A stretch of DNA of 64,000 nt, from positions 1 through 64,000 of the forward strand of contig JAIKZM010000162.1 in the NCBI GenBank assembly GCA_024682215.1, read 5' to 3'. Origin of the DNA: Saccharofermentans sp. (GTDB lineage Bacteria > Bacillota > Clostridia > Saccharofermentanales > Saccharofermentanaceae). A model generated the notes under the pieces. That model saw only the letters and a program-made list of their open reading frames with translations. It was not told the DNA's origin and ran no database searches. This document shows, piece after piece, positions 1-64,000 of the stretch. The translations under genes and the position numbers were made by a program. How positions within the stretch are numbered: position 1 is the stretch's first letter; every line of letters starts with the position of its first letter.

Positions 1-1395
1 ATCTTTAACCATCTTCACTCCGTATTCACCTTTGAAGAAATGATCGGCTCCGTCTATTGTTACCAGTTTTGATGAAGGAAGGCAGCTCAGCACTTTATCA
101 AACGATCCGGGTTTATCTCCGTAGCCGTCATGCGTACCCACATAAATGACAGTTTTAAGTTTACAATCCTTGAGAAGACTGTATATTCGAAGAAACTTAC
201 TGGTTCCGTCTTCATACGTAACCGCGAGATTTTCTCCTGCTGTTATTGTCGGTTCTACAAGGATCAGGCCTTTTATCAAAGATGCTCTGTCAGAACCTGC
301 GAAAGCTGATAACAAACCGCCAAAGCTGTGTCCCCAAAGATAGACATTTGCGCTGTCAACTTTCGGAAGAGATTTAAGGGAATCCAAAACGGCATACAGA
401 TCTGCTGTTTCAGATAAGAACACTTTGCCGTTGTCCGAAGGCTCAGGAGCGTTTGGATCAGAATAACCAATAAAAGAAAAGACAACTGCAGCATACCCGT
501 TATCGGCAAACGTCTTGGCATCAGTAACGTAATCAGTATACGGCTGCATCAATCCGCATAAGAGCACTACTGCCGGGAACGGTCCTTCACCTTTTGGAAG
601 GTAGAGCTTCCCTTCTATCTTCATTCCGTCTCTGAAGAAAGTAATTGATTTCTCCCGGTCGGATACGTCAGATATTTCCGGTTCTGATACTTTATATCTG
701 ATATCCATATCATCAGACGGAAGCTGTTCGGTTCCACTGCCATTATCAGACTCGGGACCAAGATACTTTTCAAACACAAGACAATCATATGGGATTTCAG
801 ATTCTGTTCCATCAACATTGATCAGACGGATCGTATTGGTAACAGGATCATACTTGTCGCTGTAATTCCTGTAATTTCCCTCATTGATATCTATACCAAG
901 TCTTTTTGCTACAGTTGGATAGTTCTCAGTAGAAGAATTCTTTTTTAGGTCACCGTAACATGGAAATGCGATCTCGGTCACGCCGCCATTCAATCTGTAA
1001 ATTGCCGTATGACTGGTAAAATCAGGTGCGATTCCCCAAGCCTCATTGCATACAAGTTCAGGCTGTCCGTCTCTGTCAAGGTCTGCCAGATAAGCACTGA
1101 TATCGTCTACGGGTCCGCTGTATCCCGCAAACTTCTTTCCGGTAGCTGCATCAATGAGCCACACGTTATTTAATTTCTTGCCGCCCCACGAGATGTCTTC
1201 CTTGACGATATGCCATTTATCAACTCCAAGGACCGGGCCGGAGTATTCTTCTGTTAATTCTACAGGAGCAAACTGCTTTGCTGTTGTTTCATTTATCACC
1301 GCAGAAGTAGTAGCTGTTTCAGCCTTGCATGAAACAAGTCCGAACAGCAATATAGTCGTGATCAATCCTGATGTTATCTTTTTTGCGATACTCAT
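1..1395 (-). CDS. alpha/beta hydrolase lipoprotein, C-terminus truncated by window edge
   Basis: Hand translation of the minus strand from ATG at 1395: MSIAKKITSGLITTILLFGLVSCKAETATT... (lipobox VSC), then ...FPAVVLLCG...VYLWGHSFGGLLSAFAGS... (GHSFGG nucleophile elbow). Missing from ORF track because it runs off the window. Confidence 0.85.
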   Translation of the reverse strand, partial: MSIAKKITSGLITTILLFGLVSCKAETATTSAVINETTAKQFAPVELTEEYSGPVLGVDKWHIVKEDISWGGKKLNNVWLIDAATGKKFAGYSGPVDDISAYLADLDRDGQPELVCNEAWGIAPDFTSHTAIYRLNGGVTEIAFPCYGDLKKNSSTENYPTVAKRLGIDINEGNYRNYSDKYDPVTNTIRLINVDGTESEIPYDCLVFEKYLGPESDNGSGTEQLPSDDMDIRYKVSEPEISDVSDREKSITFFRDGMKIEGKLYLPKGEGPFPAVVLLCGLMQPYTDYVTDAKTFADNGYAAVVFSFIGYSDPNAPEPSDNGKVFLSETADLYAVLDSLKSLPKVDSANVYLWGHSFGGLLSAFAGSDRASLIKGLILVEPTITAGENLAVTYEDGTSKFLRIYSLLKDCKLKTVIYVGTHDGYGDKPGSFDKVLSCLPSSKLVTIDGADHFFKGEYGVKMVKD

Positions 1396-1514
1396 AGAAA
1401 AGCCCCTGTTTATGTTCTGATCAGAGATTACCAGGCTGCACGTCAATAAAACTCTCTTTCTCATTCCTTTATCTCCCTTACTCCGTCTTGCTGACGAAAG
1501 TTATCCAATTATAT

Positions 1515-1542
1515 AACAAAGCCGGAAGTGTTTCCTCCGGCT
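1515..1542 (-). terminator. rho-independent terminator downstream of 1548..2075
   Basis: Minus strand AGCCGGA-ggaaacact-TCCGGCT followed by ttgttat. Confidence 0.6.
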
Positions 1543-1547
1543 CAAAA

Positions 1548-2075
1548 TCACTCGCAGATCTCCAAATCAACATTATGTTCGCTCATGTACTGCTTAACCT
1601 TATCAAGATGCTGTATCGGGAACGACAGACTTAATTTGGTAATATCCTTCGGAATGAAAACTATGTTGTGCTCGAAAACGCGCATGACGCTGAAAGACGT
1701 CCAATAGAATTTTGTATCACTTACACCGTTTACGTTCAGTCTGACGCCATCTTCTTCAAGGACTGTTTTTCTGTCCTTCGGCAACGAACGGTACATCTTA
1801 AGCATCTTGATCATGGAGATGATGCGTGCAATGTAGAGAATGATCAACGCAGAATACAAACCGGCGCATATAAGTAATATCGCAGATTTCTGCTTAAAAC
1901 CGAAGACCAACGCTCCGCAGAAGATTATACATTCCGCTATAAAAATCATGACCGTTATCACCATGCAGTTCCTTATAGGTCTCTTGGGATCTTTGATCAA
2001 TTTTTTCATAGAGAAGGTGATATTGACCATTTCTTTTGCGCGTTCGTTTGTAAAGCCTATTGGTTCAAGTTCCAT
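1548..2075 (-). CDS. membrane protein, YcxB-like
   Basis: ORF; start MELEPIGF with SD ggag; two TM segments followed by YcxB-like C-terminal region (VLEEDGVRLNV...FYWTSFSVMRVFEHNIVFIPK). Confidence 0.65.
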   Translation of the reverse strand: MELEPIGFTNERAKEMVNITFSMKKLIKDPKRPIRNCMVITVMIFIAECIIFCGALVFGFKQKSAILLICAGLYSALIILYIARIISMIKMLKMYRSLPKDRKTVLEEDGVRLNVNGVSDTKFYWTSFSVMRVFEHNIVFIPKDITKLSLSFPIQHLDKVKQYMSEHNVDLEICE

Positions 2076-2204
2076 TTTGATTTCTCCAATTATTCTCACT
2101 TAACCTTTATCTTAAGTTTAATTTGGACATATATACTGATAATTGCTATACCAAAGGAATAACTCCCTCAGACAAGACAATTATATCATCCGGATAGAGA
2201 CCTA

Positions 2205-3065
2205 TCAGGCCCTTGATAACATTTTCGAGAATGCATTCAGATCACAGCAGACAAATCCTTCACTCACCTGTTCTTTACAGACCAGCTCGTATTTGGTCTT
2301 CTCATTCTCTTTTATTACCTCGACAATGGCGGAATAGTATGTCTTGTTTTCCGATTCGTCTTCATATCTGATGCAAAACCATATATATGTTTTGCCTTCG
2401 TAGTTTTCGATCTCCAGCGAGTTTTCAGCCCAATGATCTTTGTACTCTTTAAGCATCAGTTCAGGTATGCCGTATCCGATCCTTCCGGTCATCCAGCTGC
2501 CGCACCTTATTCCTTCGCCCGGTGCATATTCAGGAGCTATGAGAGGGCTTTTGTATGTATACGAGGCAGCATTGTACAACCTTCCGTTACTGTCCTTATA
2601 TACGATGCTGACTCTGTCGGAACCAAGGATAAACGGAAGCTTCATTGATTCGTCGTATGAGGACATGGTCTTCATCATTTCATCGTAGTCAACGAAAAGC
2701 GGAGCGCTTCTCATCATCAATTTATTATCAACGTTTTTTCTGATCGTTGACTCATAGATAAAGCGGTCGGTTATTACATCCTTAAGTTCTATCTCATTGC
2801 CGTTTGCATCAAGATTGATGTAACCGTCATCAGTTGTCATGCTCAGCACACGGCTGTCGATCCTGTTAATGCTAAGACGCTCAGACCTGGCGAAAAACTT
2901 ACCGTTGATATAGATCTCGTTATTGTCATAAGACACGGCCGGAATCTTGCCTTCAACCGGTTTCCCTGAGCATGCAGAGAACGGCATGAAAAAAGCAGCC
3001 ATGAACACGGCTGTAATTATCCCGAGAACTTTTATTTTAATGCTGTAATACTGTTCGCGGTTCAT
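2205..3065 (-). CDS. hypothetical lipoprotein
   Basis: ORF with signal peptide and FSAC lipobox. Confidence 0.75.
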   Translation of the reverse strand: MNREQYYSIKIKVLGIITAVFMAAFFMPFSACSGKPVEGKIPAVSYDNNEIYINGKFFARSERLSINRIDSRVLSMTTDDGYINLDANGNEIELKDVITDRFIYESTIRKNVDNKLMMRSAPLFVDYDEMMKTMSSYDESMKLPFILGSDRVSIVYKDSNGRLYNAASYTYKSPLIAPEYAPGEGIRCGSWMTGRIGYGIPELMLKEYKDHWAENSLEIENYEGKTYIWFCIRYEDESENKTYYSAIVEVIKENEKTKYELVCKEQVSEGFVCCDLNAFSKMLSRA

Positions 3066-3077
3066 GACACTCTCCTC

Positions 3078-3111
3078 AGACTATTGTTATAGTCTATACT
3101 ATCGTGATAGT
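3078..3111. promoter_or_regulatory. two tandem dyads, candidate operator
   Basis: AGACTAT-TGTT-ATAGTCT followed 18 bp later by ACTAT-CGTG-ATAGTCT, just upstream of the start codon at 3065. Confidence 0.5.
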
Positions 3112-3161
3112 CTGGGCGTGTCAATAGTTACACATTAGCCTGCTCAGAACATTCGGATCCT

Positions 3162-3971
3162 TTACGGTTTCGGCAAATTCAGCTGCTTCAGCATCGAATC
3201 TACTATTTTCCTCTCTTTCTCGCTGCCGTTTAGAGAAAATACTTCGATGTATACATTCTTATTCACATAAATGCCGCCATAATAATGCATGTCTTCTTCA
3301 TAGAATGTGAGTCCGTCAAACGCAACACCTTTTTTTACAACGCCATCCAGCAAAACATAACCCTGATCCTTTGACAGCGCCCTCTTACTTGATCCTTTAA
3401 ATTCATTTTTGCCAAGGAGTTCTTCAAGGCTGTCGTATTTGCTCTTGAGCATGCTCATGGCATATTTCGCATCTTTGAACCTGAAATAGCCATATGAGTT
3501 ATTGAAGGAATCGGTAAAGGTTACATATTGAATAGGATGTCCGTCGAACTCTGAATTCGCATAATGCATTTTTGTTTCTTTCTTGCTGATGCCGGCATGC
3601 TTTTTGAGCGCATCGAAGAAAGTCTTTTCACTCTTTATGTATTTAATCTTCGCATTCTTAACAATGGTCGACTTGGTTGACTTGGTCGGCGCAGTTGCTT
3701 CAGAAGATTTCTCGGAATCAGTGGATTCAGCAGCATCCTCACTTGTATCGCCAGACGTAGTTTCAGCGGTTTCTTCAGTAGTTTCCGAAGTATCCGTCAT
3801 GATAGTTGATTCAGATGTTTCAGAAGATTCGGTTGTTTTAGTAGTTTTGTTGCTTTCAGTCTGCTCGGCATCCGAAACGCCGACTCCAATATCAGGAATT
3901 TTTCCGTGTACGCAAGCGCCGGATGACAAGAGCATTGCCGTGGTCAAAAAGATCACGCATAACTTTTTCAT
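3162..3971 (-). CDS. hypothetical lipoprotein with Thr/Ser/Glu-rich linker
   Basis: ORF; MKKLCVIFLTTAMLLSSGAC lipobox; TTKTTESSETSEST... low-complexity linker. Confidence 0.75.
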   Translation of the reverse strand: MKKLCVIFLTTAMLLSSGACVHGKIPDIGVGVSDAEQTESNKTTKTTESSETSESTIMTDTSETTEETAETTSGDTSEDAAESTDSEKSSEATAPTKSTKSTIVKNAKIKYIKSEKTFFDALKKHAGISKKETKMHYANSEFDGHPIQYVTFTDSFNNSYGYFRFKDAKYAMSMLKSKYDSLEELLGKNEFKGSSKRALSKDQGYVLLDGVVKKGVAFDGLTFYEEDMHYYGGIYVNKNVYIEVFSLNGSEKERKIVDSMLKQLNLPKP

Positions 3972-4076
3972 AGTTAACTTCTCCCAAATCATTTTCAATA
4001 GTTATCCTTTCAACAAAGAAATCCTATCAGAAAACATAATTCGGGAAATTCAGCAAATCAGGTAATATTGTATGAA

Positions 4077-5255
4077 TTACTTCACGTAGCTGTAATCACC
4101 GATGAGCTTCATAAGGCCTGCAAGTGAATCTACTTTTACTTCCTTCTCGTCCTCGATCTGGAAAGAGCAGAAGTAACGTGTGCCGTCGATCGTGAAAACG
4201 AAATCTTTTGATCTCGAGCTTGGATCTTCACGCATCTTAACACCATCAGACTCAATCCAGTCTGTGTCATTCTTACCTTTCACAAGATAGCTGTCGTCCG
4301 CATCGGACACGATCTGGATATTATATATCGGAGCATCATCTTTTGTGCTGAGTCTGATGTATTTACCGGATATGCCACTGATATTGTTAAAGCCCGTAAT
4401 ACGCTTTTCGCCAAGGATCGGCGTATTCACGATCTTATCGTAGATATAAGGTTCGCTTCGGTCGTCTTTACTCAGGTGCTCGAAAAGGATCTTCGAATAG
4501 CGCACAAATCCTTTCCTGTCCTTATCCGTCAATTCGCTATCAGAAGACTGCACCTTGAAAACGGTATAAAACAATCTGCCGTCTATGAGCTTTGCGTAGT
4601 AAAGTGCTTCATCATAATGAGGGAGTACTTTGACAGTTGCAAAAACATGATCTTCTGTCTGCTCAACAACAGTAATCTTAGGGGCATCCGGATCTTCCGG
4701 CGAATAATGTCCCATGTTCCCTACATAGATCCAGCCAAGTTTCTCAGTAAATTCATCGAAGGAATTGCAGTCAGATTCTTTAAGGTTTGCATATTTGACA
4801 AAACTGTCTGTCACTTTTCCGTCTGACCCAAGGAAATACGCGCTGTTTTCGTTCCAGAAAAGCTTATCGCCATAGTCCACGCAATAGAATTCGTGACTCA
4901 TCCTGAGTTCATCGCATTTGGTATAGATCAATGTCGAATGACCGATGACGAATGCATATTTCTCCAGAGCTTCTTCAAGTGTATATCTGTCCTTCAGCGC
5001 GCGGGTCGGGCTCCAGTACACGATGCTTTCAGGGACTTCGGGTTCTTCAGAACTCACGCGTGTTCCCGTTGGAACGACCACATCATACGAATCAGTATTG
5101 AAAGTCTGATCAGGTTCTTTCTGCTTTTCTGTCTGGCTCTGTGCCGTGGCTGTCTGCGTTGCTGTCTCAGTCGTGCTTTTTCCGCATCCGCTCATGCCTA
5201 TGAGGACAGAAAGGGCCAGAACCGATGCCATAAAAGATCTAATCTGCTTTTTCAT
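4077..5255 (-). CDS. hypothetical lipoprotein
   Basis: ORF; MKKQIRSFMASVLALSVLIGMSGC lipobox. Confidence 0.75.
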   Translation of the reverse strand: MKKQIRSFMASVLALSVLIGMSGCGKSTTETATQTATAQSQTEKQKEPDQTFNTDSYDVVVPTGTRVSSEEPEVPESIVYWSPTRALKDRYTLEEALEKYAFVIGHSTLIYTKCDELRMSHEFYCVDYGDKLFWNENSAYFLGSDGKVTDSFVKYANLKESDCNSFDEFTEKLGWIYVGNMGHYSPEDPDAPKITVVEQTEDHVFATVKVLPHYDEALYYAKLIDGRLFYTVFKVQSSDSELTDKDRKGFVRYSKILFEHLSKDDRSEPYIYDKIVNTPILGEKRITGFNNISGISGKYIRLSTKDDAPIYNIQIVSDADDSYLVKGKNDTDWIESDGVKMREDPSSRSKDFVFTIDGTRYFCSFQIEDEKEVKVDSLAGLMKLIGDYSYVK

Positions 5256-5313
5256 ATAAACCACCCAATTTGTCAGACATGCAAAAAGTTATGACAACAT
5301 TATACCATCTCAT

Positions 5314-5345
5314 AAAAAGCCCGATGCGTTTTCAGCACCGGGCAT
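5314..5345 (-). terminator. rho-independent terminator after serine hydrolase
   Basis: Minus strand GCCCGGTGC-tgaaaac-GCATCGGGC followed by ttttt. Confidence 0.65.
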
Positions 5346-5392
5346 GGTTTCTTTTAGATATTTGTCAGCAAATATACTGAAATACTGATATG

Positions 5393-7069
5393 TCACTTCT
5401 GAATAAACATCTTCTCGAAATGCTCAGAAGTCTTGCCGGCCCATGAAAAGGCATCGATCCTCAAGATCAGATCGTCGTCAAGTTTTCTAACATATATATT
5501 GGCATTGCCTTTCTCTCCGTCATGTTCCAGAACCATTGTCAGCCTTAAGTATTCTTTTCCGCCCAAAGTTACTTTCGTTATCTCATTAGATGCAACCTTG
5601 CCGCCGTGCTTTTCATAATGTTCAGTATATTCTTTCAATAAGTCATTGAGCCAGTCTTCTTCCGTATAATCTTGATCATACGGGACACCGAGCTTGCGGT
5701 TCATGTAATGAACCTCCACACAATCCTCCGTGCTCCAGAATGCCGCATCGAATCTTGTTGCAAGGTCACGTGACTTTACCTTTTTATCACTGGTGCTCTG
5801 TAAGTCAGCGTTTTTCGCTGTTTTTCGTGCATGTTCTCCGGCCTCAGGTAATCCTTTGGGAAGCTTCAGCTTTAATCCGGCATATTCGTTTGTGTATGAA
5901 TCACCCTTAATGATACTTTGTTTAAAATTCGTTCCGATCATGGGATCTTCGATCTCGGGGATCGGGAGTTCGCGTTCAAGCTTGATAATGTATATGTGAC
6001 CAAACTCTTCAGACTCGATGATCTTATTATCTGTATTGCAAGTAAGAGATGAACCGTTGTGCGAATATCCGTCTTTCTCCTTCATAAGGCCGCAGCAATA
6101 TCCGTTCTCTTCCTTAAGAAGGATCTCCATCGATGCCTTGCTAAGGAGTTTCCCGGCAAAGAGGGCCCTGTCAAACTTGACCATGTCGGAAAGACAGGAA
6201 TGGATCCCGCTGTCGCCTCTGTAATTGTTCGGGCCTGCAGGATATCCGTCCTTATCGGTAAAGCCGTATTTCACAAGTTCATCAAAACCGACGGGCACGT
6301 ATGTCATGTCACCTGCAGCCATCGATGTTGTCTTGGTCATGCCACACTTGTCAAAGATATTCTTCTTGACGTAATCACAGTACTTCTCGCCAGACACCTT
6401 TTCGATTATGAAGGCAAGCAGGTGATAGTTGGTATTGCTGTATTCAAATTTGGTCCCCGGTTCAAAATCCAGCGGAGCCTTGTACAATGCCTGCAGGAAT
6501 TCCTCATCTGTGATCTTATCGAGAAAGATGTCGCTCAATTTCTGATTCGCCGCGTCAGCACCTGAAATGTTCCAGAAAGGATCCGGATTATTGCAGTAAT
6601 CAGCGATTCCCGAAGTCATGTGGAGCAGATGGTTAACAGTGATCTTCTTTCCTGTCTCATACTCGGGAAAATACTTGTCGAGCGTGTCATCCAAACCGAG
6701 CTTGTTCTTTTCTTTAAGCTGCAGGACCGCTACTGCGGTAAAAGTCTTGCTGACGGAAGCCATGTCGAAAACCGTATCCTGCGACTCCAGAGTCTTTCCG
6801 TCCTTTTCAAGCTCTTTTTCTGCATAGAGGTATATGATGTCTTTATCAGTGGCAACTACCAATGTGCCGGGACAAGTCTCTTCGCCGTACTGCTTAACAA
6901 GTTCAGCATACTTTGTATCAGGATTTTTCCATGTTCTTTCAGAGTCAGTCAGTTTGATGCTTGAAAGAGAATTCCTTGAATTGTTCGCGCATGCTCCAAA
7001 CGAAAGCATTAATGCAGAAACAAGGACTGAAACAGCAGATTTTTTCAGACTGATATTCTTAATACACAT
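5393..7069 (-). CDS. serine hydrolase (class C beta-lactamase/AmpH-like) lipoprotein with extra C-terminal domain
   Basis: SVSK (SxxK), YSN, HNGSS motifs; LSFGAC lipobox; SD aaggagg. Confidence 0.85.
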   Translation of the reverse strand: MCIKNISLKKSAVSVLVSALMLSFGACANNSRNSLSSIKLTDSERTWKNPDTKYAELVKQYGEETCPGTLVVATDKDIIYLYAEKELEKDGKTLESQDTVFDMASVSKTFTAVAVLQLKEKNKLGLDDTLDKYFPEYETGKKITVNHLLHMTSGIADYCNNPDPFWNISGADAANQKLSDIFLDKITDEEFLQALYKAPLDFEPGTKFEYSNTNYHLLAFIIEKVSGEKYCDYVKKNIFDKCGMTKTTSMAAGDMTYVPVGFDELVKYGFTDKDGYPAGPNNYRGDSGIHSCLSDMVKFDRALFAGKLLSKASMEILLKEENGYCCGLMKEKDGYSHNGSSLTCNTDNKIIESEEFGHIYIIKLERELPIPEIEDPMIGTNFKQSIIKGDSYTNEYAGLKLKLPKGLPEAGEHARKTAKNADLQSTSDKKVKSRDLATRFDAAFWSTEDCVEVHYMNRKLGVPYDQDYTEEDWLNDLLKEYTEHYEKHGGKVASNEITKVTLGGKEYLRLTMVLEHDGEKGNANIYVRKLDDDLILRIDAFSWAGKTSEHFEKMFIQK

Positions 7070-7081
7070 GTGAAAACCTCC

Positions 7082-8725
7082 TTACTCAAACATCTTCTCA
7101 ATATCATCAGTGGTCTTACCGCTGATGCCGCCTGCTTCGATCTCAACCATCAGGTTATCGTCCAGTTTCCTGGCGTAAATATACATGAAGCTCTTTTTGC
7201 CTTCGATCTCCATGTTCAGTTCGGCTCTCGTATATTCTTTTCCGCCCAAAGTTACCTTCTTGATCTCATTTTTAACGATCTTGAATTCCTCGAACTGCTG
7301 TTTGATCACGAGATTCAGATAGTCTTCTTCAGTAAGGCCGGGATTGCCGGGGAAACCGCGCTTGGTATTCAGGAAATTCACCATGACAGAATCACCGGTA
7401 TTTCCGTCCCAGACCCAAGCATCGAAACATGTAGCGAGCAGTCTGGTCTTTTCCTTACTGTCTTCAACAGATCTGATCGCTTCAGCCATATTCATTTGAC
7501 GTTCGTCTTCGCCGATAACGGAGTAACCGCCGGGAATCTTTATCTTCAATCCTGCATATTCATTTGTATACACGCCGTCCTTAACGGTGCCCTGCGTATA
7601 GTTCGTTCCGTTCATGGGATCTTCGCCGCTCATCTTGGGAACGACACCGGTCCTCTCGAGCGAGATGATATAGATGTGACCGTACTCTTTTGATTCGATG
7701 ACCCTGTTATTAGTTAAGCATGTAAAAGAAGAACCGCTGTGCGAATAACCGTCTTTTTCCATCATAAGACCGCAGCAGTAACCGTCGGTTTCCTTAAGCA
7801 TTATCTCCATGGAATTCTTATTAAGAAGCTTTCCTGTGAAAAGCGCCCTGTCAAAGGCAACCATGTCTGTAATGCATGAGTGGATTCCGCTGTCGCCTCT
7901 TGTGCTGTTCGGGCAAGCGGGATATCCGTCCTTTGAGAAGTTGTATTTCACGAGTTCATCAAAGTTCACGGGAACGTAAGTCAGATCTCCTGTTGCCATT
8001 GAAGTTGTCTTCTTCATACCGCACTTGTCAAAGATATTCTTCTTGACATAATCGCAGTACTTCATGCCTGACACCTTTTCGATAATGAACGCAAGAAGAT
8101 GGTAGTTTGTATTGCTGTATTCAAACTGTGAATCCGGATCAAAGCCAAGAGGAGCCTGATAGAGTGCCTTAAGGAATTCCTCATCCGAGATCCTGTCGAA
8201 ATAAACGTCGCTGAGCTTTTGGTTTGCTGCATCTTCTCCCGAAATGTTCCAGAACGGATCGGGATTGTTGTTGTAATCGGGAATCCCCGAACGCATGCGA
8301 AGGAGATTGTCGATAGTTATCTTTTTGCCTGTCTCATATTCGGGGAAATACTTATCGAGCGTGTCATCAAGCTTTATCTTTCCTTTTTCTACAAGCTGCA
8401 GCACTGCTACCGCAGTAAACGTCTTGCTGACGGATCCCAGGTCAAATACAGTATCCTGAGATTCAAAAGTCTTACCGTCTGTCTCCTTCTCATCTTCTGC
8501 ATAGAGATATACGGTTTCCTTATCCGTTGCAACGACCATTGTTCCTGCACAGGTAGCACCGGCATAGAGCTCGGCAAGTCCGGAATACTCTTTATCAGGA
8601 TTTGTCCATGACCTTTCAGTTTCCGTAAGCTTGATGCCGGACAGCGGATACTTTGACTTTTGCCCGCACGAGGCAAGCGATAAGCACATCGCAAATGCCA
8701 TTAATGACGAGATTACCTTCTTCAT
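7082..8725 (-). CDS. serine hydrolase (class C beta-lactamase-like) lipoprotein, tandem paralogue
   Basis: SVSK, YSN, HSGSS motifs; extensive identity with 5393..7069; LASC lipobox. Confidence 0.85.
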   Translation of the reverse strand: MKKVISSLMAFAMCLSLASCGQKSKYPLSGIKLTETERSWTNPDKEYSGLAELYAGATCAGTMVVATDKETVYLYAEDEKETDGKTFESQDTVFDLGSVSKTFTAVAVLQLVEKGKIKLDDTLDKYFPEYETGKKITIDNLLRMRSGIPDYNNNPDPFWNISGEDAANQKLSDVYFDRISDEEFLKALYQAPLGFDPDSQFEYSNTNYHLLAFIIEKVSGMKYCDYVKKNIFDKCGMKKTTSMATGDLTYVPVNFDELVKYNFSKDGYPACPNSTRGDSGIHSCITDMVAFDRALFTGKLLNKNSMEIMLKETDGYCCGLMMEKDGYSHSGSSFTCLTNNRVIESKEYGHIYIISLERTGVVPKMSGEDPMNGTNYTQGTVKDGVYTNEYAGLKIKIPGGYSVIGEDERQMNMAEAIRSVEDSKEKTRLLATCFDAWVWDGNTGDSVMVNFLNTKRGFPGNPGLTEEDYLNLVIKQQFEEFKIVKNEIKKVTLGGKEYTRAELNMEIEGKKSFMYIYARKLDDNLMVEIEAGGISGKTTDDIEKMFE

Positions 8726-8815
8726 TTGATCTGCCCTTCCTTTCTTAAAGAGGCTCATTCTGTGTGAACTTACAATTTGAAGATAACAACGTCAATTGGA
8801 ATTGATATGGAAGTT

Positions 8816-10273
8816 TTATGGATTTTCTGTGGAGACAGGTAATTCTATCTTAGCAACTACATCATCCCCCTCATTATCGAGAGAAACAGTGCCGTTGTGA
8901 CGTTCGATTATGATCTTTCCGAGATAAAGGCCGAGGCCGGAACCTCCGCTTCTTCTGTTTCTCGAACTGTCTGATCTGTAGAACGCCTCGAAAAGATGAG
9001 GGAGATCTTCTTCATCTATATGTGATCCTGTATTGCGTATCTCGGTTAAGATAAACCCGTTATCTTCATGTGCATTTACAATGAGCTTTGAACCCTCGGA
9101 AGAATAAAATACAGCATTTGAAAGGAAAGTCCCGACAGCCATGGAGATAAGCTCCGCATTGCCGTCACAGAAGAGTCCGCTGTCTATACTTGTAACAAGA
9201 GGTATCTCTCTTACATCAAGCAATTCCCTGATCTCGTCGATCCTGTTATTCAGTAAAGAAGTCAGATCCACCTTTACCTGAGTGATCTCATTAGCAGCCT
9301 GCATCCTTGATACGGTAAGGATCTCGCCTATGAGCGATTCCATACGCTTTAATGCAGCCAAGGTCCTGGGAAGGTAAGTATCGAGATCGTCATAAGGCGG
9401 AACGCCGTCGATCATGCCGCGGACCTGTCCCTGGGCAATGGTGATAGGCGTCTTAAGTTCGTGGGAAGCGGCAATAAAGAATACTTCTTTCTGCCTCTCG
9501 AGCTCATTAACGCGGCCTATCTCATGTTCAAGTTCCATGGTCCTTTGGTTGAGATCGGAGATGGTCTCATTAAGGCTTGCTGAAAGATTATCAAGGTCTC
9601 TGCCGAGATCTCCTATTTCATCACGCCTTTTCGAGCCGCTCCTTACCGAGAAGTCCATGCCTGCTATCTTTCCTGAAAGCAGTGAGAGCTTGCGGACCGG
9701 TCTTGCAAACAGATAAGCGTAAATGAACGAACAGACAACAGATATCAAAAGCACTGCTGCGATGATCACAGGCAAGGTTCTTTTTAATGACGCAAAGATA
9801 ACGTACTCACCTTTTTGTGACCACAGACAGACAACCGTAAAGTCCTTGTCTTTTCTGCCCTTGATATCTTCAAACCAAACGCGGCCTGACGCGGATAAGA
9901 TCATTTCTTTATTGTCTTCGAGGTTAATGAGTTTTAATACGTCATCTCTTACTCTTAGCTGATACTTGGAATCCGTGACATCAGCTGGAAAGCGGTCCCA
10001 TTCGTTCTTGTTTTCTTTATAAAACACGATGTGGCAATTATTGGAAAGAATAAAGTCATCCACCAGTTTTCCGCATTCGGCATAAGGCGTATTGTTGAGC
10101 GTCTCGACAAAGCGCGAAAATTTCGTCTCCATCTCGTTTCTTCCCAAAGTGTTCCAGCTCAAAGGAGTTGCTTTATATAGCAGCACGAAGATCAATACGC
10201 CGAACAGGACCTGAACGATAAAGGTTATCAGAAAGACCTTGAAAGATAATCTGTCAGTTATCCGTTTTCTCAA
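8816..10273 (-). CDS. sensor histidine kinase (VanS/BaeS-like, HAMP)
   Basis: Two TM segments, HAMP, ASHELKTPITIAQG H-box, GSGLGLYLGKII G-box. Confidence 0.92.
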   Translation of the reverse strand: MRKRITDRLSFKVFLITFIVQVLFGVLIFVLLYKATPLSWNTLGRNEMETKFSRFVETLNNTPYAECGKLVDDFILSNNCHIVFYKENKNEWDRFPADVTDSKYQLRVRDDVLKLINLEDNKEMILSASGRVWFEDIKGRKDKDFTVVCLWSQKGEYVIFASLKRTLPVIIAAVLLISVVCSFIYAYLFARPVRKLSLLSGKIAGMDFSVRSGSKRRDEIGDLGRDLDNLSASLNETISDLNQRTMELEHEIGRVNELERQKEVFFIAASHELKTPITIAQGQVRGMIDGVPPYDDLDTYLPRTLAALKRMESLIGEILTVSRMQAANEITQVKVDLTSLLNNRIDEIRELLDVREIPLVTSIDSGLFCDGNAELISMAVGTFLSNAVFYSSEGSKLIVNAHEDNGFILTEIRNTGSHIDEEDLPHLFEAFYRSDSSRNRRSGGSGLGLYLGKIIIERHNGTVSLDNEGDDVVAKIELPVSTENP

Positions 10274-10928
10274 CGCGGTACCCCCGGCCCCTTACGGTCT
10301 CGACAATGCCTTCTCCGACCTTGTGACGGATGTTCTTGATATGACTGTCGATGATGCGCTCATCAACAAGAGAGTTATAGTCCCAGAGCATTTCAAGGAG
10401 CATCTCTCTCGAATATATCCGGCCCGGATTCTTAATGAGTGTAAGAAGCAGATCGAATTCTTTGCTCGTAAGCTCAACTTCATTTCCGTCAACGGTGACC
10501 TTCATCAGATCCGGGATCATCACGATGTTCTTATAGACGGTTTTCGAATAATCGTCATTTGAAGCAGACTGCTCCCGTCTTAAGACCGCCTTTACCTTGC
10601 GAAGGAAGATGGGCATTGAAAAAGGCTTGGTAACATAGTCATCAGCCAGTGAATCGTAGCCTTTGATCATGGAATGTTCGTCACCTAAAGCGGACAGGAA
10701 TATCACGGGTACATCAGACTTGCTCTTCACCAGTTCGCAGACACCGTATCCGTCTATCTTCGGGATCAATATATCCAATATAACGAGATCGAACTTCTCT
10801 TTCCCGAATAGCTCGATCGCGGCAACGCCGTCCTCTGCCTCAGAGACAGAGAAACCGTCATTTCTGAGATAATTGGCTAGAAGCTGCCTTATCTCAAGCT
10901 CATCTTCCACTACAAGAATCTTTTTCAT
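10254..10928 (-). CDS. OmpR/PhoB-family response regulator (VanR-like)
   Basis: MKKILVVEDELEIRQLLANYL; DLVILDILIPKIDG; winged-helix C-terminus; overlaps kinase gene. Confidence 0.93.
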   Translation of the reverse strand: MKKILVVEDELEIRQLLANYLRNDGFSVSEAEDGVAAIELFGKEKFDLVILDILIPKIDGYGVCELVKSKSDVPVIFLSALGDEHSMIKGYDSLADDYVTKPFSMPIFLRKVKAVLRREQSASNDDYSKTVYKNIVMIPDLMKVTVDGNEVELTSKEFDLLLTLIKNPGRIYSREMLLEMLWDYNSLVDERIIDSHIKNIRHKVGEGIVETVRGRGYRVEKTDN

Positions 10929-10976
10929 ATAAGTGATTATATATCTCTATTATGAATTTAATGTGAGTTTTTTGCC

Positions 10977-11639
10977 TTAAGAGACGGTTCTTGGAGTTAT
11001 CTTATTCTCTCTATAATATAGCTGTTTTTCGGCATACATTTTTGCATCGGATTCACTGAGAAGTTCATCTACCGTCTTTTTGCCGTCATCTGAAAAACTG
11101 TATCCCACGGAACAACTGTACGGAGTGGAATCAACATATTCATGAATACGTTTGGTAAGTCCGAGGACTTCATCTTCAGATATCTTCCGGCACACGATAA
11201 CGAATTCATCACCGCCTACCCTGTACACCGGCTGTCTGCGTTTGGCAGCGCGCAGAAAGCAATCCGAGATTGTTGAAATTGCCTTATCCCCTGCGGTATG
11301 ACCTTCTGTGTCGTTTATGATCTTCAGTCCGTTCATGTCGATCGAAACAAGCGCACTGATCTCCCGGGTTCTTTCGAGATGTCGGAATAATACGCCTGAC
11401 GGTTCAAAAGCCCCGTAAGAGGGTTTCTTTTCGTGACCTGAAGAATAAGGAATACATAATATACAAATACCGATATGGCAATCGTAACGCAGAAGAGCTG
11501 GGCATAGTTCTTGCCGATCAGGGCATACATACGGATGACTATCTTCTCCAGAAAGACAGTTGAAATAAGGAATGTGGCAAACCCCAGAAGAACGAGCAGC
11601 AACGTCCAGTTTTTGAACTACATACTCGGTAACTGCCAT
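10977..11639 (-). pseudogene. membrane GGDEF-domain diguanylate cyclase gene with two apparent compensating frameshifts
   Basis: C-terminal frame has DMNGLKIINDTEGHTAGDKA and RVGGDEF; the preceding TM plus RNPLTGLLNRQAYYSDI lie in the other frame (ORF 11333..11602); SD-preceded start MAVTEYVVQ is back in the first frame. Confidence 0.7.
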
Positions 11640-11718
11640 AACGCCCCTTAACCGTCCCCGAAAATGAATCAACATGTATTGTTACATTATAACAATTTAC
11701 GGGTATAAATGCCTTATC

Positions 11719-14634
11719 TCACTTCTTCACCCTTACGGTTCTGCCGGAATTGGACTTCTTAAAGATCTTCTTGTAAGCCTTAACCTTGGATTTTTTGACC
11801 TTTACCGTCTTTACCGAAGAACCCTTGAGAGATTTTTTCACGCCTGCTTTAGTCAGCCTGACCGTGTACTTGATCTTAACAGTCTTCAGTTTCTTGTCTT
11901 TTTTAAATGTATACGGGCTGATCTTCTTAAGTACGGAAGAAGTAATGTTAAAGGACTTAAGCTTTGAACAATATGCAAATGCATACGGGCATACCGTCTC
12001 TAGTCTCTGACCGCCATATACTTTTGTTAGGTTCTTGCATCCGTAAAACGCATAACTGTCTATGATCTTCACGTTGGCTCCGACCGTAAGGAGTTTTAAC
12101 GCCGTATTCTTATAGAACGCTTTAGGTCCTATCCTGTTAACCGTATAGGTGTTTTCCTTTATCACGACCGTACCCGGAACGGATACACCTGCGGTCTTAA
12201 CTGCAACACCGATAAGAGTTACTGTTCCGGTGCCGTCGGTAGCCGGATTGGTTACCCTGTAGATCAGATTGCCGACCGTTGCTTCTTCGCCGAGGACCGC
12301 TGCATTCTTTCTCGGAATGATGATATCTATATCCTTCAGTTCGGTCTTACCTTCAGGATCGGCAAACTTCTTGCCGCACCCTTCTCTTTTGCAGACATAG
12401 TATTCAATGTTGCCGTCTTCATTATCCGTCGGTTCCTTTGCCTTAACATGATCAAGATCATGACCGAGAGCAGATATCACAGTATCCTTTGCTTCGATCA
12501 CGTTCTTGCCTTCGGCGTCACTGAAAAGCTTTCCGCATACGGAACATTTCCAGTATCTGATATTGCCGTTCTCCGTACATGTCGGATCTTTCGCTGCAAC
12601 TTCAGTCATTTTATGCTCGTAATGGGACATGGAAGAACCGAAATCAGTCATTCCCGAAGGAATCCATGAAGGCTTTGTTTCGCCGGATTTGAGAGGAATG
12701 CAGGCTACCGAGATCACCGTATCCTTGGTGTTCGTCAGATATATCGCAAGCTTTCTGTATTCGCTGTTGTCAGACTGGCCCGGTACAGACGGAGTCGAAG
12801 GAAGCGACTCAGCCTCCATCGACGTAAACTTTCCGCCTTCGCTTAATATGCCTACCCATAACTTGTCCGAACCGACCGTTATGACTGCACTCCTGCCGTC
12901 GGATGCAACGCTGACAGATCCCTTTGTATGAGCAAACCAGTATATCTTGCCTGCAGCATTTAAAGATATCTCGTCCTGGACGATCACGCACTTCTTATCC
13001 TTGATCATCTTAAGGCCGCGGACCACTCTTTTCGCGCCGCTCGTCTTATATGCTTCAGTCAGGTCGGTAACTGCGTAGGCTTCTTTTCCCGACTGGAAAG
13101 CTGTTATGAGGCATGTCACTTTATCAGGCTGACCGGGATCATCAGACGGGTTTATAACAAGAGTATTGTGGCCTTCCGTTCTGACACGGTAAGCATTCCT
13201 GCGGTTATTGAGCTCATAATTCTTCTCATTTCCGAGGTCAGTGAAAAACCTGGTTCCGTTTGACTCAACATAAAATGATCCGAGATCAAAGTGACCGTGA
13301 TACAGATAATTGTTCTCACCTGCATGAAGCGCTGCGACGAGCCCGCTCTTATCCCATGTGTTCCTGAAGCTCGCGTTGGAGTAATTCTTGCCTCCCCAGT
13401 CATCAGGACTTGAGTTCTGTGTTCCGGTGTTGAGAGACTCGTCGATCCACAAAACATCGAGATAATCGAATCCGGTTCCTTCCGCGATCTTTTTGAGGCG
13501 GACATTTGCCATATCGCGTGATTTATAATTCTCGCCAAGCCAGAGAAAGACGGGCCATCTCGTGTCGGTTCCGTCGTTGTCATCACCGAAACTGAATGAT
13601 TTAGGTGCATTTGAGCTCATGCAGCGAACGAAATCAACGGATTTGCGGACACCGTCATGATCTACGAGACCATAGTCGGTTCCAACGGTGCTTTTCAGCG
13701 AGGAAGAGATAAAGCCGAGATAATAGGTTGCGTAATCCCAGTAACCCAGACCTTCAATGAAGGTTCCATCCAGGCTTTTGTATCCTGCACGGACTGAAGT
13801 ATATGCTTTTTTATAGCCGTATGTGAGGACATCGGAAGCAACCTGTTTGCTGTCTGATTCATCTCCTATGGCAAGGGCTGCCATGTTGGTGCCTCCGATG
13901 CACACGTATTGCCAGTTGTCTCCTTCAGTACTGTTATACCAGACATATGAACGGAGGTTACCGTCGCCACGTTCGCCGCGTGTTTCGCTGAATTTGACCT
14001 CGCCACGATAATCTTTCATGACCTGATTCAGCCCTTTTTCGATCATGGCCTTACGAAGGAAATTCCTCTGGGTATCATTCATCCAGTTGTAGAGCCAGTC
14101 GTAACCGATCGCGAAAGCCGTGCACATCTCGCCTGTATCGAGGAAATGATAAGGATTCCAGTCAGGAAAGTTAGCGGCATTTTCAAGTTCTGCATAGCAG
14201 CTCTTTGCATATTTCTCATCACCGAAGATGTTGTATGCCAGGGCAAGAGTCGCAACGCGGCGCTGTACTCTCTTCGACTGTTCGAGGATCCTTATTCCGC
14301 CTACGAGCTCATAATTGATAGGTTCATTTATGTACGAATTTTTTTTGCTGTCAGCTTCTTCTTTGAGCTTCGCAAGAAGCTTGGCAGTTGTCGATCCGTC
14401 ATTAAGATGGGATTTCAGTTTAGCGAACTTGTCATTGGTCATTATTATCCTGGGATGACCCTTTTCTCCGTGCTTTTTGATCATGGAGCTGATGACATCG
14501 GCGCCGCTGGTAAAGGTGCCGTAACTCGAGGCCTGTAAAGTATGTGATTTTACGGAAGACGCAAAGACCGGGCACGGCAACAAGCCGATCACCATAACCA
14601 GTACGATCAGGACGCAAAGCAGTCGTTTCTTCAT
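11719..14634 (-). CDS. secreted heparinase II/III-like (alginate/heparin lyase fold) protein with C-terminal LRR_5/BspA-like repeats
   Basis: Signal peptide; alpha-toroid-like region (DTGEMCTAFAIGYDWLYNWM); NYLYHGHFDLGSFYVESNGTRFFTDLG; two CTENGNI/DNEDGNI cysteine repeats; IGPKAFYKNTALKLLTVGANVKIIDSYAFYGC LRR_5. Confidence 0.8.
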   Translation of the reverse strand: MKKRLLCVLIVLVMVIGLLPCPVFASSVKSHTLQASSYGTFTSGADVISSMIKKHGEKGHPRIIMTNDKFAKLKSHLNDGSTTAKLLAKLKEEADSKKNSYINEPINYELVGGIRILEQSKRVQRRVATLALAYNIFGDEKYAKSCYAELENAANFPDWNPYHFLDTGEMCTAFAIGYDWLYNWMNDTQRNFLRKAMIEKGLNQVMKDYRGEVKFSETRGERGDGNLRSYVWYNSTEGDNWQYVCIGGTNMAALAIGDESDSKQVASDVLTYGYKKAYTSVRAGYKSLDGTFIEGLGYWDYATYYLGFISSSLKSTVGTDYGLVDHDGVRKSVDFVRCMSSNAPKSFSFGDDNDGTDTRWPVFLWLGENYKSRDMANVRLKKIAEGTGFDYLDVLWIDESLNTGTQNSSPDDWGGKNYSNASFRNTWDKSGLVAALHAGENNYLYHGHFDLGSFYVESNGTRFFTDLGNEKNYELNNRRNAYRVRTEGHNTLVINPSDDPGQPDKVTCLITAFQSGKEAYAVTDLTEAYKTSGAKRVVRGLKMIKDKKCVIVQDEISLNAAGKIYWFAHTKGSVSVASDGRSAVITVGSDKLWVGILSEGGKFTSMEAESLPSTPSVPGQSDNSEYRKLAIYLTNTKDTVISVACIPLKSGETKPSWIPSGMTDFGSSMSHYEHKMTEVAAKDPTCTENGNIRYWKCSVCGKLFSDAEGKNVIEAKDTVISALGHDLDHVKAKEPTDNEDGNIEYYVCKREGCGKKFADPEGKTELKDIDIIIPRKNAAVLGEEATVGNLIYRVTNPATDGTGTVTLIGVAVKTAGVSVPGTVVIKENTYTVNRIGPKAFYKNTALKLLTVGANVKIIDSYAFYGCKNLTKVYGGQRLETVCPYAFAYCSKLKSFNITSSVLKKISPYTFKKDKKLKTVKIKYTVRLTKAGVKKSLKGSSVKTVKVKKSKVKAYKKIFKKSNSGRTVRVKK

Positions 14635-14849
14635 AGATTTCCCCTTATAGCATTCCAAGTATTATTTATAAAATAAAGATATGAGCAGTCCGGGTATTAT
14701 ATATTTCGTTTGTTTTTATCAAGAATCGTATTATTTATCAAAATGTAATCAAGGTATCATCCGGTTGTTTTCTTTCATCGGGAATACGAAACAATGAGCA
14801 AGTGATAGAATATGGACAAATAAATCCCGGACAGGAACCCGCATATCAG

Positions 14850-15875
14850 ATGAAGTTATATTTTGCCCCGCTTGAAGGCATTACGACTTATATATTCCGC
14901 AACGCTTTTAACCGGATCTACGGACATGTGGATAAATACTTTGCGCCATTCATTTTTCCTTCCGAAAACAGTCCGATCTCATCCCGTGAACAAAAGGACA
15001 TCAATCCGGATAATAACACCGGGATAAACCTTGTGCCACAGATCCTTACATGCAGATCAAACTGCTTTACGAAAGCGGCAAATGAGATTCATGCAATGGG
15101 CTACAACGAGATAAACCTTAATCTCGGATGCCCCTCAGGTACCGTTTGCGCAAAAGGCGCCGGTGCGGGGTTTCTTAAAGATCCCTCCGCTCTTCAAAGA
15201 TTTCTTGATGACATATACACCTTTGCAGCAGCCGAAAACCTGAAGATCTCGGTCAAGACGCGTATCGGATTCGATGATCCCGGGGAGTTCCCCGCTCTTT
15301 TGGAGATCTTCAACGCCTTTCCAGTCAGCGAACTGATCGTTCATCCGAGGATTAGATCAGTCTTTTATAAAGGGGAGCCGCGCAAAGAATACTTCCTTTA
15401 TGCTTTGGAACATTCAAATAATCCTCTTGTATACAACGGAAATATCTTTACCTGCAGCGATTACAGTGACCTGCTAAGTTCAGCAGGCAGCAGTATCGAT
15501 ACTATAATGTCAGGCAGAGGTCTGATATCAGATCCTTCTCTTGCAGACAAACTTAAGGGATATACAACAGATACAGACCCGACAAAGTTCATTCGTCTTC
15601 ATGACACCATCTATCAAGGGTACCGCGAGATCTTGTCACCTGATATCAATGTCCTTTACAAGATGCGTGAACTATGGACTTACTGGCAAACCTTATTCGA
15701 CGGAAAAGAACGCGAGATCAAGCAGCTTATGAAGGCAAAGAAATATGAGGATTACGAAGAAAACGCATATCGCATCATCAATTTCATGAACCGGCAGAAG
15801 GATCATCCTGCATATGAGAAATCCGTTTCACGCTGTCTCAATGACATAAAAGAAAAAGTAAGTGAAATGATCTGA
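14850..15875 (+). CDS. dus: tRNA-dihydrouridine synthase
   Basis: MKLYFAPLEGITTYIFRNAF; NLNLGCPSGTVCAKGAGAG; VKTRIGFDD; VYNGNIF. Confidence 0.88.
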   Translation: MKLYFAPLEGITTYIFRNAFNRIYGHVDKYFAPFIFPSENSPISSREQKDINPDNNTGINLVPQILTCRSNCFTKAANEIHAMGYNEINLNLGCPSGTVCAKGAGAGFLKDPSALQRFLDDIYTFAAAENLKISVKTRIGFDDPGEFPALLEIFNAFPVSELIVHPRIRSVFYKGEPRKEYFLYALEHSNNPLVYNGNIFTCSDYSDLLSSAGSSIDTIMSGRGLISDPSLADKLKGYTTDTDPTKFIRLHDTIYQGYREILSPDINVLYKMRELWTYWQTLFDGKEREIKQLMKAKKYEDYEENAYRIINFMNRQKDHPAYEKSVSRCLNDIKEKVSEMI

Positions 15876-16037
15876 CTTGGGCTTTATCTGCCTGTAATTG
15901 CCTCTAAACCCTTATTTTATTGATTTACTCACTTTGTGTCCTGTCAGAGAATCTGAAGATTTTTTCAAATACCCGGGAAATGACGTATACCGCATTGGTG
16001 TAAGATGTTACTATCCGCTCGTAAGGAGGTACAGTAA

Positions 16038-16646
16038 ATGGATCCTATAAGGATTGGCGCTTTTCTGAAAGAATTAAGAAAAGAACGCAATATGACTCAG
16101 GAAGCGATCGCCGGCAAATTCGGCGTTACGCAAAGATCTGTATCGCGTTGGGAAAACGGAACTACGATGCCGGATATCAGTGTATTAATAGAACTGGCCG
16201 ATTTTTATGACGTGGACATCCGGGATCTCCTGCGCGGAGAAAGGGAAAGTGAAAACATGGACACAGACATGAAAGAAACGTTGGAAATGGTAGCCGAATA
16301 CACTGAAGCAGACAAGGCGAAGTTATTAAAAAGGGTCTATGTATGCGGCCAGGGTACGCTGATCGCTTCGGTAGCATTGTTTATTGTGCATTTCATTTCT
16401 TTTTTTACCGATGAACTTATTCTTACACCTCTTATTTTGATAATCGCCTGCGGTATCTTTGGACTCAACACCTTACTTTCCGGGCTTCAGCTCAAAGGAA
16501 AAATGAGTAAAGAAAGGCGCAAGAAACTGTTCCGGATCACAATTATCATATGGGTTGTTGTTGCAGTTATCCTCGTGATCTTCATGACATTCTTCCTTCC
16601 GAAGATCCTTGTCGACTCATTGGGCTTGGGTACGCCTGTCTCTTAA
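16038..16646 (+). CDS. XRE-family HTH regulator with C-terminal membrane segments
   Basis: IGAFLKELRKERNMTQEAIAGKFGVTQRSVSRWENGTTMPDISVLIELADFYDV; SD aaggagg. Confidence 0.88.
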   Translation: MDPIRIGAFLKELRKERNMTQEAIAGKFGVTQRSVSRWENGTTMPDISVLIELADFYDVDIRDLLRGERESENMDTDMKETLEMVAEYTEADKAKLLKRVYVCGQGTLIASVALFIVHFISFFTDELILTPLILIIACGIFGLNTLLSGLQLKGKMSKERRKKLFRITIIIWVVVAVILVIFMTFFLPKILVDSLGLGTPVS

Positions 16647-16715
16647 TGTTCTATTAATTTTAACCACGATCAGACAGCCTTTAAGCAGTATGTTTCAAGG
16701 CTGTTTTTATGTGTT

Positions 16716-17282
16716 TCAGAATCTTCCCGGTATCGGTACTATATTGTAGTTCTTGTCCGGGCTGTTTATCTTCCTGTTAATTCTTTTCATTACCGCGTGA
16801 AGAATAAAGAAGTTCCCTGTCATGACAAGGACCGATATCATGATCCCCGCGATCGTAACCGGATCGAACGCCATGCACTTTGCACCCGAAATCAGGATCA
16901 TAACACTTACCGGCAGGCATATGACACTTGTAATAAAGCTCGGAATGTACTTACGGATATATATCGTATGCCCTATATGAATAATAAAATGGCCGGCCAG
17001 TGCCATAAAGAATCCGAACCATACCGCATAGAGTATCTTGGAAAGAAAATAGTACGCCAGAAGCGCAGCACCGCCAAACAACAGAAGTTCTTCGTAAACG
17101 CCGATTGCCATGCCCATCTCAGTGAAGCCGATATAGTTTTTCATAGCTTTAGGAAACCTCTTATAAAGTTCCGGATTGTTTCTGAAGAACCATCCGAACC
17201 CCACCATTTCCTCCATGTCATGAAAGATAAAGATCAGCGGTAAAAGCAACAGGTATTCTCTCATATCAAATTGTCTCCCCAT
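16716..17282 (-). CDS. HXXEE domain-containing membrane protein
   Basis: FIFHDMEEMVGF motif, multiple TM segments. Confidence 0.75.
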   Translation of the reverse strand: MGRQFDMREYLLLLPLIFIFHDMEEMVGFGWFFRNNPELYKRFPKAMKNYIGFTEMGMAIGVYEELLLFGGAALLAYYFLSKILYAVWFGFFMALAGHFIIHIGHTIYIRKYIPSFITSVICLPVSVMILISGAKCMAFDPVTIAGIMISVLVMTGNFFILHAVMKRINRKINSPDKNYNIVPIPGRF

Positions 17283-17940
17283 TCCATCTGGAGATCACAC
17301 CACTGTATTTTTCACCTTTGCTTAAGACAAAAGGCTTTATTCCTAAATCAAATACGATCTTGTGATGAAGTGACTGCAGCGGGTATCTCTTTTTTCTGAT
17401 CACGGCTTCGTATAATCCCAATCCTGCTCTTCTCGCGAGAAATCTGCACTTCCCGATAGCATTGCTGTCATGTGTAACAATGTTAAATGGTGCGTTAATC
17501 ACTAATTTTCCCGGAATCCTTCCTCCGGAATAGATAACAAGTCTATTAAGCACTTTACCGGCATCTTTACTCCCGTAGTTCTCACCTGTTGCGACAGTTA
17601 CGCAGTACTTGCCCATGAGCAGTTGTTCGATCACGAAGTGTCCTCTGTCGATAAGGACCTTCATCAATCCCGAGACATTACTTGCATAAGTAGGCGTACC
17701 AAGAACGAGACCGTCAGCATCAGCTATGGCGCACGAGATCTTTTCGGCATCATCATCAATGACGCAATGCCCGAGCTTGTAGCAAGCACAACAGCCAAGA
17801 CATTGCGCCATTGAGAGTCTGCCAAGATCGTAATAAGAGACATCAACATTTTTATCTGAGAGGGTGTCAGAGATACCTTTGAGCAATGTTGAAGTTAATC
17901 CGTCGGTTCTCGGGCTGGCGTTGATTATCACGATCTTCAT
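17266..17940 (-). CDS. flavodoxin-fold NAD(P)H-dependent FMN reductase family protein
   Basis: MKIVIINASPRTDGLTSTLLKGI; CLGCCACYKLGHCVIDDD; LVLGTPTYASNVSGLMK. Confidence 0.85.
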   Translation of the reverse strand: MKIVIINASPRTDGLTSTLLKGISDTLSDKNVDVSYYDLGRLSMAQCLGCCACYKLGHCVIDDDAEKISCAIADADGLVLGTPTYASNVSGLMKVLIDRGHFVIEQLLMGKYCVTVATGENYGSKDAGKVLNRLVIYSGGRIPGKLVINAPFNIVTHDSNAIGKCRFLARRAGLGLYEAVIRKKRYPLQSLHHKIVFDLGIKPFVLSKGEKYSGVISRWNGETI

Positions 17941-17957
17941 GATTTATCTCCTATTTC

Positions 17958-17979
17958 AAAGTTACACACGTGTGACTTT
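17958..17979. promoter_or_regulatory. palindromic operator, probably for the divergent TetR regulator
   Basis: AAAGTTACACACGTGTGACTTT, 22 bp imperfect palindrome in the divergent 17940/18076 interval. Confidence 0.6.
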
Positions 17980-18075
17980 ATGCAATAATAGGATCAAGGT
18001 TTCTGCTAATCAACAGAAATGAAAAATGATACACAATCTCATGTTTTTGTGTCACTTGGAAACAGGAGAACTCTT

Positions 18076-18663
18076 ATGAATGAATCAAATAATCCTTCCG
18101 CCATAAGGTCACGCAAACAGATAACGGATGCACTACTTAAACTGATGGAAAAGTATCCTTATGAAGAGATCAGCGTAAAACAGATCGTGCTCGAGACAGA
18201 TCTTGTTAGAAAAACATTTTACCGTAATTACACATCTAAAAATGATGTTCTGCGTTCGCATATAAGGAGCATTCTTATTGATTATTTCGATATCGTCAAT
18301 AATGCAAAAGGCGATGTGCTCACCACGATATTTGAGTTTGCAGTAAAGAATAAAACGCTGCTAAAACTGCTGGATAAGAACGATATGCTCTATGTTGTCC
18401 TTCAGGGGATGAATGAATTCATTCTGTCTGTAAAGGCAAAACAAAATCCTGAGCTCAATCCCTTTGCTAAGCTTTTCGAAGGACTTGATTCGGATTATCT
18501 GATCTCACTTAATACTGGCGGCATCTGGAACGTTATCTCTCTATGGGTAAGGCGCGGCATGAAAGATGATCCAGAAGAAGTTAAACGGACTATCGCTCAG
18601 TATCTGGGAAGGATCGGCAATCAGCTTAATGCCGGCTTGCCCTTAAGGATGAAATCAACATAA
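18076..18663 (+). CDS. TetR/AcrR-family transcriptional regulator
   Basis: SRKQITDALLKLMEKYPYEEISVKQIVLETDLVRKTFYRNYTSKNDVL; SD aggaga. Confidence 0.88.
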   Translation: MNESNNPSAIRSRKQITDALLKLMEKYPYEEISVKQIVLETDLVRKTFYRNYTSKNDVLRSHIRSILIDYFDIVNNAKGDVLTTIFEFAVKNKTLLKLLDKNDMLYVVLQGMNEFILSVKAKQNPELNPFAKLFEGLDSDYLISLNTGGIWNVISLWVRRGMKDDPEEVKRTIAQYLGRIGNQLNAGLPLRMKST

Positions 18664-18687
18664 GGTATAGCACAACCGTATTTCATA

Positions 18688-21027
18688 TCAGTTTAGGAAT
18701 CGTTCTTTCAAACGCTTTTCATCATCGAAGATAAGGTTATACTGGATCATCTCCAGCGTAGTTAAGTTATCCGCCAGCGGAGAAGCTTTGGGTGATGCGT
18801 AACGGTTTCCTTCAGAATCCCATGCTCCGAGTGCCGTGATCGCAGGTATACGCTCATGAAGATCAAGAAGGTACAAGTCATAGTCAGTAAGCTTTATTCC
18901 GGCATATTTAAATACCGTGCTGGCGAAATAATTTGTCGATAAAGTATTGAGCTTCCCGAATGAATCTTCTTCCTCAATGTCGTAATTTGCCCAGATAACA
19001 TAAGGGACATAGTAATTGTTTATGTCACCGCCGTCTTTTCTGTGGTTGTTAAGGACTTCATTGGCATCATCATCAAAAGAAGGCTGATGATCACCGTACA
19101 TTGCGATTATCGTCGGTTCATCACAATTCGAGAAATACTCGATAAGCTCGCGGAAAGCATTATCACTTACCTTTATCAAAGAAAGATATTTGTTAATAGA
19201 AGGTGTAGCCTCAAAGTTTGTGACATAGACATTGTCAGCCGCTGCAAGTGTGTAATCCTGTGTGTAACCGCCATGATTCTGAATAGTTACGTTGAAGCAG
19301 AACCAGGGAGCATCAGATTTTTTCCTCCAGTTCTCATACATTGCCTCAACACTCTTGTAATCCGCAGAATCGCTCAGCATCTCACGGATAAGATCACTGC
19401 CGGGACGCTCTGTCTTGAAGTTATCCTCGAAAACGATCTCATCAAATCCGAAATGATTGTAGACCTCCGAACGTCTGTATCCGGAAGTGTAATACGGATG
19501 ATAAGCAACCGTGTGATACGGCATCGGCTGGCTCTTAAGGACTTCAGCAACTGAAGGAAGATCCGCATTGACATACTGCGTATACGGAACCGAACCATAA
19601 GGCAGGAACTGTAAAGATGACCTCAAAAGGATCTCAAACTCGGTGTTTGCAGTCGGTCCGCCGGTTACGGACATGCTGAGATAACCCTTACGTGTGTTCT
19701 CTTTAAGACTGCGGATATACGGCATATAATCCTGATTCGTCTTTATGTCATATACCACGGAAAGGTCAGAAAATGCCTCGTTTTGAATGAATATAATGTT
19801 GGGGGATTTGTAAGAATCCTTCTTACCCGAAGATGCTTTCTTGAGCGCATCATCCACCTGCTGAACATCATAATTCTCGAGCGATATCTTCTTAATGGCA
19901 TTCATGTTACTCATGAAATACGGTATATAGCCCGTATACTTTACGTTGGTGTTATAATCCCACCCTACTCCGAAAACATTTCTGTATATCATTCCGTTGC
20001 TGAACGTAAAGATAACACATGCAATGAGACCGATCTCTATTCCGGAGCGTATGGCGATCTCTTTTACTCCCGGTTTTTCGTGTTTGGGGAACTTAAGGAT
20101 AATGGTTAATGCAGCCGCAATAACCAGTATCACAATAGCTGTCCAAAACCATATTGAGGGCCTGTATGTGTATTTTCCGGCAACTTCCATTGCAGTCCTT
20201 ATTACCGTAAGGTCACCGAACATTACAAAATTGCCGCGGAACTGATAGACGATATCATTAACAAGTCCGATCAGATATGACAGTCCGAGGCTGACAAAAG
20301 CACCGGTCTTAACACCTCTGGTAATGACATCGATAAAGACCTGAATTATCAGCCAATAAAGGATGTTGTATCCAACCATATAGGTGGCCATGTTCATCTT
20401 TGATCCTATCTGAAATTCGACCAGCAAACAGGAACAAAACGATATAAACAAAACAAAAGCTGCCTTAAACAGTACCGGATGCGCGGAAGGAAAACTCTTG
20501 ACCGACTTAAAGAAAACCGGCCAGTCGATAACAAACGCACCCCAGACAATAAACGCAAAGACGATCCTGAAAAGACTTACCCAGTTTCCTAAAGACAGGT
20601 ATGTAGTAAAAGGCTCATGTATAAATGCCGTTTTGATCGTAAGAATGTAATAGAATACGACAAATCCAAATACCGGCCTGAAATAGTTGATCAGCGATTT
20701 GATGCCCTTCTCATCGTTGTTTCTGAATTTGATCCTGTACCGGAAGACCAGGAACAGGATCGGGAAAAGCACCACGCACATAATGACCATTCGTGCAACG
20801 TACAGGTCCTTCATGACTGTGAGGACACTTGAGTTGAGCCCGGACAGATTTTGATTGGTTGCAGCCACTAACGGGTCAGATGAAGAAGCACTGCCTCCTT
20901 CGCCGTTTGCCACGATAAACTTATATCCGGTACTGATCACTCCAAATCCATCGATAAGGATATATGCGATCAGCGCCAATATTGCTTCTAATATGCATAT
21001 CAGGTTCTTATTTTTCAGTTTAGACAC
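18688..21027 (-). CDS. LTA synthase-family sulfatase / phosphoglycerol transferase
   Basis: N-terminal TM bundle; PNIIFIQNEAFSDL; TGGPTANTEFEILLRSS; MYGDHQPSF. Confidence 0.88.
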   Translation of the reverse strand: MSKLKNKNLICILEAILALIAYILIDGFGVISTGYKFIVANGEGGSASSSDPLVAATNQNLSGLNSSVLTVMKDLYVARMVIMCVVLFPILFLVFRYRIKFRNNDEKGIKSLINYFRPVFGFVVFYYILTIKTAFIHEPFTTYLSLGNWVSLFRIVFAFIVWGAFVIDWPVFFKSVKSFPSAHPVLFKAAFVLFISFCSCLLVEFQIGSKMNMATYMVGYNILYWLIIQVFIDVITRGVKTGAFVSLGLSYLIGLVNDIVYQFRGNFVMFGDLTVIRTAMEVAGKYTYRPSIWFWTAIVILVIAAALTIILKFPKHEKPGVKEIAIRSGIEIGLIACVIFTFSNGMIYRNVFGVGWDYNTNVKYTGYIPYFMSNMNAIKKISLENYDVQQVDDALKKASSGKKDSYKSPNIIFIQNEAFSDLSVVYDIKTNQDYMPYIRSLKENTRKGYLSMSVTGGPTANTEFEILLRSSLQFLPYGSVPYTQYVNADLPSVAEVLKSQPMPYHTVAYHPYYTSGYRRSEVYNHFGFDEIVFEDNFKTERPGSDLIREMLSDSADYKSVEAMYENWRKKSDAPWFCFNVTIQNHGGYTQDYTLAAADNVYVTNFEATPSINKYLSLIKVSDNAFRELIEYFSNCDEPTIIAMYGDHQPSFDDDANEVLNNHRKDGGDINNYYVPYVIWANYDIEEEDSFGKLNTLSTNYFASTVFKYAGIKLTDYDLYLLDLHERIPAITALGAWDSEGNRYASPKASPLADNLTTLEMIQYNLIFDDEKRLKERFLN

Positions 21028-21107
21028 AGTTTGGCAGCTGCCTTTCTAATAAAATCTTGATATTTATTATAAAACTTTTAGAAGCAATCTACAAAACTGT
21101 CCCGATA

Positions 21108-21560
21108 TCACAGTCTTTGAAGCATATTCTCAGGATCTTCAGCCGCCTTGACCTTATCATTAGCCATGACGATCATTCCTTCTTCATCGATGAGATAGGT
21201 CGTTCTTACCACTCCCATGGAAACCTTGCCGTAATTCTTCTTTTCCTTCCAAACATCATATTCCTGAATAACGCGTTTGTCGGGATCGGAAAGCAGAGTG
21301 AATCCGAGATTGTAATTGGTCTCGAATTTCTTGTGAGATGCTACTGAATCCTTGCTTATCCCGAGTACGACTGCACCCTTTGACCTGATCTGCGGGAGCC
21401 TCTCCGAAAAGCCGCATGCCTGCTTTGTACACCCGGACGTATTGTCCTTGGGATAAAAATACAGGATTACTTTCGTTCCTCTGTATTCAGACAAACTGTG
21501 GATCTTTCCGTTTTGATCTTCCAGTTCAAAATCAGGTGCTTTTGTTCCAATCTCAAGCAT
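21108..21560 (-). CDS. bcp: thioredoxin-dependent peroxiredoxin, Bcp/PrxQ-like
   Basis: MLEIGTKAPDFELEDQNGKIHSLSEYRGTKVILYFYPKDNTSGCTKQACGF. Confidence 0.92.
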   Translation of the reverse strand: MLEIGTKAPDFELEDQNGKIHSLSEYRGTKVILYFYPKDNTSGCTKQACGFSERLPQIRSKGAVVLGISKDSVASHKKFETNYNLGFTLLSDPDKRVIQEYDVWKEKKNYGKVSMGVVRTTYLIDEEGMIVMANDKVKAAEDPENMLQRL

Positions 21561-21613
21561 ATATAACCTCACATCTAAAATGTTTCCGATGTTCCGGTTA
21601 AGATTCTACACCT

Positions 21614-22675
21614 TTACCCTACCTTGGAGTAATCGAAAGTTTTGTTATTGCCGTCCATATCCGTGTAATAGATCAGCTTCTTTTTGTGATCCCACGAAGT
21701 CAGCGTGCCACCCCAGAGTGGTGCGAAAAAGTCATCATTGGCATCATATTTACTTCCGTTGTGGTCTTCTTTGTAATGGCATGCGATCGACGTTTTTTCT
21801 TTCTTAAACCCGTCTTCCAACTCACGCTGTTCGTCTGTCATCATAAAGTAAGACAGACAGTTTGGTCTTCCCATTACATATGTCGGATCAACATGATAAT
21901 TCTTCCCGTTTATAGTCAGGTAGGACCATTCGTGTCCTTCCCCTGAATAATTGTTTCCGCCAGCTACCGTAGCATCAACACCGGCCTGAAGAAGGAAATA
22001 AGAATATGCCGTCGAGCATTCGGAACATATTCCTGTCTTTCTGGTCAGGAATTTGTAAGCAGAAAAAACCATGGAGGTATCATCCTTCATCTTTTCGAAG
22101 GATTCGTAATCATAGGTATAGTTATTCGAAATATAAAGATAGAGTGCCAGGGCTTTTTCAAAATCAGAATAATCATCCCTTAAGTTCTCATTTAAGATGT
22201 CTGTCACGAGTTTCTCAAATTCCGCTTCTTTGGCTGCGAGCTCCTCTTTAGAGATCTTATACTGAAATTTGGCTCTTCCGTCCTTGAAAGCTCCGCCATA
22301 ACTTGACTCGGTATATATATAATACAAAGGCTGAAGCTGGCACGGAAACTGTCCTATCATCCAATCATAGGTATGCTCATCCTTAACTTCGAAACTGTCT
22401 TCACCGTTCTGTACTGCTTTGATATAGTTGCAGTAAGCCTGATACATGTCTTCACCCATGATGTCACGGAAAATGGAAGATATGACGACAGGCTTAAATT
22501 CAAAGTGTCCTCTCGCTTCAGTCGTTATCGTGGCTTCAGTGCTCTCGACGGTTACAGACGATGTTCCCGAAACAAAAGGATCATTCTTAATTGAATCTGG
22601 TGTTTTTACTGCACATCCCGCTATGTAACAGGACACTACAAAAACACTAATCAGGTTAAGCAATCTTCTTTTCAT
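21614..22675 (-). CDS. transglutaminase-like domain lipoprotein
   Basis: CYIAGC lipobox; RKTGICSECSTAYSYFLLQAGVDATVAGGNN...GHEWSYLTINGKNYHVDPTY. Confidence 0.85.
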   Translation of the reverse strand: MKRRLLNLISVFVVSCYIAGCAVKTPDSIKNDPFVSGTSSVTVESTEATITTEARGHFEFKPVVISSIFRDIMGEDMYQAYCNYIKAVQNGEDSFEVKDEHTYDWMIGQFPCQLQPLYYIYTESSYGGAFKDGRAKFQYKISKEELAAKEAEFEKLVTDILNENLRDDYSDFEKALALYLYISNNYTYDYESFEKMKDDTSMVFSAYKFLTRKTGICSECSTAYSYFLLQAGVDATVAGGNNYSGEGHEWSYLTINGKNYHVDPTYVMGRPNCLSYFMMTDEQRELEDGFKKEKTSIACHYKEDHNGSKYDANDDFFAPLWGGTLTSWDHKKKLIYYTDMDGNNKTFDYSKVG

Positions 22676-22766
22676 ATGTTAACTCTCAAAAATAACAAAT
22701 AATATAGGCTTTTGGGCCGTCAGGATTATACATCAGAGCAATTATTATAATTGAGGAAGATTTAAG

Positions 22767-23168
22767 TTATTTCGCTGATCTGTTTAAGTATTCACGTGCA
22801 TTAAACGTTTCTTTTGTTTTTTCCTTTTTATCTGATCCGGGTGCTGACCCCATAACATATGTATCTCCTGAGACACGGTCAATATAAAAATATACATGTG
22901 CAGCAGTATAGGAACGCCAATATACTACCGCCGTATCATCATTTGAGAGTTCTTTATCTATATCCCAATAACAAGGTGCTTCCCCTTTGTAATTCTCAAG
23001 ATCATATACATCGTTCAGATAATTTGTTATTGCAGAAAGTGCCTGTTCATTTGTAAGTGCAGCCTGTGTTGCTACAGATGTGTTACGCTCTTTGGTTCTG
23101 CTGACGCATGCCGTCATAGTAAACAAAACAAAGACAATTAAAACTGCTGATATAAGATTTCTTTTCAT
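22767..23168 (-). CDS. hypothetical lipoprotein
   Basis: MKRNLISAVLIVFVLFTMTACVSR lipobox; SD ggaggaaac-like. Confidence 0.75.
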   Translation of the reverse strand: MKRNLISAVLIVFVLFTMTACVSRTKERNTSVATQAALTNEQALSAITNYLNDVYDLENYKGEAPCYWDIDKELSNDDTAVVYWRSYTAAHVYFYIDRVSGDTYVMGSAPGSDKKEKTKETFNAREYLNRSAK

Positions 23169-23249
23169 CTTGTTTCCTCCATGTGAATAGCCATTATACC
23201 AGAAACAATATGCATGTCATGTGCTTTTTGACTTCGTTTCTTTCCTGTC

Positions 23250-23456
23250 AGGAATAAAGATCTTTATGCTTGTTCCTTCCCTTCTTTCAGATATCAGCAA
23301 AAACAAGGGAACGTCATAACGATACACGACAGACCGCTGAAAACAAAACTCGGCCAATATAATTACGTCATCGAAACCGAAGGTCTCTCTTACAAGGATT
23401 ACTGCATGATCGAAGGCAAGACCAATATGGTCTTCAGATTCCTCGGCTGCTACTGA
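23250..23456 (+). pseudogene. possible C-terminal remnant of a prephenate dehydratase (ACT-domain end)
   Basis: In-frame translation ...QGNVITIHDRPLKTKLGQYNYVIETEGLSYKDYCMIEGKTNMVFRFLGCY*; resembles SRPLKTKLGEY...EG...FLGSY at PheA C-termini; no start codon. Confidence 0.35.
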
Positions 23457-23478
23457 TGCGGGTAATTCAGATATCAGG

Positions 23479-24021
23479 TCAGGCTTTTATATCTTCCTCA
23501 AGCTTGAGGCCCCTGTCATATATACTTTGGAGTTCTTCAGGCGACAGGTAAGTCGTCGTCATTGACTGATAATCTCTGGCCACATCATAAAATCCGCGGT
23601 TATTCGTCAGGCTTTCCTCACGGAAGTCTTTTTGGAATGTAAAGTAGTAATAAGCGCTGTCGCCCAAACTCTTTGTCTTTCCGCTCTTATTCAGATATGG
23701 GGATTTGAACTCTACGGACATGCTGTCATGTCCAAGCTTTGAAATCGTTACCGTTGCCTTTCGCTCATCGCTTTTCGCAGGTGCCTTTATAACCGCTTTC
23801 TTAAAGATCGGGCCGATCAGTCCGCCTTCAAAATAATAATCAGTACCGTTCTCAGTTATATAAAAACCGTTATCGACCTGTTCGGTAACATATCCGGATT
23901 CTCTTAACTCGTCGACTTTCTCGCTTATGTTGCCTGAACATCCACTCATTCCAAGCAGAATGCCTGCGCTTAACAACAGAACAGCTTTCTTAAGCAAAAT
24001 TTCCGTCTTTCGAAAATACAT
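23479..24021 (-). CDS. hypothetical lipoprotein
   Basis: ILLGMSGC lipobox. Confidence 0.75.
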   Translation of the reverse strand: MYFRKTEILLKKAVLLLSAGILLGMSGCSGNISEKVDELRESGYVTEQVDNGFYITENGTDYYFEGGLIGPIFKKAVIKAPAKSDERKATVTISKLGHDSMSVEFKSPYLNKSGKTKSLGDSAYYYFTFQKDFREESLTNNRGFYDVARDYQSMTTTYLSPEELQSIYDRGLKLEEDIKA

Positions 24022-24121
24022 TATCTGTACCTCTCAACTTACGAGTAATCATTTATCAGAGAGAGGTATATACTTCCGTGTGACCAAAAACAATTCGAAG
24101 TTATGGCAAACCTGTAGCAGA

Positions 24122-24625
24122 TTAATCCGTGTAAGTAATGTGTCCGCCGACTGTCTTTTCAGCAAATCCCTTTTCACCGTCATCAAGGAGCCTGACCACA
24201 AATATGTGTATTCCTTTGCTTTCCGGATGATCTTTGTATTCTCTTTGCTGGGTATAGGAGATCTGTTCATAAGTCTTACCGGTATCAGTCTCAACGTTTT
24301 GAAAAATAATGGCTACCGAATAGTAAGTTGTCTTGCCGTGATCGATCCTTTCCGATTCACCGCCGGTAGATATCTTTTCATAACATACGATATTGCCGTC
24401 AATGCTTTTGAAAAAATCATCCCACTCTTTATAAAGATCATGGGTATCCTTAATGTCATCTGAAAACAGTGAAACAAGCTTATCAATATCTTTGTTCCTG
24501 AGGTATTCAAAGTTCTTTTTTGCTTCCCTCTTGGCACTTAAAGAAGGCAAAAAGCCGCCGCAGGAGGAAAAAGAGATGATCATGACTATCGTAAGTACCA
24601 GAGCAATTACTTTCTTGATTCTCAT
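24122..24625 (-). CDS. DUF5104-like lipoprotein
   Basis: FSSCGG lipobox; NKDIDKLVSLFSDDIKD...FFKSIDGNIVCYE. Confidence 0.7.
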   Translation of the reverse strand: MRIKKVIALVLTIVMIISFSSCGGFLPSLSAKREAKKNFEYLRNKDIDKLVSLFSDDIKDTHDLYKEWDDFFKSIDGNIVCYEKISTGGESERIDHGKTTYYSVAIIFQNVETDTGKTYEQISYTQQREYKDHPESKGIHIFVVRLLDDGEKGFAEKTVGGHITYTD

Positions 24626-25119
24626 ATCTTTTTGCCCACTATCTCACAGACAAGCTCTTTTGAACCGTCTTCATTTATCTTTACATATTCCCAGCGGAAG
24701 CTCTTTTCAGTGATGTCAGAAAAGATCCAATATGTACTCTCCTCATCAAGCACCTTTCCCACGAGCCTGTCGCCTTCCTTTTTGAAGGTCAGCCTTTTCA
24801 TGTTGCCGGAGCATGTGTAGACAACATCATACCATTTAGCAGAAGGGTTAAAGATCCTGAGCGATGATCCGTATTCCCCGTCAGGCTGGGGATCGTCAGC
24901 TCTGGTAGCTCTTGAAGGGAAAATAAAGATATCCTGTACACCACTGCCGTCCAAGACGCGCCTGAATATCCATTCGCCTTTGACATGGCGCTTTTCGCCC
25001 TTTACATACTCATCGTAGTAATCGCAGTCCCAGTCTCCTAATAAAGGAGCAAACCAGTCGAACTGATCAGGTATCCTGTCTGTCTTTCCGCTTAACAGCG
25101 CCTCTGAAAAAGTATCCAT
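24622..25119 (-). CDS. conserved hypothetical protein (lipocalin/DUF1579-like)
   Basis: ORF overlapping 24122..24625 start by 4 nt; FAPLLGDWDCDYYDEY...GEWIFRRVLDGSGVQDIFIFPSR. Confidence 0.65.
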   Translation of the reverse strand: MDTFSEALLSGKTDRIPDQFDWFAPLLGDWDCDYYDEYVKGEKRHVKGEWIFRRVLDGSGVQDIFIFPSRATRADDPQPDGEYGSSLRIFNPSAKWYDVVYTCSGNMKRLTFKKEGDRLVGKVLDEESTYWIFSDITEKSFRWEYVKINEDGSKELVCEIVGKKI

Positions 25120-25311
25120 GCTATCCCATGTCCTTAATACTGAATTTAATCAATATATTATTTGAAAACACAAGATTTTCCAACACAGATTAATTTATTT
25201 TGATTGTCAAACTATTGCCCCACATTTGCCTAACTTATCCGTATTTAATTTCCTCAGGTAAGAATACTATGACGCTAACCGGATGGTTATTTTGGATAAA
25301 GGGAATAGTAA

Positions 25312-26097
25312 ATGAATTATAAGATATATAACAACAATTCAAAGGACTGGGTCTTACTGATCCACGGCTTAGGCGGATCCATCAAGACATGGAAGTATCA
25401 GATAAAGGATCTGCAGGATTTCAACGTAATCGCCGTAGATCTCGAAGGCCACGGCGGCTCTTCCATAAGAAAGACCAGGCATCTGTTATCCGAATCGGCA
25501 ACAGAGATAAACAAGGTGCTTATTCAGGAGAATATCGACAGAGTACATATCATCTCCTTATCGCTCGGCACCCTTGTCGCAATGGAGTTTGCTTATCTGT
25601 ACAAGGAAAAGGTCAGGTCTATCGTACTTGCCGGTTTCGTTATGAATCTCGGCTTCGGATACAAGACACTTCTCGCCTTTGTCGAAGGATTCAAATACAT
25701 AATCCCCAAAAGGTTCTTCTATCCGATGTTTGCGAATCTCATGATGCCTAACAAGAACCATAAGAAGTCCAGGGACATCTTTATCAGAGAATCTTTCAAG
25801 ATGACTTCCGAAGCTTTCAGGATGTGGCTTACGGAATTATTCAGGACACAGTTCAAGCTTAAGGACTATATCCTCTCGATAAAGGAGAATCACCTGCCCG
25901 TCTTCCTTATTTCAGGCAAAGAAGACTATTTCTTCGTTAACAGTGTAAGAAAGACACACAGGGAGATGAGCGATTCTTCCCTTTGCTTCATCGAGAAGTG
26001 CGGTCATGTCTGCAGCATCGAAAAATATGAGTTGTTCAACGACCTGGTGATCAAGTTCCTGAACGGACTTAAAGTCCCTGCCGTTACGACTGCCTAA
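25312..26097 (+). CDS. alpha/beta hydrolase
   Basis: VLLIHGLGGSIKTWKYQ; AVDLEGHGGSS; ISLSLGTLVAMEFA; EKCGHVC. Confidence 0.88.
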   Translation: MNYKIYNNNSKDWVLLIHGLGGSIKTWKYQIKDLQDFNVIAVDLEGHGGSSIRKTRHLLSESATEINKVLIQENIDRVHIISLSLGTLVAMEFAYLYKEKVRSIVLAGFVMNLGFGYKTLLAFVEGFKYIIPKRFFYPMFANLMMPNKNHKKSRDIFIRESFKMTSEAFRMWLTELFRTQFKLKDYILSIKENHLPVFLISGKEDYFFVNSVRKTHREMSDSSLCFIEKCGHVCSIEKYELFNDLVIKFLNGLKVPAVTTA

Positions 26098-26100
26098 GCG

Positions 26101-26298
26101 TTATGCCTTTGGAGGATCCCGACGAAAAGTCCTCAGGTCTTCAGCATCATTTTGCTGCTTCTTTTTCCTGATAAGGATGACGAGAACCGCAATGCTGGCG
26201 ACAGCAACAGCACCAATAAAGATCAAGACAACGATAATGGCGCCTCCAAGAACAGCAAATGAACCGGGACCAATCATGTCAAATGAAAACGGATACAT
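26101..26298 (-). CDS. small single-TM membrane protein
   Basis: 65 aa; SD aaggagg; one TM segment and basic C-terminal tail. Confidence 0.6.
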   Translation of the reverse strand: MYPFSFDMIGPGSFAVLGGAIIVVLIFIGAVAVASIAVLVILIRKKKQQNDAEDLRTFRRDPPKA

Positions 26299-26299
26299 A

Positions 26300-27367
26300 T
26301 CAGGCAGCCTCCTTTTCAGGTTTCAGTATATACAAAGACAAAAGAAAACACACAGCCGAAGTGATCACAAGGATCAGAACGTTAACGGTAAGGCTGCTGC
26401 TTCTGACGAACCAGGATATGATAGCACCTGCAAACAGCGCAACTGTAGTAACTCCAAAGGCCGCGCCCGGAGCGATCTTTATGACTGAAATCACCATGCC
26501 CAGAGTTACTGCGGTAGTCATGCTGAAAAGCGTGATGCCGATCAGGGATACGATCATCAGCTTGTCTCCCAGGACAAGAAACGGAAGCGCACCGATGATG
26601 CAGATAAAAGCCGTCTTGCGTATGCCTATCTTATCAGACAGGAAGCCGCCCAAAGCCTTGCCGATCCCCATAAACACATAGAACAGGACAGACTCGACCA
26701 GAGTTTTCTTCCATGTCATCGGTATGCCGTATCCGATGTAAGATCTGACCGCAACTATAAAGAAAACCGCAAGTGCAACGATAACCGCACTTCTCCCGGC
26801 AATGACATAATTAAAGCCCTCGCATTCGTCTGATTCCCTGGGGTTATTTTTGTAAAGCTTCTCCCCTGCGATCACCAAAGGCATCATCAAGGCACAAAGC
26901 AAAGCGATCCACCAAAAAGACATATCGATTGACGCAAGAACCTGCCCAAGTATGACACCGAAAGAGCCACCGCTTACAAACACTGCGACAGGTGTAAGTT
27001 TTCCGCCTGAAGTCCTTATGGTAAGCTCTGCACCAGCAACATGTATCATGGCATTACCGGTAGAAAGGAGCACCAAAGATAACCAGAACAAAGCTCCTTC
27101 TGCATTGGCAACAAAGAATATGAGAAATCCTGACAAAAGCAACGGAACAGATAGGATCCCCTGCTTGAACTTTTCCATCAGATCACGAAGCGCACCCCAA
27201 AAGAACTGCGGGACAAAGGCTATGCAATTGTAGAGCAGTGCCACCATCGTAATGAAGGCCGGATCCCTGAATATCCTGTAGAGCATGAAATAGCACACCA
27301 CTTCATTCATCATGTGGATGACAAAGTAAAGTACTGCGGCTTTTGCTGCCCTTTGCTTAACGGTCAT
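26300..27367 (-). CDS. MFS transporter
   Basis: ~10-12 hydrophobic segments; GIGKALGGFLSDKIGIRKT loop. Confidence 0.8.
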   Translation of the reverse strand: MTVKQRAAKAAVLYFVIHMMNEVVCYFMLYRIFRDPAFITMVALLYNCIAFVPQFFWGALRDLMEKFKQGILSVPLLLSGFLIFFVANAEGALFWLSLVLLSTGNAMIHVAGAELTIRTSGGKLTPVAVFVSGGSFGVILGQVLASIDMSFWWIALLCALMMPLVIAGEKLYKNNPRESDECEGFNYVIAGRSAVIVALAVFFIVAVRSYIGYGIPMTWKKTLVESVLFYVFMGIGKALGGFLSDKIGIRKTAFICIIGALPFLVLGDKLMIVSLIGITLFSMTTAVTLGMVISVIKIAPGAAFGVTTVALFAGAIISWFVRSSSLTVNVLILVITSAVCFLLSLYILKPEKEAA

Positions 27368-27382
27368 GATAACTCCTTCCGT

Positions 27383-27745
27383 TCAAAGTATAAGTTTAAA
27401 TATCAATCCGCCGAGCGTCGTTCCAATGAAAAAAGATACACAGTTTAATATCAGTGATAACAAAAACGGTGATAGTTTTCTTGTATAAAGAAGTTTTCTG
27501 TAAAACAGTGCTTCAGTAATAAAAGCGGCAAGTTCCAATACAGTGATATACACCGCTCTCGGAACCGTTGTATAGGATCCCATTACCATTCCGGTTAAAA
27601 CGACGATCGGATTTGTAAGTACATTCACGAGAAGGATAACAGTAAGATCAAATCCTTTCCGTATTCCGATCAGGATTGCTGTTGCTTCTTCAAGGATAAT
27701 CGTAAGGAAAAGACATACAGAGAATACCAGAATGACATCTTTCAT
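27383..27745 (-). CDS. small integral membrane protein
   Basis: 120 aa, several TM segments; start overlaps stop of upstream gene by 4 nt. Confidence 0.6.
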   Translation of the reverse strand: MKDVILVFSVCLFLTIILEEATAILIGIRKGFDLTVILLVNVLTNPIVVLTGMVMGSYTTVPRAVYITVLELAAFITEALFYRKLLYTRKLSPFLLSLILNCVSFFIGTTLGGLIFKLIL

Positions 27746-28140
27746 AAAGTTTGAATTTTAAACATATAAAAAAAGCAAAGAACATAAGGTACTACGAAGA
27801 TCACATTACAGATAAGCGAGGTCACGAAGCCGTTCAGATTTCTGTCTCTGAGCACGAACTGCCAGACAAGTCCTTCAATGACAACACTTATAACGAAACA
27901 GATCAATGCCATGACATAATAACCCGCGGCATTGGTTCGGAAGATAAACAAGCCGGCAAAAAACAAGAGCACCGCAAATATGCTCACGCAAATATGCAAA
28001 AAGAACAGTATCCAATGATCTATATTCTTTTCAAGGCCGAAAAGTTTGGATAACACATGGCCGTAAATAAACGGAAAAGCAATACTCCAAATAAAAGGAA
28101 TAAGATAAATCAAGCTATTAATAACGAGAAAAATACCCAT
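27742..28140 (-). CDS. small integral membrane protein
   Basis: 132 aa, several TM segments; 4-nt overlap with next gene. Confidence 0.6.
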   Translation of the reverse strand: MGIFLVINSLIYLIPFIWSIAFPFIYGHVLSKLFGLEKNIDHWILFFLHICVSIFAVLLFFAGLFIFRTNAAGYYVMALICFVISVVIEGLVWQFVLRDRNLNGFVTSLICNVIFVVPYVLCFFYMFKIQTL

Positions 28141-28241
28141 TTTGTTATCACCCCGCTTAAGATCCGTATAAATAAAGCTTCATCCGCGTTGATTCGATTT
28201 TACACAAATCCTGCGGCATAGGCAAAGCCGGGATCAAACAC

Positions 28242-28269
28242 AAAAATGGCTCCGGCATAAGCCGGAGCC
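28242..28269 (-). terminator. rho-independent terminator
   Basis: GGCTCCGGC-ATAA-GCCGGAGCC perfect stem followed on minus strand by atttttg. Confidence 0.7.
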
Positions 28270-28290
28270 GGAAATTCAAGATGAAGGGAC

Positions 28291-28629
28291 TCAGTCGAAG
28301 TAATCATCGACCTTCTTGTTCGTCTTAAACTCGCTCAAAGCGTATCCGACAGCCTCGCGGCGGGTAACGGGTCTTCCGTGAAGATAGTATTCGTTACCTG
28401 ATACAGATCCCGTAACGCAGTCTATCCCGAGGCTTTCCCAGCCGGTTACGATAAGAGCCGAATAATAATCCCAGTAAAGTATCATGTTCGTCATGCGAAT
28501 GGAGTTATAAAGCTTTCCCAGGTCAAATAACAGTCTGCTGTCAGATGCCGTTTCACCGAGACTGCAGGAGGAAACGATCATCTGACCGTCTGTTTCGGAT
28601 CCCATTTTTTTCTCTTTTGTCATTAACAT
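28291..28629 (-). CDS. hypothetical protein
   Basis: 112 aa ORF with strong SD aggagg. Confidence 0.6.
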   Translation of the reverse strand: MLMTKEKKMGSETDGQMIVSSCSLGETASDSRLLFDLGKLYNSIRMTNMILYWDYYSALIVTGWESLGIDCVTGSVSGNEYYLHGRPVTRREAVGYALSEFKTNKKVDDYFD

Positions 28630-28874
28630 TGCTATGTCCTCCTGACGTTGATCTTCTTAATGGCTTAATTATCACAACAGCATCATCCTCCAACAATCAC
28701 TAAAGACCGTCCGATCTGATGCAAAATCAACACATTGCGCGTACTTTGTTGTTTTTTTGCCGTTTCCGCGATTTTGCCTAGTATTTATGTCAGAAGTTCT
28801 TTATAATATCGCCTTGTCGGCACCCGAAAGGCGTATCCGGCAATAAGTACTTATAGTTTTTGGAGGTTCTATTA

Positions 28875-29165
28875 ATGAACAAAGCAGAATTAGTTGAAGC
28901 AATGGCTAATAAGACAGGCATGTCCAAGGCTGCTACAGAGAGCGCTGTTAAGGCTTTCATCGATGTTGTTACAGATGAGCTCAAGAATGGCGGTAAGGTA
29001 CAGCTCGTAGGTTTCGGTACATTCGAAACAGTTCAGAAGGCTGCCAGAACAGGCCGTAATCCTCGTACAGGCGCTGAGACAAAGATCGCTGCTTGCACAG
29101 CTCCCAAGTTCAAGGCTGGTCAGGCACTCAAGGATCAGGTTAACTCTAAGAAGAGCAAGAAGTAA
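28875..29165 (+). CDS. hup: HU-family DNA-binding protein
   Basis: MNKAELVEAMANKTGMSKAATESAVKAFIDVVTDELKNGGKVQLVGFGTFETVQKAARTGRNPRTGAETKIAA; SD tggagg. Confidence 0.96.
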   Translation: MNKAELVEAMANKTGMSKAATESAVKAFIDVVTDELKNGGKVQLVGFGTFETVQKAARTGRNPRTGAETKIAACTAPKFKAGQALKDQVNSKKSKK

Positions 29166-29195
29166 TCCGATCCCGGTATTTATGCTTAAAAGAAT

Positions 29196-29225
29196 GGCTG
29201 TCCACTCAGGTGAACAGCCGTTTTT
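29196..29225 (+). terminator. rho-independent terminator of HU gene
   Basis: GGCTGTCCAC-tcag-GTGAACAGCC followed by gttttt. Confidence 0.75.
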
Positions 29226-29248
29226 AATTACGAATCCGTAATACCGTT

Positions 29249-31312
29249 TTACTTTTCAGCCGCGCCGTTGTATTTAAAGCCAAGCATTGTAACGTCATCA
29301 AACTGCTCTTCTTCCCCTACAAAGAATTTAATGTTCTCCCTGGTGTACGTTAAAATGTCTTTCTGCGTAAACAGCTTGTATTTGTTCAATTCCTCCAGGA
29401 GCCGTCCGGTTCCGTATTCTTCCTTATTCTCGTTTATGGCCTCGGGAGCACCGTCCGTATAGACAAACAGCGAATCACCGGGCGCCAGATCCAATTCATA
29501 TTCCCTGAACGGAGTGTTGGCAAATATGCCCAGAGCAAGATTATGTTTCTGCTTATAAAGCTCATAATCTCCATTACTGCGCCTGATGGCCGGGATCTCG
29601 TGACCTGCATTTGAACAGACCATGTGACCAGTTTCAAGATCGATTATGCCTATCCAAACGGTAACGAACATATTCGCATCATTGCCTTCACACAGGCCGT
29701 TATTGGCAAGGTTAAATATCTCAGAGGGACTCTTTCCGGATTCGGCATAGCCTCTTATTACAGTCTTGCTCCTCATCATGAAAAGCGCAGCAGGAATGCC
29801 TTTGCCTGAAACGTCAGCTATTACGAGACATATCTTATTGGTGTCAACAAAGAAGAAATCGTAGAAATCACCACCGACTTCCTTAGCGGCATCCATCGAA
29901 GCATAGATCTCGAAATCATTCCTCGGGAATGAGAAATTGTGCGGGAGAGCCGATTCCTGAATGCTCTTGGCGAATTCCAGTTCCTGTTCGATCCTCTTCT
30001 CAGCTTCGCTGATGTATCTTTTCAGGACATCGACCGTCTGGTTGATGTCGTTAGACAGCGACGCAAATTCAGAAGAAGAATATACGGATACGACCTCGTT
30101 GAGATTGCCGTCCGTGATCTTCCGAAGTGATTCATTGACCATTTCGAGATTATTGACGACGATCTTCTGAACAAGGACCGATATGAGGATATATACAACC
30201 GTAAACAGCAGGATATCGGCAAGGATAGTTTCATATACGGTATGATCGCGTTCGTTGAAGACTTCATCATTCGGAAGGAATACGACTACATTTCTTCCGT
30301 CACCGAGTTTCGCGGACATGATCATATATTCATTGCCATACAGTTTTCCGCGGTATACATACTTCTCGAGATTCTTCTGAACCTGATCATTGGCAGACGT
30401 ATTTAGCATTCTGCCGGCATGATCTCCAAACAGGATCAAACCGCTGTCAGTAGAAATGAAATAATTGCCTTTGGCACCTACGGTGAACTTTTGGGAACCG
30501 AACTGCTTAACTTTATCCTCCGCAAGGTTGTATGTGCCTCCGATATCATAGATGGAATGCTGAAGAACGGAATAGGCTTTTTGCGTGGCTACCTGCGTCT
30601 GAAGGATGTTTACGAGTACAAGGTTTGATATGAGCACAACGGCCGATACCAGAAACAGCCAGAACTGGAATCTCTGCGATACACGGATATCCCTGTTCCC
30701 TCTTATCTTCTTGGGATCCAACCACTCGCCGGATTCGATCCTTATGAGAACAGAGATCAGGGCAAGACCGATACCGGTGAACATGATCATCGGCGGAGCA
30801 CATGTCTTTACGACATAATATGCCATGTCCATATCGTCTCTGTGTGATATAAATACGACGTACATATGGAATACTTCCATAGTCGATCCGATAAAGTAAG
30901 CAAAGACCAGTGCAGGCTTCTTGCCTTTGAATATGATCACTCTCAGGAGCGCAGCAACAAGGCCGGACAAACAGGTCGAAACGGAGCACGCTATCGTCGT
31001 GTAAGCGCCTACGCCGTAATATGTTCCCGCTATGTATCTTTCAATTCCGGCGATAAAGCCCGCAATGATACCCGCTATAGGATCGAAGAAAAGGCCGGCA
31101 GCAAGAGGCGCAAGATCCCTGACGTTGATCATCATGCGCTGATAATCAATTCCGAAATGGGTTGCGAAAACAGCGAGACCGCCAAAGATAAGGGCAAGCA
31201 TCAGCCTGTAGCCCCAGTTCATCTTCCTGTTCTTCATGAATAGCCAGAGAATGAATGTCAATAAGACATTGCCGACCGTTACGGCTCCCATTCTAAGAAT
31301 CATGCTCAACAT
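29249..31312 (-). CDS. membrane sensor phosphatase: LytS-type 5TMR + HAMP + SpoIIE/PP2C
   Basis: LAPLAAGLFFDPIAGIIAGFIAGIERYIAG (5TM-LYT); NESLRKITDGNLNEVVSVYSSSEFASLSNDIN (HAMP); DAAKEVGGDFYDFFFVD...VIADVSGKGIPAALFM. Confidence 0.9.
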   Translation of the reverse strand: MLSMILRMGAVTVGNVLLTFILWLFMKNRKMNWGYRLMLALIFGGLAVFATHFGIDYQRMMINVRDLAPLAAGLFFDPIAGIIAGFIAGIERYIAGTYYGVGAYTTIACSVSTCLSGLVAALLRVIIFKGKKPALVFAYFIGSTMEVFHMYVVFISHRDDMDMAYYVVKTCAPPMIMFTGIGLALISVLIRIESGEWLDPKKIRGNRDIRVSQRFQFWLFLVSAVVLISNLVLVNILQTQVATQKAYSVLQHSIYDIGGTYNLAEDKVKQFGSQKFTVGAKGNYFISTDSGLILFGDHAGRMLNTSANDQVQKNLEKYVYRGKLYGNEYMIMSAKLGDGRNVVVFLPNDEVFNERDHTVYETILADILLFTVVYILISVLVQKIVVNNLEMVNESLRKITDGNLNEVVSVYSSSEFASLSNDINQTVDVLKRYISEAEKRIEQELEFAKSIQESALPHNFSFPRNDFEIYASMDAAKEVGGDFYDFFFVDTNKICLVIADVSGKGIPAALFMMRSKTVIRGYAESGKSPSEIFNLANNGLCEGNDANMFVTVWIGIIDLETGHMVCSNAGHEIPAIRRSNGDYELYKQKHNLALGIFANTPFREYELDLAPGDSLFVYTDGAPEAINENKEEYGTGRLLEELNKYKLFTQKDILTYTRENIKFFVGEEEQFDDVTMLGFKYNGAAEK

Positions 31313-31568
31313 TGCTTTTCCACCCTCTAATATGTTTCATGCCCGGCCTGACCGGCACATTACGGCATTTCATTAAGTATTCTTTACTCCATATCCGATA
31401 CACTTTCACAGATAAACAATAGCAGACCATGTTTTTCATAGTATTGTGAAAATGTAAACCATTAAATAATTATATTATTAAACAGGATAAGGCGATACCT
31501 TACCTTTTGCCTTTATTTCTTCTACAAGTGATATAATCTCAGCATCATCTGAAAGCGGGTACAGACAA

Positions 31569-31781
31569 ATGACAGATCTTAAGTCAGACTGGAAAAAGAC
31601 AGGCAAAGGCATCGAAGATGCTTTCAACAGCATCGGAAATGACCAGGTAAATACCGGCAAGAGCTTTGGAAAAGCCTTTGAAAACCTCGGTAAGTCCATC
31701 GTCAAGTCAGCCAAGGTCGGCATAGAGAAAGCTGACGAATGGGCCTGCAGCGAAGACAATGATTCTGAACCCAAGTCCTGA
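31569..31781 (+). CDS. small hypothetical protein
   Basis: 70 aa, amphipathic Lys/Gly-rich (KTGKSFGKAFENLGKSIVKSAK); weak SD. Confidence 0.5.
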   Translation: MTDLKSDWKKTGKGIEDAFNSIGNDQVNTGKSFGKAFENLGKSIVKSAKVGIEKADEWACSEDNDSEPKS

Positions 31782-31901
31782 TCTTCCCGGATAAAAGCCT
31801 CTGAGAAAACTCAGAAGCTAATGGGGGAAGGAATATCGATTAACCAGTCTGATAATTAAGAATAAAGACTGCTTGTCGAACCAATCTGTAAATCCGGAAA
31901 C

Positions 31902-32093
31902 TCAGCTAATGCTGTCCCAGTTTTCTATCATGTACTTAAGTGCATCTTCGTTCCAATCGCTAAGCATCTCATAGTACCTGCTTCTCTCTATCGCCGTGTG
32001 AACCATTTCTATGGCTTTGTCCAGACAGACACCATATCTTTTCCATTCACTGATTATTGAATTAATGCATTTGATCTCAAAAGTCGCCGTCAT
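31902..32093 (-). CDS. small hypothetical protein
   Basis: 63 aa ORF, SD ggag 8-10 nt upstream. Confidence 0.5.
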   Translation of the reverse strand: MTATFEIKCINSIISEWKRYGVCLDKAIEMVHTAIERSRYYEMLSDWNEDALKYMIENWDSIS

Positions 32094-32229
32094 AACTTTG
32101 CTCCGTTCATTTTGTTGTCTGCATAATTATCACAGGAGAAAATGCCGCGGACAATCATTAATCAAAGCCATATTTGATGATTAAGCAACACTTTGAGACA
32201 TAAGTGTCGCCAACAAACGAAATGCTGAC

Positions 32230-33687
32230 TCACAGACCGGCCGGATTTTTATAATCACTAAACACGGCCGTGCCGCCTGATCTCACAGTCGAAAAACATG
32301 ACAGAGCAAATCTGCACCCGGTAAAATGGTCAAGCCTGAACCGGAGGTCATGCGGCTTTCCGGTCTGAATGTAACCTCTTTGCGTCTTAATAAAACATGT
32401 TGCCTGATCTTTCAAAAAATCGCATTCAACACGGACTGTAACGCTGCTGCCGCTGATCGCGGTCTTTTCTTCCAAAGTTCCTTCTTCCCCGCTGAGATCC
32501 CAGGTACCGCCGCTGCTCGTGTTGCTAAGCATCACCGCATAGTAACCGTCCTTTTCCCTGGTGATGCCCGCAAAAGCATAGTCACCCTGAAACGCAGAGA
32601 GTCCTGCAAAATCGCCTTCATTAAGATCAGATGCATCAACGGTAACTTCAGCGCTGCAGAAAGGTGACATTGTCTTTTGAGTCAGCGTGTTCTTTGCATA
32701 AAAGATGTTTTTGCATATCTTGTCCGTTGTGACATGAAATCCGTTTTCAAACTTTACGAGGCTAAGGTCAGGTTCGTGATTAAACTGCCAGAAGTCTTTA
32801 TGTCCGCCCTGGAAATCATCGCTGCCGCAAAGCCCGGTAAGCTCACATTCTTCAACTGAACAGTTCTGTCTGAAAACCGGCCTGCCGTCCTGCCATTCAA
32901 AAGGCACCGCGACAGGAAACCTTCCGGCCGCATCGCTGTCCTGAAACATTACGATATGATCGCCTGCCGGGCCGGAAACCATTCCGCCCTGCGCAATTCC
33001 CGAATCTCGTATCCCGAGATCATTGTCAAAGATATCACCGCCCAAAAATTCTCCTTCCAGGCTGTCTGATACATACATTGCCTCTACCCTTCTCCATCTG
33101 TCCCTACAGGAATGGATAAGGAACAGATAGTATCTTCCGTCTTTCTTATAGATGTGGGAACCCTCATATCCGAGGTTCGGATTTGAGCTGTCATCAACGA
33201 TAATGCGGTCAAGTCCGCCCTCTTGAGGCGCCGTCAGTTCTTGATCGAGTTCCGTCAGATGGATCTGCGTATTGCCGTATACGGCATATGCTTTTCCATC
33301 ATCAAAAAGGAGCGAAAGATCATGGTAAAAACCTTTTATTTCATTGCGTTTCCACGGTCCTTTTAGATCATCTGATCTGTAAAGATATGTTTTATGAGTA
33401 TCATTGCACGAAAACGCCACATAGAAGACCCCGTCATGAAATCTCAGTGCCGGAGCCCACATGCCCTTTCCGTAAATGTGGCCGTTGCCTTCGAGCCTTT
33501 GTTCCGGAGTGCCGTCCAATCTGTCAAAGACATAAGAATGGTGTTCCCACTTCTTTAGATCCCCAGATCTCAGTATTTCTCCGCCCGGGAAGAAATGCAT
33601 CGTCGTTGTGATCATATAATAATACCCGTCATGAAAGATCACGTCGGGATCGGGTATGTCCATATTGAAATGAAAGCAGTTCTTCAA
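32230..33687 (-). CDS. glycoside hydrolase family 43 protein (xylosidase/arabinofuranosidase-like)
   Basis: NMDIPDPDVIFHDGYYYMITTTMHFFPGGEILRSGDLKKWEHHSYV; GMWAPALRFHDGVFYVAFS; YEGSHIYKKDGRYYLF. Confidence 0.92.
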   Translation of the reverse strand: MKNCFHFNMDIPDPDVIFHDGYYYMITTTMHFFPGGEILRSGDLKKWEHHSYVFDRLDGTPEQRLEGNGHIYGKGMWAPALRFHDGVFYVAFSCNDTHKTYLYRSDDLKGPWKRNEIKGFYHDLSLLFDDGKAYAVYGNTQIHLTELDQELTAPQEGGLDRIIVDDSSNPNLGYEGSHIYKKDGRYYLFLIHSCRDRWRRVEAMYVSDSLEGEFLGGDIFDNDLGIRDSGIAQGGMVSGPAGDHIVMFQDSDAAGRFPVAVPFEWQDGRPVFRQNCSVEECELTGLCGSDDFQGGHKDFWQFNHEPDLSLVKFENGFHVTTDKICKNIFYAKNTLTQKTMSPFCSAEVTVDASDLNEGDFAGLSAFQGDYAFAGITREKDGYYAVMLSNTSSGGTWDLSGEEGTLEEKTAISGSSVTVRVECDFLKDQATCFIKTQRGYIQTGKPHDLRFRLDHFTGCRFALSCFSTVRSGGTAVFSDYKNPAGL

Positions 33688-33797
33688 TTGAGCCTCCGGC
33701 AGTTCATTTTTATAGATAATAACAATGATCTTGTCTGCCGGTAAACCTCATTTTTCATTCAATTTTTTAAAAGTTGATTTAAGGTTCAGGGGTAATA

Positions 33798-33857
33798 ATG
33801 ACATCATTAAACATGTTCATTTCAAAACCCTTCCCCCAAGAGCCCGGAATTGTTTGA
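33798..33857 (+). CDS. candidate 19-aa small ORF
   Basis: ATG preceded by aggggtaata; MTSLNMFISKPFPQEPGIV*; overlaps the terminator hairpin. Confidence 0.2.
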   Translation: MTSLNMFISKPFPQEPGIV

Positions 33858-33875
33858 GTCCGGGCTTTCTTTTTT
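33841..33875 (+). terminator. rho-independent terminator (plus strand, no annotated plus-strand gene upstream)
   Basis: AGCCCGGA-attgtttgag-TCCGGGCT followed by ttctttttt. Confidence 0.65.
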
Positions 33876-33989
33876 ACACTGATTATTCATCAAACCATTA
33901 CAAGACCGCAACAGTTCGTTCAATCATATTTTTGTCCGGGATGCTAACATAATTACAGAAGGTTCCCCTCCTTCGAAAGAACAATTACT

Positions 33990-34035
33990 AACGAAGCTTC
34001 CGGTTTTTCCTCACTTTACGGAAGCTTCGTTTTTA
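33990..34035 (+). terminator. hairpin terminator (plus strand U-run; may also act downstream of tcdA)
   Basis: AACGAAGCTTCCG ... CGGAAGCTTCGTT 13-bp perfect stem followed by tttta. Confidence 0.65.
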
Positions 34036-34761
34036 TTGTCCGTTAACTATGTCTTTAATTACTTCTCCGGCAATTATAAGTCCGACCACCGAAGGAACAA
34101 ATGCGATGGAGCCCGGAATGCTGCGTTTGGGATGAGTTCCAGCGTCTTCGGAAGACGTACCGGCGGGTTCAGTGCTGACGGGTTCTTCCTTGGAATATAC
34201 GACCTTAAGAGACTTGATGCCCCTTTTCCTGCATTCGCGTCTCATGACTTTGGCGAGCGGACAGACTGACGTCTTATAGATGTCTGCGACTTCGAAAGCA
34301 GAAGGATCGAGTTTGTTGCCTGCGCCCATACTGCTGATCACGGGCGTTCCTGCCTGTTTTGCCTGTACGATCAGTTCCAGTTTACCCGTGACGGTATCTA
34401 TCGCATCTATCACATAATCATACTCATGGAAATCAAACTGAGATGCCGTATCGGGCATATAGAATGTCTTAAACGTGCGGACATTACATTCAGGATTAAT
34501 ATCCAGAATACGTTCCTTAGCGACATCGACCTTGTATTGGCCGACAGACTTGTGAGTGGCGATTATCTGGCGGTTAATGTTTGAAAGGCACACTTTGTCA
34601 TCGTCGATCAGATCGATCGCGCCGATCCCGCTTCTTGCAAGAGCCTCAACAGCATAGCCGCCGACGCCTCCGACACCGAAGACCGCAACGTGTGCTTTAT
34701 TAAGCTTTTCCAGGCTTTCACTGCCTATAAGCAATTCCGTTCTCGAAAACTGTTCCTGCAT
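34033..34761 (-). CDS. tcdA: tRNA threonylcarbamoyladenosine dehydratase (ThiF/E1-like)
   Basis: MQEQFSRTELLIGSESLEKLNKAHVAVFGVGGVGGYAVEALARSGIGAIDLIDDDKVCLSNINRQI. Confidence 0.9.
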   Translation of the reverse strand: MQEQFSRTELLIGSESLEKLNKAHVAVFGVGGVGGYAVEALARSGIGAIDLIDDDKVCLSNINRQIIATHKSVGQYKVDVAKERILDINPECNVRTFKTFYMPDTASQFDFHEYDYVIDAIDTVTGKLELIVQAKQAGTPVISSMGAGNKLDPSAFEVADIYKTSVCPLAKVMRRECRKRGIKSLKVVYSKEEPVSTEPAGTSSEDAGTHPKRSIPGSIAFVPSVVGLIIAGEVIKDIVNGQ

Positions 34762-34762
34762 A

Positions 34763-35602
34763 TTACCCTTTATCCCCTGAACCATTCTTAAGTTCACTTA
34801 ACGTCTCATTCATACTGCCGGTCCTGTAACCTGCAAGATCCATCGTGACATAATCAAAGCCGATATCTTTAAGTGTTTTATAAACTCCGGTACGCACGTT
34901 GTCTTCAGTAAGCTTTGCTATCTCTTCCGGCATTACTTCAATGCGTGCGATATTCCCGTGTATCCTTACCCTTACCTGTTTAAATCCGAGATCGAGCAAA
35001 AGCTGCTCGGCATCTTCTACCATCTTAAGTTTCTTTTCGTTTATCGTCTCACCGTATACAAAACGGGAAGCAAGACATGCAAACGACGGTTTATCCCATG
35101 TCGGAAGTCCCATCTCTTTGGAAAGCTCCCTGATCTCACTCTTGGTAAGCCCGGCATGCCTGAGCGGACTCTTGATACCGAGTTCTTCCACAGCCTTAAG
35201 GCCCGGGCGGTAATCACCGTTATCATCGACATTCGATCCCTCGGCAACGTATTCTATGCCGTTTTCGGAAGCCACCTGTTTGATCCTGGTAAACAGCTCA
35301 TGCTTACAGAGGTAACATCTGTTCTTGGGATTACTGCTGAAACCATCGATAGACAGCTCCTCAGAATCGATAATGAACTGTCTTATTCCCTCCTTTTCGC
35401 AAAAAGCGTATGCCTCATCCAGTTCACGTTTCGGAAAAGAATGTGATCTGGCAGTTACCGCGATTACATTTTGACCGAGAACATCTTTTGCAGTCTTAAG
35501 AAGGAAAGTGGAATCAACGCCCGAAGAAAATGCAACGGCTATGCTGCCGAGTTCTTTTAAATATTCTTCAAGTCTCTGTTTTTTTGCATGTGCTGAATCC
35601 AT
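34763..35602 (-). CDS. larE: LarE family ATP-dependent sacrificial sulfur transferase
   Basis: LGSIAVAFSSGVDSTFLLKTA PP-loop; NPKNRCYLCKHELF; EGSNVDDNGDYRPGLKAVEELGIKSPL. Confidence 0.88.
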   Translation of the reverse strand: MDSAHAKKQRLEEYLKELGSIAVAFSSGVDSTFLLKTAKDVLGQNVIAVTARSHSFPKRELDEAYAFCEKEGIRQFIIDSEELSIDGFSSNPKNRCYLCKHELFTRIKQVASENGIEYVAEGSNVDDNGDYRPGLKAVEELGIKSPLRHAGLTKSEIRELSKEMGLPTWDKPSFACLASRFVYGETINEKKLKMVEDAEQLLLDLGFKQVRVRIHGNIARIEVMPEEIAKLTEDNVRTGVYKTLKDIGFDYVTMDLAGYRTGSMNETLSELKNGSGDKG

Positions 35603-35640
35603 AGTTACTTCCTCCCCGGCTCTTTGCACGAGTATTATAT

Positions 35641-35688
35641 CACGGCATAAGCAAAACGCCCCGTTCTTAAAAAGAACGGGACGCCGTG
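35641..35688 (-). terminator. terminator hairpin downstream of 35710..36513
   Basis: CCCGTTCTT-aaa-AAGAACGGG nested in CACGGC...GCCGTG. Confidence 0.5.
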
Positions 35689-35709
35689 ACTATATAGCCT
35701 TATTTTTGT

Positions 35710-36513
35710 TCAGCCTCGGTGATCGTGCCTGCTTGCAGAAATGAAAGTCATGTCATCAGCTGCATGCTCCTGGTAATCGTTCCAGGTGATCATGCCGTTA
35801 CGGATAACGATCTTGCCCTGGCCGTTGCTGTAAACAGTATTCTTTGAAGCTACATTGTTATTGCCGTCGTACTCATAGCTGGTCTTAATACAGTTGCTGT
35901 AGATAACCGCGCCGTTTGAAGGATTATACTTACCGTCCATCTTCCAGACAGATACCTTTGAAGAATCCTCCGAATCATGGATCGTTGCCGTGATCTTTAC
36001 ACGCTGAAGATCCGTTCCGTCAACCGTGATGTCAGACCATGCTCCGTGATAGATTCCCGTAATCTGCGCAGGATCTGTGCTTTCCTTGGAAACTGCCATC
36101 AGAGTATTGGTCTTTGTAGGCTCTAAAGTTTTCTTTACCTCAGGCTTGGTTGTAGGCTTCTTTGTTGGCTTTGCCGTAGGTTTCTTAGTCGGCTTGGCCG
36201 TAGGTTTCTTAGTCGGCTTGGCCGTAGGCTTCTTTGTGGGTTTTGCGGTAGGCTTTGGTGTTGCTGTAGGCGTTGCCGTAGTAGTTGTTGTTGCTTCGGT
36301 CTCAGTCTCTGTCGGACGGGTTGCTTCCCTGTATACCGTTACGACTTTCTGTACTGTCGTTTCAGTTATGGCAGGACGGGTTGTTGCCGATGTTGACAAT
36401 ACAACGGGGTCTACAGAAGCCGGCTTCTCACGCTTATGTGCCGCACATCCTGCTGCAATAGAAGTTGCGAAGATCGCGCCCGAAATCATAAGTACCAAAA
36501 ATCTCTTGTTCAT
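35710..36513 (-). CDS. hypothetical lipoprotein with (KPTKKPTA)n linker
   Basis: MNKRFLVLMISGAIFATSIAAGC lipobox; KPTAKPTKKPTAKPTKKPTAKPTKKPTAKPTKKPTTKPEVKK. Confidence 0.8.
   Translation of the reverse strand: MNKRFLVLMISGAIFATSIAAGCAAHKREKPASVDPVVLSTSATTRPAITETTVQKVVTVYREATRPTETETEATTTTTATPTATPKPTAKPTKKPTAKPTKKPTAKPTKKPTAKPTKKPTTKPEVKKTLEPTKTNTLMAVSKESTDPAQITGIYHGAWSDITVDGTDLQRVKITATIHDSEDSSKVSVWKMDGKYNPSNGAVIYSNCIKTSYEYDGNNNVASKNTVYSNGQGKIVIRNGMITWNDYQEHAADDMTFISASRHDHRG
36145..36255. repeat. in-frame ~24-nt tandem repeat encoding KPTAKPTK units
   Basis: gccgtaggtttcttagtcggcttg repeated near-identically at 36173, 36197, 36221 with degenerate flanking copies. Confidence 0.85.
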
Positions 36514-36691
36514 ATCATTACTTCCTTCCTTTGTTCGGTTAATTTGTTCAACGGCATGATTTAACCACCGTTCACGAAGCATAACAATGAACAATGTCGG
36601 GCGCAGATGTAGCATAAACTACAGTTTTTAACTCAAGTGTTGTCTAAGGATGAAAATATCTTTGTCCGGGTCTGGCAAATAACAATGATTA

Positions 36692-36720
36692 TTGATATCT
36701 CATATTATATCCTGTATAAA
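36692..36720 (+). promoter_or_regulatory. sigma-A-type promoter of 36743..37444
   Basis: TTGATA-N17-TATAAA. Confidence 0.6.
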
Positions 36721-36742
36721 TTAATTTAAAGGAGGAGAGGAA

Positions 36743-37444
36743 ATGAAGAGATTTTCAAAACTGGTATCTTTAATATTGGTCTGCGCTTTTGCCGCTTCTT
36801 TGTGCTCTTGCGCAAATACCAATAAGCAGCCTGAAACTACTGCTGCTTCTGAAACTACTGCCGAAACGACAGAAACAACAGAAACGACTCCTGCAGAAAC
36901 CACAGAAGCAACTCCGACGCCTACGCCGGAACCCACTCCCGTACCGGAGCCTACAGTCACTCCGACTCCTACGCCTGTACCGGTTCCCAAGACTTTCTCC
37001 AAAGTTTTTTCAATGATGGCTTCCACGCAGGGTAAAACTCTGGAACAAGCCGTAAAGATTGCTGAGAACTTCATCGGTGAATCACTTGGAGAGCCCCAGA
37101 TCTATAAGAACAATCACAATTACACGGTTGATGTCACAATCGAAGGCGTTCACTTCAACAACTTCACCATCATGATCGGCAACGGAAAATACAAAGAAAA
37201 GGTTGTCTTCATCAGTTTCGGCAACTCAACAGATGACAAATCCAAGCTTCAGAGTTATTACTCAAAGTACTCAAAGCTCCTGAAGAAAAAGTACAAGAAG
37301 CCTGTCAGCACAAGCAAGAACAAGTACACGAAGATGTCCATATACAAGATCAGCAAAAAGTATGAGACAAATTGCGGATGGTATTACGACGGCAAGTCCA
37401 GAAGTTTCTGGATCAACTACTACTTGAAAGCAGCAAACAAATAA
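36743..37444 (+). CDS. hypothetical lipoprotein with Thr/Pro-rich linker
   Basis: SD ggagg; FAASLCSC lipobox; TTAETTETTETTPAETTEATPTPTPEPTP linker. Confidence 0.8.
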   Translation: MKRFSKLVSLILVCAFAASLCSCANTNKQPETTAASETTAETTETTETTPAETTEATPTPTPEPTPVPEPTVTPTPTPVPVPKTFSKVFSMMASTQGKTLEQAVKIAENFIGESLGEPQIYKNNHNYTVDVTIEGVHFNNFTIMIGNGKYKEKVVFISFGNSTDDKSKLQSYYSKYSKLLKKKYKKPVSTSKNKYTKMSIYKISKKYETNCGWYYDGKSRSFWINYYLKAANK

Positions 37445-37451
37445 ACAACAG

Positions 37452-37479
37452 ACCCGGAGCTGATCCTCCGGGTTTTTTT
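37452..37479 (+). terminator. rho-independent terminator
   Basis: ACCCGGAG-ctgatc-CTCCGGGT followed by tttttt. Confidence 0.8.
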
Positions 37480-37571
37480 ATCAGATAGAAAACAAAGTTA
37501 AGCAATCTATCTGATATTAATATTCAAATTACAGTCTTATAATGTGCTTTATTTATTTCAGGAAGGTATCT

Positions 37572-38969
37572 ATGTCGGCGAAAAGAACAGACACGGACAT
37601 GACAAAGGGCAACCCGATGTCGATCATATTCAGGTTCACGATGACGCTGCTTCTTGGCAACATTGCCCAGCAACTCTATAACATCGTGGACACCATCATC
37701 GTCGGTCATAATGTTAACCCGCAGGCGCTCGGTGCCGTAGGCGCGACCGGAACGATCATGTTTTTGATGATCGGAACATCCAATGGTCTGGTAACAGGCT
37801 TTACCATAGTGACCAGCCAGAAATACGGTGCCATGGATAACAAAGGATTAAAGGCTTCCGTCACTAACGGCTTCTATCTTTCCCTGATCACGGCAGCTGT
37901 CATAACAATTGCAGGAATGATATTCATGCGTCCTCTGCTTAAGCTCATGAATACACCTGCGGATATCTTCGATTACGCATATGACTATATTTCCACCATA
38001 TGTGCAGGCATCGTCTGCATGATCATGTACAACTACTGCGCTTCACTGATGAGGGCTATCGGCAACAGCAAGATGCCGCTCCTCTTCCTTCTATTCTCAG
38101 CGGCACTGAACATCTGTCTGGACCTTTTGTTCATCATTAAGTTTCAGATGGCAACATTCGGTGCTGCATTTGCGACCGTCATCTCACAAGGGATCGCCAT
38201 GATCCTCTGCATAATCTACATATATGCGAAAATGCCGACTTTGAGACCTTCAAAGTCTGACTGGAAGATAAGTTTCGCCTCGATAAAACAGCAGCTCCGT
38301 TATGGTATTCCCATGGCCGTCCAGTACAGCATCACTGCATCCGGAACAGTTATCATGCAGAGCGCATTCAACACATTCGATTCTGTGGCAGTCACCGCGA
38401 TCACCGCTGCAAGCAAGTTCCAGGGAATAATCACACAGGGTATGTTCACCGTAGGTCAGACAATGGCTGCATATGCGGGCCAGAACTATGGCGCACGCAA
38501 CATGGGCAGGATCAGACAGGGGGTCAAAGCCGCTTTGAAGATCTATGTCGTTTACTCTGTTGCTGCTGCGCTCCTCGCTGTCCTCCTTGTTCCACATGTT
38601 CTATGGATATTCTTTGATTCGGAAGTAGATGTTTCCATCTACATTCCGTGGGCCAGGACTTATATCATCGAGTGCGCCGTATGCTATTTCTTCCTCGCAA
38701 TGATCTTTATCTACAGACACACTATCCAGTCGATCGGGTATGCCGGCATAGCAATGGTCCTCGGGTTTGTCGAGCTTGCGGCAAGGATCATCACATCCTT
38801 TTATGCAATATATGCCCATAACTACTATATAGCCGTTGCTTCAGACCCGCTGGCATGGATCGCGGCAGGTCTGTGCGGCATGTTTATCGCACTTTCGATT
38901 TTCAAAAAGATCGAAAAGAGATGGAATTTGGCCGAACCCGAAAAATGTAAGAAGCCCTTTTTTGATTAG
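37572..38969 (+). CDS. MATE family efflux transporter
   Basis: MSAKRTDTDMTKGNPMSIIFRFTMTLLLGNIAQQLYNIVDTIIVGHNVNPQALGAVGATGTIMFLM. Confidence 0.93.
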   Translation: MSAKRTDTDMTKGNPMSIIFRFTMTLLLGNIAQQLYNIVDTIIVGHNVNPQALGAVGATGTIMFLMIGTSNGLVTGFTIVTSQKYGAMDNKGLKASVTNGFYLSLITAAVITIAGMIFMRPLLKLMNTPADIFDYAYDYISTICAGIVCMIMYNYCASLMRAIGNSKMPLLFLLFSAALNICLDLLFIIKFQMATFGAAFATVISQGIAMILCIIYIYAKMPTLRPSKSDWKISFASIKQQLRYGIPMAVQYSITASGTVIMQSAFNTFDSVAVTAITAASKFQGIITQGMFTVGQTMAAYAGQNYGARNMGRIRQGVKAALKIYVVYSVAAALLAVLLVPHVLWIFFDSEVDVSIYIPWARTYIIECAVCYFFLAMIFIYRHTIQSIGYAGIAMVLGFVELAARIITSFYAIYAHNYYIAVASDPLAWIAAGLCGMFIALSIFKKIEKRWNLAEPEKCKKPFFD

Positions 38970-39029
38970 TTTTTAAGACTATTTACAGGCTCTCAAAGGC
39001 AAATTCACAATACTTTTTGTCGTATATAC

Positions 39030-39058
39030 TTGACATTTTGTAAAAGTTGAATTACTAT
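39030..39058 (+). promoter_or_regulatory. sigma-A-type promoter
   Basis: TTGACA-N17-TACTAT upstream of 39084. Confidence 0.65.
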
Positions 39059-39083
39059 ATGCTCATCTAAGGGGGATACGGCC

Positions 39084-40052
39084 ATGAAAAAGAAAGCAGC
39101 GATCATTACCCTAATCATAGCAGGCTCCATTCTCTGGGTGCTCACGGCACTGGCAGTATGTTTCAGGGGCACACAGTTGCTTGCGTTTACGGATGTCGTA
39201 AAAGAAGCCGGAAGCGGCGTCACATATGTCAAAGACAGCAGGAAGCCCGTAAATTTCTTCCCTGTAGGCAATGAGTGCGAGTTTGAGATAACAGTTGACG
39301 GTCCGGATGAAATAGTTCCCACGATAAGCATCTCACTTGAATCTTCCAAAGCGGAACCGATCTTCACAAAGAACGCTAAAAACGGGACTTTCAAGACCGG
39401 GAAGCTCAAAGTCGACAACAAAGAAATATATATTAATTTCAATTATGAACCCCTACCCGAATTGGACGAGAATAAAGAATACGCCGTCAGATATACGATC
39501 GAGCTTACTTCAGGCAATTATGCTCTCTATAACAGCATAGCGCTCACCCTTGCTGCAGTCTGCATTCTGCCTTTGGCGCTCAGCGTTGCCTATCTGATCA
39601 GCTTAAACGAGAACAACAAAAAAGCTTTCGATGAGCGTCAGATGAAGATGCGCGGCAAAGCAGCGATGACAACGATGATAGTCGTCATCGCCACTGCTCT
39701 CGGTCTGGGATGGTTCAGTCTGATCTATAACGATTTCCCGCTGTCAGCATACGAATGCCTGATGATCATCGCATTTATCGGAATCGCAACGTTTGCCATA
39801 ACCGCAGACAGATATGATGCATACATGGGCTTAAGCAATAAGCGCAATGTGTTTGCAGTTATGTTCAGCATTATTGGTATAATCGATCTGTTAATGTTCT
39901 TTTCCACGCTCAGGCTGATCAGAAACGGTGCCGAAGTCAATAACAGGATCGACTCACTTGTACAGGGAATCTGCTGTCTCTCAATAGGCGTTGAAGTTTT
40001 CATAAAGAACATCCAGAACAAAAAGGAGGCGCTGGAGGATGAAGAATCTTAA
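39084..40052 (+). CDS. membrane protein, DUF2178-like, co-transcribed with XRE regulator
   Basis: Several TM segments; SD aaggggg; overlaps downstream XRE gene by 14 nt. Confidence 0.7.
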   Translation: MKKKAAIITLIIAGSILWVLTALAVCFRGTQLLAFTDVVKEAGSGVTYVKDSRKPVNFFPVGNECEFEITVDGPDEIVPTISISLESSKAEPIFTKNAKNGTFKTGKLKVDNKEIYINFNYEPLPELDENKEYAVRYTIELTSGNYALYNSIALTLAAVCILPLALSVAYLISLNENNKKAFDERQMKMRGKAAMTTMIVVIATALGLGWFSLIYNDFPLSAYECLMIIAFIGIATFAITADRYDAYMGLSNKRNVFAVMFSIIGIIDLLMFFSTLRLIRNGAEVNNRIDSLVQGICCLSIGVEVFIKNIQNKKEALEDEES

Positions 40053-40242
40053 ACTAAAATCCGCCAGAGCCGCGCTGGACTTGTCCCAACAGGACTTAGC
40101 CGACAAGGTCGGAGTATCGCGTCAGACGATCAATGCGATCGAAAAAGGCGATTATAACCCTACGATCAATCTCTGCATCACAATTTGCAGAGTTCTTGGT
40201 AAGACATTGGATGAGCTGTTCTGGGAAGAGGAAAGATCCTGA
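40039..40242 (+). CDS. XRE-family HTH regulator (short)
   Basis: MKNLKLKSARAALDLSQQDLADKVGVSRQTINAIEKGDYNPTINLCITICRVLGKTLDELFW. Confidence 0.93.
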   Translation: MKNLKLKSARAALDLSQQDLADKVGVSRQTINAIEKGDYNPTINLCITICRVLGKTLDELFWEEERS

Positions 40243-40250
40243 TCTGCAGA

Positions 40251-40853
40251 TCAATCCGCAAAACCTTTTAGAAATGCTGAGATCTTCTCATAATCCCCGT
40301 CGAAGACAAAGCCGTTAAGGCCGGCTTTCTTGGCACCTTCTACGTTCTCTTCCCTGTCGTCTATAAACAGGCATTCGTCAGCCCTAAGGCTGTATTTTTC
40401 AAGAAACGTCTTATAGATCTCCGGGTCGGGCTTGAGCATCAGATAATCAGATGAAACAAAGACTCCGTCAAAGAAATCCAGCGGCAGCAGATTCGGGAAA
40501 TACTTATAGAACAGATCACTAGCATTTGAAAGAACGTATATGCCGTATCCCTGATCTTTTACCGCCTCGCAGAATTCCCTTGCGCCCGGAAGAGGCTTCA
40601 TGCAGAGATCCCATTTATAAGCACAGTTCTTTAAAGCCTCATGGTACTTTTCGGGAACACGCACCTTAACGAGATCAAATCTGTCGCTGTCCTTAATGTC
40701 TCCCCTGTCGCCCATCATCCATTCGGGCCCTTCAAAGAGCTCTTTCCGGATCACTTCTTTTTCCTCATCAGAGGAGCAGAACATGTCTAAGATAACACCT
40801 GGGTTGAAGTCCAAAAGGACATTTCCCATGTCGAGCACTATGTTCTTGATCAC
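40251..40853 (-). CDS. HAD-superfamily hydrolase
   Basis: KNIVLDMGNVLLDFNP; YVLSNASDLFYKYFP; DECLFIDDREENVEGAKKAGLNGFVFDG. Confidence 0.9.
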   Translation of the reverse strand: MIKNIVLDMGNVLLDFNPGVILDMFCSSDEEKEVIRKELFEGPEWMMGDRGDIKDSDRFDLVKVRVPEKYHEALKNCAYKWDLCMKPLPGAREFCEAVKDQGYGIYVLSNASDLFYKYFPNLLPLDFFDGVFVSSDYLMLKPDPEIYKTFLEKYSLRADECLFIDDREENVEGAKKAGLNGFVFDGDYEKISAFLKGFAD

Positions 40854-40865
40854 TTTCTCACCTGT

Positions 40866-42152
40866 TTAAGCATCAGTACCTTTCGGTCCGACATATTCTA
40901 AACAAAGCATGGTAAGGTCGTCAAACTGAGGTGCTTCCTTAACGAAATCCTTTACGGAAGAATCAATGCGCTCGATGATAGCCTTCGGAGTCTCGTTCTC
41001 CGCACCTCTTAATGCATAGAGAAGTCTTTCTGTTCCGAAGAGCTCCTCGGCTGCATCTGTTGCCTCGGGAACGCCGTCCGTATAGATAAAGAGCTTGGGC
41101 CCGGGATCCATCAGAAGCTCATATTCCTTATAGACTGCACCTTCCATACCGCCTATGACCAGACCGTGCTTATCCTTGATCATCTCAAAGCTGCCGCCGG
41201 ATTTTTTAAGAAACGGATATTCATGACCTGCATTAGCGGCCTTCAGGACACCTGTGCTCAGATCAAGACAGCCGTACCATACGGTGACGAACATGTCCTC
41301 ATGGTTGTTGGTGCAAAGCTGGTTATTTACGAACTTCAATACTTCAGCCGGGTCGTTGCCCATCATGGCGATATTCTGGATAAGGATCTTGGATACCATC
41401 ATGAAGAGAGCTGCAGGAATCCCTTTTCCGGATACATCTGCCATTACGATTCCGAGATGGTTCTCATCGATAAGGAAGAAATCGTAAAAGTCGCCGCCTA
41501 CCTCTTTGGCAGGGTTCATCGAAGCGTATATATTGAAATCATCGCGCTCAGGGAACGCAGGAAAGATGTTGGGAAGGGTCTCTGCCTGTATCCTCGTAGC
41601 CATCGTCAGTTCGTTGTCGATACGGTCTTTCTCGAGCTGCTGTTTCTGATATCTCTCGATCTGAATGCGGATGATAACGTAATACAGATAAGCTGCGGAA
41701 ATGACAGTTGCAAGGATGATGAACTGAAGTTCTTCGATAAAAGCCTGGATCCCGATCGCAACAAGAGGCAGCAACAGATAGAGCCAAAGTGCTGATGCAA
41801 GCCTCTTGTCTATCTTGGATTTGTATCTTATCAGAAGATAGATACTCTGACCGAGCATCAGTATGTGTATGGTGTTGGAAAGCACATAACCGGGATTCCG
41901 GTGATAGATGTTCATCTCATCGAAATAGTAATAGAACTTTGAAAAAATGTTCGCGATAAGACCTATCACGTGGCCGGCCAGAAGGAAAAGGAAGATATAG
42001 TTGATGACCTTGGCTCTCTTTCCGGGATTTGCCAGGAAAAGTATCAGGAGCGCAAGCAGATAGATCATGAAACCTGATACGGTAAACTCCACAAAAGTGG
42101 CAGTTTGGATCAAGCCCGAGACCACTTTGCCCGGATGAGCGCTGACCAGCAT
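40866..42152 (-). CDS. membrane SpoIIE/PP2C-type phosphatase
   Basis: N-terminal hydrophobic segments; NPAKEVGGDFYDFFLIDENHLGIVMADVSGKGIPAALFMM; real start may be at 42208 in another frame (see findings). Confidence 0.88.
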   Translation of the reverse strand: MLVSAHPGKVVSGLIQTATFVEFTVSGFMIYLLALLILFLANPGKRAKVINYIFLFLLAGHVIGLIANIFSKFYYYFDEMNIYHRNPGYVLSNTIHILMLGQSIYLLIRYKSKIDKRLASALWLYLLLPLVAIGIQAFIEELQFIILATVISAAYLYYVIIRIQIERYQKQQLEKDRIDNELTMATRIQAETLPNIFPAFPERDDFNIYASMNPAKEVGGDFYDFFLIDENHLGIVMADVSGKGIPAALFMMVSKILIQNIAMMGNDPAEVLKFVNNQLCTNNHEDMFVTVWYGCLDLSTGVLKAANAGHEYPFLKKSGGSFEMIKDKHGLVIGGMEGAVYKEYELLMDPGPKLFIYTDGVPEATDAAEELFGTERLLYALRGAENETPKAIIERIDSSVKDFVKEAPQFDDLTMLCLEYVGPKGTDA

Positions 42153-42301
42153 CCTGCCGCGATAAATACGATATTGATGATGTCAAACAAGTTGAGATTA
42201 AATACCATATCAGATCACCTGCCCTTTTGAAGATAAGTTAACAGTAACAAATCTTTTCAAGAAGATATTTAATAAATCTTAACTGTTTTTTGAATTCTGT
42301 A

Positions 42302-44209
42302 TCAATGATCCTCTTCGTATGGCTCATCAGCGGGCTGGGTTCCCCAGATATACTGCTCAAGCTCGGATACGCCGACCTCGTCGATGAGAGCCTTGGAAAA
42401 CTGGGTCTCATAGAGTTCACGGTATATACCCTCTTTGTTAAGGAGCTCCTTGTGACTGCCGCGTTCTGCGATCATTCCGTCTTTTACGACCAGGATCTCA
42501 TCAGCGGCAAGGATCGTCGAAAGCCTGTGTGCGATAAGTATGCTCGTCTTGCTCTTTATGATCGGATCGATGGCATCCTGGATCTTCTTTTCGGAGATGG
42601 AGTCCAGAGCTGATGTTGCCTCATCGAAGATAAAGATCGTGGGGTCTTTGAGGATTATCCTGGCTATTGAGATGCGCTGTTTCTCACCGCCGGAAAGCTT
42701 AAGTCCGCGGTTTCCGACCTCAGTATCAAGTCCCTTCTCCTGCTTTTCGATGAAGTCCCAGATGTTGGCTTTCTTAAGAGCATCTGTCATTTCTTCTTCA
42801 GTCGCATCAGGTTTTGCATACAGAAGATTGTCCCTGACAGTTCCGTTAAACAGATATGTTTCCTGGGAAACAACACCGACCTGGTCTCTTAAGAACTTCA
42901 GATCGAGCTTTCTTACGTCAATGCCGTCAAAGGTCACGGTTCCGCTGTCGGCATCGTAAAGCCGCGGAATTAGATTAACTATCGTACTCTTTCCCGAACC
43001 GGAAGGACCGACAATGGCGATGCTGCTGCCCGCTTTGAGCGAGAAATTGATATCCCTGAGGATCTGCTTTGACTTGTCGTATGAGAATCCGACATGCTCG
43101 AAAACAACGTTTCCCGTCACCTTGCCAGGAGTTATTGCATCAGGCGCGTTCTTTATCTCCACTGGAATGTCGAAATAATCGAAGATCCTCGTAAACAGCG
43201 CCATCGATCTGATCCAGTCAACCTGAATGTTGAGCAGGCTGTTCACAGGCATATACATCCTGCCGAGGAGCGCCACGAGCACAGATATGTCACCTATCGT
43301 AATAGTTGAATCATACTTCATCATGAGAATGCCGCCCGCAAGATACAGAAGCATCGGTCCGATGCTCGTGAACGTCGTAAGGACGACCCTGAACCAGCGT
43401 CCTGCCATGCTCTCTTTTATGTTCAGGCCGATCATCTTCCGGTTGGCCTGCTCATATCTGTCATATTCATACTTTTCCTTGCCGAAAAGCTTTACCAGAA
43501 GCTGTCCGCTTACGGAAAGAGTCTCGTTTAAGATCCCGTTGACTTCATCATTTACCTGCTGCGATTCGTTTGTCAGAGACCACCTTCTCTTGCCCGCGCT
43601 TCTCGTCGGTATAGTAAACAAAGGAACTATCACGATGCCTACCAGCGCTAGGATCCAGTTTTTCTGGAACATCGCGATCATGGCTATGATCAGCGTGATG
43701 GAGTTGGAAAGGATGCTGCTGAAAGTGCTTGTGATCACGGACTTTACGCCGTCTATGTCGCTCGTCATCCTGGTAATGATATCGCCCTGGTTGTTGGTCG
43801 TAAAAAACCTCTGGGACATGCTCTGCAGATGCGAATACATCTGGTTGCGCATGTCATACGTTATGTGCTGTGCGATCCAGGTGTTGATGTATGTTTCGGC
43901 AACGCCGATAAGGCTTGCAAGAAGAGTAACGATAAGTGACAGAACAATATAATAGATGAGTGCTTTAAAGTCTCTCTTCATGAGACCGTCATCAAGGATC
44001 TTGCCTGTGATCATTGACGGCATGAGCGAGAAAAATGAAGATACGATGATGCAGACAAGAACAAGAACAAGCTGCTTTGTATAAGGTTTCAGATATGAGA
44101 ATACACGCTTCAGGAGCGCCTTAGTTACTTTAGGCTGATTTGCCTTTTCCTCTTCCGTAAGGAACTTGCCGCCCATAGGGCCGCCCATACCTCTTGCTCC
44201 GGGTGGCAT
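42302..44209 (-). CDS. ABC transporter, fused permease/ATP-binding exporter
   Basis: IVGPSGSGKSTIVNLIPRLYD Walker A; LSGGEKQRISIARI; IFIFDEATSALD. Confidence 0.95.
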   Translation of the reverse strand: MPPGARGMGGPMGGKFLTEEEKANQPKVTKALLKRVFSYLKPYTKQLVLVLVCIIVSSFFSLMPSMITGKILDDGLMKRDFKALIYYIVLSLIVTLLASLIGVAETYINTWIAQHITYDMRNQMYSHLQSMSQRFFTTNNQGDIITRMTSDIDGVKSVITSTFSSILSNSITLIIAMIAMFQKNWILALVGIVIVPLFTIPTRSAGKRRWSLTNESQQVNDEVNGILNETLSVSGQLLVKLFGKEKYEYDRYEQANRKMIGLNIKESMAGRWFRVVLTTFTSIGPMLLYLAGGILMMKYDSTITIGDISVLVALLGRMYMPVNSLLNIQVDWIRSMALFTRIFDYFDIPVEIKNAPDAITPGKVTGNVVFEHVGFSYDKSKQILRDINFSLKAGSSIAIVGPSGSGKSTIVNLIPRLYDADSGTVTFDGIDVRKLDLKFLRDQVGVVSQETYLFNGTVRDNLLYAKPDATEEEMTDALKKANIWDFIEKQEKGLDTEVGNRGLKLSGGEKQRISIARIILKDPTIFIFDEATSALDSISEKKIQDAIDPIIKSKTSILIAHRLSTILAADEILVVKDGMIAERGSHKELLNKEGIYRELYETQFSKALIDEVGVSELEQYIWGTQPADEPYEEDH

Positions 44210-44339
44210 ATTTCTCCCTGCCCTTCTTTGTTTTTTTACGCTACTTTTACCATATTTAGGTCAGTTTTCAAAATAGTTACATCATGTGAACGAAGTCTTA
44301 AAACAGCAACCGTATAATGAACTCGTAGCGAGAGATAAA

Positions 44340-45701
44340 ATGAATAACAAAAAAGAACTATTTGAATCAGCAAATCCCGTAAAAGCACTGGCCGTAATGT
44401 CCATCCCGACTGTCGCGAGCCAGCTTATACTGCTGATCTATAACATCTCGGACACCTGGTTCATCGGAAGGACCAATGATCCCGCCATGATCGGCGCATC
44501 CAATCTCGGTCTGACCGTGTACCTGATCATAGTCTCGCTTGCAAATGTTTTCGGTGTCGGCGGCGGAAGCCTCATGGTACGCCTCATAGGCGAGAAGAAG
44601 GAAGCAGATGCCCGAAAGACCGCATCTTACAGCATAATCGCATCCGGTATCGCTGCTGCCGTATTTTCGCTTCTCACACTGATATTCCTTACTCCCCTGC
44701 TTACTCTCCTCGGAGCTGACTCGTCAACGATGGCTTACGGAAAACAATATCTCTTTACCACAGTGGTACTGGGCGGCATTCCAAATATCTTATCCATCAG
44801 CATGCCGCATCTCTTAAGGAATGCAGGATACTCCAGGGAATCAGGATTCGGCGTAGGATTGGGAAGCATGCTGAATGTGGCCTTGGATCCGCTTTTCATG
44901 TTCGTTCTGCTTCCAAAGGGCAACGAGGTCCTCGGCGCAGGAATAGCGACCATGCTCTCCAACTACTGCTCTCTTCTCTATTTCATTCTTGTATTCCGTA
45001 AGGTCAGGAATGAAAGTGTTCTCAAGATCAGTTTCAAACGAGAAAAGCTCGAAAAGGAACACCTAAAGTCACTATATTCAGTCGGCATACCTGCAGCCGT
45101 CAGCGTCTTTCTATTTGACCTTGTTACGATAGTCATCAACAGGCTCGTTACAGGTTACGGTGATCATACAAAGCCTCTTGCCGCCATTGGCATAGTCCTT
45201 AAACTTGAAAGGATCCCGATCAACGTCGGACTCGGCATATGCCTCGGAATGTTGCCTCTTATCGCTTACAATTTCGGTTCCGGAAACCATGCGAGAATGA
45301 ACCATTTCTCTACACTCGCGAGATGGATCATTATAGGATTTTCAACTGTATGCACCATAGTTTTCTTCATTTTTGCAAAGGATCTGGTCGGAGCATTCAT
45401 AGTAGACGGAGAGACTGTCAGACTCGGGGTCATGTTCCTTCAGGCAAGGTGCTTTGCGCTGCCATTCATGATGATCGGATATCACATCGTAAACTACATG
45501 AACGCGGTCAACCAAGGAAGGATATCATTTATTCTGGCACTGCTCAGGCACGTGATCATACTCATTCCGGTGATGCTGATAATGAATGCAGTCTGGGGAC
45601 TTTCAGGACTCATATGTTCTCAGCTCACAGCCGACATCATTCATTCCGCTGCCGCATCTGTCATATATCTGAAAATCAGAAAAAGCATAAACAGAAAATG
45701 A
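44340..45701 (+). CDS. MATE family efflux transporter
   Basis: FESANPVKALAVMSIPTVASQLILLIYNISDTWFIGRTNDPAMIGASNLG. Confidence 0.92.
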   Translation: MNNKKELFESANPVKALAVMSIPTVASQLILLIYNISDTWFIGRTNDPAMIGASNLGLTVYLIIVSLANVFGVGGGSLMVRLIGEKKEADARKTASYSIIASGIAAAVFSLLTLIFLTPLLTLLGADSSTMAYGKQYLFTTVVLGGIPNILSISMPHLLRNAGYSRESGFGVGLGSMLNVALDPLFMFVLLPKGNEVLGAGIATMLSNYCSLLYFILVFRKVRNESVLKISFKREKLEKEHLKSLYSVGIPAAVSVFLFDLVTIVINRLVTGYGDHTKPLAAIGIVLKLERIPINVGLGICLGMLPLIAYNFGSGNHARMNHFSTLARWIIIGFSTVCTIVFFIFAKDLVGAFIVDGETVRLGVMFLQARCFALPFMMIGYHIVNYMNAVNQGRISFILALLRHVIILIPVMLIMNAVWGLSGLICSQLTADIIHSAAASVIYLKIRKSINRK

Positions 45702-45736
45702 TATAATTGACCCTATCATCAACAAGGATAGGAAGC

Positions 45737-46282
45737 ATGATCGAGATAACATTCCTGCAGATGATCATCCTGATAACAACTGCATGGATCTTTGTGCGGC
45801 TTGTTTGTGCTGCAGCGGGCAAAACGTTTTCCGTAAAGCGTGAAATGTTCCTTCTGCTTGTATATATATGCATCGTAGTGATCGCGCGATTCGTATATTT
45901 TGAGCTGAACCCCGTATTCGGTTATCCTTTGCCTTTAAGGATCGTCTTCAACAAAAACTACACTGACTTTATTCATCTTAAGCCTTTCGATTTCCTTTCT
46001 GACATTTACGAAGGAGATAAGCTGAACATCATTGGAAACATCGCGATGTTCATTCCCGTAGGCATAGTCTGGCCTGTTTGTTTCAAAAAACTCGACAGAT
46101 TCTGGAAGACGGCTCTTGCCTGCATCTGCTTTTCGCTACTCATAGAACTCTCGCAGTTGTTATGCGACGGAAGACACACGGATATAGATGACCTTATTCT
46201 CAACTCGGCCGGAGCGCTGACAGGTGCATCTGTTGTTTTCATTATCCGCAAGATCAGGAACAGACGGAAAAAGGAGAACTGA
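45737..46282 (+). CDS. VanZ family protein
   Basis: NPVFGYPLPLRIVFNKNYTDFIHLKPFDFLSDI...NIIGNIAMFIPVGIVWPV...SLLIELSQLLCDGRHTDIDDLILNSAGALTG. Confidence 0.88.
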   Translation: MIEITFLQMIILITTAWIFVRLVCAAAGKTFSVKREMFLLLVYICIVVIARFVYFELNPVFGYPLPLRIVFNKNYTDFIHLKPFDFLSDIYEGDKLNIIGNIAMFIPVGIVWPVCFKKLDRFWKTALACICFSLLIELSQLLCDGRHTDIDDLILNSAGALTGASVVFIIRKIRNRRKKEN

Positions 46283-46285
46283 TCC

Positions 46286-47056
46286 ATGGGAAATGTTTCT
46301 TTATACTGGCTTGGTCAGATGGGACTTCTGATAGACACCGGGAACACCAGGATATGCGTTGACTATTTTGCAAGCACGATCGGCGGACGGCAGACTCCTC
46401 CGCCGTTTCCCGCAGATACATTGACAGGCATCGATATATTTGCTGGAACTCACGACCACATCGACCACATCGATCATGATGCATGGAAGATATGGGCAAA
46501 GACAAATCATGATGCCAGGTTTGTCTTTCCGAAAGCACATACGGCCTCCGTTCTTGAAGACGGCGTATCCGAGGAAAATGCCATAGGATTAAACGACGGC
46601 GGATCATACAGTTTCAGGGACGTAACCATACATGCCATAGCGGCATCACACGAATTTCTTGACCGTGACGGTAAGACAGGTCTTTATCCTTATCTTCAGT
46701 ACATCATCGAAGCAAACGGAGTCAGGATCCATCACGCAGGAGATACGGTACGCTATGAAGGCATGCTTCCGAAGATCAGATCATTCGGCGACATCGACGT
46801 TCAGCTTCTTCCCATAAACGGACGCGACGCAAAAAGATACCGCATTGGTTTTATAGGAAATATGACCTATCAGGAAGCCGCGGATCTCGCAGGTGAAACA
46901 AAACCCGGACTGGTCATTCCGGGTCACTGGGACATGTTTGAGATCAACGGCTTTGACCCGTCGCTTTTCGCTGATTATCTCGATGCAAAATACAACGGAA
47001 AGATAAAATGCGTGATCCCGAAAGTAATGGAAAAGATAGTTATCCAAACTCCCTGA
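46286..47056 (+). CDS. MBL-fold metallohydrolase, UlaG-like
   Basis: GTHDHIDHIDHDAW; IHHAGDTVRYEGM; LLPINGRD. Confidence 0.85.
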   Translation: MGNVSLYWLGQMGLLIDTGNTRICVDYFASTIGGRQTPPPFPADTLTGIDIFAGTHDHIDHIDHDAWKIWAKTNHDARFVFPKAHTASVLEDGVSEENAIGLNDGGSYSFRDVTIHAIAASHEFLDRDGKTGLYPYLQYIIEANGVRIHHAGDTVRYEGMLPKIRSFGDIDVQLLPINGRDAKRYRIGFIGNMTYQEAADLAGETKPGLVIPGHWDMFEINGFDPSLFADYLDAKYNGKIKCVIPKVMEKIVIQTP

Positions 47057-47068
47057 CGGAGGTAAGAA

Positions 47069-48028
47069 ATGAAGATAGTCGTATTAACAAAAGGTCTGAA
47101 ACCCAAGCACAGGGAACTGATAGAAAAGACTTCGGAAAAGGCCGGAGCCGAGGTCTGTTTTGCCGAATCCGAAAACGCGTTTCCTTCGGGGTTTGAAGAT
47201 CCCGACATAATCTACGGATTCGGAATCGAGACCGCGCGCACCAGTAAGAACCTGAAATGGCTCTGCGTTCCCTCTGCAGGTGTCGACTATCTTATGAAGC
47301 CGGGCTCGTTCGCAAACGAAGACTGCATCCTCACAAATTCTGCAGGCGCATACGGTGTTTCTATCGCCGAACACATCATCGCGGTAACGCTCATGATGAT
47401 GAGATGTCTGACCGAGTTTCACTCTGAAACACTTCAGAAGACATGGGGACAGCCAAGAGCGCAGAAGTCTCTCAAAGACTGCAGGATCACCGTTCTCGGA
47501 ACCGGTGATATAGGCAGTTGTTTCGCAAAGCGCGCAGCAGCTTTTGAGCCTGAAAGCATCACCGGCATCAACAGGAGTGGAACATGCAGTGAGCCTGCGT
47601 TTGACAAAGTGGTCAAAATCGGAGAGCTTGAGAATATCCTCCCCCATACGGATCTTCTGGTAATGAGTCTCCCCTCAACTTCAGAGACTGAGAACATTCT
47701 CTCACGCAGAAGGATCGGACTGCTGCCCGAAGGGGCTTACATAGTCAATGTCGGCAGAGGTACCGCGATCGATGAAGATGCGCTTGCCGATGCTCTGGAC
47801 AGCGGAAGGATCGCAGGCGCAGCGCTAGATGTTTTCAGGACTGAGCCGCTCCATTTTGACAGCAGACTCTGGAACACGAAAAATCTTCTGATAACACCTC
47901 ATGTGGCAGGAAATCTCACACTTGATCATACGACGGACAGAAATGTCGAGATGTTCTGCGAGGATCTTTTGAACTACGCCGGCGGACTTAAGATGAAACA
48001 TGTCGTAGACAGGAAAAGAGGTTATTGA
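47069..48028 (+). CDS. D-isomer-specific 2-hydroxyacid dehydrogenase
   Basis: ITVLGTGDIGSCFAKRAAAF; VNVGRGTAIDEDALADALDSGRIAGAALDVFRTEPL. Confidence 0.9.
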   Translation: MKIVVLTKGLKPKHRELIEKTSEKAGAEVCFAESENAFPSGFEDPDIIYGFGIETARTSKNLKWLCVPSAGVDYLMKPGSFANEDCILTNSAGAYGVSIAEHIIAVTLMMMRCLTEFHSETLQKTWGQPRAQKSLKDCRITVLGTGDIGSCFAKRAAAFEPESITGINRSGTCSEPAFDKVVKIGELENILPHTDLLVMSLPSTSETENILSRRRIGLLPEGAYIVNVGRGTAIDEDALADALDSGRIAGAALDVFRTEPLHFDSRLWNTKNLLITPHVAGNLTLDHTTDRNVEMFCEDLLNYAGGLKMKHVVDRKRGY

Positions 48029-48030
48029 TA

Positions 48031-48747
48031 ATGGCAAATGTAATGGTAACCGGAACCGGAAGGAATTACGCGTTAGGTTATAACCTGGCACTCAGATATC
48101 TCGAAGCAGGTGATACGGTAATCGCAACCATAAGAAAACCGTCACCCGACATCGACGGACTCAAGGACAGATTCGGTGACAAGCTCATTGTTATCACAAT
48201 GGATCTGCTCGACTCGAGATCGGTAAATCTGGCAGCTGAAACAGCAGCCAGAAAAGTAAGTCATATCGATACCTTGATCAACAACGCTGTCGGAGTATCA
48301 CGTGATTGCGACAAAGGATTCTTTGATGCCGACCTGGATCTGATCCCACGAACGATCGACATAATCGCAGTTGGTACGATGCGTGTCATCAAAGCCTTCT
48401 ATCCCCTGCTGATAAAAGCTCCCGGAACCGCGCTCATCATGAACATCTCATCAGAAGCGGGCAGCATAGAAAAGTGCTACAGGACAAACATGATCGATTA
48501 CGGCATGGGCAAAGCCGCACTCAACATGGCAACGATGAATCTCTACAACACATTTAAGGATGAGCGCAAAGTCAACATTTTCGCAGTCCATCCGGGCTGG
48601 ATCAGAACAGACGGAAATCCTGGCAATCCTGCACCGCTCTCATCTTACGAAGCAGCAGGAATACTAAAGGATCTGTTTGCCTCCAAACGCGAGGATTTCA
48701 CAGGACACAGATTCATAACCAATGAAGGGAACGACTATCCGTTCTGA
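48031..48747 (+). CDS. short-chain dehydrogenase/reductase
   Basis: VMVTGTGRNYALGYNLALRYLEAG; LINNAVG; YGMGKAALNMATM. Confidence 0.88.
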   Translation: MANVMVTGTGRNYALGYNLALRYLEAGDTVIATIRKPSPDIDGLKDRFGDKLIVITMDLLDSRSVNLAAETAARKVSHIDTLINNAVGVSRDCDKGFFDADLDLIPRTIDIIAVGTMRVIKAFYPLLIKAPGTALIMNISSEAGSIEKCYRTNMIDYGMGKAALNMATMNLYNTFKDERKVNIFAVHPGWIRTDGNPGNPAPLSSYEAAGILKDLFASKREDFTGHRFITNEGNDYPF

Positions 48748-48791
48748 ACAGTTTTAAGTTTCAAAAGAACATCTCATCTTCAGGAGGAAAC

Positions 48792-49403
48792 ATGAACCAC
48801 AAAGAAAGAATGTTAGCAAACCTTCCTTATAAAGCTTGGCTCGACGGTCTCAGCGAAGAACGACTCGAAAACAAAAAGAAGATCTTCAGATATAACAATC
48901 TCGAGCCCGGCAATCCAGAGGAAAAAGACAGGCTCATCAAAGATATCCTCGGAAAGACGGGCGAGTACATCAACATAGAGCCTCCTTTCTATTGCGACTA
49001 CGGTTACAACATTGAGATCGGTGAAAACTTTTTCGCAAACTACAACTTCACTGTCCTCGATGTCGGGAAAGTAAGGATCGGCAAAAACGTTCAGATCGCT
49101 CCGAATGTATCCATCTACACGGCAGGTCACCCTGTCCATCCGGAGTCCCGCGATTCCGGTTATGAATACGGAATAGACATCACCATAGGTGACAGCGTCT
49201 GGATCGGCGGCAACACCTCCATCATGCCCGGAGTGACCGTTGGGAACAACGTCGTGATCGGAGCAGGAAGCGTAGTAACCAAAGACCTTCCCGATAATGT
49301 CATTGCGGCGGGCAACCCCTGCAGGATCATAAGAAAGATCACCGAGGAAGACCGTGATTACTATTACAAAGACAGGAAATTCGATGTCGATGACTATAAA
49401 TAA
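48792..49403 (+). CDS. sugar O-acetyltransferase (maltose/galactoside acetyltransferase family)
   Basis: PFYCDYGYNIEIGENFFANYNFTVLDVGKVRIGKNVQIAPNVSIYTAGHPVHPESR; SVWIGGNTSIMPGVTVG. Confidence 0.95.
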   Translation: MNHKERMLANLPYKAWLDGLSEERLENKKKIFRYNNLEPGNPEEKDRLIKDILGKTGEYINIEPPFYCDYGYNIEIGENFFANYNFTVLDVGKVRIGKNVQIAPNVSIYTAGHPVHPESRDSGYEYGIDITIGDSVWIGGNTSIMPGVTVGNNVVIGAGSVVTKDLPDNVIAAGNPCRIIRKITEEDRDYYYKDRKFDVDDYK

Positions 49404-49468
49404 TCTCCGTAAATGACTATAATATTGTTTGCGAAAATTTCTTTTCAGGAAATAAACGGAGAACAGAT

Positions 49469-49978
49469 ATGCTCAAGAAGAGTTTTAACGGCAATTCCGT
49501 CATATATAAGATACTGACTGCTTCAGTTCTGGCTTTAGCCCTCATGTTTCCTCTTTGCGCCTGCTCGGAAAATCCCGTTCCTACGCAGGATACGCGCACC
49601 AGCGAACAGAAGGAATCCGATGCCATTAAAAAGAACAACCAGAAGATACGCGACAAGATAAAACAGCTTCTTGGTTTCGATCTCAGCGATGAGTTTATCG
49701 AAGAATCAGAAATGATGCTTGATGCTACCGGATCCGGTTCACGCGGCAACATCTGCATCCTTGTAAGACAGGGCAAAGAAGAATCGCTCTTATCCGTTCT
49801 CGAGAAACATTTCGGCGTTGAAAAAAACATCAGCCCGAATCAACTCCCTGATAATAACAAAAACCAGTATGCAGAAGAATTAAAAACAATGTATCCGATA
49901 AAAAACTGGGAAGCATCAGGAGTCAGCATTTATCTGGCCAGAAAAGGAACCTACTCTTACCTTTACATCTTCGCATAA
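49469..49978 (+). CDS. hypothetical DUF4358-like lipoprotein
   Basis: LMFPLCAC lipobox. Confidence 0.65.
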   Translation: MLKKSFNGNSVIYKILTASVLALALMFPLCACSENPVPTQDTRTSEQKESDAIKKNNQKIRDKIKQLLGFDLSDEFIEESEMMLDATGSGSRGNICILVRQGKEESLLSVLEKHFGVEKNISPNQLPDNNKNQYAEELKTMYPIKNWEASGVSIYLARKGTYSYLYIFA

Positions 49979-49980
49979 AA

Positions 49981-50016
49981 AAGACCCGGTCCACGAAATG
50001 AACCGGGTCTTCTTTT
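49981..50016. terminator. bidirectional terminator between convergent genes
   Basis: aaaaAAGACCCGGT...ACCGGGTCTTctttt. Confidence 0.8.
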
Positions 50017-50030
50017 GAAACTCAAATCTG

Positions 50031-51650
50031 TTACAGCTGCGGTGTCTGATTGTGCTGCAGTCTCTCCGACTTGTTAACGTGAATGAAGACATTGTGCAGC
50101 AGGTTGACGGAAGTCAGGATGACTTCACCCTGATTCAGCTTTCTGACGTGCTTTATCGAGTAATCGTCAAGGTGGCTCTCTACAGCCTTGATCTCATCAT
50201 TGAGCATGAGTCTGTGGATGAGAAGCGTACCTATCTGACCGAACAGGATCGGTGAAACGTCCTTCGGGTTCTGAGTTGTCAGATAAAGGAATATACCTTT
50301 CTTACGTCCTTCTCTTGCAACCAGTGTAAGACCGCCGTGGAACTCTCTTTCGGAATACTGGGACTTTGCGTATCTGTGAACCTCATCGATGAAGAAGATG
50401 AACGGATAGATGTTATCCTGCTGGATAACGAAGTTGCATACGAGATCGATGACCATGCCGCCGATACCTTCCGCAGCACCGAGAGACGATGTATCGATAT
50501 AGAGGCTGACTTCAGGTGTATGGATGAACTCATCGATAACATCGAGGAGGTTATACATCGAAGGATCATTCGAGAAGAATGAAAGGAGCCTTGTGTTCGT
50601 CATCTGATACTGGATCTTCTGGATCAGAGGATTGTTGGCATTTGCCTTGAGCATGTCGTAGCAATACTTGAAGTTGTAGTTATCATCTCTTGCAGGCTCT
50701 GAAACTGCCTCAGCCTGGATCTGCTCGGGAAGGAGCGAGATATCAAACTCGCAGTCAGCTGCGCCGACAGAAGCCAAGGCTTCCTGAACCTCTTCGATAT
50801 CCTCACCGACCTTGTAGAAGCACTTGTCCTGACCGGTCTTATGCATGTAACGGAGTGATGTGATGGCTTCTGCAAGAACAGCGCCCTGGCTGTTGCTCGT
50901 CGTCTCGAAGAGCTTCTCCCATTCCTGCATCGTTACCTTACCGGGAGAGATAGTGGTATCCACACCAAGTGTCAACTTAGTGATCTCATCGTTAGAAAAG
51001 GCATCCCTGTACTCGCCTGTCGGGTCAATGATCAAAGCCTTTCGCTTAGTTGAGACCATCTTGTCGAGGATCGAGAGAGCCGTTGTGGACTTACCGCTGT
51101 TGGTAGCTCCGATGCACATAAGATGTCTGTTGAACAGTGTGCTCGGCTTAAGCGATACGGGAGCCGCAGACCTGTTAAGGTATGTTGCGAACGGAGGAAG
51201 TCTTTCCTCTACGTCCTGTGAGAATTCAAGTGAATGCAGGAATAACTGATAAGCCTCATCAGGTGCGAGATAAACCCTGTCGGTGATACCGAGCTGATGG
51301 AAACCTGCGAGATCGAACTTGGATCCGTCAGGTCTCATGATTGCAATGGTATCAATGTTGATCTCCTGATAATCGGAATTCTTCTCGTCTGCAGTAGAGG
51401 ACATCTCGAAGATGCTCTTTCTGGATGCCTTATTCTCGAAAACCTCACCGAGGAAAAGACCCAGTGTCGATTTTATGATTACGAAATAGTTGATCGTATT
51501 GGGGAGAAAAGAAGTAGTGAATCTTTCTCTGTTTGACATAAGCTGAACATTGTCAACCTGTGCGACGCAGCAGCTCCTGTAAACCTGTGTGACTTTACCA
51601 ATGTAGAAATCTTCTACGTTACGACCGTTGTAAAGTTCTTCAATTGTCAT
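50031..51650 (-). CDS. HerA/DUF87-like ATP-binding protein
   Basis: HLMCIGATNSGKSTTALSILDKMVSTKRKALIIDPTGEYRDAF; FIFFIDEVHRYAKSQ; LVAREGRKKGIFLYLTTQNPKDVSPILFGQIGTLLIHRL. Confidence 0.88.
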   Translation of the reverse strand: MTIEELYNGRNVEDFYIGKVTQVYRSCCVAQVDNVQLMSNRERFTTSFLPNTINYFVIIKSTLGLFLGEVFENKASRKSIFEMSSTADEKNSDYQEINIDTIAIMRPDGSKFDLAGFHQLGITDRVYLAPDEAYQLFLHSLEFSQDVEERLPPFATYLNRSAAPVSLKPSTLFNRHLMCIGATNSGKSTTALSILDKMVSTKRKALIIDPTGEYRDAFSNDEITKLTLGVDTTISPGKVTMQEWEKLFETTSNSQGAVLAEAITSLRYMHKTGQDKCFYKVGEDIEEVQEALASVGAADCEFDISLLPEQIQAEAVSEPARDDNYNFKYCYDMLKANANNPLIQKIQYQMTNTRLLSFFSNDPSMYNLLDVIDEFIHTPEVSLYIDTSSLGAAEGIGGMVIDLVCNFVIQQDNIYPFIFFIDEVHRYAKSQYSEREFHGGLTLVAREGRKKGIFLYLTTQNPKDVSPILFGQIGTLLIHRLMLNDEIKAVESHLDDYSIKHVRKLNQGEVILTSVNLLHNVFIHVNKSERLQHNQTPQL

Positions 51651-51808
51651 ATGTTTCTCCTGAATAAATATGAAAGATACCAAAGAGCAGCGGCCCACAT
51701 CGCCCCAGACTCTTAACCTCTGAAAACGAGTATAGCACATTTTAATTCCCTTATGATTAACGGTTTGGTGAACTACATATAAACAGACTCAAAACAATCT
51801 GTAAGTAA

Positions 51809-52612
51809 TCAGTCACCGAAAAAGAAGAAATGCGAGATACCCAGCCATTCGCGCACCCAGTACGCCGGCAGGAGATTTATGTCAGTGAAAGACGGAGCTG
51901 AAGTAACTTCACCTGCTCCCTCTTTTTTCGCCATAAGTGATGCCCTGTAAACATGGAACTCGGATGTTGCTATCGTGATGTCCCTCGAAAGTCCCATCGA
52001 ATCAGTGATGCTGAAAGCGTTCTTTATGTTTTCGTATGTCGATGTCGACTTGTCCTCAACTATGATACGGTCTTCAGAAATGCCTCTTCTCATGAGGTAT
52101 CTCTTCATTCCTTCGCCTTCCGAGATCACTTCGTCATCGCCCCGCCCGCCGGTAACGACGACCGGAACGTCAGGATATTTGACCAGGAGATCGTATGCCT
52201 TATCAAGCCTTTTCTTGAGCATAGGAGAAGGTTCCTCTCCCCAAAGCTGGCAGCCCAGAACAACAACCATATTGGGCTTTTCGGGACGGGCAAAACATGC
52301 CCTGGCCATGTTGACTGAAAGGAATCCGGCAAAACAGAATCCGAGGATCAGAAAGACAAATACACAGGTGATAACAAACCTGCCTGCCCTGCTCTCTCTG
52401 AAGCCTTTCATCTTGTTCCAGAAAACGGTCATAAGGAGCAGCAGCGACATCACCGTAAGACCTGCTATATTGCCTGAATTAAATACAGGGAACGTGCAAA
52501 GGAATGCGAGCACCCCGATGATCTCAACAACTATCAGCAGAATTCTTAATACTTTGAGTTTACCTGTATCCTTCAAAATAAGATCCCCCTGTTTACTGAA
52601 TGATTTTATCAT
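51809..52612 (-). CDS. YdcF family (DUF218) membrane protein
   Basis: PNMVVVLGCQLWGEEPSPMLKKRLDKAYDLLVKYPDVPVVVTGGRGDDEVISEGEGMKRYL...ITIATSEFHVYRA. Confidence 0.92.
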   Translation of the reverse strand: MIKSFSKQGDLILKDTGKLKVLRILLIVVEIIGVLAFLCTFPVFNSGNIAGLTVMSLLLLMTVFWNKMKGFRESRAGRFVITCVFVFLILGFCFAGFLSVNMARACFARPEKPNMVVVLGCQLWGEEPSPMLKKRLDKAYDLLVKYPDVPVVVTGGRGDDEVISEGEGMKRYLMRRGISEDRIIVEDKSTSTYENIKNAFSITDSMGLSRDITIATSEFHVYRASLMAKKEGAGEVTSAPSFTDINLLPAYWVREWLGISHFFFFGD

Positions 52613-52775
52613 TCATGATCACCTTCTTTGCGGCAAAACTGCGCGCCGGGGCATTTTCTAAACCATTGTCTCTAAATTGTAATTATTTAAAGAGCAGGAA
52701 AATTTAACATTTTGTTTTCTTTATGAGTTAGCCGATGTAACATATCTAATGTAACCTACTTACAGGTGCACTATT

Positions 52776-54692
52776 ATGAGGAAAAAGATTGCAATATTTG
52801 TCAACGGATACGGACTGGAAGCCCTGAACTCTACGCTCAAGGGTATAAAGAAGTCTGAAACTTTTTCCGATTATGATTTTTTCATTTTCACAAGTTACGC
52901 ATCTTACGATGCACCCGATAACTATAACCAGGGTGAGCTCAACATTTACGGGCTTCCCAAGTTCAAGGATTATGACGGCATCCTCGTTTTTACGAACGCT
53001 CTTAACAGCGTCGAGACCGGTATCTCTCTCGTAAGGCAGGCGGTTCTTGCAGGCGTGCCGGTAATCAGTATCGGCATCGACGTTGAAGGCTGCGTCTGCA
53101 TCGACATCGACAACTTCACTGGAATGAGAGAGATCGTCGAGCACCTTATCCAGGCTCATGACGTCAAAAGAGCTGCATTCATCGCCGGATACAAAGACCA
53201 CCCTGAAAGCATCTGCCGACTTGAAACCGTTAAGAAGGTCTTTGAAGAACATGGTCTCAGGCTTGCTGACAGCGATATCTATTACGGAAACTGGGGCAAT
53301 GTACAGACCACAGAAGCTACCAAAAAGATCGTTTCCGATCCCACAGGCCTTCCTGACGCGATAATCTGTGCAAATGACATCATGGCTCTAGCCTGCTCTA
53401 CAGAGCTTACGCATCTCGGATACAATCTTCCCGAGGACGTAATCGTAACAGGCTACGACTGCATTTCGAGCGGTCAGACATTCTACCCTGTGCTTACGAC
53501 CGTTACTTCCGATTACGAGAGCATCGGATATAAATGCATCAAGGTTTTCGATTCGATCTTCTCCGGAATGGAAGTTCCTCACAAGATACTGATGAAGTCC
53601 AAGATCGTCATCGGCGAAAGCTGCAGATGCCATAACGGTGCGGGATTCGATATCACACGGCGTGAATACGGCCGCAAGACTTATTCAGAGACCCTCGACC
53701 GTTCAAACCTCGAGGCAAGCGAAAGAATGCTCACGAACATAATCACCGATTCTCCGGACTACGAAAGCCTCCGCGCGAACCTGATGGATTATTACGCCAA
53801 CGATCACGAGCTTGTAGGAGACAACTTCTACATAGTCATGCATAACCTTTACATCAACAATGTAATGGCAAGCGACGAGGATGTTCACGAGAACGGCATC
53901 AACAACACCGCTACACCGGTAATCTCGATCAAGGACGGAAAGATCACAGAAAAAGTCTCTGCCGACAGGAGCATGATAGTTCCCGGTTATGATCCCGAAT
54001 CCGAGATAAACCACATCTATTACATCATGCCTCTTCATACGGGCAGATGGAATTACGGATACATGGTTACGCACGACGGAACGCTCATTATGCGCGAGCA
54101 CCTTGATCTCAACGCATTTCTCGAGAAGTTCATGCTCGCATTGAGGATCCAGAGATCCAATATCAAGCTGCGCATCTATAATGACAGGCTCCGTGAGATC
54201 TCCGAGATCGATACAATGACCGGCCTATACAACAGATTCGGTTACGAGAACAAGGCGATCCCGATCTACGAAGACAGCGTCCGCGGCAACACGCTTCTCA
54301 TGGTCATGTTCATCGACATCAACCTGATGAAGCAGATCAACGATGTTTTCGGTCATATGAACGGAGACGCCGCGATAAGGATCACCGCGAGCGCGATCAA
54401 GTCCAATCTCAAGAACGACTGGATCGGCGTCAGATTCGGCGGCGACGAGTTCCTCATAATCGGAAGCGTCAACTCGCACGAAGAAGCGGACGAACTTAAG
54501 AACGCGATAAACGGCGCGATAGACAGAGTCAACAAGGACGGCGTCTGGCCGTTCAGGCTCTCTATCAGTTCCGGCTACATCTTGAGCGATAAGGAAACCA
54601 AGAAATCGCTCAGCGATTACATCAAAGAAGCTGACAATCTTATGTATGAGACAAAGAAGAAGCTCCACGCGGAGCAGGGTGATCACAGATAG
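52776..54692 (+). CDS. LacI-type periplasmic-binding-fold sensor fused to GGDEF domain (no HTH)
   Basis: GVPVISIGIDVEGCVCIDIDNFTGMREIVEHLI; DAIICANDIMALACSTELTHLGYNLPEDVIVTGYDC; EIDTMTGLYNRFGYENK...FGHMNGDAAIRI...GVRFGGDEFLI. Confidence 0.9.
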   Translation: MRKKIAIFVNGYGLEALNSTLKGIKKSETFSDYDFFIFTSYASYDAPDNYNQGELNIYGLPKFKDYDGILVFTNALNSVETGISLVRQAVLAGVPVISIGIDVEGCVCIDIDNFTGMREIVEHLIQAHDVKRAAFIAGYKDHPESICRLETVKKVFEEHGLRLADSDIYYGNWGNVQTTEATKKIVSDPTGLPDAIICANDIMALACSTELTHLGYNLPEDVIVTGYDCISSGQTFYPVLTTVTSDYESIGYKCIKVFDSIFSGMEVPHKILMKSKIVIGESCRCHNGAGFDITRREYGRKTYSETLDRSNLEASERMLTNIITDSPDYESLRANLMDYYANDHELVGDNFYIVMHNLYINNVMASDEDVHENGINNTATPVISIKDGKITEKVSADRSMIVPGYDPESEINHIYYIMPLHTGRWNYGYMVTHDGTLIMREHLDLNAFLEKFMLALRIQRSNIKLRIYNDRLREISEIDTMTGLYNRFGYENKAIPIYEDSVRGNTLLMVMFIDINLMKQINDVFGHMNGDAAIRITASAIKSNLKNDWIGVRFGGDEFLIIGSVNSHEEADELKNAINGAIDRVNKDGVWPFRLSISSGYILSDKETKKSLSDYIKEADNLMYETKKKLHAEQGDHR

Positions 54693-54704
54693 AAAGGACT
54701 GCTT

Positions 54705-55679
54705 ATGGACTATTGGAATGGCCTTAAGATCGCAGAAGAATTTTTCAATGAATACGGCAAGCCGATGCTTGACGAAAAGTTTCCGGATTACAAAGACAAG
54801 ATAGCTGCAGGTCTTGCAGGCCAGGGTTCAGAATGTTTCGGATACGATGATGCAGTCTCAAGAGATCACGATTACGCTCCGGGATTCTGCCTTTGGATCC
54901 CTGAATTCGTAAACAAGAAGATCGGTGACGATCTTCAGAAAGCATATGACAGTCTCCCCGTCAACGAATTCCTTGAAAAGCACAAGGAAGAGATCGGCAT
55001 GGAGCCCGGCTCCAGCCTTATGACAGGTGCCAGAAAGCACCGTGTCGGCGTGCACAGCATCGAAGAATTCTACACTGAAAGAACAGGCATCGCGGGCTTC
55101 CCCGAAAAGACCGAAGACTGGATCGAGACACCCATGATGTATCTCGCAGAGGCCGTGAACGGCAAGGTCTTCACAGATCCTTTGGGTAAGTTCACCGCCA
55201 TACGTGAAGCCTGGGCAGGCTTCTACCCTGACAGTCTCCTCAAGAAAAAAGTCGCAGCCAACTGCGGCATGGCCGGCAAGACCGGACAGTTCAACTACGA
55301 GCGTTCGATCAAACGTGGCGACATCCAGGCTGCACATGACTGTTGTGAGGAATTCATCCACAAAGCATCAGCTGCGATCTTCCTCCTCAACCGCACCTAC
55401 ATGCCTTACTACAAGTGGCGTTACAGGGCTATGGAAGACTTCACGGTCTGCACCGAAGCCGTCAAGCTCCTGGGCAAGCTTACGCAGCTCAACGAGTCAA
55501 AGCACGAAAAGAAGCTTGAACTGATCGAGAGCATCAGCATGGACATCATCAAGGAGCTTACTTCACGCACATGGTCATGGGGTTACAGCGATTATCTGCT
55601 CGATCACGCAAAGAACATCATGACGATCATACCTGACCGCGAGATAGCTTCCTGGAACGTTTTCGTCGGAGAAGACTGA
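54705..55679 (+). CDS. DUF4125/DUF4037-like protein
   Basis: AAGLAGQGSECFGYDDAVSRDHDYAPGFCLWIPEF; 12 nt after the GGDEF gene. Confidence 0.8.
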   Translation: MDYWNGLKIAEEFFNEYGKPMLDEKFPDYKDKIAAGLAGQGSECFGYDDAVSRDHDYAPGFCLWIPEFVNKKIGDDLQKAYDSLPVNEFLEKHKEEIGMEPGSSLMTGARKHRVGVHSIEEFYTERTGIAGFPEKTEDWIETPMMYLAEAVNGKVFTDPLGKFTAIREAWAGFYPDSLLKKKVAANCGMAGKTGQFNYERSIKRGDIQAAHDCCEEFIHKASAAIFLLNRTYMPYYKWRYRAMEDFTVCTEAVKLLGKLTQLNESKHEKKLELIESISMDIIKELTSRTWSWGYSDYLLDHAKNIMTIIPDREIASWNVFVGED

Positions 55680-56273
55680 TCAGATACCCGCTTTATCCAT
55701 ATTCGTCTGATCGTCGTTAACAGCGGCGCCTTTCATCTTGCCCTGCCATACCAGTGACAATATCGAAAGCACGAACGGGATCGTTGATACCAGGACAGCC
55801 ATGATAATGGCCATGCCGAACGCTCCGTTATAGACAGCTATTATGACCAGCAATACCGCGCCGGCCATAAGAAGCGTATGGAATACAAGTCTTACTATGT
55901 CGGCGGTCCTGATCGCCTTTACGGATCTGGCAGGCTCTTCGCTCCTGCTGGCGCGTCTTACCGATACGAATCCGAAAACAGCAGGTATGATCAGGTTCAG
56001 TGCAATTATCAGCATCACGATCCCGATTATGACCAGCACGACCGACACAAGGCCGGTTGCCACGATACCGCCGGCTTTGGCGATCTTTATCAGTGTGTCG
56101 ACGGTCTTATCCTCATGCCCCGGGGTCTGAGCGATCTTACCGCTTATCTTGTTGCCGACCGTATTGCTCCATAAGAAGCATTTGACCCCAAGCCAGGTTG
56201 AAGCACCTGCGCTTATCGTGTCGATCAGCGACGAAATAAGATTGAATCTTCTGATTGTCTCAAGCCTCGTCAT
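55680..56273 (-). CDS. membrane protein, hypothetical
   Basis: 197 aa, three or more TM segments; convergent with 54705..55679. Confidence 0.65.
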   Translation of the reverse strand: MTRLETIRRFNLISSLIDTISAGASTWLGVKCFLWSNTVGNKISGKIAQTPGHEDKTVDTLIKIAKAGGIVATGLVSVVLVIIGIVMLIIALNLIIPAVFGFVSVRRASRSEEPARSVKAIRTADIVRLVFHTLLMAGAVLLVIIAVYNGAFGMAIIMAVLVSTIPFVLSILSLVWQGKMKGAAVNDDQTNMDKAGI

Positions 56274-56382
56274 GGTCCTATCCTCCTATTCCCTTTTCCG
56301 CATCTATTATATAGTACCGGCGACACATAAGCACGGTTTTCGGGCTCTGTAACATTGTTACACGCTTCGTTACTAACTGTCA

Positions 56383-56474
56383 CTTATAAAAAAATGGCGA
56401 AAAAACGGGCAAAAATTATAAGAATCGGCCGAATCTTATAAAAAACGCTCGAAAAATACAGACTTTTTTATAAG
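56383..56474. repeat. symmetric array of four TTATAA boxes around a 26-bp near-palindrome
   Basis: TTATAA at 56384, 56416, 56436, 56468; core TTATAAGAATCGGCCGAATCTTATAA at 56416-56441; inner and outer pairs share one dyad centre (56428.5). Confidence 0.6.
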
Positions 56475-56541
56475 CGGCATTCACCGCCGCCGTTCATCTT
56501 CGGCATTTGCCTCCCGGAAAGACTATCCCGAAAAATTAGCC

Positions 56542-56570
56542 TTGACAAACCCAGGATCAAATAATATCTT
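56542..56570 (+). promoter_or_regulatory. trp operon promoter
   Basis: TTGACA-N17-TATCTT immediately upstream of the T-box leader. Confidence 0.65.
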
Positions 56571-56576
56571 TATCAC

Positions 56577-56862
56577 AATAGAGAAACCGTAGATTCGGAA
56601 GTAAAGATGTTTCGTGCACTTACAGAGAGTCCCGAGAGCTGAGATGGGATGGTACGCAGTTCATCATAATGGTCCGATGAGGGCACAGTCAAAGGGAGCC
56701 GTATGGCAACTGAGTATTCTGTGACGGGTGGCACCGTTAAGAAGCCCGGGGTATGTTGGTACTCAAGTAAGTGCACAAGCAATTGTGAATCAAGGTGGCA
56801 CCGCGGATTATCGTTTAATTCGTCCTTGGAGAAGAAGTGGTTCTTCTGCCGGGGACTTTTTT
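56577..56862 (+). ncRNA. T-box riboswitch, Trp specificity, with terminator at 56822-56862
   Basis: Stem I: TCGG-AAGTAAA-GATG (56595-56609) pairs with CATC-ATAA-UGG-U-CCGA (56662-56677), specifier UGG 56670-56672; AGAGAG distal motif; T-box AAGGTGGCACCGCGG 56792-56806; terminator GTCC..GGagaagaa/ttcttct..GGAC + T6. Confidence 0.93.
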
Positions 56863-56915
56863 ATTGCCCGGAAAAAGAACCTCCGAAACGGTAGTACAAC
56901 AAGGAGGAACATAAG

Positions 56916-58391
56916 ATGAATTTCTATCCGGGCAAGGACGAGATCAAAGACATACTCGCTACGAATCCTGAATACAAATGCGCTCCCGTAAGATGTGAGA
57001 TCTTAGCTGACATCAGGACACCCATCGAAGTGCTTAAGATAATCAAAGGTCTTTCAAAGCACGCATATATTCTCGAGTCGGTCGAGAATCAGGAACGATG
57101 GGGACGCTACACCTTCTTAGGTTTCAATCCTACTCTTGATATCACTTATATGAACGGTACTCTCGAAATAACCGGTGAGAACCGCAGCGAAACCATCGAG
57201 ACAGACGATCCCGGCAAATACATGAGAGACATTCTGGCCGAATATAAGTCTCCTGTTATCAAGGGCATGCCTTCTTTCACAGGCGGACTCGTAGGTTATT
57301 TCGCATACGATTACATAAAGCACGTGGAAAAATCTCTCGATCTGGAATGCGAAGACGAAGGCAACTTCAAGGACTGCGACCTCATGCTCTTCGATAAGGT
57401 CATAGCCTTCGATAACCTCATGCAGAAGATCGTATTTGTTGGAAATGTCAGAGCAGACGATGTAGATAACAGCTACGACGAAACATGCAGGGATCTGGAA
57501 AAGATCGCTGACATCATAGTAAACGGAACACCCGCAAACGAACCTTCAGGAAGACTGCTTTCCGAGGTTAAGCCTCTTTTCGACAAGGAAAGATACTGTG
57601 CGATGGTAGAAAAAGCGAAGCATCACATCAAGGAAGGCGATATCTTCCAGATCGTTCTTTCCAACAGGCTCGAAGCTGACTACGAGGGCTCTATGCTCAA
57701 CGTTTACAGGGTTCTGCGCACACTCAACCCTTCGCCTTACATGTTCTATTTCTCAGGTACTGACGTGGAGGTCGCAGGCGCGTCTCCCGAGACTCTGGTA
57801 AAGCTCGAAGACGGAAAGCTCTATACCTTCCCTCTTGCAGGCACTCGCCCGAGAGGCAGGACTGACGAAGAGGACAAGGCTCTTGAAGCTGACCTTCTCG
57901 CAGACGAAAAAGAACTTGCCGAACACAACATGCTCGTCGACCTTGGCCGTAATGACATCGGCAAGATCGCGAAATTCGGAAGTGTTGAAGTAATGAAATA
58001 CCATTCCATCGAGCGCTTCTCACACGTAATGCATATCGGTTCGACCGTAAGAGGAGATATCCGCGAGGACAAGGACGCATTCGACGCAATAGACGCCATC
58101 CTCCCTGCTGGTACTCTTTCAGGCGCTCCGAAGATAAAAGCATGCCAGCTAATCAATGAACTTGAGAGGAATAAGCGCGGCATCTACGGCGGAGCGATCG
58201 GCTACATCGATTTCGGCGGCAATCTCGATACCTGCATCGCTATCAGGCTTGCTTACAAAAAGAACGGCAAGATCTACGTAAGATCGGGTGCCGGGATCGT
58301 CTATGATTCAGTACCCGAAAAGGAATATCAGGAATGCATAAACAAGGCAGCAGCTGTCGTCAAGGCGATCGAGAGCGCTGACAAACTTTAA
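56916..58391 (+). CDS. trpE: anthranilate synthase component I
   Basis: HAYILESVENQERWGRYTFLGFNP; LSNRLEADYEGS; PAGTLSGAPKIKACQLINELE; YGGAIGYIDFGGNLDTCIAIR. Confidence 0.97.
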   Translation: MNFYPGKDEIKDILATNPEYKCAPVRCEILADIRTPIEVLKIIKGLSKHAYILESVENQERWGRYTFLGFNPTLDITYMNGTLEITGENRSETIETDDPGKYMRDILAEYKSPVIKGMPSFTGGLVGYFAYDYIKHVEKSLDLECEDEGNFKDCDLMLFDKVIAFDNLMQKIVFVGNVRADDVDNSYDETCRDLEKIADIIVNGTPANEPSGRLLSEVKPLFDKERYCAMVEKAKHHIKEGDIFQIVLSNRLEADYEGSMLNVYRVLRTLNPSPYMFYFSGTDVEVAGASPETLVKLEDGKLYTFPLAGTRPRGRTDEEDKALEADLLADEKELAEHNMLVDLGRNDIGKIAKFGSVEVMKYHSIERFSHVMHIGSTVRGDIREDKDAFDAIDAILPAGTLSGAPKIKACQLINELERNKRGIYGGAIGYIDFGGNLDTCIAIRLAYKKNGKIYVRSGAGIVYDSVPEKEYQECINKAAAVVKAIESADKL

Positions 58392-58404
58392 GGAGGAAAA
58401 AGCA

Positions 58405-58992
58405 ATGATACTCATCATCGATAATTACGACAGCTTTTCCTACAACCTTTTCCAAATGGTCGGCGCCATAAAGCCTGACATCAAAGTCATCAGGAACGAT
58501 GCGATGACAGCGGATGAAGTACTCGCGCTTAAGCCTGAAGCGATCATCCTCTCCCCCGGTCCGGGACGTCCCTGCGACGCGGGGATCTGCGAAGAGATCG
58601 CCGTCAAGGCGGCAGGCATCGTTCCCGTCCTCGGCGTATGTCTGGGACACCAGGCGATCACAGAAGCCTACGGAGGAGTGGTCGGATACGCAAAGCAGCT
58701 GATGCACGGCAAGCAATCCAAGGTCGAGATCGATGTCAGCTGTGACCTTTTCAAAGGAATGTTCATCGAGATCGACGTTGCAAGATATCACTCGCTCTCC
58801 GCTGAAGAAGCGTCACTGCCTGAAGTGCTCAAGGTAACGGCAAGAACGAAGGATGGCGAGATAATGGCGATAAAGCACCGGGATTACGACATCTACGGAC
58901 TTCAGTTCCACCCTGAATCGATCCTTACTCCGGAAGGAAAAACAATACTGAAAAATTTCATTAATATAGCTGAAAGGAGAACAGCAAAATGA
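58405..58992 (+). CDS. trpG: anthranilate synthase component II (glutamine amidotransferase)
   Basis: [55 protein letters not shown]. Confidence 0.97.
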
Positions 58993-60014
58993 TAAAGGAA
59001 GCAATCGAAAAGATCGTAATGAAACAGGACCTCACATATGAAGAGGCATACACCGTAATGAACGAGATCATGAACGGTGAGACAACACCCACACAGAACG
59101 CGGCATTCCTCGCTGCCCTTTCGACAAAGAGCGCGAAGGCAGAGACTATCGATGAGATCACAGGCTGTGCAAAAGCCATGAGAGAGCACGCTACTCCCAT
59201 GGATCACCCCGGCATCAAAACACTTGAGATCGTAGGCACGGGCGGAGACCGCGCAGGCAGTTTCAACATTTCGACAACTTCAGCTTTCATCGCAGCAGCC
59301 GCAGGCGCATATGTAACGAAGCACGGCAACCGCGCGGCTTCTTCAAAATCAGGTACTGCAGACTGTTTGGAAGCCCTCGGCGCAAACATCGCCCTCGAAC
59401 CCGAGAAGTGCACAGAGCTTCTTAAGGATGCAGGCTTCTGCTTCCTTTTCGCACAGAAGTATCATTCGTCAATGAAGTATGTCGGCGCTATCAGAAGAGA
59501 GCTCGGTTTCCGTACGGTCTTCAACATCTTAGGACCTATCACAAACCCCGCGCATCCCGAAGGATATCTGCTCGGCGTTTACGATGAGTATCTCGTTGAA
59601 GTCATCGCAGAAGTACTGAAGAACCTCGGCGCTGAAAGAGCGATGGTGGTATACGGACAGGATAAGCTTGATGAGCTTTCCATTTCCGCTCCCACAACAG
59701 TTGCTGAACTCAAGAATGGTGTTATAACAAAGTACGAGATCACTCCGGAGATGTTCGGTCTTCCCCGCGGAACCAAGGACGAGATCGTCGGCGGCACTCC
59801 CGAAGAGAATGCACAGACAACAAGAAAGATCCTCTCAGGCGAGATCAAGGGAACAAAGCGCAACGTCGTTCTTCTCAATGCAGGCTGCGCCATATATGTG
59901 GCAGACAAGGCAGATTCGATCGAGGAAGGTATCAAAAAGGCTGCGGAGATGATCGATTCCGGCAAGGCACTTGAAACACTCGATAAGTTCGTAGAGCTTT
60001 CAAACAAGGTATAA
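58989..60014 (+). CDS. trpD: anthranilate phosphoribosyltransferase
   Basis: [54 protein letters not shown] overlap with trpG. Confidence 0.97.
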
Positions 60015-60018
60015 GAAG

Positions 60019-60816
60019 ATGGGCGACATTCTCGAAATGATCGCAGAGGCAACAAGAAAAAGAGTTGAAGATGCAAAGCTTGTCACTCCCGAAAATGTTA
60101 TCCGGGATAAAGCGTTTGCGCTTTACGGCGAGCACGGCAGGAACTGCTCCGTGACATTCAGGGATGCTCTATCGGCAGAGGGCATGAGCTTCATCTGCGA
60201 ATGTAAAAAAGCATCCCCTTCCAAAGGACTGATAGCTGAGGATTTCCCCTACCTTGAGATCGCAAAGGACTACGAGGCGGCGGGTGCTTCCGCAATATCA
60301 GTACTCACGGAACCCGAGTGGTTCAAGGGCGATCTTAAGTATCTGAATGAGATCTCCAAAGAAGTTAATATTCCGACACTTCGAAAAGACTTCACCGTAT
60401 CGCCCTACATGATCTATGAGGCATATCTGAACGGCGCATCGGCAGTGCTCCTCATCTGTTCACTGCTGGACAGAAAGACGCTCGAAGAATACATCGGCAT
60501 CGCTTCACGCCTCGGACTGGATGCTCTCGTTGAAGCTCACGACCGCGATGAAGTTAAGAAGGCAGTCGACTCGGGCGCAGCGATAATAGGCGTAAACAAC
60601 CGCAATCTGCGCACTTTCGAAGTCAATGCATCCAACTGCTTAAGACTTAGAAAGGATGTTCCGGAAAACATTCTTTTCATTGCCGAAAGCGGAATAAAGA
60701 CGAGAGAAGACATTAAGCTCCTTCTCGAAAACAAAGTCGATGCTGTCCTTATCGGTGAAGCTCTCATGACTTCAAAAGATAAGAAAGCATATCTGAATAA
60801 ACTTAAGTATGACTGA
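60019..60816 (+). CDS. trpC: indole-3-glycerol phosphate synthase
   Basis: FICECKKASPSKGLIAEDFPYLEIAKDYEAAGASAISVLTEPEWFKGDL; IGVNNRNLRTF. Confidence 0.97.
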   Translation: MGDILEMIAEATRKRVEDAKLVTPENVIRDKAFALYGEHGRNCSVTFRDALSAEGMSFICECKKASPSKGLIAEDFPYLEIAKDYEAAGASAISVLTEPEWFKGDLKYLNEISKEVNIPTLRKDFTVSPYMIYEAYLNGASAVLLICSLLDRKTLEEYIGIASRLGLDALVEAHDRDEVKKAVDSGAAIIGVNNRNLRTFEVNASNCLRLRKDVPENILFIAESGIKTREDIKLLLENKVDAVLIGEALMTSKDKKAYLNKLKYD

Positions 60817-61417
60817 AACAAAGATAAAGTTTTGCGGTTTGAGGCGCGAAGAAGATGTTAAATATGCGGCATCACTGGATGCCGGTTTCTTCGGCTTCAT
60901 CTTGTCGGAAAGATTCAAGCGTTATATTGCGCCCGGAGAGATTAGGCTCCTTAAGCAGTTTGTACCGTCAAATGCAAAGACGGTCGGCGTTTTCGTCGAT
61001 GAACCTGAAGAATACGTCATTGCCTGTTCAAAAGAAGCTGATCTCGACATGATCCAGCTTCACGGCTCAGAAGACGATGCGTATATTATGTCCATAAAAG
61101 AAAAAACAGGTCTTCCTGTAATAAAAATGGTCAAGCCCGTATCCGAAGGTGATATAATAACTGCTCGGCAAAGCAAAGCTGACCTTATCCTGCTGGACTC
61201 AGGCGCAGGCGGAACCGGAAAAGTCTTCGACTGGTCGCTCGCCGAAACCCTCGGCAGGGATTACATCCTGGCAGGCGGACTGACACCCGCAAACGCCGGC
61301 GAGGCTGTGAAGAGATTAAAGCCTTTCGCAGTCGATGTAAGTTCAGGAGTTGAGACAGAAGAGATAAAAGACTTTTCGAAAATGAAAGCATTTGCCGCGG
61401 AGGTAAGAAAGATATGA
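60809..61417 (+). CDS. trpF: phosphoribosylanthranilate isomerase
   Basis: [60 protein letters not shown]. Confidence 0.95.
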
Positions 61418-62604
61418 CAAACCCTAACGGAAGGTTCGGTATACACGGCGGACAGTACATGCCCGAGACGCTGATGAATGCCGTTATCGAACTTGAGGAA
61501 GCATATAACCATTACAAGAACGACCCGGAGTTCAACAAGGAACTGACCGATCTTTTCAATAACTACGCAGGACGCCCGAGCCTTCTTTACTACGCTGAAA
61601 AGATGACCAAAGACTTAGGCGGCGCAAAGGTCTATCTCAAAAGAGAAGACTTGAATCACACGGGTTCGCACAAGATCAACAACGTTCTGGGGCAGGCACT
61701 GCTCGCAATGAAAATGGGCAAGACACGTCTCATAGCCGAGACAGGCGCAGGCCAGCACGGAGTAGCTACGGCAACAGCAGCCGCTCTCCTCGGTATGGAA
61801 TGCGTTGTTTTCATGGGTGAGGAAGACACCAAGCGTCAGGCCCTGAACGTATACAGGATGAGGCTTCTTGGAGCTACCGTCATCCCCGTTAAGAACGGCA
61901 CTGGAACACTTAAGGACGCCGTTTCCGAAGCAATGCGCGAATGGACTTCACGCATTTCCGATACGCATTACTGCTTGGGTTCCGTCATGGGACCTCACCC
62001 CTTCCCTACAATCGTAAGGGATTTCCAGGCGGTCATCTCCAAAGAGATCAAGCAGCAGATGATGGAAGCCGAAGGACGCCTTCCTGATGTCGTCATGGCA
62101 TGCTGCGGCGGCGGCTCAAATGCAATCGGTTCTTTCTATCACTTCATTGAAGATAAGAGCGTACGCCTCATCGGCTGCGAAGCGGCAGGCAGAGGCATCG
62201 ACACGTTTGAGACTGCAGCTACGATCAACACGGGCCGCGTAGGGATCTTCCACGGCATGAAGTCTTATTTCTGCCAGGATGAGTTCGGCCAGATCGCTCC
62301 CGTTTATTCGATCTCCGCAGGCCTCGACTATCCGGGAATCGGCCCCGAGCACGCATATCTCCATGATATCGGCAGAGCCGAATATGTTCCCGTAACCGAT
62401 GAAGAGGCAGTCAATGCTTTCGAATATCTGTCACGCACAGAGGGGATCATCCCCGCCATCGAGTCGGCTCACGCCGTTGCTCATGCGCTCAAGATCGTTC
62501 CCGGAATGTCCAAGGACCAGACGGTCGTAATTACGATCTCCGGCAGAGGTGACAAGGACTGTGCGGCTATCGCGAGATACAGAGGAGAAGATATCAATGA
62601 GTAA
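61414..62604 (+). CDS. trpB: tryptophan synthase beta chain
   Basis: [50 protein letters not shown]. Confidence 0.98.
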
Positions 62605-63367
62605 TACAGCTAAAGCATTCGAAAACGGAAAGGCATTCATACCTTTCATCACTTGCGGAGACCCTGATCTCGAAACGACTAAACTCGTTGTTAAAGAAGC
62701 AGTAAGAGCAGGCGCTGACCTGATCGAACTCGGTATCCCTTTCTCTGATCCTACCGCAGAAGGCCCTGTTATCCAGGCTGCAAGCGAAAGGGCTCTCAAG
62801 GGCGGTGTTACGACCGATAAGATCTTTGCGATGGTGGCAGAACTACGCAAAGAAGTAACCATTCCTCTCACCTTCATGACATACGCAAATGTCGTATTCT
62901 CATACGGTGCAGAGCGTTTCATCTCACGCTGCAAGGAAGTCGGCATCGACGGCCTTGTCCTGCCTGATATTCCTTTCGAAGAGAAAGAGGAGTTCCTTCC
63001 TTACACCAAAAAGTACGGCGTTGATCTGGTAAGCCTCATCGCGCCCACCTCCGAGGATCGTATCTCCATGATCGCGACCGAAGCTGAAGGTTATATCTAT
63101 ATCGTTTCGAGCCTCGGCGTTACAGGTGTGAGAAGCAAGATCACTACTGATATCGCAAGCCTGACATCGCAGGTAAAAGCAGCTTCACATGTTCCCTGCG
63201 CGATCGGATTCGGAATATCAACACCCGAGCAGGCTAAGGCAATGGCTCAGTATGCAGACGGTGTTATCGTCGGTTCCGCCATCGTTAAGATAATCGCGGA
63301 ATTCGGCAAGGATGCGCCTTCTCACGTATATGAATACGTTAAGTCCATGAAGGATGCCATCAGGTAA
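62597..63367 (+). CDS. trpA: tryptophan synthase alpha chain
   Basis: [60 protein letters not shown]; overlaps trpB end. Confidence 0.97.
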
Positions 63368-63370
63368 TCT

Positions 63371-64000
63371 ATGGAACAGCAGTCTTCACTCGTTGAACGT
63401 TTCTTAAGATATGTAAAGATCGACACGCAGTCTGACGAAGAATCAGGAAAACACCCTTCAACGGATAAGCAGCGTGATCTTGCAGGACTTCTTGCTTGTG
63501 AATTAAAAGACCTCGGCCTTTCCGTCGATCACGATGAAGAACACTGCTATGTTTACGCTTATCTGCCCTCAAACTGCTCTGCAGATGAACAGGACAACCT
63601 CGGTTTCATAGCTCACTTGGATACTTCTCCTGCGGTTTCCGGAAAAGACGTAAAGCCCTGTGTCATTCATTCCTACGACGGTCACGATGACATTCTGGAT
63701 CCTTCTGAGTTTTCCGAACTGAACGAACACATAGGCGAAGACCTCATAAGGACTGACGGCACTACGCTTTTGGGTGCGGACGACAAAGCCGGCATTGCAG
63801 AGATAATGGAGATGCTGTCTTATTTCAAGAACAATCCGGGCGTGCATCACCGCGGCATTGCAGTTGCCTTCACTCCCGATGAAGAGATCGGTGAAGGAAC
63901 CCTGAATTTCGACCTTTCGAGATTCCACGCAAAGCAGGCATATACCGTTGACGGCGGCAAGTTCGGAATACTCGAATACGAATGCTTCAACGCTGCCGCT
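63371..64000 (+). CDS. pepT: peptidase T (tripeptidase), truncated by window edge
   Basis: Hand translation MEQQSSLVERFLRYVKIDTQSDEESGKHPSTDKQRDLAGLL...NLGFIAHLDTSP...TTLLGADDKAGIAEIMEML...VAFTPDEEIGEG; 3 nt after trpA stop; not in ORF track. Confidence 0.92.
   Translation, partial: MEQQSSLVERFLRYVKIDTQSDEESGKHPSTDKQRDLAGLLACELKDLGLSVDHDEEHCYVYAYLPSNCSADEQDNLGFIAHLDTSPAVSGKDVKPCVIHSYDGHDDILDPSEFSELNEHIGEDLIRTDGTTLLGADDKAGIAEIMEMLSYFKNNPGVHHRGIAVAFTPDEEIGEGTLNFDLSRFHAKQAYTVDGGKFGILEYECFNAAA

Follow-up and report, generated by a model that had tools for sequence, protein, structure and literature searches.

Four-box arrays of fixed geometry and species-specific sequence at dispersed intergenic sites of rumen Clostridia: candidate docking sites for a DNA-binding protein

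The bcr1-type chromosomal repeats of Bacillus cereus are intergenic, dispersed and lineage-restricted, measure ~100-200 bp, and are conserved in both sequence and structure. Plasmid iteron and centromere arrays (sopC-, parC- or tubC-like) consist of boxes in helically phased tandem. The parS, Noc and matS sites are few, dispersed and mostly promoter-independent; they are single short palindromes of widely conserved sequence, and each kind is served by one trans-acting protein. Finally, REPINs are short, extragenic, inverted and dispersed, with a lineage-specific sequence, conserved ends and a spacer of constrained length (PMC3116915).

The array studied here lies upstream of the trp T-box in the window (a stretch of 64,000 nucleotides of contig JAIKZM010000162.1 of Saccharofermentans sp.), and the nearest described kinds to the family that it represents are, in our assessment, the REPINs and the dispersed organisation sites (parS, Noc sites, matS); we would file it under neither. 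Like REPINs and REP sequences, the family is short, extragenic (21/21 loci), inverted, dispersed and lineage-specific in sequence. Unlike REPINs, which occur as inverted doublets and singlets in tens to hundreds of copies per genome, it counts 3-11 arrays per genome, always of two complete units and without singlets, in which four boxes form two direct 52-bp units with fixed spacings and A-tracts on the same strand. REPINs also have a linked RAYT, and none was found in the stretches examined, including 490 kb of the genome G040, by what is a weak motif test. The family lacks the singlet/doublet pattern and the copy number of the REPINs, though it is extragenic as they are. With the parS, Noc and matS sites it shares the low number, the dispersal and a mostly promoter-independent placement, as well as a dedicated trans-acting protein, which in our case is a prediction from the species-specific boxes that the loci of a genome share; it differs from them in having four boxes per array and a sequence that switches between congeners. 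The longest arrays, those of Geobacillus (14 boxes) and of the genome G023 (7 boxes), resemble plasmid iteron and centromere arrays, while the family differs from these in having exactly two units, at many chromosomal loci, and no adjacent replication or partition genes. Like bcr1 it is intergenic, dispersed, ~100-200 bp long and lineage-restricted; unlike bcr1, only its boxes, its spacing and its A/T-G/C pattern are conserved.

In the window sequence the four TTATAA boxes (Table 1) are spaced by 32/20/32 bp around a common dyad centre at 56428.5. The inner pair, TTATAAGAATCGGCCGAATCTTATAA, is a palindrome with a single A/A break, and the outer arms are CTTATAAAAAA and TTTTTTATAAG. The original prediction had given the box positions, the spacings and the centre correctly to the base; its description of the inner palindrome and of the outer arms was also confirmed, as was, by the coordinates, its placement of the array between a divergent membrane-protein gene and the trp promoter. 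An alignment of 15 arrays has the boxes in the order right-left-right-left, each as (C)TTATAA followed by A/T bases; each N26 contains a central A-tract of 5-6 bases, on the same strand in both halves, the centre of the array is G+C-rich, and the loop lengths are invariant. Given the oriented boxes and the same-strand A-tracts, the array is best understood as a 38-bp inverted-box unit present twice in direct orientation, with a period of 52 bp, and the same translational period recurs in the arrays of G042, G023 and Geobacillus.

Table 1. Parts of the four-box array and its surroundings (positions in the window).
Feature	Coordinates	Strand	Remarks
Context: divergent membrane-protein gene, 197 aa	55680..56273	-	
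Unit 1, 38-bp inverted-box unit (box 1, N26, box 2)	56384..56421	+	
Box 1, outer left, TTATAA	56384..56389	.	(C)TTATAAAAAA, points right; invariant in 12/12 arrays of G000 and G040
Mid-unit A-tract of unit 1 (GAAAAAAC)	56400..56405	+	same strand as the A-tract of unit 2
Box 2, inner left, TTATAA	56416..56421	.	points left (AAAATTATAAG)
14-bp core GAATCGGCCGAATC between units	56422..56435	.	A/T-G/C-A/T pattern common to loci; sequence not fixed
Unit 2, 38-bp inverted-box unit (box 3, N26, box 4)	56436..56473	+	repeats unit 1 directly, 52 bp further on
Box 3, inner right, TTATAA	56436..56441	.	points right (CTTATAA); 52 bp from box 1
Mid-unit A-tract of unit 2 (GAAAAAT)	56452..56456	+	
Box 4, outer right, TTATAA	56468..56473	.	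points left; 52 bp from box 2
Context: likely trp promoter (TTGACA, 17 bp, TATCTT)	56542..56570	+	outside the element; in eight relatives, array-bearing or not; direct reading
Context: trp T-box leader, outside the element	56581..56830	+	RF00230, 80.8 bits, E 8e-18; gathering score 93

The distribution of the family was studied with the pattern TTATAA-N26-TTATAA-N14-TTATAA-N26-TTATAA. The genome that contains the window (G000, a draft of 2.63 Mb) matches it exactly, with 0 mismatches, in five places, a number that is a minimum because the genome is only 85% complete; there were no matches with 1-3 mismatches, and a reversed control pattern gave 0 matches. Among 148 relatives, exact copies occur only in the congener G040, which has seven, and a longer variant occurs in G023. 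The original prediction had suggested such a search and had named many dispersed copies, the mark of a generic repeat, as its refutation; the outcome is 3-11 copies per genome that are highly constrained and do not behave as a generic, decaying repeat. Three-box searches of G000 and G040 returned only parts of four-box arrays, plus chance matches with two mismatches; therefore in these two genomes the four-box unit is all-or-none. Chance as the origin of the arrays is ruled out by controls at three levels, which are the reversed pattern, the window, where TTATAA-N14-TTATAA occurs once against 0.01 expected by chance, and a 490-kb contig of G040, where the spacings 20, 32, 52 and 84 among 178 TTATAA come almost only from its four arrays. 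These genomes are drafts, many of them incomplete, and the count of the family covers the box types matched by the patterns used.

Across 84,980 GTDB species, the one other place where the exact pattern was found is Geobacillus thermocatenulatus, in which 14 TTATAA boxes follow each other in tandem with alternating spacings of 20/32; IMG/VR has one contig with an array of this type. The two 14-box arrays lie at positions 903-1240 of L031 (G. thermocatenulatus) and 4080-4418 of L037 (the IMG/VR contig). The Geobacillus island contains mostly unknown genes, one of them with an HNH nuclease, the sole informative Pfam match among the neighbours, and by eye an AbrB-like gene is recognized ~4 kb away. 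Phage and plasmid collections gave no DNA matches to the arrays of Geobacillus or G042, and IMG/VR no pattern of the G042, G002 or G023 type; an origin as a known phage or plasmid element was rejected on these results.

Comparison of the G000 and G040 orthologues reveals 0/96 changes in the boxes vs 22/264 in the spacers (Fisher p=0.002), which argues that boxes and geometry are held by selection in place. The boxes do not differ among eight independent TTATAA loci, while the spacers agree in 56% of the bases and in 80% of the positions when only the A/T or G/C state is considered (31% and 55%, respectively, after shuffling). These values suggest that it is the shape of the DNA, and not the sequence of the spacers, that is held. 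Copying has left a trace as well. Contigs C92 and C113 of G042 have in common a block of ~181 bp (~97% identity) with an array inside and unrelated flanks on both sides, so that one array of this genome was copied recently as a discrete block. This block (L164 ~698-878; inverted in L166) also includes one more, overlapping unit and, on its left, a 47-bp part with GGTGATG...CATCACC. At several loci the array is absent in relatives. The element is thus both copied and held, as constraint on the boxes in place is found together with the block copy in G042 and with absences in relatives.

While the geometry is fixed, the sequence of the boxes is not the same in all carriers. The rplS-rbgA locus has orthologous arrays in G000 and G040, with TTATAA boxes, and in G002, which has three arrays in total and where the boxes of this locus read TTATCG, TTCGAA, TTCGAA and CGATAA with the spacing still 32/20/32; relative to G000 and G040, all four boxes have changed symmetrically and the core is retained; the array of this locus has been inherited in place. 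A box-independent pattern identified G000, G040, G002 and G042 as carriers among 85 genomes of the genus, and no further carrier among 188 genomes of the order. The eleven two-unit arrays of G042 have the box TTRAMCTAYA, a spacing of 31/21/31 and again a 52-bp period; variants of this box track its position in the array and not its pairing. In G023, seven boxes of the TTATAA/TGATAA type are found directly beside eight TGTATCGG/CCGATACA boxes, both sets with period 52; the latter (C44, L028 5099-5293) alternate in orientation, with spacing 29/23 and an exact 52-bp period. A second array, with box GTATGCTA, is also present on contig C89 of G042; the array that lies there beside the TTAACC-type array (L163 ~320-510) has the box GTATGCTAAAA/TTTAGCATAC and a 52-bp period, and a solo unit is present ~95 bp upstream. 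When 0.9 Mb of sequence was scanned for inverted-box tandems of period 40-64, 84 matches fell at 52 and <=12 at any other period; since the scanned DNA was enriched for known arrays, these numbers reflect the dominance of 52 bp and not a genome-wide frequency. In the family as a whole, each element consists of two units of 37-38 bp, repeated directly with a period of 52 bp, and in each unit two boxes of 6-10 bp in inverted orientation enclose an A-tract.

In the window, ~110 bp separate the array from the start of the divergent membrane-protein gene and 68 bp from the trp -35 box (56542), the array being upstream of both; the T-box match begins 107 bp downstream of the array. No Rfam 15 covariance model matches over the array, the sole match being the neighbouring T-box, below the gathering score; the features of this T-box are clear, yet a default Rfam scan misses it at 80.8 bits against 93. 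Divergent membrane gene, promoter and T-box are present in all of the eight genomes compared (G000 and seven relatives), and the array in G000 and G040 only. Between these two genomes, the 90-bp array is 98% identical, and divergence is visibly greater in the flank towards trp.

These data bear on whether the array is a multi-site transcriptional operator, specific to trp or general, a reading that the original prediction had listed and that its divergent position beside the trp promoter, and the resemblance of four boxes on one face of the helix to cooperative operators, would favour. For a trp-specific operator we find no support, and we reject it: upstream of orthologous trp operons, where conservation was to be looked for, promoter and T-box are kept in relatives that have no array, and arrays are present at unrelated loci without preference for promoters. 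The array is thus not a trp feature and does not serve the trp operon. All 21 independent loci are intergenic with respect to open reading frames (in two cases the sole overlap is with doubtful extensions of an ORF), whereas the intergenic fraction on contig C6 of G040 is 7.4%. The flanking genes of the 20 classifiable loci are tandem in 13 cases, convergent in 4 and divergent in 3, against 14.2, 0.9 and 4.9 expected by length; divergent regions are not favoured, and promoter regulation does not predict the observed placement. The neighbouring genes have no common function, and an operator of any kind is on the whole very improbable. A replication fork trap (Ter) was also considered and rejected, as it calls for a uniform orientation to the fork: along contig C6 of G040, a draft contig within one replichore that holds four sites, the strands of the A-tracts are mixed (-, +, -, -).

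The main rival of a protein-binding function is a non-autonomous mobile repeat of the REPIN kind, in which the boxes would be lineage-specific recognition sites of a transposase, conserved for copying and without a host function. The discrete ~181-bp copy with sharp ends at two unrelated G042 loci, the presence or absence of arrays between relatives, the partly convergent intergenic placement, the second arrays of another box type that lie next to the first in G023 and G042, and a species-specific sequence with common architecture, as known for REPINs (PMC3116915), are all consistent with it. Against it, spacers change at orthologous sites of long inheritance where the boxes are held, G000 and G040 have no decayed or partial copies, the copies are only 3-11 with no target duplication seen, and no Y1-transposase-like motif was recognized in 0.5 Mb of G040 or in the other stretches examined (a weak motif test); we consider this reading possible but doubtful. 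A MITE with terminal inverted repeats was rejected, as the N26 arms are not mutual inverted copies and have the A-tract on the same strand. The symmetry could also reflect base pairing, if a structured RNA or a folded single strand, in the form of a nested hairpin, were the functional form. The arrays do fold well (z from -4.8 to -9.0), as expected of any box dyad; contig C105 of G002 has matched substitutions in both stems relative to the G000 and G040 orthologues, and in the TTATAA set native halves fold slightly better than chimeras (p=0.035 for one strand, 0.08 for the other). In G042, however, native halves fold no better than chimeras, and facing boxes are no more complementary to each other than boxes of different loci are (0.918 vs 0.926; 0.764 vs 0.736), which leaves a hairpin RNA unsupported in that genome; locus-specific compensatory changes were not seen there, while matched changes are found at one G002 locus. 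Moreover, the four bases that flank the inner boxes in the window are A/A and unable to pair, loop lengths are constant in 15 arrays, a constancy that an RNA loop would not need, and elements are present in convergent gaps. A folded strand is thus improbable, and we favour recognition of the DNA by a protein over folding of the strand.

On balance, we interpret the element as a low-copy, dispersed, extragenic binding platform for a dedicated trans-acting protein, and more likely as a chromosomal marker than as an operator. We infer the protein from the fact that the loci of a genome have species-specific boxes in common; the identical geometry with its own box sequence in each related rumen bacterium suggests docking sites for a DNA-binding protein that evolves fast. 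Such a protein would contact all four boxes, which lie roughly on one face of the helix at 3, 2 and 3 turns, by means of four DNA-binding modules, and would bend or wrap the A-tract DNA between them to form a compact complex, whose shape would fix the geometry. The box sequence would be matched to the protein of each species, as TTATAA in G000 and as other boxes in G002 and G042. Judging from its placement, the element may mark chromosomal positions as an anchor or organisation site, which is likelier than an operator since the genes on either side of it have all possible orientations, and occasional copying would seed new positions. Two points against this binding platform are that the ~181-bp copying in G042 and the presence/absence differences also fit a mobile repeat, and that the symmetric box change in G002 and the weakly raised self-folding of the TTATAA arrays also fit recognition of a folded strand. 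The original prediction had offered an architectural-protein site or a small mobile element, and each captures a part: constraint in place supports the former, the discrete block copy the latter. A more far-reaching proposal, which we regard as rather unlikely, is that of a new chromosome-organisation system of a genus of rumen Clostridia, in which a tetrameric or two-dimer protein of rapidly switching specificity would form compact complexes at a few centromere- or anchor-like four-box sites of fixed geometry, unrelated in sequence to parS, Noc sites and matS.

Fixed geometry combined with a species-specific recognition sequence at orthologous sites would constitute a natural record of protein-DNA co-evolution, and the arrays point to a candidate DNA-binding protein for which a 92-bp bait could be used. 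Should the sites organise the chromosome, they would represent a new class of such sites; should the elements be mobile, they would represent a new architecture of miniature bacterial repeat. Searches by consensus would miss the family, because only the spacing and the A/T-G/C pattern are shared between its members.

Tandems with other periods were also encountered. Contig C6 of G040 (221670-221950) has a tandem repeat of a different style, with period 64 and internal inverted repeats (CTCTATAGTAGAG). Paired inverted-box tandems are found in G023 (C44, L113 1399-1500), with period 63, boxes TTGTTGGCC/TTGTTGGTC and matched changes, and in G042 (C70, L170 1480-1610), with period 62 and the box TCACGGC.
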